From positions 1 through 33,616 of IMG/VR virus record IMGVR_UViG_3300044641_003476: DNA of 33,616 nucleotides; one strand, given 5' to 3'. The stretch's first letter is position 1, and each line of letters starts with the position of its first letter. The notes under the pieces were generated by a model, which saw nothing but the letters and a program-made list of their open reading frames with translations, was not told the DNA's origin and did no database searches. Made by a program: the position numbers and the translations under genes. Of this stretch, positions 1 to 33,616 are shown one piece after another. Source of the stretch: a virus.

Positions 1-1
1 T

Positions 2-275
2 GTGAGGACAGATACGATCCGCGGCGGTACAGGTAACGATACGATTCCCGGTGCCACTGTGAGGACAGATACGATCCGCGGCGGTACAGGTAACGATACG
101 ATTCCCGGTGCCACTGTAAACACGGATACGATCCGCGGCGGCGCAGGTAACGATACGATTCCCGGTGCCACTGTAAACACGGATACGATCCGCGGCGGCG
201 CAGGTAACGATACGATTCCCGGCTCGACTGTAAACACGGATACGATTCCCGGCTCCACTGTAAACACAAATACGA
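2..275 (+). repeat. 57-bp in-frame tandem repeat
   Basis: Four 57-bp units start at 2, 59, 116 and 173, followed by a shortened 30-bp unit at 230 and a decayed one at 260. Units 1-2 begin GTGAGGACAG and units 3-5 begin GTAAACACGG. Otherwise the full units are almost identical, so the array expanded recently. The period is a multiple of three, keeping the frame. The array runs off the left edge, so its full copy number is unknown. Confidence 0.95.
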
Positions 276-1699
276 ACCCAAGAACGCGCACCGAAACCGT
301 TATTCTGCCGGGTCAAACGTCCTCGAATACGAGCACCAATGAGCAACGTCAGCCGCTAAACCTCCTGCCGCAGAGCGTGATCGATGCTGAGATTATTTCG
401 GACATCATTGGCGACAGCCGAGCGGGCCCGACTACGAAGCAGAAAGTCCTGTCCACGCTAAAAACTATTGGTGGCCTCACGCCGCTGATTGGTTTGCTCG
501 CTGAGGCTGTTGGCGGCGATGGTGGTGGGGGCACTCTGGATCCCGGCCCCGGTCTTACCCGGGGAGGAATCGGTGGTGGTCGGATTCGAAATCCTGCAAC
601 CTTTGATCCGTTCACCTATGGTCAGCGCGAAGGCGAGTTTGATTTCTTCCGTAACGCGCCCGCTACGACTGGCACCGTGACCGGCATTGGCGGGACGGGA
701 ACAACCGGCACCACAACGACGGGAACAACCGGCACTACAACGACTGGCACGACGACGGCTCGTACACCGGGCCCCGCCGCGACCGCCGCTGAAGTTCAAG
801 CCGCCTTCCCCGGTTACACCAACATTCGTCAGGCCGCCGATGGTCGGTGGTTTGGCGAACCCATTCCCGGCTACACTGCAAGCGGGACGCCGGCGACTGG
901 CCTGCGCGTGACTGCGGGTGGCACATTTGATCCGACGGTTGCAGACTACGGGCTTTTCAACCCGGGCTTTGAGAGCATTGAGCGGGACGCCGCTGGGCGG
1001 TATTCCGGGGTGAGAACAATTGACGTTGTTGGGACGCCCGGCATGACGTTGGAACAGGTTCGCGCGGCGAATCCCACCTACCAGAATATTACGTTGAACC
1101 CGACTGGGCAGTATGTTGGGACGCGCACGATACCGGCATCGACGCGCGCGCCTACGATTGCTGATTATCAGGCTGCGAATCCGGGCTTTACTCGTATCGA
1201 ACAGGGTCCCGATGGCCAGTACTACGGTTTCCGCAACGTAACCACGACCACGGCGGGCGCTCCGGTGACGCTCGATCAGATCCGGGCAGCGAATCCGGGG
1301 TATGAGAACTACGGCATTAACGATCAAGGTCAGTTCTTCGGAACCCGCACTATAACCGACGGCCCCGCATTGGCCGAAGGTGGTGAAGTCGACGACGATA
1401 TGGTAAGGCACCTTATTGAGTATCGTAAGGGTGGCGGCCACATGGGTCCGGGGCAGGTCAAGGGCATCGGCAGTGGTCAGGAGGACAAGATCCCCGCTTG
1501 GCTTTCTGACGGCGAGTATGTCTGGAGTGCGCAGGATGTCTCCGATCTTGGCGATGGTTCGAACGCTGAAGGCGTCCGCCGCCTTGACCGTATGCGGAAG
1601 ATGGTGCGTCAGCAGGCGGGACGTAAAGACGTGAAAAAGATTGCGAAGCCGCAGCGTGGAATTAAGAATATGCTGAAGGCTGTCGGAGGTGCAGTGTAA
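2..1699 (+). CDS. Repeat-rich phage virion protein, 5' end cut by window edge
   Basis: The reading frame is open to the left edge. The GTG at position 2 is an internal Val codon of a tandem repeat, so the gene starts upstream. Visible residues 1-86 are 19-aa repeats carrying GGTGNDTIP or GGAGNDTIP, which fit the RTX nonapeptide pattern GGxGxDxUx. Residues about 225-255 are a Gly/Thr-rich linker. Residues about 261-455 hold five degenerate repeats of about 44 aa (AANPGY...G.YxGxRTI). The C-terminal part has the motif DKIPAWLSDGEYVWSAQDV, which I know from many phage structural proteins, followed by a basic tail. It leads the virion gene block, and its TAA overlaps the next ATG by one base. A virion role is inferred from position and the C-terminal motif; the exact function is unknown. 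Confidence 0.75.
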   Translation: MRTDTIRGGTGNDTIPGATVRTDTIRGGTGNDTIPGATVNTDTIRGGAGNDTIPGATVNTDTIRGGAGNDTIPGSTVNTDTIPGSTVNTNTNPRTRTETVILPGQTSSNTSTNEQRQPLNLLPQSVIDAEIISDIIGDSRAGPTTKQKVLSTLKTIGGLTPLIGLLAEAVGGDGGGGTLDPGPGLTRGGIGGGRIRNPATFDPFTYGQREGEFDFFRNAPATTGTVTGIGGTGTTGTTTTGTTGTTTTGTTTARTPGPAATAAEVQAAFPGYTNIRQAADGRWFGEPIPGYTASGTPATGLRVTAGGTFDPTVADYGLFNPGFESIERDAAGRYSGVRTIDVVGTPGMTLEQVRAANPTYQNITLNPTGQYVGTRTIPASTRAPTIADYQAANPGFTRIEQGPDGQYYGFRNVTTTTAGAPVTLDQIRAANPGYENYGINDQGQFFGTRTITDGPALAEGGEVDDDMVRHLIEYRKGGGHMGPGQVKGIGSGQEDKIPAWLSDGEYVWSAQDVSDLGDGSNAEGVRRLDRMRKMVRQQAGRKDVKKIAKPQRGIKNMLKAVGGAV

Positions 1700-2670
1700 T
1701 GGCTACGCAGACTACCCAGACCCAGACTATCTTGCCGCAGTGGTATACTGATTACGCCACGAACCTTCTGACCAAGGCGGAAGCTGCCACTTCGCAGCCG
1801 TATCAGCGGTATGACGTCGCCCGCATCGCGCCGTTCCAGCAGGAGCAGCAGCAGGCGTTTGACCTGTATAAGCAGGGCATGGGCTCATACCAGCCCTACC
1901 TGAGTTCGGCGACGCAGGCTCTCGGTCGCGGCACGGGATCGTTCACGGATCCCGGCGTTTCGCAGCAGTACATGAACCCGTACATCCAGAACGTCATCTC
2001 TGGGATCGGGTCGACGGCAGCGCGCAACCTGTCTGAGAATATTCTGCCGCAGCTTAATCGCACCTTCGTGGGCAGTGGCACGTTCGGCGGCTCGCGCAGT
2101 GCTGAGTTCATGCGCCGTGCGGTTCGCGACACGCAGAGTCAGGCGCTCGGCAAGCAGATGGAAGCGATGGCCGACGCGTATAAGTCGGGCGCTGATCTGT
2201 ATGGCACCGAAGCCAGCCGCGCGCTCACAGGGGCGCAGCAGTATGCGCAGCTGGGCGACACGGCTCAGCAGCAGCGCCTGCGTGAACTGTCTGGTCTGGA
2301 GTCCATCGGTGCGAAGCGTCAGGAACTGGCGCAGACGTCCGCGAATCTGGCGTATGGCGACTTCGAGCGTCAGCGCGATTACCCGCTCACGCAGTTGCAG
2401 CAGTTGGCAGGCATTGGCGGCACGCCTTCCGCTCAGGGATCGGGTACGTCGATCCGCAATGAGCCGGGCACGTCTGGCTTGGGCTCCGCTCTGGGCTTGG
2501 CTGCGACGATTGCCGGCGGTCTGGGTTCTACCGGCGCGTTCGGCAAGACTGGTTGGCTAACCGGCCTGTTCAAGAAAGAGGGCGGCGCGATTGAAAGCCC
2601 CGTCAAGGATGGGAAGCGTAATATTAAGAGCCCGATGCACGGGCTCGGCTGGCTGAAGGATGTGCGCTGA
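1699..2670 (+). CDS. Hypothetical phage virion protein (323 aa)
   Basis: The start codon overlaps the previous stop (TAATG) and the stop overlaps the next start (TGATG), so translation is coupled to both neighbours. The N-terminal half is Gln/Tyr-rich and helical (PFQQEQQQAFDLYKQG). The middle has GIGSTAARNLSENILPQLN followed by a GSGTFGGSRS segment and a long helix. The C-terminus has a Gly/Ala-rich hydrophobic stretch at about residues 258-280 and a basic end. I recognise this general type from uncultured marine and proteobacterial phages, always near internal virion genes, but have no verified function. It is likely a structural or ejection component. Confidence 0.75.
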   Translation: MATQTTQTQTILPQWYTDYATNLLTKAEAATSQPYQRYDVARIAPFQQEQQQAFDLYKQGMGSYQPYLSSATQALGRGTGSFTDPGVSQQYMNPYIQNVISGIGSTAARNLSENILPQLNRTFVGSGTFGGSRSAEFMRRAVRDTQSQALGKQMEAMADAYKSGADLYGTEASRALTGAQQYAQLGDTAQQQRLRELSGLESIGAKRQELAQTSANLAYGDFERQRDYPLTQLQQLAGIGGTPSAQGSGTSIRNEPGTSGLGSALGLAATIAGGLGSTGAFGKTGWLTGLFKKEGGAIESPVKDGKRNIKSPMHGLGWLKDVR

Positions 2671-3959
2671 TGGCACGGATTACCCCACAGACCGCGCGGC
2701 TTCTTGCGGATGAGCTCATCAAGGCCGGTCGGGCGCGCGTTAACGACCGCGATTCCTTGATTCAGAGCCTGCTTGCTCGATCTGCGGCGACCGGGGACGC
2801 CACTCCTGAGACCGCGATTGGCGCTGCGCTGATGGCGGCTCAGCCGAGCACCCTGACGCCTGCTGCGACCGCGAAGCCGGGTGTGCCGTTTGTTGCTCCA
2901 AAGTCGACGGTGCAGGAACTGCCGGTAGCAGCGGCGCAGATGGCAGCGCAGCCGCAGCCGCAGGAACTGCCGGTGGCTCCGCAGCGTCCGGCTCCACGTT
3001 CGTCGCGTTATCGGCCCATGCTGAACGCGGCGCTGGCCGACATTGCCGCCGCTCAGGACGCGATGGCCGGGCAAAAGCCAGACAAGATGGCGCAGATTCG
3101 CATTGAGACCCTGCGGAGCAAGGCGCAGCAGCTTCAGGATCTGGTGCAGGCCGAGGAAGGCCCGGAAGCCGAGATCCCCGAAGAGATGCGGGCTGCTATG
3201 GAGGGTCGTCAGGCACGTCTTACGCGGCGCGAGGAGTTGCTGGCCGAACAGAAGGCGCGTTCACCGTTCGCCGCTCTGCTGGCTGCCGGCGCAGCGGGCG
3301 CACAGGGTCGTCGCGGTGAGACGGATGTTGAAGCTATAACGCGGATTCTGCAGGCTGGCTTCGGCGGCTACGATCAGAGTCGCCGAGGCTTTGAAGAGGG
3401 TACCGAAAACATCGCTGAGGCGCGCGATCAGGCGATGATTGACCGCTATAATATGCAGGAGAAGGCCCGTGAGGCCGCCCTGCAACGTGCGCGTGATATT
3501 GTGGGCATGGGCAGAGCGGCGCGGGAGGAAGCGGTCACGGAGGTGCGGCTGCCGACGCAGCTTAGTGCTGAGCAGGCCGCGGCGGATGAGGCGGTCACTA
3601 AGGCGAAGTTTGCGCCGGAAAGGGAGGCTGCAGGGATCAGGAAGGATTTGGATTATGCTGCGTATCTGCGCGGCGAAGGCCGTCAAACGAGCGGCTCCGA
3701 TCCTGACAAGCCCATGACGGAAAACCAGCGGCAAACGAAGATTCAGCAGCTGATACTGAAGCGGAATGATTACGCCATTAAAGCGGCTCAGGCAAAAATG
3801 TTTGGCGGTGCCGGCTCTGCGGAGATTGCAGCAGCAATCAGGGATATCGATGAGCGACTGTTGGCGCTTAAAACTGGCGGCGGCTCCCCTGCGACGGGTA
3901 GCACACCTAAGCCAAGTTTTGTATATTCCCCGGGAAGAGGTTTGCAGCCGGTTAGGTAA
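2670..3959 (+). CDS. Hypothetical coiled-coil virion protein (429 aa)
   Basis: The start is coupled to the upstream stop by a one-base TGATG overlap. The first 60 residues are helical. Residues about 60-115 are Ala/Pro/Gln-rich with two copies of QELPVA, and residues 120-330 are strongly charged helices (Glu/Arg/Gln/Ala) that look like coiled coil. The C-terminal 40 residues are Gly/Pro/Ser-rich. It has no enzymatic motif or signal peptide. Its position between the hypothetical virion genes and the giant ejection-type proteins suggests an internal virion or scaffold-like role; this is inference. Confidence 0.7.
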   Translation: MARITPQTARLLADELIKAGRARVNDRDSLIQSLLARSAATGDATPETAIGAALMAAQPSTLTPAATAKPGVPFVAPKSTVQELPVAAAQMAAQPQPQELPVAPQRPAPRSSRYRPMLNAALADIAAAQDAMAGQKPDKMAQIRIETLRSKAQQLQDLVQAEEGPEAEIPEEMRAAMEGRQARLTRREELLAEQKARSPFAALLAAGAAGAQGRRGETDVEAITRILQAGFGGYDQSRRGFEEGTENIAEARDQAMIDRYNMQEKAREAALQRARDIVGMGRAAREEAVTEVRLPTQLSAEQAAADEAVTKAKFAPEREAAGIRKDLDYAAYLRGEGRQTSGSDPDKPMTENQRQTKIQQLILKRNDYAIKAAQAKMFGGAGSAEIAAAIRDIDERLLALKTGGGSPATGSTPKPSFVYSPGRGLQPVR

Positions 3960-3969
3960 GGGGGCGTAG

Positions 3970-6900
3970 ATGCCTATCGTTCGGATTCCGGGAAGAGGTG
4001 ACGTCCGATTCCCGGATAACATGACGCCTTACCAGATCCAGCTGGCTATTGAGCGTGAGATCCTCCCGGGCCGCAAGCCTGAGGCTATTAGCGCGCCGGA
4101 GCGTCCAGAGGGTGGAGTTCTCACGTCGCTTCAGGGGATCGGCGCAGCGACGGCGGCAATTCCGGCGTATTTTGAAAAAGCGGTTGAAGAGATCCGCGAC
4201 GAACTAAAAAGCCCTGTGGAAAAGGCGCGCGAGGCTGCTCGAGTTCGCGCATTCGGTCCTGTCGCCGCGCGTTCTCAGGCGCAGATGGAGGCTGCTAAGC
4301 AGCAAACCAACGTGCAGATGGCGGAGCCTGAGTTCGACACGATGCTCGGACGCGGTCTGTATAGCGGCACGAGTTCCTTCATTCAGAATTTGCCGGGCAC
4401 CGTGGCGAGTGTCATCAAGGAAACGTCTATCCCGGCGTTGGCCAACATTGCAGCCGTTACGGCTCCCGCGACATATCAAAAATACCGTGAGCGTGGTGCG
4501 TCGGTTGGGGAGGCGGCTCTTGGAACCAGCCTTGAAACCGGCATTGAACTAGGCACGGAAGCTCTTCCTCTTAACAGGGCCGTGAAAATTCTTGGCAAAG
4601 TGGGCTTTGGCAGCTTCATTAAGCAGTATCTAGGCCGTGAACTGCCGAGCGAAGCTGTCGCTACAATCCTGCAAAACGCAGTTGATACGGCGATTGCGAA
4701 CCCAGACAAGACGTGGGCTGACTACGTTAAGGAACTGCCGAACGCGCTGGGTGAGACGGCGATTGCAACACTGGTTCCCACCACTGTGCTTGCTGGCGCG
4801 AGCAAGGTGGCGCAGACGCTGCAACGGGAGCCGCGTGCGACCGCTGAAGAGGCGCCACCTGAAGAGCCCGGCGCTGAAGCTGGCGCGGCGTCGAGGCGTC
4901 CGTCGCCTCCTCCTCCACCGCCTGCCGACATGGGCGCACTGGCAAGGGCGCTGGGCCCTGTCGGTGGAAAGGTGACCCTGCAGGAGCCAAGCGGCCCGCA
5001 GGAATATACGTATCAGGGTCTGGACGAGGACGGCAGCGTCCTGCTGATAGACCCCGATGGCAATGTGTTTGCGGAAGATCCTGCGCAGATTTCGGCGGCG
5101 ATGAAGGTTGGCGCCGTTGAGCCCAAGGACGGGCTGGGCGCCGTTGCGTTTGGTGGCGACGTTACGGAGGGGCTTCCACCTGTTCGGGCTGAGGTTGTTG
5201 CGGAAGAGACGCCCCCCGCGCCCGCAGCTGCACCACCGCCCGAGCCACCCACATCAAAGATTTTCCAGCCGTCCGGTCAGCCTGCGCCCGAACCCACGAC
5301 TGCGCCGCCTGAAATAGGCTTAGGGACGGGCTCATTTGAGGAATATTTGGCGGCTGCCCGTGCTTCGAAGCCTGCACCGCCGCCGTCCGATACCTCGAAT
5401 ATTTTCCAGCCGTCCGGTCGGCCTGCGCCTGAGCCTGTTCGGATAAGCATGCCGCCGTATGTAAGGCCGCCTGAGTTTAAGGTACGCCGTCCGGCGCCTG
5501 AGGCTGTGGCTGAGCCTGTTGCCGCGCCTGTGGCTGAGCCTACGCCTGCGCCCCTACCAGAAGCCTACGCTCCGATCTTGCAAGAATATCAAGCTATTGT
5601 GGAGAAGCCGACGCCCGAAGCTACGGACCGGCTTAAGGCGTCCACGGTGCGGGAAATTCCCATGCAGATGCTGGGTTCTAACATGACCATGTCGGTGGTA
5701 TCGGCTCCGGACGGTACGCTGCTTGCTCTCCCCGGTCGTAACATGATTATAGGCTGGCAACGGCAACTACAAGGCGAATTACTTAAATCCTTACGCGAAG
5801 TTACGATTGACCAGTTTTATGACTACGAGGGCAATAACCCCCCTCTCCAAGTCACGCGCCCCGCCGTTGTGGACGCTGATGGCAACGTCATTCAGCGCGG
5901 TGTTCTTGGTAAGGCCCCGGCTTCTCGTGCTTCGGCACCCGCGCCTACGCTTACAGCTGCGCCCGCCCCCGCCCCCGCCCCCGCCCCCGCTAAGCCGCCT
6001 CGCGCTCGGAAGCTGCCGGCCCCTCCTAAGGCCGCAACGACGATGCAGGCGTATATCGCTCAGATCGCGAAGACCTTTAAGAAGGGCCAAGATCGCTACA
6101 GCTTTGAGAGTGCGGTTGATGCCGGCGTCGATCCCGATTGGTTGAATAGCCGCGCAGATCTCCGCCGCATGTTCGGCAAGGAGAAGCTAACGCGCGGTCG
6201 CAATGGCAAGGTGATTCAGAATCAACGCCAGATCAACGAGAACCTGAAAAGCTTTTCTGACCTTGCGATGGGTTTCCAGCCTAAGGACTGGGGCCTTTAT
6301 GGCGAGTCCCTTGACGAGAACGGCTATGTTCTCCCTGCGGCGCTTGCTGATCTGATCAACGGCGATGCGCCAAGGTACGATCCGACCACCGGACGTCCTT
6401 ATGAGCAGGAGGCTCAGGAGGAAGACTACGGCTTTGAGGCGACGGTACAGGCCGTGTCCAGAGAGGCCAGCGACCTTGGCGTTGATCTGACTGACGCCGA
6501 CATGCGCGCCATCGCTGAGAAGATTGGCGCTGACGGCGACCCGCTTCAGGGTATCGTTGATTATGTGAACGAGCAGTTTGAAGAAGTCATGGCCGAGGCG
6601 CGCGACTACTCGGAATATGATGCTGGACAAGAGGAATTCCCCGATGGCCCTGTCACCAATATCGAAGATAGCATTGCTGAACCGGGCGTCGGTGGACAAG
6701 CGGCTGCACCCGGAGACGCGGGCCAAGGCCAAGCGAACCGCGAACAACCTGCGGGCGCTGCTCCGCAAGTCGAAGAAGGCTCGCTCGGACTAAGCGCCGA
6801 ACAGGCCGCGCCACAGGGAGGCATGACCGAACGCCAGCGTGCTGAAATGCAGGCGCGCTTGCAGCAGTCGCAGATGCGGCGTGGTAATCAGGAAGCCTTC

Positions 6901-8496
6901 GATCAGCAGGAAGGCGGCATGTTCGACGCCAGCCGTGATCAAGATGGGCTGTTTAAATCTGTAGAGGCCGCCCTGCCGGCTGCGCAGGCGGAGGCGCTTG
7001 AGGAAGCCCGTAAGGTTCCCTCACTGTCTCGCGGTGTTCGCAAGCTGCTGAAGCAGTGGGGGGCTGGTCGCATCGATGATGGCATGCTTGCCTCCAACGT
7101 CGCGGATCTCGCCGAATACATCGACTACATGAAGGATGGTCGTAACTACCGCGTGGCTCAGAGGGGTAGGGCGCGTGGCGCAGACCGCATTATGGAAGTG
7201 CTTTTCCGCGAAAAGCGTAAAGGCAATGTGTCCGATGAGACCTTGGACTTCATGCTGTGGGCGCTGAAGGGCAACCCCAATCTGGCTGAAGGTCTGGCGA
7301 TCTCAACGCTCACCACCAAGAAAGAGGGCGTAGCCGGTCAGTACGATGATGCGCGCCGGCTGATTAAACTCTTCAAGAATCGCGCCTCCGACACGACTGC
7401 CGTTCACGAGATGCTGCACCACACCGAGCGCATGATGCCGCCCGATGTACAGACTGAAATCCGCAAGACGTGGCTGCGTGAATTCAACAAGGCTGCCGAG
7501 AAGGGCAAGTCCAACGCACCTATCAACACGTTCTTTCAGGCTCTGCGCGCACTGCATGGTCGCACGAAATTCACGGTCGGCAACGAAACCCTTGGGCCGA
7601 ACAAAGGGTGGGACATCGCCATTAACTTGATCAATCAGGGTTTGGTCCCTTATTCCTACTACCAATACGTGAACCCCAGTGAGTTCTGGGCGGTCAACGC
7701 CACCGAGATCATGCGCAAGCGGTTCGACGTGAAGGACTCGACCCTCGCCCGGATCCGTAACTGGCTGTCGGAATTGGCGGAAAAGGCCAAGGGCCTGTTC
7801 AATCTTAGCGCCACGTCGCCGTTGATCAAGGCGCTCGATAGTCTTGCCAAGGCGGACGGCAAGTTCAACTCCCTGACCATGCTGCAGGAGAGTGAGGGCG
7901 CGCGCTATATGAGCGTGTCGTCTTTGGCCGGGGAGCGTGCCAAGCGCGCTCTGGATCGTGCGCGGTCGGTTGAGGCGAAAGGCATGCGCGCCAGCATCGA
8001 CGATCTAGAGAACCTGATCGACGAATTGGATGGCGTGTATAACAACTTGCCCGAAGGCAGTGACGCTCAAAAGGACGTTGATGCGGCGTCCAACCGGTTA
8101 GAAAATCTGCTTTACCGCATTGAGGATGCGCGTCGTCCATCGAACCAGAACGTCGCCGAAACGGAATATGAGCGGGCCTATCGCGAAACGTCCGCCGCAG
8201 AGGATGCCTATTACAATCTTCTTCAAAACGAGGATGATGAGCGTCGTTTCATGGATCGACGAACGAAGGCGCGCAAGGAATTTGAAAAAGAGATTGACCG
8301 GCTTTTTGATGCCAAGGAGGCTGCGCTAAAGCGGCTCCGCGATATAATCGCCAAAGAGCAGAAGACCGCTCTCAAAACTATGGACACCGGCACACCTGCT
8401 GAAATGAAGGACGCCATTGCCGCCGTGCAAAAACCAGACGATAAGGTGATGAACGAACGCGCGAATCTGCAGAAACAGAATAGGGGCTGCGACTGA
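3970..8496 (+). CDS. Giant internal virion/ejection-type protein with HExxH motif (1508 aa)
   Basis: A GGGGGCG ribosome site precedes the ATG. The N-terminus (MPIVRIPGRGDVRFPDNMTP) is a short module I associate with the start of large phage polyvalent or internal virion proteins. Residues about 150-270 form an Ala/Gly-rich helical, partly hydrophobic region. Residues about 285-700 are Pro/Ala-rich low complexity with a duplicated FQPSGxPAPEP segment 47 aa apart and an (AP)n tract. Residues about 990-1360 look globular and contain HEMLH at 1146-1150, matching the HExxH zinc-protease signature. The last 170 residues are charged coiled coil. The stop overlaps the next start by one base. Length, composition and location fit a DNA-ejection protein; protease activity is a hypothesis. 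Confidence 0.75.
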   Translation: MPIVRIPGRGDVRFPDNMTPYQIQLAIEREILPGRKPEAISAPERPEGGVLTSLQGIGAATAAIPAYFEKAVEEIRDELKSPVEKAREAARVRAFGPVAARSQAQMEAAKQQTNVQMAEPEFDTMLGRGLYSGTSSFIQNLPGTVASVIKETSIPALANIAAVTAPATYQKYRERGASVGEAALGTSLETGIELGTEALPLNRAVKILGKVGFGSFIKQYLGRELPSEAVATILQNAVDTAIANPDKTWADYVKELPNALGETAIATLVPTTVLAGASKVAQTLQREPRATAEEAPPEEPGAEAGAASRRPSPPPPPPADMGALARALGPVGGKVTLQEPSGPQEYTYQGLDEDGSVLLIDPDGNVFAEDPAQISAAMKVGAVEPKDGLGAVAFGGDVTEGLPPVRAEVVAEETPPAPAAAPPPEPPTSKIFQPSGQPAPEPTTAPPEIGLGTGSFEEYLAAARASKPAPPPSDTSNIFQPSGRPAPEPVRISMPPYVRPPEFKVRRPAPEAVAEPVAAPVAEPTPAPLPEAYAPILQEYQAIVEKPTPEATDRLKASTVREIPMQMLGSNMTMSVVSAPDGTLLALPGRNMIIGWQRQLQGELLKSLREVTIDQFYDYEGNNPPLQVTRPAVVDADGNVIQRGVLGKAPASRASAPAPTLTAAPAPAPAPAPAKPPRARKLPAPPKAATTMQAYIAQIAKTFKKGQDRYSFESAVDAGVDPDWLNSRADLRRMFGKEKLTRGRNGKVIQNQRQINENLKSFSDLAMGFQPKDWGLYGESLDENGYVLPAALADLINGDAPRYDPTTGRPYEQEAQEEDYGFEATVQAVSREASDLGVDLTDADMRAIAEKIGADGDPLQGIVDYVNEQFEEVMAEARDYSEYDAGQEEFPDGPVTNIEDSIAEPGVGGQAAAPGDAGQGQANREQPAGAAPQVEEGSLGLSAEQAAPQGGMTERQRAEMQARLQQSQMRRGNQEAFDQQEGGMFDASRDQDGLFKSVEAALPAAQAEALEEARKVPSLSRGVRKLLKQWGAGRIDDGMLASNVADLAEYIDYMKDGRNYRVAQRGRARGADRIMEVLFREKRKGNVSDETLDFMLWALKGNPNLAEGLAISTLTTKKEGVAGQYDDARRLIKLFKNRASDTTAVHEMLHHTERMMPPDVQTEIRKTWLREFNKAAEKGKSNAPINTFFQALRALHGRTKFTVGNETLGPNKGWDIAINLINQGLVPYSYYQYVNPSEFWAVNATEIMRKRFDVKDSTLARIRNWLSELAEKAKGLFNLSATSPLIKALDSLAKADGKFNSLTMLQESEGARYMSVSSLAGERAKRALDRARSVEAKGMRASIDDLENLIDELDGVYNNLPEGSDAQKDVDAASNRLENLLYRIEDARRPSNQNVAETEYERAYRETSAAEDAYYNLLQNEDDERRFMDRRTKARKEFEKEIDRLFDAKEAALKRLRDIIAKEQKTALKTMDTGTPAEMKDAIAAVQKPDDKVMNERANLQKQNRGCD
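5954..5992 (+). repeat. GCCCCC hexanucleotide tract encoding Ala-Pro repeats
   Basis: A C-rich run of about four GCCCCC hexamers (5965-5990) encodes an Ala-Pro run inside the 1508-aa gene. Hexamer gain or loss keeps the frame. The minus strand carries four or more runs of five G with single-base loops and could form a G-quadruplex. Confidence 0.85.
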
Positions 8497-11400
8497 TGCT
8501 CGGCTCGAACTGCTCCATCGACATTACGCAGAACATTCTGGAGAGGCAGACGCCTCCCCCGAAGACGATTGACCCTATCCGCAACATCGGCTGGGGCTCT
8601 TCGTTTGTGTCGACGGCTTCGTCGATTGCCCGCAAGAGTAAGCTGTTCGAGCCGATGCACCGCATCACGAACAACAAGATCAAGATGCGAAACCTCCTCA
8701 TGGCTGAGCATGAGGAAATGCTGCACGAGCTCAACCTGATGCCCGATGAGTCGCGGCAGAAGATCAATGCGGTGCTGGAATATCTGCGCCTGTCTCGGAC
8801 ACCCGTGCGGGACACTGGGCGCCCATTCTCGATCAAGACGCGCGAGATCATGCGTGAGGGCAAGGATGGCATCGAGCGCCGGATGAAGCCCGAACTGTCC
8901 AAGCCGGGCCAGACGCTGAAGCTGGACGCCAATGAGACGCGGATGCTGAATGAGATCCGTGATTATCTTGAAAGCCGCTACACGCTAAACGCGAAGTCCA
9001 TCCTGACGGCTATGGGTTACGACGGCGCCTATAGCCGTGAGTCGATCATGAACACGGTAGAGGACGAATCTTTCCGGGATGATCTGTTGCGCCTGTTCGA
9101 CGCCTTGGAGGCGCGGCGCATCACGTCTTACATCCCGTTCATGCGCTCAGGCGATACCCGCATCATGGTCTACGGTCCGGACGGATCGTTGGAGAGCGGC
9201 GCTTTCGTCATGTTGGACAGCCTCGAATGGCTGAAGGATCTGGTCGGTCCGAAGATCGCAGCAAAAATTCCAGACCCCGGGGTGGACGCAAAGATCAAGG
9301 AGATCCAAGCCAAATACCCCGCCACCGAGGGTTACAAGGTCGTCGTCTCGCGCATGGGTGCGGACATGGATAAGCGCCTGTCTATCGATGATCTGTCTTC
9401 GCTGGATAAGCTGCTGAACCTGATGGACGCTCGCTCTGGCGAGATGGTGAAGAAGTATTTTGACAAGACTCTGGGCGGCATGTTCAGCGCGGAATCCGTG
9501 GAGAGCGTGAGCTCGAAAGATGCCGCCGCCATCGCCAAGGGTTTCATCGCCGACCTCGACAAGAACGTGCGCTCCGTCCTGATGGATGATCTCATCGCTG
9601 GGTTCATGAAGGAGTCGCGCGACATCCCGGGCTACGACACAAACTTCACGGACCGTTTGCTCGATTACAACCGGATCATCGCCACGACCGTGTCAGACCG
9701 GATGTATCGTAAGGACTATTCCGCGGCCTTTGACAACCTGAAGCGCAAGGCTGCCGCACCGGAAAAGAAGTATGCCGAAAGCTGGGATCAGTATGTCGAC
9801 AGCCCTGAATGGGGTGTTTTACGCGCGGCGCGCACGATTGGTTTCTATAACTCGATGTGGGCCAGCATTGCTTCGTCAGCTGTCAACGCCATGTCAGTGT
9901 GGACTGTCACGGCCCCGGAGATGATGATCATGAAGGCGTCGGCTGGCCTCGACGTCTATCGCATGGGCGTGCAGGTCATGGGCGGCTTTAGGGGTGCCGT
10001 TGGCTACGGCCTGCACATCAACCCTGAGAAGATCCCCGGCCTGACGCGAGATGAGCGGGACGCTTTGAAGCTCGCCAATAAGCGCGGCACGACGCGCGCT
10101 CAAATGAACCCTGAACTCATGGGCATGGAGGCCGGCATCGGCCTGACGAAAGCTGGCCCGTTGAAAAAAAAGATGCAGCGGTATTTCCAGTACGGGTCGA
10201 GCGTGGTCTCGGTCACGGAGGAGATGAATAAGGTCGCGGCTTTCATCACTGCTTATCGATACGCCAAGGATCCAACCGCCCTGAAGAATTGGAAGGATGC
10301 CTATAAGGATGACGAGCGCGCTCAGGCGATCATGGAGCGCGGTTCTGACCCGTTTGATGTTGCCGAGTTTATGGTTGAAACAGCGACTTTCATGGGCGGT
10401 CAGATTGATAAGCCGCGCGTCATGCGTGGCGCCGGCGGCGTGGCTTTCCAGTTCTCGCAGTATCCTTTGAACTTGATGTCCCTGCTGAAGCGCAACTTCA
10501 CAAAGCAGGGGCCGCGTGGCAAAATAGCCGGCACGTTTGTGCTGCTTAGCATGTACACGGTGGCTGGCATCCTTTACGCTATACCTCTTGGCGATGACGC
10601 CATTAACGCATTTGAGTATCTTTATAAGTTGTTTGACGGCGAAGACCTCGACGTTCGCATGGAGGCGCAGCAAATGCTGGCTGACATGTTTGGCAATGGG
10701 GAAGAGGGACGTCGCGCTGCAGAGGCGGCACTCTATGGCCCGACGCGCATGCTCACCGGCCTGAACATCGGACAGCGTGTTGGCTTCACGTCGCTTTGGC
10801 CAGAATTGAACAGCCCGATTTCAGTTGTCCCGGCAATTTCAACGACGTTTGGAAAGTTCCAAGAGTATATGGAGCGTCGCAACTCAGGCGTTCAGCCGAT
10901 TGCCGCTTACACGACGTTGATCTCGCCGTTTATCGGCAAGGGACCGTCCGATCTAGTGAAGGGATTCGTGCAGTATCCTGAGGAGGGGGTTCGAACACGC
11001 TACAGCAGTATCGTTAAAAAGCCTGAGGAGGTGAGTAGCTGGTTTGAGCAGTTCGCTCGCGCCGCCGGTTTCCAGTCTGCGTCTATCGCCCGGGAGCAGC
11101 AGGGTAGGCGCGCATCTGAGCGTATTGAACAATCAACGCGCAATGCCGAACGGAACAACACATTGCGATTGAGCAAGATGCTGGCGGACGCCGTCGTCGC
11201 TGAGAACAAGGGTAATGCCGCAGAGGCTGAACGGATCCGCGCTCGATTCGAGCAAGAGATGGAAGTCATCGTCGACAAGTTCCAGAAGGACGTCGACGGT
11301 GGCCGTATGGCCAAGGCAATCAAGCCGCCGTCAGAGCAGGCGCTACGCGAGGCCGTGATCATTGAGCTTTACCCGGATTCAAAGCTGAACAGCGCGGGCA

Positions 11401-11519
11401 AACTGAAGCGGCAGGCGATGATCGATGCAATGCGGACCGCTCTCGTCGAGGATGATCGTGACGATCTAATCCCTGAAGAAGAGGAGGAGGACGAAGACGC
11501 CCCCCTCCAGATCGAGTAG
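8496..11519 (+). CDS. Large internal virion/polyvalent-type protein (1007 aa)
   Basis: The ATG shares a base with the upstream TGA, so it is coupled to the 1508-aa protein. Most of the chain is helical and charged. Two hydrophobic stretches are visible: around residues 445-500 (IGFYNSMWASIASSAVNAMS) and around 672-695 (FVLLSMYTVAGILYAIPLG), the latter plausibly membrane-spanning. Between them lies FQFSQYPLNLMSLLKRNF, which resembles the C-terminal region of phage polyvalent proteins (LPD38/PLxRFG-like, from memory). The C-terminus is highly acidic (EEEEEDEDAP). Membrane-active segments in a late giant protein suggest a role in forming the DNA-translocation channel at infection; this is inference. 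Confidence 0.72.
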   Translation: MLGSNCSIDITQNILERQTPPPKTIDPIRNIGWGSSFVSTASSIARKSKLFEPMHRITNNKIKMRNLLMAEHEEMLHELNLMPDESRQKINAVLEYLRLSRTPVRDTGRPFSIKTREIMREGKDGIERRMKPELSKPGQTLKLDANETRMLNEIRDYLESRYTLNAKSILTAMGYDGAYSRESIMNTVEDESFRDDLLRLFDALEARRITSYIPFMRSGDTRIMVYGPDGSLESGAFVMLDSLEWLKDLVGPKIAAKIPDPGVDAKIKEIQAKYPATEGYKVVVSRMGADMDKRLSIDDLSSLDKLLNLMDARSGEMVKKYFDKTLGGMFSAESVESVSSKDAAAIAKGFIADLDKNVRSVLMDDLIAGFMKESRDIPGYDTNFTDRLLDYNRIIATTVSDRMYRKDYSAAFDNLKRKAAAPEKKYAESWDQYVDSPEWGVLRAARTIGFYNSMWASIASSAVNAMSVWTVTAPEMMIMKASAGLDVYRMGVQVMGGFRGAVGYGLHINPEKIPGLTRDERDALKLANKRGTTRAQMNPELMGMEAGIGLTKAGPLKKKMQRYFQYGSSVVSVTEEMNKVAAFITAYRYAKDPTALKNWKDAYKDDERAQAIMERGSDPFDVAEFMVETATFMGGQIDKPRVMRGAGGVAFQFSQYPLNLMSLLKRNFTKQGPRGKIAGTFVLLSMYTVAGILYAIPLGDDAINAFEYLYKLFDGEDLDVRMEAQQMLADMFGNGEEGRRAAEAALYGPTRMLTGLNIGQRVGFTSLWPELNSPISVVPAISTTFGKFQEYMERRNSGVQPIAAYTTLISPFIGKGPSDLVKGFVQYPEEGVRTRYSSIVKKPEEVSSWFEQFARAAGFQSASIAREQQGRRASERIEQSTRNAERNNTLRLSKMLADAVVAENKGNAAEAERIRARFEQEMEVIVDKFQKDVDGGRMAKAIKPPSEQALREAVIIELYPDSKLNSAGKLKRQAMIDAMRTALVEDDRDDLIPEEEEEDEDAPLQIE

Positions 11520-11529
11520 ATGTCGTAAC

Positions 11530-11829
11530 TCAGAACGGGACTTCGTCGTCCAGCGGACGCTGCGGTGCTGGCTGCCGCTGAGCGGGCGCTGCTGACCGCT
11601 GCTGGGTGGGCTGAGCGCCGTCCTGCTTCGGCTCATACATCGAGACGATGATACTCTCACGGCCATCGTTGCCGCCGACACCAGCAGGATTGAACGTGCG
11701 GTCGAGCAGGATGTAGGGGCCGTTCTGCCCATCCATCACGACGCCGACATTCTTGAAGCGGCCCTTGGTCTGGCCCTGTCCATCCGTGTATTCGCCAACC
11801 TTGACGACCAGATCGTATTTCTTACCCAT
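11530..11829 (-). CDS. SSB-like single-stranded DNA-binding protein (99 aa)
   Basis: The start is preceded by GAGGAGAGAG. Residues 1-70 look like a compact beta-rich OB-type domain (KYDLVVKVGEYTDGQGQTKG...). A disordered Gln/Pro/Ala linker follows, then the acidic hydrophobic tip DDEVPF, closely matching the DDDIPF tail by which SSB proteins recruit partners. It is shorter than bacterial SSB (about 170 aa). It lies 11 bases downstream of recT as the last gene of the leftward operon, fitting a recombination cassette in which it coats single strands for RecT. It converges on the late block with only ten bases between the two stops. Confidence 0.7.
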   Translation of the reverse strand: MGKKYDLVVKVGEYTDGQGQTKGRFKNVGVVMDGQNGPYILLDRTFNPAGVGGNDGRESIIVSMYEPKQDGAQPTQQRSAAPAQRQPAPQRPLDDEVPF

Positions 11830-11840
11830 TCACTCTCTCC

Positions 11841-12881
11841 TCAGTTAAACAGTTTGCGCAGCTTCGAGGCGCCGCGCGGTGCCATCAGTTCGGCTTCGTC
11901 GAGATAGCCGTTGTGTAGTTCACGCCACTCGCTGCGCTCTTCCGGTGTCAGCTTCGCGACGATGTCGTATGCGGCCTCGCACCATTCATCCCAATCGACC
12001 ATGTCGCCTTCTTCCTGCGGCTCCAGAATGTCGATGTGGAGTTCCTTCTTCTGGCGCGGTGCTGCCGTTGTCTTGGCAGCCAGCTTCTCTTCGAGGCTCT
12101 GCACCTGCACTTCTGCAGCTGGAGTTTCCTCGAAGTCCGTGATGTCGACTTCGCTGCCGGCATACTCGTCAGCTTCGATCACGCCTTCCGCCTGATTGTC
12201 CACGGCCACGGCGCGCTGCGCTTCGGTCGAGAGCGGCATATACTTGCTGGCCCGGCGGACCACAGTCTTGCGCCACATCTCGGCTTCGTCCGTCTTCCAC
12301 GGGCCGACGATGTTGCCGTCCTTAGTCTTGGCCGATGAGCGATCACGGATGGCGAGGATCTGTTCCTTGCTCATCACCTCGAACTGGGTCTCGCCGTTCT
12401 TCAGCTTCCACACGCAGTAGGCACCGACCATCGCGCCGCGGTTGGACAGGCCGTGCTTGTGGACGATGCTGGAGTCCAGACCTTCTACAACCTCGAACAG
12501 ATCGTTCTCGTGAACCAGCCGGCTCTCGATCTTCAGCACCTCACCCGACTGCATGGCCAGCTTCATCAGGCCCTTATAGCGGGGCCGGAATTGCGCCACG
12601 TTCTTCTTCAGGCGGCCATCCCACACCTTCAGGATGTCTGCCTCACCCATGTTCTTGTTGAGGCTCAGGCCCAGTTCTGCGGCGCTCAGGCACGCCTTCA
12701 GCAGCGAGCCACGGTCGCACTCCAGCAGATCCATGTTGTCGGCCACAGCGGCGACGACGATGCCTTGGAACTTATCGACGGTCATGGCCTGCGGAAGCAG
12801 GCTGCGCAGGTGGCTCTCGCGCATGGCGAGCTCCTGCTTGAACCGGTCCATCGGTTTGGCCGGGAGGTTACTTGTTGACAT
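11841..12881 (-). CDS. recT: RecT-family single-strand annealing recombinase
   Basis: This is a clear RecT-family protein. MTVDKFQGIVVAAVADNMDL is followed by CDRGSLLKACLSAAELGLSL, the core FRPRYKGLMKLAMQSGEV, and the DEAEMWRKTVVRRASKYMPL region typical of RecT and RedB-like annealing proteins. The length of 346 aa includes an acidic C-terminal extension after about residue 230. RecT anneals complementary single strands produced by the partner exonuclease. The start overlaps the stop of the small gene upstream by 14 bases; the YqaJ exonuclease lies just beyond and the SSB-like gene just downstream. The set reads as one phage recombination operon. Confidence 0.93.
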   Translation of the reverse strand: MSTSNLPAKPMDRFKQELAMRESHLRSLLPQAMTVDKFQGIVVAAVADNMDLLECDRGSLLKACLSAAELGLSLNKNMGEADILKVWDGRLKKNVAQFRPRYKGLMKLAMQSGEVLKIESRLVHENDLFEVVEGLDSSIVHKHGLSNRGAMVGAYCVWKLKNGETQFEVMSKEQILAIRDRSSAKTKDGNIVGPWKTDEAEMWRKTVVRRASKYMPLSTEAQRAVAVDNQAEGVIEADEYAGSEVDITDFEETPAAEVQVQSLEEKLAAKTTAAPRQKKELHIDILEPQEEGDMVDWDEWCEAAYDIVAKLTPEERSEWRELHNGYLDEAELMAPRGASKLRKLFN

Positions 12882-13035
12882 TGCTCAGTTCCTCTTCGAG
12901 ATCTTCAATCATCAGTTCAATCGCGCGCTCAACGGTGGCGCGCAGGGTGGGCTTGAGCGGGTGGCGTGCAGCCACTGAGCGCAGCTTGCCCAGCAGTTCG
13001 CGGTTTACCCGCATCATCACGTCTTCTTTCTTCAC
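12868..13035 (-). CDS. Small ribbon-helix-helix-like protein (55 aa)
   Basis: This frame is short but well supported. The GTG start overlaps the exonuclease stop in a GTGA, and the stop lies inside the recT start region. The protein (VKKEDVMMRVNRELLGKLRS, then VAARHPLKPTLRATVERAIE) has one predicted strand (MMRVN) followed by two helices, the layout of Arc/MetJ-type DNA-binding dimers. The alternative start is ATG at 13017, which trims six residues, and neither start has a strong ribosome site. It may autoregulate the recombination genes or act as an accessory DNA-binding factor; the family call rests on pattern only. Confidence 0.6.
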   Translation of the reverse strand: MKKEDVMMRVNRELLGKLRSVAARHPLKPTLRATVERAIELMIEDLEEELSNVNK

Positions 13036-13970
13036 TTTGACACCGTCACTTTCTTGTAGCCGGAGCGGGCGCCGTAGAACGTGCCGATCATCTGCTCCGT
13101 GATCTCAGTGCCGACCGACGCCTTAATGGTGCTGATCGACAGCTTGTGGTCGCCGCACTTCACGACGGCCTTGTCCTGCGACGTGTTCATCTTCTTCATC
13201 TCCTCGATGCTGAGAGTCAGAAGCTCGGTCTTCGCTGCGTCCTTCTTGGCCTTGGCCTCCTTCTCAATCGCAGCGTTCTCCTGATACGTCTGGAACAAGT
13301 GGGCATGCTCCGTGGTGAGCGTGACCTCAGACATGGGCACGAAGTCCAGCAGGCGCACCACGGCGTCTCCGTCCTTATTGAAGTCCACCGGTGGTTCTTC
13401 GCCTGCCCGGACGCTGTCCCAGAACTTCGCGACATGAGATTTAATTTTCGAAATTATTTCCACGCTGCGAGGAACCTTCATGCGGCGTGGCTCGTTCCGT
13501 ATCAGCGCAATCAGCCAGCCATACTCAGCGCCAGTGCAAGCCATCTGGTGCAGAACCTGAAGGACGTAGTTGTCGGGAGCGCAGGTGATCGTGTCACCTT
13601 CGTATTCCCAGCCGTCACCGTGGGCCGACCACTTGATCTCGACCGGGTGACCGCCGTCCGTCTGGAAATCCAGCGATGCGCCCATGCCGGGGCAGTCATC
13701 CGCGGTATAGTAATCGACGACCTTCTCGATCTTCATGTCCCAGCGGTGCGCCGCCCAGTTAGCGATGCCGCTTTCGAGGAAGGTGCCGGCCTGAACAGAC
13801 TTGTTGCCCGAGAGATCTTCGGGCGGCAGCTTGCCAGACTTCTCCATCCACAGCTGCCATAGCGTCGTGAACGGGGACATGTCGAACAGCGCCGCGACTT
13901 CGCTTGCGCCGATGTGTTGAGATCGTAGCTCGTGCCAGTGCGTCTGGTCACGGACGGATAGTGCTCCCAT
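13032..13970 (-). CDS. YqaJ-type viral exonuclease
   Basis: The pattern matches YqaJ/lambda-exonuclease-like PD-(D/E)XK nucleases. RSQHIGASEVAALF at residues 16-29 is followed by AGTFLESGIANW at 61-72 (the motif with a catalytic Glu), then GASLDF and VEIKW at 98-114, giving Asp101, Glu111 and Lys113 as the likely metal-binding and catalytic residues. The enzyme would resect double-stranded ends for RecT. The start is preceded by a strong GGAGG and a 46-base gap from the VRR-NUC gene. The C-terminal third is helical and charged. Confidence 0.9.
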   Translation of the reverse strand: MGALSVRDQTHWHELRSQHIGASEVAALFDMSPFTTLWQLWMEKSGKLPPEDLSGNKSVQAGTFLESGIANWAAHRWDMKIEKVVDYYTADDCPGMGASLDFQTDGGHPVEIKWSAHGDGWEYEGDTITCAPDNYVLQVLHQMACTGAEYGWLIALIRNEPRRMKVPRSVEIISKIKSHVAKFWDSVRAGEEPPVDFNKDGDAVVRLLDFVPMSEVTLTTEHAHLFQTYQENAAIEKEAKAKKDAAKTELLTLSIEEMKKMNTSQDKAVVKCGDHKLSISTIKASVGTEITEQMIGTFYGARSGYKKVTVSK

Positions 13971-14016
13971 GTATGCCTCCGGTATTGTTGTTGTGGGCTT
14001 ACAGGCATACCGCTGT

Positions 14017-14337
14017 CTACGGTTTTATGTCAAGCCCCTTGTAAACGTCATCGAGAGAGCGGGCTAAGATATAGATTCCGCCGCGCCTTTCCCATGCAAG
14101 CTGCCACGCAGCCTGCACCTGACGCTGCTTACCGCGCTGTGCTTTCACCTCGATGGCAAACGCGCGACCGGGGGTAATGACACCCAGCAAGTCCGGGGTT
14201 CCCTCCGGCGCCGACTGAATCACGCGAGCCCCGCCGTCCAGAGGGCGGAACTTACCCACGTTGATGCGGAACATCATGATGTCCGTTCGCCGCCCCAGAG
14301 CGAGACGGATCTCGGCTTGGAGGATTGCTTCTTTCAT
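14017..14337 (-). CDS. VRR-NUC domain nuclease (106 aa)
   Basis: The start at 14337 makes an ATGA overlap with the upstream stop, so I prefer it over the ATG five codons earlier. The small single-domain protein shows the VRR-NUC pattern: NVGKFRPLDGG, then GTPDLLG at residues 46-52, AIEVK at 61-65 and a downstream Gln-rich helix (QRQVQAAWQ). Asp49, Glu63 and Lys65 are the probable catalytic residues. Stand-alone VRR-NUC proteins in phages are thought to be structure-specific endonucleases, perhaps resolving recombination or replication branches. It sits directly upstream of the exonuclease/recT cassette. Confidence 0.88.
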   Translation of the reverse strand: MKEAILQAEIRLALGRRTDIMMFRINVGKFRPLDGGARVIQSAPEGTPDLLGVITPGRAFAIEVKAQRGKQRQVQAAWQLAWERRGGIYILARSLDDVYKGLDIKP

Positions 14338-14540
14338 GCCGTTGGCTTCCAATCAAGGATGTCATCGATTGAGATGTGTCGAACCTTAGGTTTCGTTTCA
14401 TCATACATAATATGTATGGCTACACCTTTGTCCGTTTTTTCAAATGCAATCTTAGCGGGTATGCAGGGGCCGGTGGTAATCCACTCTCTCATAAGCCTCT
14501 CAGACTGCACGAGTAGCCACTCTTCAAAATCGGTACTCAT
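14334..14540 (-). CDS. Hypothetical small protein (68 aa)
   Basis: ATGA overlaps at both ends (14537-14540 and 14334-14337) fix the start and show tight coupling. The sequence MSTDFEEWLLVQSERLMREW begins with an amphipathic helix, followed by a short beta-rich segment and HISIDDILDWKPTA. I do not recognise a family. Its place between a hypothetical gene and the VRR-NUC nuclease suggests a DNA-metabolism accessory, but nothing in the sequence proves this. Confidence 0.7.
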   Translation of the reverse strand: MSTDFEEWLLVQSERLMREWITTGPCIPAKIAFEKTDKGVAIHIMYDETKPKVRHISIDDILDWKPTA

Positions 14541-15394
14541 GCCCGTGACTCCACCTTGTAATCCTTCACCACGATGCCGTCCGTGCCGTTGATCATCGCG
14601 GCTCTGACCCACGACTTGCGACCAGACTTGTATGTCCGCCAATGGCCACGACGCAGGTGAGCGACGGGTGATGCGTGTGTGCCGCCCTTGCTGACCTCCG
14701 ACACCCGGCGCTTCCCGGTGATCGTGATGACCTTGTAGGTGTAGAGCGGCTTCTTCCCACGAATCCGGCGCTGCCTTGCGGTCTCTGCGTCGGGACGGTG
14801 GTCGGTGAACTCGGTGTCGTATTCCGCCAGAGCCTTGCAGAAGTCCATGTAAACGGACAGTTCTTGGTTTAGGTTCCGCAACTCGTCGGTGATGTAGAGA
14901 TCCAAAGACATCCAGCTGCTAATCGCTCCATCCCACACCTCCCCCGCTGCAAGAATGTCGTCGGTGAGAGCCTTCGCCTCCGACCGGCTTAGCGTGATCT
15001 CCTTACCGTAGTAGAACCGCCAGTAGATCGCTGGCGGTATCCAGCAAGCTTTGTGGTCTCTAAAAAAGGCGGGGAAGAGCACGACGCTGTCACCCTCATC
15101 AACCGCCATAACCAAACGTTTTGAGGATCGAAATTCACCGGGCTTCAACACGCTGTCGGCTGTCACGAATTCAATAACGGTAGTTGGGAACGGTGGCTTC
15201 AACACATCTGTGGCTACGATCACGCTGTCACCAGAATCTGGCAGCACGTACCCGTCCTCAGGTAGTTTAAAGTGAACTGCATGTGACTGCAGCCGTTTGC
15301 GCAGCCGCCCGAAAAACGCAGCCCCCTGCGGCTTTGTTTTCATATACCGCGTCAGGTCATCGCAGAACTCATCCGAAAAATAACCGATGCTCAT
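14537..15394 (-). CDS. Hypothetical protein with C-terminal HLRRGHWR module (285 aa)
   Basis: ATGA overlaps join it to both neighbours. Residues 1-190 are a mixed alpha/beta domain I cannot name. The C-terminus contains VAHLRRGHWRTYKSGRKSWV followed by GTDGIVVKDY. This His/Arg-rich block ending near a Trp-Val is one I associate with conserved hypothetical proteins in phages and plasmids, probably a compact beta fold, but I know of no proven activity. Located between the helicase and the nucleases, it may act in replication or recombination. Confidence 0.7.
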   Translation of the reverse strand: MSIGYFSDEFCDDLTRYMKTKPQGAAFFGRLRKRLQSHAVHFKLPEDGYVLPDSGDSVIVATDVLKPPFPTTVIEFVTADSVLKPGEFRSSKRLVMAVDEGDSVVLFPAFFRDHKACWIPPAIYWRFYYGKEITLSRSEAKALTDDILAAGEVWDGAISSWMSLDLYITDELRNLNQELSVYMDFCKALAEYDTEFTDHRPDAETARQRRIRGKKPLYTYKVITITGKRRVSEVSKGGTHASPVAHLRRGHWRTYKSGRKSWVRAAMINGTDGIVVKDYKVESRA

Positions 15395-15615
15395 TGCAAC
15401 GTCACCCCTTCCGTCTCACCGCTCAGGCATTCCATTGCGGCGTTGACCGCTGCGGCCATCGCCACGAAGCACCTGCTGGCCTCCATCTCCTCGATGCCGC
15501 GCTCTTCCTGCCACTCATCCAGTGCCCGCAGCAGGCCAACTGACAGTGCCTGTATCAGCGAGAGTGGTATCAAGACCGCATCGAGCCCTGATTCGTCCCC
15601 GTTATCGTCTTCCAT
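15391..15615 (-). CDS. Hypothetical small acidic protein (74 aa)
   Basis: The stop overlaps the next start (ATGA). The start lies 46 bases inside the 3' end of the helicase gene, an unusually long overlap for this operon; no better ATG is nearby. The protein is acidic and helical (LIPLSLIQALSVGLLRALDE, then two Glu-rich turns and an Ala-rich helix). No recognised family. Confidence 0.6.
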   Translation of the reverse strand: MEDDNGDESGLDAVLIPLSLIQALSVGLLRALDEWQEERGIEEMEASRCFVAMAAAVNAAMECLSGETEGVTLQ

Positions 15616-17057
15616 ATCGACACCCTCTCTTCCTGAGTAAGCCCGTTCGTGGTCGGAACGGCTCGCGTCCCCACCTTCTTCGCAATGCGCGCAGCCTCCT
15701 GACCGCAGATGACATTGTATGCCCAGAGCGTGGGGTTCTTATACCCACGCTTGCGCCCGACACTGGTCAGCACCTTGAACTTATTCTGAAGCACGCCCTC
15801 TGCGGTCGTCATGTCCTGCTCACCATCGCGGGACGTCACCACCAGATCGCCATCGATGTGCTTCACCATCCGCGGCTTCACGGGATAGACATGGCCACAC
15901 ACCGGGCAGGTCGGGCTTGGCTTGTGCATGGCAAAGCAGGCGGTGCAGGTTCGCACCGTCTCAGCCTTGTCGCCCTTACCGCGCCCCTGAACGAAACCAT
16001 CGGCCAGCGTCCACTCGCGGTCGTCGTCGATGAACCCATGCCGCGCCGTGTTGCCGGCGTGATCGAGGATGATGGTCCTCTCCTTGTCAGGGTGCGGTCT
16101 GATCGCGCGCCCGCATTGCTGCAGGTATAGGCCCAGAGACTTCGTCGGGCGCAACAGGATCGCCACCTCCACCGCTGGCAGGTCGAAGCCCTCGCTCACC
16201 AGATCGCAGCTGGTCAGCACCTGCACCCGGCCTTCCTCGAACGCCTTCAGGACGCCGTCGCGTTCCTCTTCATTCATGCCGCCGTCGATGTGGCTGGCCG
16301 TGTAGCCAGCCTCCCGGAATTCTGCAGCCACATCCTTGGCGTGCCTCACGCTCACGCAGAACGCGATAGCCTTCTTGCCCGACGCGTATTTCCCGTAGTG
16401 CTTGACTGCGCTCCCGGTGATGACGGTCTTCACCATCGCCTCCTCAAGCTGCTTCTGCACGTAGTCGCCCATGCGCGTGCCCACCCCGTTCAGATCCGGC
16501 GCGCTCGGCGCATAGACGATGGCGTGGGATAGGAACCCCTGAGCGGTCAATTCAGCCACCGTAGGGCCCATCACCATGTCGTCGAACATCTGACCCAGCC
16601 CCTTGCCGTCGAGGCGCTCAGGGGTGGCTGTGACGCCCAATACGCGGGCACGCGGGAAACCAATGACGACCTTGCCCCAGCTGGAGTCAGGCGTGAAGTG
16701 ATGCGCCTCGTCGCCGACGATAAGATCGAACGGCTGCATGCCTTTGATTCGCTTCACGAGCGTGAACACGGATGCCACGACGACGTTCGCCGTCGGCACG
16801 CCGCGATACCCGCCGGTCATCACCGCATGCGCCACGCCGACCTTCTTCAAGGCGGCACTGATCTGCTTCAGTAGTTCGCGGCGGTGGGCCACGATCAGGA
16901 TGCGCTTGTTGTTCCGGGCCATGCCGGCGGCGATGTATGAAAAGATCACTGTCTTCCCCGAACCGGTCGGGCTGACCAGCAGGGTGTGCTTGTGACCAGA
17001 GCGAAAGCTATCGCGCACCGCCTGCACGGCGGATTCTTGGTAATCTCGAAGCTGCAT
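15570..17057 (-). CDS. SF2 DNA helicase, RadD/SSL2-like, with C-terminal zinc ribbon
   Basis: Superfamily 2 motifs occur in order: MQLRDYQESAV (Q-like), Walker A SPTGSGKT at residues 29-36, DEAH at 116-119, TATPERLD at 143-150, and motif VI QQCGRAIRP at 313-321. After the helicase core, Cys371, Cys374, Cys384 and Cys387 form a CxxC-x9-CxxC zinc ribbon, as in RadD-like helicases. The protein probably unwinds or remodels DNA during phage replication or recombination. I chose the ATG at 17057 because AAGGA lies six bases upstream; the longer frame would need a TTG inside a structured leader. It is 495 aa, normal for the family. Confidence 0.9.
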   Translation of the reverse strand: MQLRDYQESAVQAVRDSFRSGHKHTLLVSPTGSGKTVIFSYIAAGMARNNKRILIVAHRRELLKQISAALKKVGVAHAVMTGGYRGVPTANVVVASVFTLVKRIKGMQPFDLIVGDEAHHFTPDSSWGKVVIGFPRARVLGVTATPERLDGKGLGQMFDDMVMGPTVAELTAQGFLSHAIVYAPSAPDLNGVGTRMGDYVQKQLEEAMVKTVITGSAVKHYGKYASGKKAIAFCVSVRHAKDVAAEFREAGYTASHIDGGMNEEERDGVLKAFEEGRVQVLTSCDLVSEGFDLPAVEVAILLRPTKSLGLYLQQCGRAIRPHPDKERTIILDHAGNTARHGFIDDDREWTLADGFVQGRGKGDKAETVRTCTACFAMHKPSPTCPVCGHVYPVKPRMVKHIDGDLVVTSRDGEQDMTTAEGVLQNKFKVLTSVGRKRGYKNPTLWAYNVICGQEAARIAKKVGTRAVPTTNGLTQEERVSIWKTITGTNQGSMRS

Positions 17058-17160
17058 TGTATGTCCTTGTTTGGCAGACACCTTGGCCCGGTCTGCCAGC
17101 GGGGGGCGACGTGCCGACTCCCCAATGTTGGAGAGTCTTCCCGGCCCGTCCAAGCTCTAA
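17058..17160 (-). promoter_or_regulatory. Structured 103-nt leader of the helicase gene with two hairpins
   Basis: This is the longest noncoding gap within the lower half of the leftward operon, where other genes overlap. It contains two strong inverted repeats. TGGCAGAC (17072-17079) pairs with GTCTGCCA (17091-17098), 8 bp with an 11-base loop. A second stem, 17116-17124 with 17129-17137, has 9 pairs including one G-U on the minus strand and a 4-base loop. Neither is followed by a T run, so these are not simple terminators. The first ends just before the AAGGA ribosome site and could control helicase translation or mark an RNA-processing site. Confidence 0.5.
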
Positions 17161-17325
17161 TCAATCTTGGCGCCGACCCTTGGCGATACGCCCGGTCTTC
17201 CGGTCGCGATGGAACATCGTCTCGCATTCCATCTTTAGCTCGTGAAGCTCACGGCGCAGCTTACCCTCGACGTGCATCAAGGCAAAGATAGCTGCCAGCA
17301 GAGCAAGTGCAATCAGAATAGTCAT
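17161..17325 (-). CDS. Small membrane-anchored protein (54 aa)
   Basis: The start makes an ATGA overlap with the upstream gene and AGGTGCGAACG precedes it. Residues 1-17 (MTILIALALLAAIFALM) are a clear hydrophobic segment, probably a membrane anchor. The rest is charged and helical (EGKLRRELHELKMECETMFH) and ends basic. The layout (N-terminal anchor plus charged helix) resembles small inner-membrane phage proteins, including some spanin-like ones, but its location among replication genes argues against a lysis role. Function unknown. Confidence 0.7.
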   Translation of the reverse strand: MTILIALALLAAIFALMHVEGKLRRELHELKMECETMFHRDRKTGRIAKGRRQD

Positions 17326-17861
17326 CGTTCGCACCTCCATATCTCGCTGGACGTAGCCAGATTGCTCGGCCAGCCGGTGTCCTCAGTGAAACTGCGCTCC
17401 TCGAACAGCAGCATATTCGTCGGTCGGATCAGGAGCCTGTCCCCCTCCGTCCGCATGAACATAAACTCTTTGCTCTGCTCCGGCGCCGCGCTGAACCCAT
17501 CGTCCCGCGGGCAAGCCGTGAACAGATACCGCGCCCGGTGATCGGTGCAGTCATAGCGCGCCGTGAGATCCGAGAGATACGCATAGCGCACGACGTCGAA
17601 CCCGTGGCCGTAGCAATCCCACACCTGCGCCTGCCTTAGCGTCCAGTGTGGCTGACCGGGCTTGGGACTGAACGCAATCGCATGAGGTGGGACACCGCGG
17701 TAAACGGCGCCGCACTCCAGCATGACGTGGCAACCCCAAGCCCGACCCGGTTCACTGCGTATGGCGAACCACACCGCAGGCTCCCAGCCCTCCCCGTCGC
17801 GCCGGATCAGGGCGCTCGACACCCAGACATACTGGTGCAGGGGGATGTCCCGGCTACTCAT
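17322..17861 (-). CDS. Hypothetical protein (179 aa)
   Basis: ATGA overlaps link it to both neighbours. It is rich in aromatic residues with short beta-strand patterns (HQYVWVSSALIRRDGEGWEP) and has several Cys and His (WGCHVMLECGAVYRGVPPHA; DCTDHRARYLFTACP). These could bind a metal, but the spacing does not match a motif I know. It sits between two small membrane-protein genes. No family recognised. Confidence 0.65.
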   Translation of the reverse strand: MSSRDIPLHQYVWVSSALIRRDGEGWEPAVWFAIRSEPGRAWGCHVMLECGAVYRGVPPHAIAFSPKPGQPHWTLRQAQVWDCYGHGFDVVRYAYLSDLTARYDCTDHRARYLFTACPRDDGFSAAPEQSKEFMFMRTEGDRLLIRPTNMLLFEERSFTEDTGWPSNLATSSEIWRCER

Positions 17862-17986
17862 GGCCAGATGTCGTCATCGTATAGCATGCCCAGCGTCTCC
17901 TGCTCGGTCGCCTTGTTGCGGACGATCAGGAAGATCGCAGTCGCAAACGTCGCGACCATGACTGCCAGCAGGTATCGGCCCGACAT
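17858..17986 (-). CDS. Small transmembrane protein (42 aa)
   Basis: Supported by an ATGA overlap with the next gene (17858-17861). It starts MSGRYLLAVMVATFATAIFL, a single membrane helix after a short basic N-terminus, and continues with an acidic tail ending LYDDDIWP. A positive N-terminus and acidic C-terminus predict an N-in, C-out topology. One of several membrane microproteins in this operon; function unknown. Confidence 0.6.
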   Translation of the reverse strand: MSGRYLLAVMVATFATAIFLIVRNKATEQETLGMLYDDDIWP

Positions 17987-17988
17987 AG

Positions 17989-18165
17989 TTACCCCTCAAT
18001 CTTCAGCGGGCAGATGCGATAGCCGACGTTTAGCACAGTGCCGTTGTCGTATCGGCAGAAGTGATTGCCATTGGCATACCACTCAGCGACGAGGTAGCTC
18101 GCCAAAGCCAGCGCCGGGGTGGCGGCGGTCACTGCAATCACAGCGGCGATAATCAGTTTCTTCAT
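17989..18165 (-). CDS. Small exported protein with signal peptide (58 aa)
   Basis: A strong GAGGAGG precedes the ATG. The N-terminus is a textbook Sec signal: MKK, a hydrophobic core (LIIAAVIAVTAA) and TPALA as the likely signal-peptidase site near residue 20. The mature part of about 38 aa has two Cys (NHFCRYDNG ... YRICPLKI) that could form a disulfide in the periplasm. An exported peptide made early suggests a periplasmic or envelope job such as superinfection interference; this is inference. Confidence 0.7.
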   Translation of the reverse strand: MKKLIIAAVIAVTAATPALALASYLVAEWYANGNHFCRYDNGTVLNVGYRICPLKIEG

Positions 18166-18176
18166 GATGTTCCTCC

Positions 18177-18404
18177 TCAGTCAAGACGCCAAACGCGGAC
18201 GCCATGTTCAGCATTACGCACAACAAACTTACGACTCAAACGACGACCAGCGTGTGACGCAGTGCTACTCATCGAGCGCAGCTTCGCGCCGTCAACGAAG
18301 AAGCTCTGGCCCACATTCAGTTCGTTCCAAGGATACTTCGCCCGGCGCTTGCGGGGTTGCCGCTCCGCAGGGATCTCGTAACCATCTTCAATTTTAAACA
18401 TCAT
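18177..18404 (-). CDS. DUF7303-like small phage protein (75 aa)
   Basis: GGAGG lies five bases before the ATG at 18404, which I prefer over the ATG seven codons earlier. The conserved core is KYPWNELNVGQSFFVDGA, then SSTASHAGRRLSRKFVVRN and GVRVWR. I recognise this as the widespread small phage family 'KYPw..m.vGdSFfv...GvrvwR' (DUF7303, from memory). Its function is unknown. The second half may be a small DNA-binding or regulatory fold. Confidence 0.75.
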   Translation of the reverse strand: MMFKIEDGYEIPAERQPRKRRAKYPWNELNVGQSFFVDGAKLRSMSSTASHAGRRLSRKFVVRNAEHGVRVWRLD

Positions 18405-18454
18405 TCTGTCCTCCGGTTTTTTCATACTCTACGGGTTCTACCCGCCGTTTCAAC

Positions 18455-18619
18455 TCATAAATCACGGCGCAAACGTTCTTCTTTGAATATTTTTTCAGCC
18501 TCTGAACGACTCACACCATACGTATACGCCAACTCGTGCGGCTCGCGCGTCATCAGCACATCATCAGGCCAAGCACGCACCATCTTACGCGCTAAATCCT
18601 GCCCGCTAACCTTCTTCAT
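18455..18619 (-). CDS. Small HTH-like protein (54 aa)
   Basis: The start makes an ATGA overlap with the primase-helicase stop at 18616-18619. The protein is basic. LAYTYGVSRSEAEKIFKEER at residues 30-49 has the spacing of a helix-turn-helix with the turn at GVS. A DNA-binding or regulatory role is plausible but not proven. Confidence 0.6.
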   Translation of the reverse strand: MKKVSGQDLARKMVRAWPDDVLMTREPHELAYTYGVSRSEAEKIFKEERLRRDL

Positions 18620-21021
18620 CGGTCCCATACCCCTACTGGCCACTCTTCCTTCGGCATAAAAATCGCGCGCGACATCGTCCCCTTGAAGTAGACCGAGTTT
18701 ACGCTCCTCTTCGCGGCAGGGTGGCGCAACAACACGCCCACCCATCCCTCGTGATAGACCGACGCATCCATAATTCTATTCAGCGACGTGATGCTCTGGC
18801 CGATCCACACCCCCGTCGGAACGGCATACTCGCGCTCGACCTTCAGCCCGTAACGCGCCAGCGTGTCGTCGGCCACCTTCAGCCGCACATCCGAATGTTC
18901 ATCCATTTTAAAGCAGATCAGCAGCAGTTCCCCGATGGTCCGATCCTGCATGCCCTGCGCCGTCTCAACCCGCACCGTCGCCTGCACGATGTGATTCAGC
19001 AACACCTTGTCTTCACGTTCCGACTTCACCGTCAGGAACTCTTCAAGGTTTATCGTGCTCAGATAGTTCTCGCACTGCTTCATATCCAATTTCTTCGTGC
19101 TGTAGAGACTGTAGCACCCAGCCAGCAGCGTCCCAATCTGATCGCCGATGCGCCGGTTCGCCAGCACCGTGGCAATCGTCTCCTTAAAGACCGAGATGTT
19201 GTGGCGCAGCGTGAACAGGTTTTCCAACTGGCGCGTCAGTAGCCGCTGCGGCATGTCTTTCGGGATCTCCAAGGTCATGGCCACGAAGTCTTTGAAGTCC
19301 TCTTCCCTCTTGCGCCGCTCCTCAGCCGTGAACGACTCCAGCGGCCTGATCGTCAGCACCGCCGTGCGTGTCAGGTCGGCAGCTTCCTTAAGACCCACGC
19401 CAATCGAAGACATCAGGAACGACGACCGCATCGTGAACGAATGCCCCTGATGGTTCGCAGACCCCTTCAGAATCCGTCCCCGGGTCTCGCTCGACGACTG
19501 CCGCATCAGATCCATCACGGCCTTACGACGCGCCGCCGAAGCCATCTTGGCCTCTTTGTCGCCATTCTCCGCTTCGTCGAACACCACCGGTATCGAATCG
19601 TTCCCGATCCATTGCCGGATACCGGCCTCGGTCGTGGCGCCCAAAGGGTAAATCGCCACGGTTCCGAGAAACATCCCCACCATTTCCACGACCGTGGACT
19701 TCCCTGAACCTTGGTTTCCCGTGAGCCACACGTGCGTTCGCCAGTCCAGTCCGCCGCACACCACAGCCGTCGCAATCCAGCCGGCCAGCAGGTCGCCGTG
19801 AATCGGCGCTTCCCAGCGCACCTTGTTGCACAGTTCGCGGATCATGCGGCCATCGTCGTCGGTCGCGCGCACGTCAAACTTATCGACATCCAAGATCAGG
19901 TCGGCTTCCATCGTGTAGTTGTAACGGCTCTTCAGTCGGACGTGCTTCACCTCTCGCGTCTCACAGTCGGGACGCGCCACCAGCAGCTTATTCCCGGAGT
20001 TCAGGATAGCTCGCGGCCCATCCTTGTCGTCCATCCAGACGCCCCGTCCGCGCAGGCGGCCCGGGTGATACACGCCGACATCATCGCACTGCTTGATTAC
20101 CTTTGAACCAGCTTCTTCCCAGTCGATGCTTTTGATGTCCGTTTTCCCCTGCAGCCACGCCCAGTGGTTTTTATCGGAATGAACCGCTAGGCACCCAGCC
20201 TTCGTCCGCAGGCGGTCAATGTGAAACTCAATCACCTGCTGCCGATTCTGTAGATGCAAATAATACGTGTCGTGGTCAAAGCCCAGCGGACGCCACTCGC
20301 GTGCGGCATTCTCGTCGGGATCTTCAATCGCCTCAACCGCTGCAACCGTCGCCTCAGGCACCGCCGCGCGCTTCAGTTCCCGGCGCATGATGTCCGTGAT
20401 CTGCTGCGGCTTCACCTTCAACGGCAGCGCATCGGCCAGATCCCAGCCGTCCGGGAACACCACGCTCAGGGTCACAATCGACACCGGCACGCGCTGCTCA
20501 CCCAGTATCTTCTGGATCTCCAGCGCCGCCTCGATGCCCGGCGTGTCGTTGTCCGGCCAGACCACGCAGCTATGCCCAGCCAGCAGGCTCCAGTCCGTCT
20601 GGTCGACAGCCTTCGCCCCGCCCTGCCACGTCGTAATGACCCAGCCCTCAGGCACATATTGCGCTGCAGCATCGGCAGCCTTCTCGCCCTCGACGATCAG
20701 CACCGGGCAGGTCGGCGACGCCGCCAACAGGTCGCCGTTATACAGCGGTCGCCCCTTGCCAAACCCGGACGTGATAAACTTCTTGCCGTCCCAGACAATC
20801 GGGCGGATCTCTTTACGCGCACCCGGCGGATTCCACCGTGCCACCGCCCCAAACGCGGCGCCATCAGCCATGCGGTAAATCCACATCGCATCAGGCTCCG
20901 GGCCGAGAGACTTCCGCAGCGAGTCCGGGATCACCACCGGCTCAGGCATCGGCGTGACAATCTCGGCCTTAGCCGTGATGTCCTCAGCAATCGCCAGCGC
21001 CTTCAGGTCTACTTTACGCAT
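18616..21021 (-). CDS. Phage primase-helicase (TOPRIM plus AAA-type ATPase), 801 aa
   Basis: The N-terminal part has TOPRIM-like motifs: LIVEGEKAADAA (catalytic-type Glu near residue 111), WPDNDTPG at 155-162, and DLADAL at 194-199. The C-terminal part is an ATPase with Walker A GNQGSGKST at 435-443 and Walker B PVVFDEAE at 478-485, followed by helical segments typical of phage replication ATPases. The usual zinc-binding primase domain is absent from this chain and is supplied by the gene just upstream, overlapping by eight bases. Likely role: priming and unwinding at the phage replication fork. Catalytic priming activity is inferred. Confidence 0.85.
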   Translation of the reverse strand: MRKVDLKALAIAEDITAKAEIVTPMPEPVVIPDSLRKSLGPEPDAMWIYRMADGAAFGAVARWNPPGARKEIRPIVWDGKKFITSGFGKGRPLYNGDLLAASPTCPVLIVEGEKAADAAAQYVPEGWVITTWQGGAKAVDQTDWSLLAGHSCVVWPDNDTPGIEAALEIQKILGEQRVPVSIVTLSVVFPDGWDLADALPLKVKPQQITDIMRRELKRAAVPEATVAAVEAIEDPDENAAREWRPLGFDHDTYYLHLQNRQQVIEFHIDRLRTKAGCLAVHSDKNHWAWLQGKTDIKSIDWEEAGSKVIKQCDDVGVYHPGRLRGRGVWMDDKDGPRAILNSGNKLLVARPDCETREVKHVRLKSRYNYTMEADLILDVDKFDVRATDDDGRMIRELCNKVRWEAPIHGDLLAGWIATAVVCGGLDWRTHVWLTGNQGSGKSTVVEMVGMFLGTVAIYPLGATTEAGIRQWIGNDSIPVVFDEAENGDKEAKMASAARRKAVMDLMRQSSSETRGRILKGSANHQGHSFTMRSSFLMSSIGVGLKEAADLTRTAVLTIRPLESFTAEERRKREEDFKDFVAMTLEIPKDMPQRLLTRQLENLFTLRHNISVFKETIATVLANRRIGDQIGTLLAGCYSLYSTKKLDMKQCENYLSTINLEEFLTVKSEREDKVLLNHIVQATVRVETAQGMQDRTIGELLLICFKMDEHSDVRLKVADDTLARYGLKVEREYAVPTGVWIGQSITSLNRIMDASVYHEGWVGVLLRHPAAKRSVNSVYFKGTMSRAIFMPKEEWPVGVWDR

Positions 21022-21406
21022 GGGTCAGACCCAACATCTCAGCGAACCCAGCAATCGTTTCCTGCAGGCTGTCGCCAAACAGCTTCATGGACAGGTCAAT
21101 CATGTCGCCCTTCTCGCCGGTCGCGAAGTCCTGCCAGCGCCCAGTGCTGAACGATACGCCCAACGATGGGTTGCGGTCGTCGCGCCACGGCGCACACGCC
21201 AGATACCAACCACCCTGCCGCTTGCCACCCGGCAACCAGTCACGGCACAGCGCCTCAATGTGAGACGGGCTCAGGCGATCCTTGATGTCACGGATTGTGT
21301 ATGACCGGGACTTGACGGATACGGCGGGGGAACAGGGGGGAGCACGCCTCCCGCCGCTCTTGTGGTTTTTAGGCAAGCCTTGGACATCGCCACAATTCCC
21401 GGTCAT
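21014..21406 (-). CDS. CHC2-like primase N-terminal domain protein (130 aa)
   Basis: The C-terminal 85 residues follow the primase zinc-domain pattern: ALCRDWLPGGKRQGGWYLAC, then PWRDDRNPSLGVSFSTGRWQ and GEKGDMIDLSMKLFGDSLQE. In classical CHC2 proteins the region is CPFHxEKTPSF...CFGCGxxGD. Here the second CxxC is replaced by W-Q-D-F-A, so zinc binding is probably lost or altered. The product pairs with the TOPRIM/helicase protein just downstream, making a split primase. I chose the ATG at 21406 with AGAGGG upstream; a TTG at 21439 is an alternative. Confidence 0.78.
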   Translation of the reverse strand: MTGNCGDVQGLPKNHKSGGRRAPPCSPAVSVKSRSYTIRDIKDRLSPSHIEALCRDWLPGGKRQGGWYLACAPWRDDRNPSLGVSFSTGRWQDFATGEKGDMIDLSMKLFGDSLQETIAGFAEMLGLTHA

Positions 21407-21454
21407 TTCGATATTATCCCTCTGTATCCGCGCCGTCAAACGCGGGGGTCGCCA

Positions 21455-21482
21455 ATGCTACAGTTTCAAATTAAACTGACAA
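21455..21482 (-). promoter_or_regulatory. Candidate promoter for the primase module
   Basis: On the minus strand TTGTCA (21482-21477) is followed after 16 bases by TAGCAT (21460-21455), a plausible sigma70 pair upstream of the primase gene start at 21406. The -35 lies inside an inverted repeat. It is the only clear noncoding gap in this part of the operon. Confidence 0.4.
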
Positions 21483-21491
21483 GCCTGTCAG
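21461..21491. repeat. Two overlapping inverted repeats (operator-like)
   Basis: CAGTTT (21461-21466) pairs with AAACTG (21473-21478), and CTGACA (21476-21481) pairs with TGTCAG (21486-21491). The arms share CTG. They overlap the promoter candidate and could be a repressor site or a mutually exclusive RNA fold. Confidence 0.55.
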
Positions 21492-21503
21492 CAAAATTAT
21501 TCT

Positions 21504-21575
21504 CTAACGGTCAAGCGCCACGGCAATCCCATAGACCGCCGCCAGTGCGCCCAGCATACCCAGCGCCGTTGCCAT
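21504..21575 (-). CDS. Hydrophobic micropeptide (23 aa)
   Basis: The start overlaps the upstream stop (TGATG) and GGAGGG lies eight bases upstream. The peptide begins MATALGMLGALAAVYGIAVA and ends LDR, a single hydrophobic helix without charge until the end. The coupled start and ribosome site support real translation; function unknown. It is followed by the dyads and promoter of the primase module. Confidence 0.5.
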   Translation of the reverse strand: MATALGMLGALAAVYGIAVALDR

Positions 21576-21772
21576 CAGCCTGCCCTCCGGCCCATCCGCG
21601 CCTCCACCGCACGGCGCAGCATCAGCGGGGTGAATCCCCACATCCGCATCGCCACGCTGTAGTGCTTCACCAACTCCGCAATCTCAGCGTCAACGGCATC
21701 CATCTGCGCCTTCAACGCATCGCGCCTGTCAAACGCCCCAGCCGCAGCCGCAATCGTTTCATTCTCAGTCAT
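21575..21772 (-). CDS. Hypothetical coiled-coil protein (65 aa)
   Basis: A strong GAGGGGGAG precedes the ATG. Residues 10-40 form a charged amphipathic helix (AFDRRDALKAQMDAVDAEIA) likely to dimerise, followed by a hydrophobic segment and a basic C-terminus. No known family. Confidence 0.65.
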   Translation of the reverse strand: MTENETIAAAAGAFDRRDALKAQMDAVDAEIAELVKHYSVAMRMWGFTPLMLRRAVEARMGRRAG

Positions 21773-21786
21773 GCTCCCCCTCCCTC

Positions 21787-22095
21787 TCAGTGCTTCGCGG
21801 CTGGCCGCATGCCGTATTCCCGGAGCAAGTCCAGCGCCCGCTCCATCTCGGCATACAGGCGCCCCGGTATGATGCTGTCATCCGTGAAGGCGTCGAACGC
21901 ATCCACCAGATTGTCCAGCACACGCAGCGCCCGGCCAGCATCGCGCGCCGTCAGGTCGCCCGGCTTCTCCAAGTGCATCGCGCTGATCAACTGATCTCGC
22001 GAGATCGACGACAGTAGGTCACCCAACTGCGCCCACGCCTCCGTCTCATCCTCGGCCCTGATGCCGAAGCACAGATTGAATTCATGGTGTTTCAT
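21787..22095 (-). CDS. Hypothetical small acidic protein (102 aa)
   Basis: The ATGA overlap at 22092-22095 and GGGAGGGGG just upstream set the start at MKHHEFNLCFGIRAEDETEA. The protein is acidic, opening with a short strand-rich segment followed by helices (LSSISRDQLISAMHLEKPG; LRVLDNLVDAFDAFTDD). No enzymatic motif or family recognised. One of the row of small early genes. Confidence 0.65.
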   Translation of the reverse strand: MKHHEFNLCFGIRAEDETEAWAQLGDLLSSISRDQLISAMHLEKPGDLTARDAGRALRVLDNLVDAFDAFTDDSIIPGRLYAEMERALDLLREYGMRPAAKH

Positions 22096-22340
22096 ATTTC
22101 CCCCTCCCAATCGATTCCGTCAGTCAGTCCGTAAATCGCGTCACGCAAATCCTTCGGCAGCGCCGCCGCATCCACAGACACGCCCAGTATCTCAAGCTCA
22201 TCTATCTCAGCGGTCTCCTGCACAGGCTCCCACCATGATGGTGAGCGCGGCACACCGTAGTCGGCGCGCTCCATCTGGCAGACGAACGTCACCCGCAGGT
22301 CGTCGCTCTCGTATGTCGCAGTCGCAATCATCTCATTCAC
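22092..22340 (-). CDS. Hypothetical small acidic protein (82 aa)
   Basis: It is joined by ATGA overlaps on both sides (22337-22340 and 22092-22095). The first half looks beta-rich (MIATATYESDDLRVTFVCQM) and the second is strongly acidic (ETAEIDELEILGVSVDAAAL) and ends DGIDWEGEI. The acidity would suit a DNA mimic or an interaction partner of the host, but there is no direct sign of this. Confidence 0.65.
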   Translation of the reverse strand: MNEMIATATYESDDLRVTFVCQMERADYGVPRSPSWWEPVQETAEIDELEILGVSVDAAALPKDLRDAIYGLTDGIDWEGEI

Positions 22341-22756
22341 TCCGTCACGGTGATAAAACTTCTCGTCGGTATCAGCACCACGCGCTCGACATCGCGGCTG
22401 TCGCCCCGGTCATAGCGGCCCCCGGTGGATACCGTGTGTTCGACAGGCACCTGAACGATGCCCAGTTCATCCGTCCACTGCACCGCCAGCAGGGCGTCAG
22501 CGCCCCTCGCGTCGATGGCGCAGAGCGCATTGTATTTATGCTCACTCAGCAGATAGGTTTCGTATCGCGCGCGCTCATTCCTACGCACTTTGATCTCAAC
22601 GACACGGGGTCTCGGCTGGCGGCGGAACACGACATCGTATGGAGCGAACGGGTCTCTGGGCGCAGTGGCCGTCAACCCGAAAGCGCGCTCCAGCTTGGCG
22701 ATGACGCCCGCCTGATTGGCGCGATCCGCATCGCTTTCGTAGACGGGTCGCGTCAT
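22337..22756 (-). CDS. PD-(D/E)XK nuclease-like protein (139 aa)
   Basis: The start at 22756 makes an ATGA overlap with the HTH gene; an upstream in-frame extension is dismissed because it lies inside that gene. Sequence pattern: ANQAGVIAKLERAFG, then PYDVVFRRQPRPRVVEIKVR, with Asp41, Glu54 and Lys56 in the order and spacing of the nuclease core. A conserved-looking helix follows (ETYLLSEHKYNAL). It could be a Holliday-junction or structure-specific nuclease. It is the third nuclease fold in the window. Confidence is moderate because the core is short. Confidence 0.65.
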   Translation of the reverse strand: MTRPVYESDADRANQAGVIAKLERAFGLTATAPRDPFAPYDVVFRRQPRPRVVEIKVRRNERARYETYLLSEHKYNALCAIDARGADALLAVQWTDELGIVQVPVEHTVSTGGRYDRGDSRDVERVVLIPTRSFITVTE

Positions 22757-23226
22757 TCCCCCTTCTCCTTCTTCATCTGCCTCAGGTGGCCCATGCTCCG
22801 CGCTCGACCATTCGCCACAGCCCGCGCGTGTATCTCTGGCCGGTTCTTCTTCAGCGCCTCGCCAAATCTCGATAGACAGCCCCAGCCACACGCCCGCCCC
22901 AGTTCCGAGAGAGTCAACGTCTCGTCATACTGGCCCGGCGCCGGCAGCGTTCTCGGCCCACGAGGGCGGTGCAGCCCCGTGTCCTTGCGCCACAACCGGA
23001 CAGTCTCTCGATCCACGTCCAGCCGCTGCGCCAGTTCCTCATTGCTGCGATCCGCTAGCGCCGGGAAAATCTCCGGCACCGGGGTTCCCCGCGCAATCAC
23101 CGCCTTCACCTGCGACAGGTGCGCCCGCGCTTTCTCAGACAGGCGCACAGGCGTCAGCTTCTGCCCATCCCACCACATAAATCTGCGGTCGTAGATGATC
23201 ACGCGCTTGCCTGTGCTTGCCTTCAC
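22753..23226 (-). CDS. HTH DNA-binding protein (157 aa)
   Basis: ATGA overlaps occur at both ends. The N-terminal strand-rich part (KRVIIYDRRFMWWDGQKLTP) is followed by a helix-turn-helix at about residues 60-85 (SNEELAQRLDVDRETVRLWR), and a second possible one, LSELGRACGWGCLSRFGEAL. The C-terminus is basic. It could be a regulator of the early operon or a replication accessory. No repressor-type dimerisation domain is evident. Confidence 0.7.
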   Translation of the reverse strand: MKASTGKRVIIYDRRFMWWDGQKLTPVRLSEKARAHLSQVKAVIARGTPVPEIFPALADRSNEELAQRLDVDRETVRLWRKDTGLHRPRGPRTLPAPGQYDETLTLSELGRACGWGCLSRFGEALKKNRPEIHARAVANGRARSMGHLRQMKKEKGE

Positions 23227-23561
23227 CAGACAATCTCCCGCCGGATGCCCAGACGACAGTCGTGATACGGCGAACCATCGCGCTCGGCGTCTGCATCGTC
23301 CTCGCCTATCCGCGCCATCTCCCAGTGTGCCCGCGCCGTGTTCTCGTCCGCCTCGAACGCGCGCTCGAAGGCGTCCACCGCCGCCGTCGCCTCCCGGACG
23401 AACACAAAGTCATCATACCACTTAACATCGCGGTAACTGACCAGAACCATGTCCTCCGTTTCCTCAAGGTGGCACCAGTCCTGTGGCCAGTGCCGCTCCA
23501 GCCAAGCCTTCACCGTGTCGCGCGGATAAAACGCGAACGTTACATCGCTGCGATAACCCAT
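23223..23561 (-). CDS. Conserved phage protein of the MGYRSDV type (112 aa)
   Basis: The start overlaps the upstream stop in TGATG (ATG at 23561; a GTG three bases earlier is possible). The MGYRSDVTFAFYPRD opening and the acidic body (DMVLVSYRDVKWYDDFVFVR) ending REIVW match a small protein family I have seen in many phages, but no function is known to me. Confidence 0.72.
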   Translation of the reverse strand: MGYRSDVTFAFYPRDTVKAWLERHWPQDWCHLEETEDMVLVSYRDVKWYDDFVFVREATAAVDAFERAFEADENTARAHWEMARIGEDDADAERDGSPYHDCRLGIRREIVW

Positions 23562-23722
23562 CACTCCGTCCCCTCTACCCTGTTAATCATTTGCTGCACG
23601 TCATACAGCAACCGCGCCGCGCTATTCGGCTCCATGCCGCCATAGCCGTCTGACTCATAGTCGGCATAGCGGTCTAGATATTCCGCGCACTCGGTCAGCA
23701 TGTCCAGTATCTCGGCCATCAT
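23561..23722 (-). CDS. Hypothetical acidic small protein (53 aa)
   Basis: The ATGA overlap at 23719-23722 selects this start over a GTG thirty bases upstream. Sequence MMAEILDMLTECAEYLDRYA is a helix followed by a Tyr/Asp-rich turn and a second helix (SAARLLYDVQQMINRVE). A two-helix bundle is likely. Function unknown. Confidence 0.6.
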   Translation of the reverse strand: MMAEILDMLTECAEYLDRYADYESDGYGGMEPNSAARLLYDVQQMINRVEGTE

Positions 23723-23877
23723 CTCACGCGCTCCCTGTCCAGCCGCGACCACCGCGCCAGCGCCTCACGCGCCACCTGCGCGGCCTCGTCACGCACCCGG
23801 CGGGCATGAACCCACCGCGCCCGCTCCTGCTCCGCAATCGCCGTGTCCAGCGCCTGCAATGCCTGCTGTCCCGTCAT
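23719..23877 (-). CDS. Hypothetical Ala/Arg-rich helical protein (52 aa)
   Basis: The start at 23877 makes an ATGA overlap with the upstream gene. It is one long helix: MTGQQALQALDTAIAEQERA, then a region rich in Arg, Ala and Glu, ending RLDRERVR. Likely a coiled-coil dimer. Function unknown. Confidence 0.6.
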   Translation of the reverse strand: MTGQQALQALDTAIAEQERARWVHARRVRDEAAQVAREALARWSRLDRERVR

Positions 23878-24149
23878 TTCAATTCCCCCTTCGCATTCGC
23901 AATTTGCCAGCGAGCATCGTCCTGATGCATTTCGTCTAGCCCGTCCCAAGACGGTGAGTCCCTAAACGCGCCATGCCTCTCAACCAGATGCTCCAGAGAC
24001 GCCAGTAACCGCACCGTAGTTAAATGCGCCCCCCTCAGGTCGTGCATTACCTCGCGCATATTGGCACCGGCCGGTGCCTCCAGCGCATCAGCTGCATAGG
24101 CCAACGCAAGCTCCACTTCACGTAGCGTCTTCGTAATAGACTTCGTCAT
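23874..24149 (-). CDS. Hypothetical helical protein, tandem paralogue A (91 aa)
   Basis: The start at 24149 follows the previous stop by one base, with GGGAG upstream. The sequence aligns along its length with the next gene upstream: TLREVELALAYAADALEAPA here against TLYSVNETLIDAADTLEGAA there, both continuing GA.MR and both ending ANAKGE. The two genes are therefore a tandem duplication. The fold is all helical; function unknown. Confidence 0.65.
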   Translation of the reverse strand: MTKSITKTLREVELALAYAADALEAPAGANMREVMHDLRGAHLTTVRLLASLEHLVERHGAFRDSPSWDGLDEMHQDDARWQIANAKGELK

Positions 24150-24150
24150 T

Positions 24151-24417
24151 TCACTCTCCCTTCGCATTCGCTAGCGCGGCCCTAATAGCCGCCAGCATCT
24201 CCGTGACACCTTCCTGCGTGTCATCATCCTCGAACCCGTCAATAAACGCCTCTGCCCGCTCCAGCGCCTCCAGCAGGTCAGAGACAGACACCCGCGCGGC
24301 CCTCGTTTCGCGAGCCAAGACGCGCATATATGCGCCAGCCGCGCCTTCCAGCGTGTCCGCTGCATCGATCAGCGTTTCATTAACGGAATACAGCGTGTCC
24401 AAAACATTCCGTTTCAT
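24151..24417 (-). CDS. Hypothetical helical protein, tandem paralogue B (88 aa)
   Basis: The start at 24417 makes an ATGA overlap with the DUF7249-like gene. It is a paralogue of the gene that follows, sharing the N-terminal AAD.LE..AGA.MR block, a central LL.ALE helix and the C-terminal ANAKGE. The divergence is large enough that the duplication is not recent. It is more acidic than its partner (IDGFEDDDTQEG). Function unknown. Confidence 0.65.
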   Translation of the reverse strand: MKRNVLDTLYSVNETLIDAADTLEGAAGAYMRVLARETRAARVSVSDLLEALERAEAFIDGFEDDDTQEGVTEMLAAIRAALANAKGE

Positions 24418-24674
24418 GCGTCCGCCTCCTCGCGCCAATCCTCGATCATGTGTTCCGCTATCTCGCGCCAGTTCACATCCGAGAGGAACGCCTCGGCATA
24501 GTCCAGCGCCAGCCCGGAAGCCTGTTCCGCCACCGTCTCCAGCGCCATCTCCCGCAGGCTCTGGCCCAGATCGTAGGCGTCCAGATCGTTATCCGACGCG
24601 CCGTCATAGCTGTCGAACATCTCCAGATTAACGCGCCATGTCGCGTAGTTCGTCCATCCGTTATATTCGCTCAT
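24414..24674 (-). CDS. Conserved phage protein, NGWTNYATW type (86 aa)
   Basis: The opening YNGWTNYATWRVNLEMFDSY matches the small phage family with N-G-W-x-N-Y-x-T-W near the start (DUF7249, from memory). The rest is acidic helix (LREMALETVAEQASGLALDY) ending DWREEADA. Joined by ATGA to the next gene. Function unknown in the family. Confidence 0.75.
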   Translation of the reverse strand: MSEYNGWTNYATWRVNLEMFDSYDGASDNDLDAYDLGQSLREMALETVAEQASGLALDYAEAFLSDVNWREIAEHMIEDWREEADA

Positions 24675-24675
24675 C

Positions 24676-24828
24676 TTAATTCCCCTTCGCTGTCGCGTTA
24701 AACCGCTGCAGCCACTGCAGCGCCGTCAAAACCTCATACCGCGCACGATCCACAGCACCCGCCGTCCGAGACGAAAACGTCTCCAGCACAGGCTTACCCG
24801 TCTCGCGGCTAACGATAATCCAACCCAT
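24676..24828 (-). CDS. Small conserved phage protein, MGWIIVSRETGKPV type (50 aa)
   Basis: GGGAGA lies upstream of the ATG. Sequence MGWIIVSRETGKPVLETFSS begins with two strands, then a helix (AGAVDRARYEVLTALQWLQR). The pattern 'ViV.reTGkPv.etFs.r..A' is familiar from small phage proteins. Function unknown. Confidence 0.65.
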   Translation of the reverse strand: MGWIIVSRETGKPVLETFSSRTAGAVDRARYEVLTALQWLQRFNATAKGN

Positions 24829-24841
24829 CACACAATCTCCC

Positions 24842-24919
24842 TCAGATAAGCGCCAGAACGGCGACGATGACTACCAGCGCGGCAACGGCCAGCGCGGATT
24901 GCAGGCGGCTTTCGGTCAT
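24842..24919 (-). CDS. Transmembrane micropeptide (25 aa)
   Basis: The ATGA overlap with the upstream stop (24916-24919) supports this very short frame. It reads MTESRLQS followed by ALAVAALVVIVAVLALI, a single membrane helix ending at the stop. Comparable to the 23-aa peptide at 21504. Membrane microproteins of this size in phages may modulate host membrane enzymes; no function is shown here. Confidence 0.5.
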   Translation of the reverse strand: MTESRLQSALAVAALVVIVAVLALI

Positions 24920-25227
24920 GCCGCACCCGCCTTCCGCAGCGCGTCCCGGACAATTTCGAATGTTCCGTTTGGATAACCGGCGCCGCTTTCGTTCATGGCC
25001 CATGCGTCCAGTTCCACCAGTGCCGCCAACAGATCAGGCGCGGCGGCAATCAGCGCGGCGTTGGCTGCTGCAATACCCTGATCACGGTTCGCCAAAACAT
25101 CCGTTGGCAGATTATTGACGGTGCAAATGTGACCGCCGATCATGTGGCCCAGCATCCGAATGTTATACTGGCGGTGCGTGTGGTCGCCCTCATACGTCCA
25201 CGGCCCCGGTGCGTGACCCCCGCTCAT
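24916..25227 (-). CDS. Conserved phage protein of the HAPGPWTYE type (103 aa)
   Basis: The start makes an ATGA overlap with the first gene of the operon. It has HAPGPWTYEG near the N-terminus and the ANAALIAAAPDLLAALVELD helix, an arrangement I know from a very common family of small phage and prophage proteins. The family has no established function. It ends with a helical segment (FEIVRDALRKAGAA). Confidence 0.8.
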   Translation of the reverse strand: MSGGHAPGPWTYEGDHTHRQYNIRMLGHMIGGHICTVNNLPTDVLANRDQGIAAANAALIAAAPDLLAALVELDAWAMNESGAGYPNGTFEIVRDALRKAGAA

Positions 25228-25523
25228 GCCGCCACCTTCAGCACATAACGGTCAACAATCGCCTGCGCGCGCTCCACCTGTTCCGCCGGGAAGTGTTCCG
25301 GGAAAGAAACGACCACGCACTGCGCGGCGCAATCCTCCTCATACCAGCACGACGAACCCGACCAGTAAGCCGCATAATCGCGCATTGCCTCCTGCACCCG
25401 GCCCAACAATTCCGGGCTTACCCAGATGCCGCCATGCGATGCAGTCGATACATACACGATGCCCTCTGCGATGGTCTCTTCGTCCTGCACAATGCCCCAA
25501 GGGCTGCTCTTACCAACAAACAT
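25224..25523 (-). CDS. DUF7007-like phage protein (99 aa); first gene of the leftward operon
   Basis: Pattern: SSPWGIVQDEETIAEGIVYV, then STASHGGIWVSPELL and CWYEEDCAAQCVVVSFPEHF. The W-G-x-x-Q, S-T-x-S-H-G-G and W-Y-E-E-D elements resemble the DUF7007 family (from memory). Function unknown. A GGGAG site precedes the start, and the AT-rich control region lies directly upstream, so this is probably the first gene transcribed leftwards. Confidence 0.75.
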   Translation of the reverse strand: MFVGKSSPWGIVQDEETIAEGIVYVSTASHGGIWVSPELLGRVQEAMRDYAAYWSGSSCWYEEDCAAQCVVVSFPEHFPAEQVERAQAIVDRYVLKVAA

Positions 25524-25671
25524 ACATGCTCCCTACGTTCAGCGGCTCGTCAAGAAACCGCTACGCATCCGTAATCGCGTCAGTGTTTTTCTGCAACTAC
25601 AATCAGCAGCATAAACGGATGTATTTATAACCGATGCCGGATTTATACGAAAATCAACGCAAGCCTGTATG

Positions 25672-25686
25672 ATACACTGTATCACA
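25672..25686. promoter_or_regulatory. Perfect 15-bp dyad TGATACACTGTATCA
   Basis: TGATACA and TGTATCA are perfect inverted arms around one central base, the form of a repressor operator. It lies about 150 bp upstream of the first gene of the leftward operon, and TATAAA (minus strand, 25649-25644) lies downstream of it in the direction of transcription. Confidence 0.55.
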
Positions 25687-25796
25687 AAACACCTAAGTCA
25701 CTGCAATCACACGGGAAAACCTATTTATTAAGAAACCCTTAATCATACGGACTAAGCCATTGAAAACGAACGAAACAAACGGAAAACGGCAAAAAA

Positions 25797-25813
25797 CATA
25801 CAGGGGCTGTATG
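25797..25813. promoter_or_regulatory. Perfect 17-bp dyad with CTGTATG arms
   Basis: CATACAG (25797-25803) and CTGTATG (25807-25813) are perfect inverted arms around GGG. The arms share the CTGTAT core with the other dyad and with three isolated copies at 25911, 26022 (inverted) and 26095. Confidence 0.55.
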
Positions 25814-26138
25814 ATTGATAACCTCTTCAAAACACAGGACAAAACGGCCGTTAATGTGAAAATAAAACGGATTTTAAAAATATAGAGCCCTATAGATATA
25901 GCCATACCCCCTGTATTAGTTAACCAACACATTAAAAATCCTACTGGGGTTATATATTTATTTTCTGTTTTATTTATAATAATAATAAGGAAAAGAGATA
26001 TAAAAACAAAGGCTTGGGACTCATACAGAGGCCGTTTTATTTGGCGTTTTTCCGTTTGAAAAAACGTTTTATGCAATGAAATCAGCGGCTTAGACTGTAT
26101 TACTGCACGTTACGTTAAACCGGCGCTTCATCCGTTAA

Positions 26139-26314
26139 TTCAGCCGGGTGACAGGCTCTGGCGGCGGGTGGTGCTGAGCGATGTGCGGGCCGGCCTATGC
26201 TGTTCAACCGGGCCAGACATGCTCTGGCGGCATGGCCGATTTTAAAGCCCGCTGAACGCCGTTCGTGGCGTCCGGGCCTGCCTATGCGGTTCAATGCCGG
26301 ACAGGCGCTGCGCG
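26139..26314. repeat. Three GC-rich imperfect repeats
   Basis: Units begin at about 26139, 26203 and 26290. Units 1 and 2 share TTCA-CCGGG and an identical GCTCTGGCGGC. Units 2 and 3 share GCCTATGC-GTTCAA with one mismatch in fifteen. Spacing is 64 and 87 bp, so the array is not a simple coding repeat. An ACGCC/GGCGT hairpin lies at 26256-26271. Confidence 0.5.
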
Positions 26315-26340
26315 GTGCCTCTGGGGCGCTGCGGCAGGGC

Positions 26341-26371
26341 AAAAGAAAAGCCCGCCGGGTTAGGGCGGGCT
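26341..26371 (-). terminator. Intrinsic terminator of the small early block
   Basis: On the minus strand AGCCCGCC, a 7-base loop and GGCGGGCT form an 8-bp GC-rich stem followed directly by TTTTCTTTT (A-rich 26341-26349 on the plus strand). It lies 22 bp past the last gene of the block, in the right direction. Confidence 0.85.
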
Positions 26372-26392
26372 AGTGGGGGTGGGGCTGAGCTA

Positions 26393-26680
26393 TCAGGCGA
26401 TGCGCTGTATCCCCAGCCCTGATTTATCGCACCAAAGGCGATAGGTGGTGCCTGCCGGCGAGGCGAACGTGCCACCCCTCCCGGTTTGCCAGTAATCCTG
26501 TGCGCCCAGCCAAAGGCCCTTCTCGTGCACGTAACACCCGAATTCAAACATGCGGTGCAGGCGGCTGCCCCATGGGTGGGGGTTGATATACCGGGCTCGG
26601 CCCCCGTCGCGGGCGACTCGCTCGCTCTCGGCATAGCCTGCCTGCAATGCGGCGTAATCAGCGTTTGTCATCTTGGCCAT
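26393..26680 (-). CDS. Hypothetical early protein (95 aa)
   Basis: AGAGAGGAACCAGC precedes the ATG. The sequence begins with a helix (TNADYAALQAGYAESERVAR) and continues with an aromatic-rich segment (FEFGCYVHEKGLWLGAQDYW) containing several Trp and Tyr and ending at RLWCDKSGLG. This may be a small beta-rich ligand- or protein-binding fold. It is the last gene before the intrinsic terminator. No family recognised. Confidence 0.7.
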   Translation of the reverse strand: MAKMTNADYAALQAGYAESERVARDGGRARYINPHPWGSRLHRMFEFGCYVHEKGLWLGAQDYWQTGRGGTFASPAGTTYRLWCDKSGLGIQRIA

Positions 26681-26710
26681 GATGCTGGTTCCTCTCTTTG
26701 CGTTTCGACG

Positions 26711-27016
26711 TTAATAACGAACACCGGGGCATTCGGGCAGGTCAGCGACGATTGCCGCCAGAGGCTCCCAAGTAATGCCTTCGCGCCATGAAACGCCGTA
26801 GGTGCCATATTCCGACGTGGTGGCGGTGCAATGGCCCCAGCCATTGCGCGTGGTCATATCCCAAACGCTCTGCAAACGGTCGCGCAAAGCGTCGGGAGCG
26901 TCGGCGATACGTTCGGCCAAACGCGCGAGGGCTTGCGTCGGCGTGTCGCCAGTAACGTAAACCGGGCGATACTTGCCGAGAAAATAGGCGGAAGCGGTGT
27001 AGGTGGTGGTGCTCAT
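26711..27016 (-). CDS. Hypothetical early protein (101 aa)
   Basis: AAGGGAAAC precedes the ATG. The N-terminus looks beta-rich (TTYTASAYFLGKYRPVYVTG), followed by a helix (TQALARLAERIADAPDALRD) and a Gly/Trp-rich C-terminal part (GHCTATTSEYGTYGVSWREG). No catalytic motif. A GC-rich hairpin and a 16-bp palindrome lie just upstream. Confidence 0.68.
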   Translation of the reverse strand: MSTTTYTASAYFLGKYRPVYVTGDTPTQALARLAERIADAPDALRDRLQSVWDMTTRNGWGHCTATTSEYGTYGVSWREGITWEPLAAIVADLPECPGVRY

Positions 27017-27034
27017 GGTAATGTTTCCCTTGCT

Positions 27035-27073
27035 TCACATTGCAATGTGATGGGGGAGGTTCGCGCCTCCCCC
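27035..27073 (-). other. Intercistronic palindrome and GC hairpin
   Basis: TCACATTGCAATGTGA (27035-27050) is a perfect 16-bp palindrome. Next to it, GGGGGAGG (27052-27059) pairs with CCTCCCCC (27066-27073) across a 6-base loop. No T run follows on the minus strand, so it may be a weak terminator, an RNA-stability element or a processing site between two early genes. Confidence 0.6.
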
Positions 27074-27080
27074 GGTGTGG

Positions 27081-27308
27081 TCAGGCGGTCAGGCCGCAAG
27101 CCTCGATGAACCGGGTGCGGTCAAAGCGGGTGTTGTCGCTGTGCAGCTGGTCGGCCAGCCGCAACGCCACAGTGCGAACGCCTAGGCGCTCTCCAGCAAG
27201 TGCCGCGCGGGTGCTGGCGCAAACGGCCATAGGGGAGGACTCCCGCTCAATGTCGGCCAGTAGCTCGCTGATGGTGGCGGCAATCATCACATAATCTTTG
27301 CGTGTCAT
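27081..27308 (-). CDS. Conserved small phage protein, MTRKDYVMIA type (75 aa)
   Basis: AAAGGAACCAGAACC precedes the ATG at 27308. The sequence has MTRKDYVMIAATISELLADI at the start, a central Ala-rich helix (LGVRTVALRLADQLHSDN) and NTRFDRTRFIEACGL at the end. The opening and the F-D-R-x-R-F-x-x-A-C-G ending are a common phage pattern with unknown function. All helical. Confidence 0.78.
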   Translation of the reverse strand: MTRKDYVMIAATISELLADIERESSPMAVCASTRAALAGERLGVRTVALRLADQLHSDNTRFDRTRFIEACGLTA

Positions 27309-27333
27309 GGTTCTGGTTCCTTTCAGGGATGGT

Positions 27334-27534
27334 TCAGGCAAGGCCAAGCTTCTTGTGCGCGTCTTCCATGCTGCTGGCATAGAACCCGACGACCCTTCCG
27401 GGCATGGTTGTCGCTGGCCCGTTCAGGTAGCTCACCCAATATTCGCGGCCCGGAACGTTGCGTTGGCGTGGCCAATATGTGTCGCAGCAAAGCCAGAGGG
27501 TGCCGTCGGCTTGCTCAATGGTGGTGCGTGTCAT
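27334..27534 (-). CDS. Hypothetical early protein (66 aa)
   Basis: GAAAGGAACGACC precedes the ATG. It is short with several Trp, Tyr and Cys: LWLCCDTYWPRQRN, then REYWVSYLNGPATTMPGRVV and a final helix (ASSMEDAHKKLGLA). Likely a small beta-sheet domain with a C-terminal helix. The CC pair could bind a metal, but no partner ligands are obvious. Confidence 0.68.
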   Translation of the reverse strand: MTRTTIEQADGTLWLCCDTYWPRQRNVPGREYWVSYLNGPATTMPGRVVGFYASSMEDAHKKLGLA

Positions 27535-27555
27535 GGTCGTTCCTTTCGTGGTGGC

Positions 27556-27577
27556 GGGCCGGCGCTGTGGCCGGCCC
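27556..27577 (-). other. Intercistronic GC hairpin
   Basis: GGGCCGGC pairs perfectly with GCCGGCCC across a 6-base loop, the same 8-bp/6-base geometry as the hairpin at 27052-27073. It lies between two early genes, without a T run. Confidence 0.6.
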
Positions 27578-27585
27578 TGTGGTGG

Positions 27586-27789
27586 TTAGGCGTGGGCTTG
27601 GCCGGTGAGCTTTTCGATCAAAGCGGCGGCAGCGGCATAGTCGCCTTCGTAATGCTCTTGCATCGCGGCGTTGCCAGCCCGCGCACCCTTCAGGGCTTCA
27701 GCCCGCGCTTCATATGCTGCGGCGTTCAAAGCCATCTTGATGCGGAGATACTCGGCGAAGGTGACTTCGAGAGTGACTGAATTAAGCAT
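27586..27789 (-). CDS. Hypothetical early protein (67 aa)
   Basis: AAAGGGAACCAG directly before the ATG at 27789 sets the start. The protein is a short strand (LNSVTLEVTF) followed by two long Ala/Glu helices (EYLRIKMALNAAAYEARAEA and the region ending LIEKLTGQAHA). It is the first gene of the small early block. No known family. Confidence 0.68.
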   Translation of the reverse strand: MLNSVTLEVTFAEYLRIKMALNAAAYEARAEALKGARAGNAAMQEHYEGDYAAAAALIEKLTGQAHA

Positions 27790-27832
27790 CTGGTTCCCTT
27801 TCCACTCAGGCGGCACCGTTGCCGCGCCGCCA

Positions 27833-27860
27833 GAAATACCGCAATCAGCAATAGCGTCAA
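27833..27860 (-). promoter_or_regulatory. Candidate leftward promoter of the small early block
   Basis: Minus-strand TTGACG (27860-27855) and TATTTC (27838-27833) are separated by 16 bases, 44 bp upstream of the first gene. The -10 is weak. A second TTGACG lies just upstream. Confidence 0.35.
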
Positions 27861-27966
27861 CCGTAAACGTCAACAACCATCACCAGATGCGGACATATAT
27901 TCAGCCGGATGTGGTGCAATGCCCTGCCCGTTTCCGGCTGGGGGCGGCTCTGGCACTGCCCGCGCA

Positions 27967-27989
27967 CCCCCACCCACCCACTCGCGCCC
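27967..27989 (-). other. G-quadruplex motif 1
   Basis: The minus strand has four G runs of at least three bases with loops of 7, 1 and 1 (plus-strand C runs at 27967-71, 73-75, 77-79 and 87-89), fitting the standard G3+N1-7 rule. Confidence 0.6.
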
Positions 27990-28060
27990 GCGAGCCGCAG
28001 CTTTTATCCTATATATACCCACTCTCCCCCACATTTCGCTCCAAATCCGTTCCGGCCACA

Positions 28061-28091
28061 CCCCGACCCCCCACCCCCTAAAACACCCCCC
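28061..28091 (-). other. G-quadruplex motif 2, four runs of four to six G
   Basis: C runs at 28061-64 (4), 28067-72 (6), 28074-78 (5) and 28086-91 (6) give minus-strand G runs with loops of 2, 1 and 7. It abuts the rightward promoter candidate of the terminase genes. Confidence 0.7.
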
Positions 28092-28121
28092 TTTCGTTTT
28101 AACTGTGGTTCCATATATAAT
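28092..28121 (+). promoter_or_regulatory. Candidate rightward promoter of the packaging genes
   Basis: TATAAT at 28116-28121 is a perfect -10 in an AT-rich patch, 24 bp before the small terminase start. The -35 (TTTCGT, 18 bases upstream) is poor, so an activator or phage factor may be needed. Confidence 0.4.
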
Positions 28122-28145
28122 AATTTATTGCGCTGAACGGTTTGG

Positions 28146-28664
28146 ATGATTATGTTTGCTGGCATGGATGATTTAGACACGATAACCGCTGAGGATCGGG
28201 ATGCGATTTTCGCGCGTGTTTATGTTGAGCAGCGTGCGTTGAAGAAAGGGAACGCGGCTGAGATTGCGTGTGTCAGGGCTGGGATTACGAGTCCTGAGTT
28301 GAACATGTCGATTGTTGCATCGAGGCAGCTTGCGCGGCCTGAGGTTCAGCGTTTGATTATGGCGGCTGAGGCTTCGGGGGTTGAGGTTGAGCGCCGGGAA
28401 TACACGCGGGATTTGTTTTTGGATGAGTTGCAGGCTGTGGTTCAGGCGGCGATGGACAAGGGTGCGTATCCGAGTGCGATTAGTGCGGTGAAGACGCAGG
28501 CGCAGTTGCTGGGGATGTTGGATCAGACGGTGAATGTGAACCACTCGGTGAGTGCGAAGGATCTGGATTTGGCGACGCTCAGGGCGATGGTTGCGGATCG
28601 TGCGAGGCCTGTGAATGTGATTGAGGCGACGTTGGTTCGTGGGATTGGGGATGGCGATGACTGA
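28146..28664 (+). CDS. terS: Terminase small subunit
   Basis: The N-terminal half has the shape of small terminase DNA-binding regions: FARVYVEQRALKKGNAAEIA, then CVRAGITSPELNMSIVASRQ and RPEVQRLIM. The second half, LDELQAVVQAAMDKGAYPSA followed by AVKTQAQLLGMLDQ, is the coiled oligomerisation part seen in many phage small terminases. It recognises the packaging site and loads the large subunit. At 172 aa it is typical in length and lies just upstream of the large subunit. The ribosome site is weak; the downstream ATGs (28152, 28164) are possible alternatives. Confidence 0.82.
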   Translation: MIMFAGMDDLDTITAEDRDAIFARVYVEQRALKKGNAAEIACVRAGITSPELNMSIVASRQLARPEVQRLIMAAEASGVEVERREYTRDLFLDELQAVVQAAMDKGAYPSAISAVKTQAQLLGMLDQTVNVNHSVSAKDLDLATLRAMVADRARPVNVIEATLVRGIGDGDD

Positions 28665-28818
28665 GACGGAGAAGGACGCGCGGATTGCGAAGTTGGAGGC
28701 GGAGTTGCATCGAATGCATCGGCGCCATTCGGAGATGGCGCAGTACGCGGCGTTTTGGATGGACGAGTATCTGCGTATAGTGGATGCTCAGCAGCGCGCG
28801 GATTTGGCTGCCGGATGA
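28657..28818 (+). CDS. Small coiled-coil protein between terminase subunits (53 aa)
   Basis: It overlaps the small terminase stop by eight bases, with GGGG six bases before the ATG (an ATG at 28651 is possible), and its stop overlaps the large terminase start in an ATGA. MTETEKDARIAKLEAELHRM is classic coiled coil and continues HRRHSEMAQYAAFWMDEYLR. Coupling to both terminase genes suggests a packaging accessory; this is inference. Confidence 0.65.
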   Translation: MTETEKDARIAKLEAELHRMHRRHSEMAQYAAFWMDEYLRIVDAQQRADLAAG

Positions 28819-30350
28819 ACGACGACCTGACGCTGGATGAATTGCTGGCGGAGTTGGTTTCCCGCGAGGAGGCTATATCGTCGTTTGCGAAGTATGTTGA
28901 GTATGTGAGTGGGTTAGCGCCGCCGCCGCATTTGCGGTTGGTGTGTGAGAAGCTGGATGCGGTTGCGCGCGGTGAGATCCGCCGTTTGATGATTAGCATG
29001 CCTCCGGGTCACGGGAAGTCGTTTGCGGCGTCGCACTATTTCCCGGCGTATTATTTGTCGAAAAACCCTGACCGGAACGTCATATTCGCCACCCATAAAC
29101 AAGAGTTGTCGGATTCGTTTGGTTTGAAGGTGCGCAACGTCATCAAGGGAGACGAGCACCGTCGGCTGTTCCCGGGCGTTGGGATTAGTGCGGATAAGAC
29201 GGCGGCTGGGGAGTGGATGACGACGGGGACGGGTGGTTATCACGCGACGGCTGTTGGCGCGAACGTGACGGGTCGCCGTGGGGACATATTGATTGGGGAC
29301 GATTTGCTGTCTGGGATTCAGGCGGCGGAGAGTGAGAGTGAGCGTAACAAGTTGTGGTCGTGGTATGGCGCGGATTTTTTCACGCGTCGGAAGAACAAGG
29401 ACACGCCGATAGTTTTGATTGGGACGCGCTGGCATCTGGGTGACCACATGGGTCGTCTGGATCAGGCGGAGAGGGATGGTGAGGGGGAGAAGTGGGAGCG
29501 GGTGATATTGCCCGCTATGGCGGTGGATAAGGACATTCTTGGGCGCAAGCCCGGGGATGCACTGTGGCCGGAGCAGTTCCCGAAAGAGGAACTTGAGAAC
29601 ATCCGCCGCCAGCCATCGACGACGTCTAGGATCTGGTCGTCGTTGTATCAGCAGAACCCGGTGGTTGATGATGGGGGTATCATCGATCAGACGTGGTTTA
29701 AGTGGTGGCGCTCCCCCGAGCCGCCGAAGGTGAAGTATGTTTTGCAGGCGTGGGACACGGCGCTGACGGCGAATAAGACGTCGGCGTTTAGCGCGTCGAC
29801 GACGTGGGGTGTGTTTGACGACGACAATGGGATTCCGAACCTGATTTTGCTGAGTGTGTGGCGGGAGCGGGCTGAGTGGCCGATTCTGAGGCGCATGGTG
29901 CAGCGGATGGCGACGGACTATCGGGACGATAACTATAAGATGCCGATCAAGGCATCGCGGGAAAGGGCGCCGGATACGGTGCTGGTGGAGGCGAAGGCGA
30001 ACGGTCAGATGCTGATACAGGATCTGGGGAGAGCGGGGATTGTGGCGACGCCGTTTAACCCGGATAAGTTCGGCGATAAGATTGCGCGTGTGCGGCTTGT
30101 GACGGATTTGATTGAGAACGGTCGGGTATGGCTGCCGACGATGAAGAATTCGCCGGATCAGTTGAGGCCGTGGGCGCGGGATTTTATGGAGCAGTGCGTG
30201 CAGTTTCCGGCGGCGGATTCGCGGGACTGGGTCGACACGATGACGATGGCGTTTTTGCGGATTAAGCAGAGTGGCTGGGTGGCGAACACGGAAGATCCGT
30301 ATGAACCCGTGTATGACACGCCGCTTGAGCGTGTTGAGTTTTATTGGTAA
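28815..30350 (+). CDS. terL: Terminase large subunit (ATPase and nuclease)
   Basis: The ATGA overlap at 28815-28818 fixes the start. The ATPase domain has Walker A MPPGHGKS at residues 62-69, Walker B ILIGDDLL at 158-165 and the GTRWH coupling motif at 203-207. The nuclease domain shows QAWDTALTANKTSAF (Asp313), VLVEAKANGQ (Glu392) and DWVDTMTMAF (Asp474), the expected acidic triad. The enzyme cuts concatemers and pumps DNA into the procapsid through the portal encoded next. Length is normal (511 aa). Confidence 0.96.
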   Translation: MNDDLTLDELLAELVSREEAISSFAKYVEYVSGLAPPPHLRLVCEKLDAVARGEIRRLMISMPPGHGKSFAASHYFPAYYLSKNPDRNVIFATHKQELSDSFGLKVRNVIKGDEHRRLFPGVGISADKTAAGEWMTTGTGGYHATAVGANVTGRRGDILIGDDLLSGIQAAESESERNKLWSWYGADFFTRRKNKDTPIVLIGTRWHLGDHMGRLDQAERDGEGEKWERVILPAMAVDKDILGRKPGDALWPEQFPKEELENIRRQPSTTSRIWSSLYQQNPVVDDGGIIDQTWFKWWRSPEPPKVKYVLQAWDTALTANKTSAFSASTTWGVFDDDNGIPNLILLSVWRERAEWPILRRMVQRMATDYRDDNYKMPIKASRERAPDTVLVEAKANGQMLIQDLGRAGIVATPFNPDKFGDKIARVRLVTDLIENGRVWLPTMKNSPDQLRPWARDFMEQCVQFPAADSRDWVDTMTMAFLRIKQSGWVANTEDPYEPVYDTPLERVEFYW

Positions 30351-30358
30351 GGATAGTC

Positions 30359-32707
30359 ATGGCACGCAGACCGACATCGCTCGCTGACACGCTCCGCCCT
30401 GCGTTCGAGGGGATTGGCGGCGTCGATGTGGATTTGCCGTTGGATGCCGCCGATATTGAGATCGACGACGACGGCCCGGCGATGGTTGACGGCGCGGAGT
30501 TCACGGAACTGGACGACGGCGGGGTCGAGATTGATTTCGAGCCGGAGGTAGAGCGGCTGGAAGACGCGCCGTTTGACGCGAATCTGGCGCTGTACATGGA
30601 CGACATGGACATGAACACGCTTGGCGAGACGTTGCTGAGCGGTGTCGAGGAAGACAAGCAGTCGCGTGGGGACTGGGAAGCGACGATGTCTGAGGGCATC
30701 AAGCTGATGGGTCTGAAGATTGAGGACCGCCAGACGCCGTTCAAGGGCGCGTGCGGCGTCTATGACCCGCTGATGGCTGAGGCTGTGGTGCGCTGGCAGG
30801 CTGTGGCCGCTGGTGAGTTGATGCCGGCGGCTGGCCCGGTGAAGACGCAGGTGATTGGGGTCGCGAACGAGCAGCTGGAGGCGCAGGCGTCCCGGGTGCA
30901 GCAGTTCATGAACCTGTATCTGACGGAATTGGCGCCGGAATTCTACGAAGAATTCGACCAGATGCTGTTCTGGCTGCCGCTGGTGGGCTCGACGTTTAAG
31001 AAGACGTATCAGGATCGGCTTCTGGGGCGTCCGGTGAGCCGTTTCGTGCTGCCGGATAACTTTATTGCGTCGTATGGCACGACGGATTTGGCGACCAGCC
31101 CGCGGTTCTGCCACATAACGCCGATGTCGCGCCGGAATTTCCGGTTGGCGCAGCTGGCGGGCGTGTATCGCGACATCGATCTGGGTGATCCGCAGGCGGA
31201 CGATAGCTCGCAGACGCCGATTCAGGCGGAAGTGGACGGCGTTCAGGGCGTGGAGCCGGGTGCTGAGGGCACTGAGGAGTACCGGATCTACGAAGTGTAC
31301 GCGGATCTGAACCTCGTGGGGTATGAGAACGAGGATGGCATCCCGCTGCCGTATGTCGTGACGATTGAAGAGGGAACCCGGAAGGTTCTGTCGGTTTATC
31401 GGAACTACGACGAGGGGGATCCGACGTTCCAGCGGAAGAACCCGTTCACGCACTATAAGTTCATGCCGGGGGTGGGGTTCTACGGTCTGGGTTATGCGCA
31501 CTTGCTGGGGAATTCGGCGAAGACGGCGACGTCGATCCGCCGCCAGCTGATTGATGCGGGCACGCTGAATAACTTTCCGGGCGGCTTGCGTGTGAAGGGC
31601 ATGCGGCTGGAGGACAACAACATCGGGATTGGTCCGACGGAGTTCCGTGAGATCGATACCGGCGGCTTGCCGATCCAGAACGCGATCATGACGATGCCGT
31701 ATAAGGAGCCGTCGCAGGTATCGCTGGCGCTGCTGAAGGAAACCTACGAGGCGGCCCGGAATCTGGCGAACACGACGGAGATTGCGGTCGGCGAGGGGCG
31801 TCAGGACGCGCCTGTAGGCACGACAGTGGCGTTGATGGAGGCTGCGACCCGTCTGCAGTCGGCGACGCTGAAGCGCTGCCACAGGGCGTTTACCCGCGAA
31901 CTGAAGCTGATTGCGGATCTGTTCGGGAAGTATCTGCCGGATGAGCCGTATCCGTTCCCGGTTCGGGGCGGCATGGCGGCGATTATGCGCGAGGATTTCG
32001 CGAATAACATTGACGTGATCCCGGTGTCGGATCCGAACATTTCATCGTCGGCCCAGCGGATGATGCGGGCCGAGGCGTTGCTGCGGTTTGCGACGCAGCA
32101 GCCGGACCAGCACAATCTGCGGGAAGCGTATCGGCAGATGTACGTCGAGATGGGCGTTGCGCCTGAGAAGATTGAATTGATTCTGGCGCCGGAGCGTCAG
32201 AAGCCGCGTCCGTTGGATCCGCTGACGGAGAATCAGAACGCGATTGTGGGCATGCCGCTGGTGGCGGGTGCGTATCAGGATCACGACGCGCACATCGCGG
32301 CACACGCGCCGATTGCGCAGGATAATCCGATTCTGCAGGCGCACATCAACGAGCACTTGGCGCTGAAGATGCGTCAGCAGGTCGAGCAGATCATTGGCCA
32401 GCCGCTGCCGCCTCCGGGCATGCCAATGCCTCCGGAGCTTGAGAACCAGCTGGCGGTCATGGTTGCGCAGGCTATGCAGCAGCTGGCGCCGATGTATAAG
32501 CCGCAGCCTGAGGTCGATCAGATGGCGCAGGTTGAGATGCAGAAGCTGCAGATTAAACAGGCGGATAACGAGCGCGATGCTCAGGTGGAGCTTGCGAAGG
32601 CTCAGATGGAAGCTCAGACTGACGCGGCGAATCGCGCATCGAGAGAAAAGATTGCGGCAATGAAGCTGCAGTCAGAGGCCCTGCGGAACCTTGGAGGTTT
32701 TCAATGA
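30359..32707 (+). CDS. Portal protein (782 aa)
   Basis: AAGGA lies four to eight bases before the ATG at 30359. The large protein sits directly after the large terminase, where phage portals are encoded. Recognisable portal-like segments include FKGACGVYDPLMAEAVVRWQ, RFVLPDNFIASYGTTDLATS, YGLGYAHLLGNSAKTATSIR and VGEGRQDAPVGTTVALMEAA, the last a motif of long podoviral portals (SU10-like, from memory). The C-terminal 120 residues are a Met/Gln/Glu-rich coiled coil, as in long-barrelled portals. It forms the dodecameric DNA channel of the capsid. The stop overlaps the next start (ATGA). Confidence 0.88.
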   Translation: MARRPTSLADTLRPAFEGIGGVDVDLPLDAADIEIDDDGPAMVDGAEFTELDDGGVEIDFEPEVERLEDAPFDANLALYMDDMDMNTLGETLLSGVEEDKQSRGDWEATMSEGIKLMGLKIEDRQTPFKGACGVYDPLMAEAVVRWQAVAAGELMPAAGPVKTQVIGVANEQLEAQASRVQQFMNLYLTELAPEFYEEFDQMLFWLPLVGSTFKKTYQDRLLGRPVSRFVLPDNFIASYGTTDLATSPRFCHITPMSRRNFRLAQLAGVYRDIDLGDPQADDSSQTPIQAEVDGVQGVEPGAEGTEEYRIYEVYADLNLVGYENEDGIPLPYVVTIEEGTRKVLSVYRNYDEGDPTFQRKNPFTHYKFMPGVGFYGLGYAHLLGNSAKTATSIRRQLIDAGTLNNFPGGLRVKGMRLEDNNIGIGPTEFREIDTGGLPIQNAIMTMPYKEPSQVSLALLKETYEAARNLANTTEIAVGEGRQDAPVGTTVALMEAATRLQSATLKRCHRAFTRELKLIADLFGKYLPDEPYPFPVRGGMAAIMREDFANNIDVIPVSDPNISSSAQRMMRAEALLRFATQQPDQHNLREAYRQMYVEMGVAPEKIELILAPERQKPRPLDPLTENQNAIVGMPLVAGAYQDHDAHIAAHAPIAQDNPILQAHINEHLALKMRQQVEQIIGQPLPPPGMPMPPELENQLAVMVAQAMQQLAPMYKPQPEVDQMAQVEMQKLQIKQADNERDAQVELAKAQMEAQTDAANRASREKIAAMKLQSEALRNLGGFQ

Positions 32708-33603
32708 AGATGACTGATCTGCGGGCAAAAGCTCGCGCGATTTTCGGCCCGGCGATTGCTGAGCCCATGCCGAACCAGCCGAACGGTGCGAAGGCGCTGC
32801 AGCAGCGCGCGAACGCCCGTCCGATCCCGACCTATAAGGTTGGCGGTCCGGTGAAGAAGCCGATGCCGACGCCAGCTGACCTCGCCGCTGCCAAGGCGCA
32901 GAACGAGATGATTAAGAAGGCGACGGTCTCGAAAGAGGATGCCGCCAGATTTGCCGCAGGCAACCGCAATTCGCGCCTAACGGGCGAAGAGATGAAGAAG
33001 ATGAAGATGGCTGAGGGCGGGATGCCCGATCTTACCGGTGATGGTAAGGTCACTCAGGCTGACGTCCTCAAGGGGCGCGGCGTAAAGGGTTTTGCTAAGG
33101 GCGGCGTCCAGACGTCATCGGACACCGCACGCAAGCTGGCCACCGAAATGGGCGGCATGAAGAAGGGTGGCAAAGCCAAGCCGAAGGACGGTCTGGCTGT
33201 CATGATCGCCATTGGTAAGCCGATGAAGCCGGCCAAGAAGATGAACGGTGGACCGATGGCATATGCTGAAGGTGGACGGCCCGTTAAGAAAATGGCCGGC
33301 GGCATGATGGATTATGCTGAAGGTGGCAAGCCCGTTAAGAAAATGAACGGTGGCACGATGGCTTCTGGCTCGAAGGACATGGAAGCGTCGAAGGTGACGC
33401 GCGCTATGGCTATGGGCGGTGACCCGATGGGTTACATGGGTGGCGGCTCTCCGATGGGCTACGCGGCTGGCGGCGCTGGCAAGACACGTAAGGGTCAGGC
33501 GCCGATCAAGAAGGCTCAGGGCGGCGCTGCGAAGGTCCGCAAGGGCATGATGACGCCTGAGGGCAACATCATCGACGTCATGAACAAGATGCGCGGCAAA
33601 TAA
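32704..33603 (+). CDS. Lys/Gly/Met-rich virion-associated protein with EF-hand-like loop (299 aa)
   Basis: The start makes an ATGA overlap with the portal stop. Residues 1-100 are helical and basic. DLTGDGKVTQAD at 109-120 fits a calcium-binding EF-hand or dockerin loop, with oxygen ligands at the D-x-T-x-D and final D positions. Residues about 130-299 are low-complexity repeats rich in Gly, Lys and Met (YAEGGRPVKKMAGG and YAEGGKPVKKMNGG are near-copies, and others follow). The protein is strongly basic overall. Position suggests a head or scaffold-associated role; no proven function is known to me. Confidence 0.72.
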   Translation: MKMTDLRAKARAIFGPAIAEPMPNQPNGAKALQQRANARPIPTYKVGGPVKKPMPTPADLAAAKAQNEMIKKATVSKEDAARFAAGNRNSRLTGEEMKKMKMAEGGMPDLTGDGKVTQADVLKGRGVKGFAKGGVQTSSDTARKLATEMGGMKKGGKAKPKDGLAVMIAIGKPMKPAKKMNGGPMAYAEGGRPVKKMAGGMMDYAEGGKPVKKMNGGTMASGSKDMEASKVTRAMAMGGDPMGYMGGGSPMGYAAGGAGKTRKGQAPIKKAQGGAAKVRKGMMTPEGNIIDVMNKMRGK

Positions 33604-33616
33604 GGGCGAGTGCGCG

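Follow-up and report, generated by a model that had tools for sequence, protein, structure and literature searches.

Lambdoid O/ori pairs occur in different specificity types. In the satellite phage P4, the alpha protein joins primase and helicase to an origin-binding activity and recognises short repeats, and replication depends on two separate repeat regions, ori and crr. Among viral initiators, helicases with an attached origin-binding domain are common, and plasmids commonly autoregulate through iterons or repeats close to them. The lambda origin contains four iterons, and those of related phages six, next to an AT-rich tract that melts (PMC7466680). The RepA_N origin of the PLE, a phage satellite of Vibrio cholerae, is non-coding, carries repeats bound by a dedicated initiator, and has been described with GC skew beside coverage profiles (PMC7145576). 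The repressor of Cluster A mycobacteriophages acts at asymmetric sites, the stoperators, whose sequence varies between phage types (PMC6550527); stoperators are spread genome-wide and lie mostly in one orientation relative to transcription (PMC6550527; PMC9283540).

The window considered here is the whole of an IMG/VR virus record of 33,616 bp from an uncultured phage. It contains an AT-rich island (25615-26115) that most likely serves as the main origin of bidirectional (theta-type), iteron-type replication of this phage. No published description of the origin of this phage group was found in a limited search of the open literature.

The island resembles a lambdoid origin in having repeated, putative initiator sites beside an AT-rich tract. 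Its sites, however, are about 8 bp long, number about a dozen and lie on both sides of the core, whereas the lambda iterons are longer and lie on one side of the tract; and they are intergenic, about 5 kb from the candidate initiator gene, whereas gene O contains the lambda iterons. The early proteins scanned included none like O or P, and the features that define lambdoid O/ori (iterons in the initiator gene, O/P homologues) appear to be lacking. With P4 ori/alpha the island shares short repeats and a putative primase-helicase initiator; it differs in that one island holds both arms and that the primase zinc-ribbon and the helicase are encoded by separate genes. Like the PLE origin it is a non-coding repeat region, but the PLE has semi-palindromic direct repeats read by RepA_N, and no RepA_N protein was recognised here. 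Unlike the Cluster A stoperators, the sites are confined to one island, occur in both orientations and coincide with a switch of strand asymmetry; the distributed sites of a genome-wide repressor system do not seem to be present.

The AT-rich island and the switch of strand asymmetry

The island and two elements in or near it are as follows.

25615..26115, no strand: AT-rich intergenic island, proposed replication origin (from composition, place conserved in syntenic relatives, and GC-skew flip)
25949..26010, no strand: proposed DNA unwinding element, the least stable ~60 bp of the window by nearest-neighbour energy (TTATATATTTATTTTCTGTTTTATTTATAATAATAATAAGG)
26349..26371, minus: intrinsic-terminator-like hairpin, end of the leftward genes right of the island (inside 26304-26384)

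An earlier note on this DNA had called the region AT-rich, which is borne out by a GC content of about 0.38 (0.376 over 25501-26000) in a record of about 0.59. The nearest-neighbour energy of 25949-26010 is -58.6 kcal/mol per 60 bp, as against a mean of -92.0 and a next best value outside the island of -72.2, and the AT minimum lies at the same place in the loci of syntenic relatives. The proposed unwinding element adjoins repeat sites, as would be required of an iteron-type origin. The sole long ORF of the island (25693-26076, minus strand) is interrupted by stops in the relatives L006 and L007, and the island is therefore very probably non-coding; a gene inside it was rejected on the same ground. 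The island had no blastn match in cultured phages, and an Rfam search of the window returned nothing.

Leftward genes flank the island on both sides. The leftward early genes encode an SSB-like protein, RecT, a RecE-like nuclease, a helicase, a toprim/P-loop primase-helicase and a CHC2 zinc-ribbon protein, and the rightward late genes begin with the small terminase, the large terminase and the portal (the names SSB and small terminase are derived from sequence reading and gene order). The segment 26304-26384, which contains the terminator-like hairpin, matches many relatives at 77–93%. Since the hairpin ends the leftward genes on the right, the early operon on the left needs a promoter of its own within 25530-26340. 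Matches to a sigma-70-like promoter were not above chance (1 found, 1.7 expected), and no promoter was placed convincingly. Between the island and the terminator (26115-26340) the DNA is GC-rich and has imperfect repeats, e.g. ACAGGCTCTGGCG and CCTATGCNGTTCAA, with similar ones in relatives. The small leftward genes at 23900-25600 and 26400-27900 vary greatly, or give way to other genes, among genomes that are otherwise nearly identical, as if the island were flanked by two exchange zones.

The GC skew, which the earlier note had proposed to check, changes sign at the island. On the plus strand, in a survey of about 35 loci that include near-identical ones, it is -0.15 to -0.31 in the leftward genes left of the island, about 0 in the still-leftward genes on the right, and +0.08 to +0.31 in the late genes. 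The coding-strand GC3 skew of genes of the same direction is +0.28 on the left and -0.21 on the right in the window. The sign also reverses in three of the four long relatives (G001, G002 and G003), while the fourth, G004, has a value of 0 on the right, from few sites. In the long relatives the skew peaks near the island and declines with distance. Because gene direction is constant across the island, a change of replication strand would be the simplest cause of the switch. GC skew is indirect evidence, and transcription leaving the island in both directions, the chief competing cause, could contribute. The switch falls at the proposed site, where an iteron-type origin would require it.

Repeat sites and their arrangement

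The earlier note had reported seven CTGTAT copies in the island. All are present, at 25665, 25677, 25807, 25911 and 26095 on the plus strand and at 25798 and 26023 on the minus strand; two of the positions given, 25667 and 25679, were 2 bp off, and the remaining five were exact. With local dinucleotide-preserving shuffles (2000) as the chance model for motif counts, seven copies in 25615-26115 compare with 0.2 expected, and none of the shuffles reaches seven. The same description included two perfect dyads, TGATACACTGTATCA (25670-25684) and CATACAGGGGCTGTATG (25797-25813), repeated AAAACGG (4 copies, 0.25 expected), and the inverted arms AAATAAAACGG/CCGTTTTATTT at 25860-25870 and 26032-26042, separated by 161 bp, all of which were recovered. 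Two dyads with 7-bp arms have a P of about 0.05 in shuffles on their own. The hexamer AAAACG occurs in 8 copies, a number matched by no shuffle.

The cluster thus stands, but CTGTAT does not hold as its unit, which is a site of about 8 bp, T-NNN-ACRG. This site takes in the AAAACGG copies and the imperfect relatives of CTGTAT. In the window it has the forms CATACRG, AATACAG and TAAAACRG, in about 12 copies; the pattern ATACRG or TAAAACRG gives 11 copies with 0.7 expected, and is equalled in none of the 2000 shuffles. The sites, and the copies of a second module beside several of them, are listed below.

25665..25671, minus: word site CATACAG, left arm
25671..25677, plus: word-like site GATACAC, left half of the perfect dyad TGATACA-C-TGTATCA (25670-25684)
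25677..25683, minus: word site GATACAG, right half of the dyad 25670-25684
25694..25704, plus: second module, copy 1
25744..25750, plus: word site CATACGG, abutting second-module copy TAAGCCATTGA
25753..25763, plus: second module, copy 2 (TAAGCCATTGA)
25797..25803, plus: word site CATACAG, left half of the dyad CATACAG-GGG-CTGTATG; mirror partner is the 26032-26039 site
25807..25813, minus: word site CATACAG, right half of the dyad CATACAG-GGG-CTGTATG; mirror partner is the 26022-26028 site
25863..25870, plus: word site TAAAACGG, left inner core site; by-eye alignment pairs it with AATGAAACGG in clade 2 and AATGTCACGG in clade 3
25911..25917, minus: word-like site AATACAG, centre (CCCCCTGTATTA); changed in L004
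25965..25972, minus: word site TAAAACAG, right inner core site, inside the unwinding element; by-eye alignment pairs it with CGTTTCATTTATAAT in clade 2 and CGTTACATTTATAAA in clade 3
26006..26016, minus: second module, copy 3 (CAAGCCTTTGT)
26022..26028, plus: word site CATACAG, right arm; its offset matches that of the clade 2 and clade 3 sites at +104 to +108
26032..26039, minus: word site TAAAACGG, right arm
26082..26092, minus: second module, copy 4 (TAAGCCGCTGA)
26095..26101, minus: word site AATACAG, right arm; its offset matches that of the clade 2 and clade 3 sites at +174 to +179

The second module has the consensus YAAGYCNNTGN (in another form the last base is A, YAAGYCNNTGA) and is common to clades 1 to 3. 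The dyad at 25670-25684 is kept in L006, occurs in L007 with GATACAG on the left, and has an altered centre in L003, L004 and L035. The arms of the CATACAG dyad are invariant in six clade-1 sequences, and its 3-bp spacer varies (GGG/TGA/TGG). Near-identical short sites are thus clustered in one apparently non-coding region, as in an iteron-type origin.

On the minus strand the 25797-25813 dyad (CATACAGCCCCTGTATG) is followed by TTTTTT (the A run 25791-25796) and scores as terminator-like. This character may be incidental, because L004 has an interrupted T run and no such dyad occurs in clade 2.

The sites form two arms around an AT-rich core of about 100 bp that holds the least stable DNA of the window, with an axis near 25917. 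On the right arm, lineages whose words differ share offsets from the axis, at +48..54, +104..110, +110..116, +128..135 and +174..179 (typically about +49, +107, +114, +133 and +177). Mirror symmetry was assessed with the axis fixed by the inner site pair and only pairs beyond that axis-defining pair counted. The window has two extra pairs (P 0.016), L009 two (0.007), L012 four (0.0004) and L094 two (0.036); mirror pairs are not above chance in L033, L039 and L058, and there are none in L007, L048 and L085, in which another inner pair was picked by the rule. If the axis is left free, the symmetry of the window by itself does not reach significance (P 0.15). Mirror symmetry is therefore supported as a tendency of these arrays, not as a proven rule.

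Words of related lineages and the early cassette

The primase-helicase and the large terminase served as queries for relatives, followed by two distant terminases. In about 30 IMG/VR relatives the AT-rich island occupies the same place, with site positions largely kept. In unbiased 7-mer counts, each lineage has one dominant non-AT word in its islands, present in 8–12 copies per island (840 bp) and rare elsewhere in the genomes; these own-lineage words include CATACAG, TGAAACAG, TGTCACGG and TGTAACAG. The closest relatives of the window are L003, L004, L006, L007 and L035. The word TGAAACR is found in L009, L011, L012, L013, L020, L022, L061 and L033; TGTCACR in L039, L042, L045, L047, L048, L049, L055, L058 and L072; TGTGACR in L077; and TGTAACR in L084, L085, L094, L096 and L102, and also in L130 and L136-L138. 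In L093 the island is present and the word is less clear. Two cultured phages with helicases of about 32% identity have no comparable island, and a TerL search of genome contigs gave two short contigs only, binned to an alphaproteobacterial and an actinomycetotal MAG.

By eye, one homologous place reads AATAAAACGG in the window, AATGAAACGG in clade 2 and AATGTCACGG in clade 3, and a second reads CTGTTTTATTTATAAT, CGTTTCATTTATAAT and CGTTACATTTATAAA, respectively. On this comparison between lineages, the unit is T-NNN-ACRG, with a lineage-specific middle and a constant ACR end, CTGTAT being part of the version in the window. The absence of CTGTAT from relatives had been named beforehand as grounds for refutation. 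It is indeed missing from most of them, because the whole array there carries another word; an array-wide change of this kind speaks for function rather than against it, and would follow if the repeats and their reading protein changed in step.

Such a protein may be sought in an early cassette at 18.15-20.4 kb, made up of the genes for the DUF7303 protein and the small HTH protein and of the part encoding the C-terminal three quarters of the primase-helicase.

18177..18425, minus: DUF7303 protein gene, cassette member changing with the word
18455..18745, minus: small basic protein, HTH match weak and start uncertain, cassette member
18616..21021, minus: primase-helicase, toprim and P-loop, 801 aa, candidate initiator

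Genomes that are 94–100% identical elsewhere diverge sharply at the island and at this cassette. Between the window and G002, identity is 94–100% over most of 11.4-22.9 kb and 27.9-32.6 kb, with the exception of a segment absent near 14.4-15.4 kb and lower identity around 15.4-16.2 kb; it is 69–81% at 18.15-20.15 kb, and the island is unalignable or 71% identical. Taking G002, L009 and L013 together, identity to the window is 67–84% at 18.15-20.15 kb and the island is strongly diverged; L009 and L013 also show further differences of their own. L004, L006 and L007, which have the word of the window, are 81–100% identical to it at both cassette and island. Gene by gene, only the DUF7303, small HTH and primase-helicase genes split clade 1 from clade 2, except that L022 departs from this split in helicase residues 1-244, which are mostly toprim.

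Within the primase-helicase, residues ~200-801 change with the word and the toprim part (1-200) does not. Residues 1-200 are 88–100% identical for most clade-2 members and 85–92% in G001; identity falls to 40–62% in residues 241-320, and 8 of the 27 fixed differences between clades 1 and 2 lie in residues 251-300. Residue 761 (V/S/A/T) and, more weakly, residue 447 separate all four word classes, which among some 800 columns is a lead only. A PDB sequence search with the helicase gave no hit, and a fold prediction of its residues 195-430 was confident only over ~245-316, with no fold match.

No single protein feature tracks the word perfectly. L009 and G002 have the same word and different helicase residues 241-320, and G001 combines a small HTH helix almost the same as in clade 1 with the word of clade 2. 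The small HTH protein was accordingly rejected as sole reader. Also rejected as readers were TerS, SSB, RecT, the RecE-like nuclease and the CHC2 protein, which are 98–100% identical to those of G002 although the word differs, and a 157-aa HTH protein (22753-23226), which matches its G002 homologue at 95% identity across the same difference of word. Because no one protein fits the word simply, the whole cassette is the candidate, and the reader is somewhat likely to be encoded there. Within it the primase-helicase itself is favoured, because helicases with origin-binding domains are common viral initiators; that it is the reader is a tentative proposal.

Proposed mechanism and alternative readings

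The earlier note had left the choice between an iteron-type origin, a multi-site operator, or both. The origin is favoured by the AT-rich, easily melted DNA, the dense sites, the skew switch independent of gene direction and the conserved place; it is well supported, while the reader is one that we infer. In the proposed mechanism, a phage initiator would bind the sites cooperatively from both sides and melt the stretch TATATATTTATTTT...TTTATAATAATAATAAGG, and two helicases would be loaded pointing outward. The best candidate reader would be the primase-helicase, through residues ~200-400 and/or its C-terminus, perhaps assisted by the small HTH or the DUF7303 protein. Changes of word would separate types of origin specificity, as lambdoid O/ori pairs do. 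The full combination, in which the primase-helicase is the origin-binding initiator of a two-armed, mirror-symmetric array of 8-bp sites, and island and cassette, about 5 kb apart, are swapped as a two-part unit, is put forward as possible rather than probable. If it is true, at least five lineages with different origin words may be replication-compatibility groups.

Phage origins are rarely located in uncultured phages, and here comparative data would place one to a few hundred bases. Between genomes that hardly differ elsewhere, the origin words change as a set at positions that are conserved, and a helicase cassette changes with them; in this clear case origin-initiator specificity would be directly testable with a set of natural specificity variants. 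An AT minimum, a cluster of a lineage word and a GC3-skew reversal may together offer a route to finding origins in metagenomes.

The same sites may also modulate a leftward early promoter in the intergenic stretch. An initiator that represses its own operon through these sites, like plasmid Rep at its iterons, would be an addition to the origin reading and not exclusive of it, and is a reasonable possibility that falls short of being probable: the sites cover the only space for the early promoter and the left operon carries the candidate initiator, but no promoter was convincingly placed, and an overlap of the sites with -35/-10 elements is hypothetical.

That a host protein reads the words, and that word changes follow changes of host, is unlikely. 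It would accommodate the lack of a phage protein that tracks the word perfectly. However, a host factor does not predict that the word and an early phage cassette change together while the rest remains mostly 94–100% identical, and the window has no perfect DnaA box (0 exact matches to TTATNCACA, exact matches only being counted).

Less likely still is a multi-site operator only, at which a phage repressor or activator would control the leftward early promoter with no origin function. The island does lie upstream of the early operon and beyond the terminator-like hairpin, so that the promoter must be there; the dyads resemble operators; and type-specific words of repressor sites are known from Cluster A mycobacteriophages (PMC6550527). 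This reading leaves unexplained the reversal of GC and GC3 skew and the strongest AT minimum at the island. Moreover, in the window and four long relatives no CI-like HTH_3 match exceeded the cut-off (only weak sub-threshold HTH matches were seen) and no integrase was found, the sigma-70-like matches are at the level of chance, and the 157-aa HTH protein hardly differs from its G002 homologue despite the different word.

A packaging (pac/cos) site read by the small terminase is very improbable: the repeat cluster lies about 2 kb from terS-terL and such sites can hold repeated terminase-binding words, but the window and G002 have completely different words and a TerS of 98% identity, the island is outside terS, and the skew reversal would be unexplained. 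An attP with arm-type integrase sites, which two short-site arms flanking an AT-rich core recall in the outline of lambda attP, is hardly credible and largely refuted, given no tyrosine recombinase (PF00589) in the window and ten relatives and no serine recombinase (PF00239) in the window and six relatives (controls positive in both searches), no lysogeny genes recognised, and a skew that favours an origin.

Some minor observations concern the remainder of the genome. The early operon also encodes a predicted PDDEXK_14 phage nuclease at 22337-22891 (Pfam E 2e-22). The primase-helicase of L015 has an in-frame stop in the blast-aligned reading, which is either an assembly error or a real disruption. 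At 14334-15394 lie two genes for proteins of 102 and 285 aa without a family match, which L004, L009 and G001 have and G002, L007, L011 and L013 lack. G002 (L108-L110; 54,968 bp) has a 123-bp terminal direct repeat and may therefore be a complete genome of about 55 kb, in which case the window would represent about 60% of its own.
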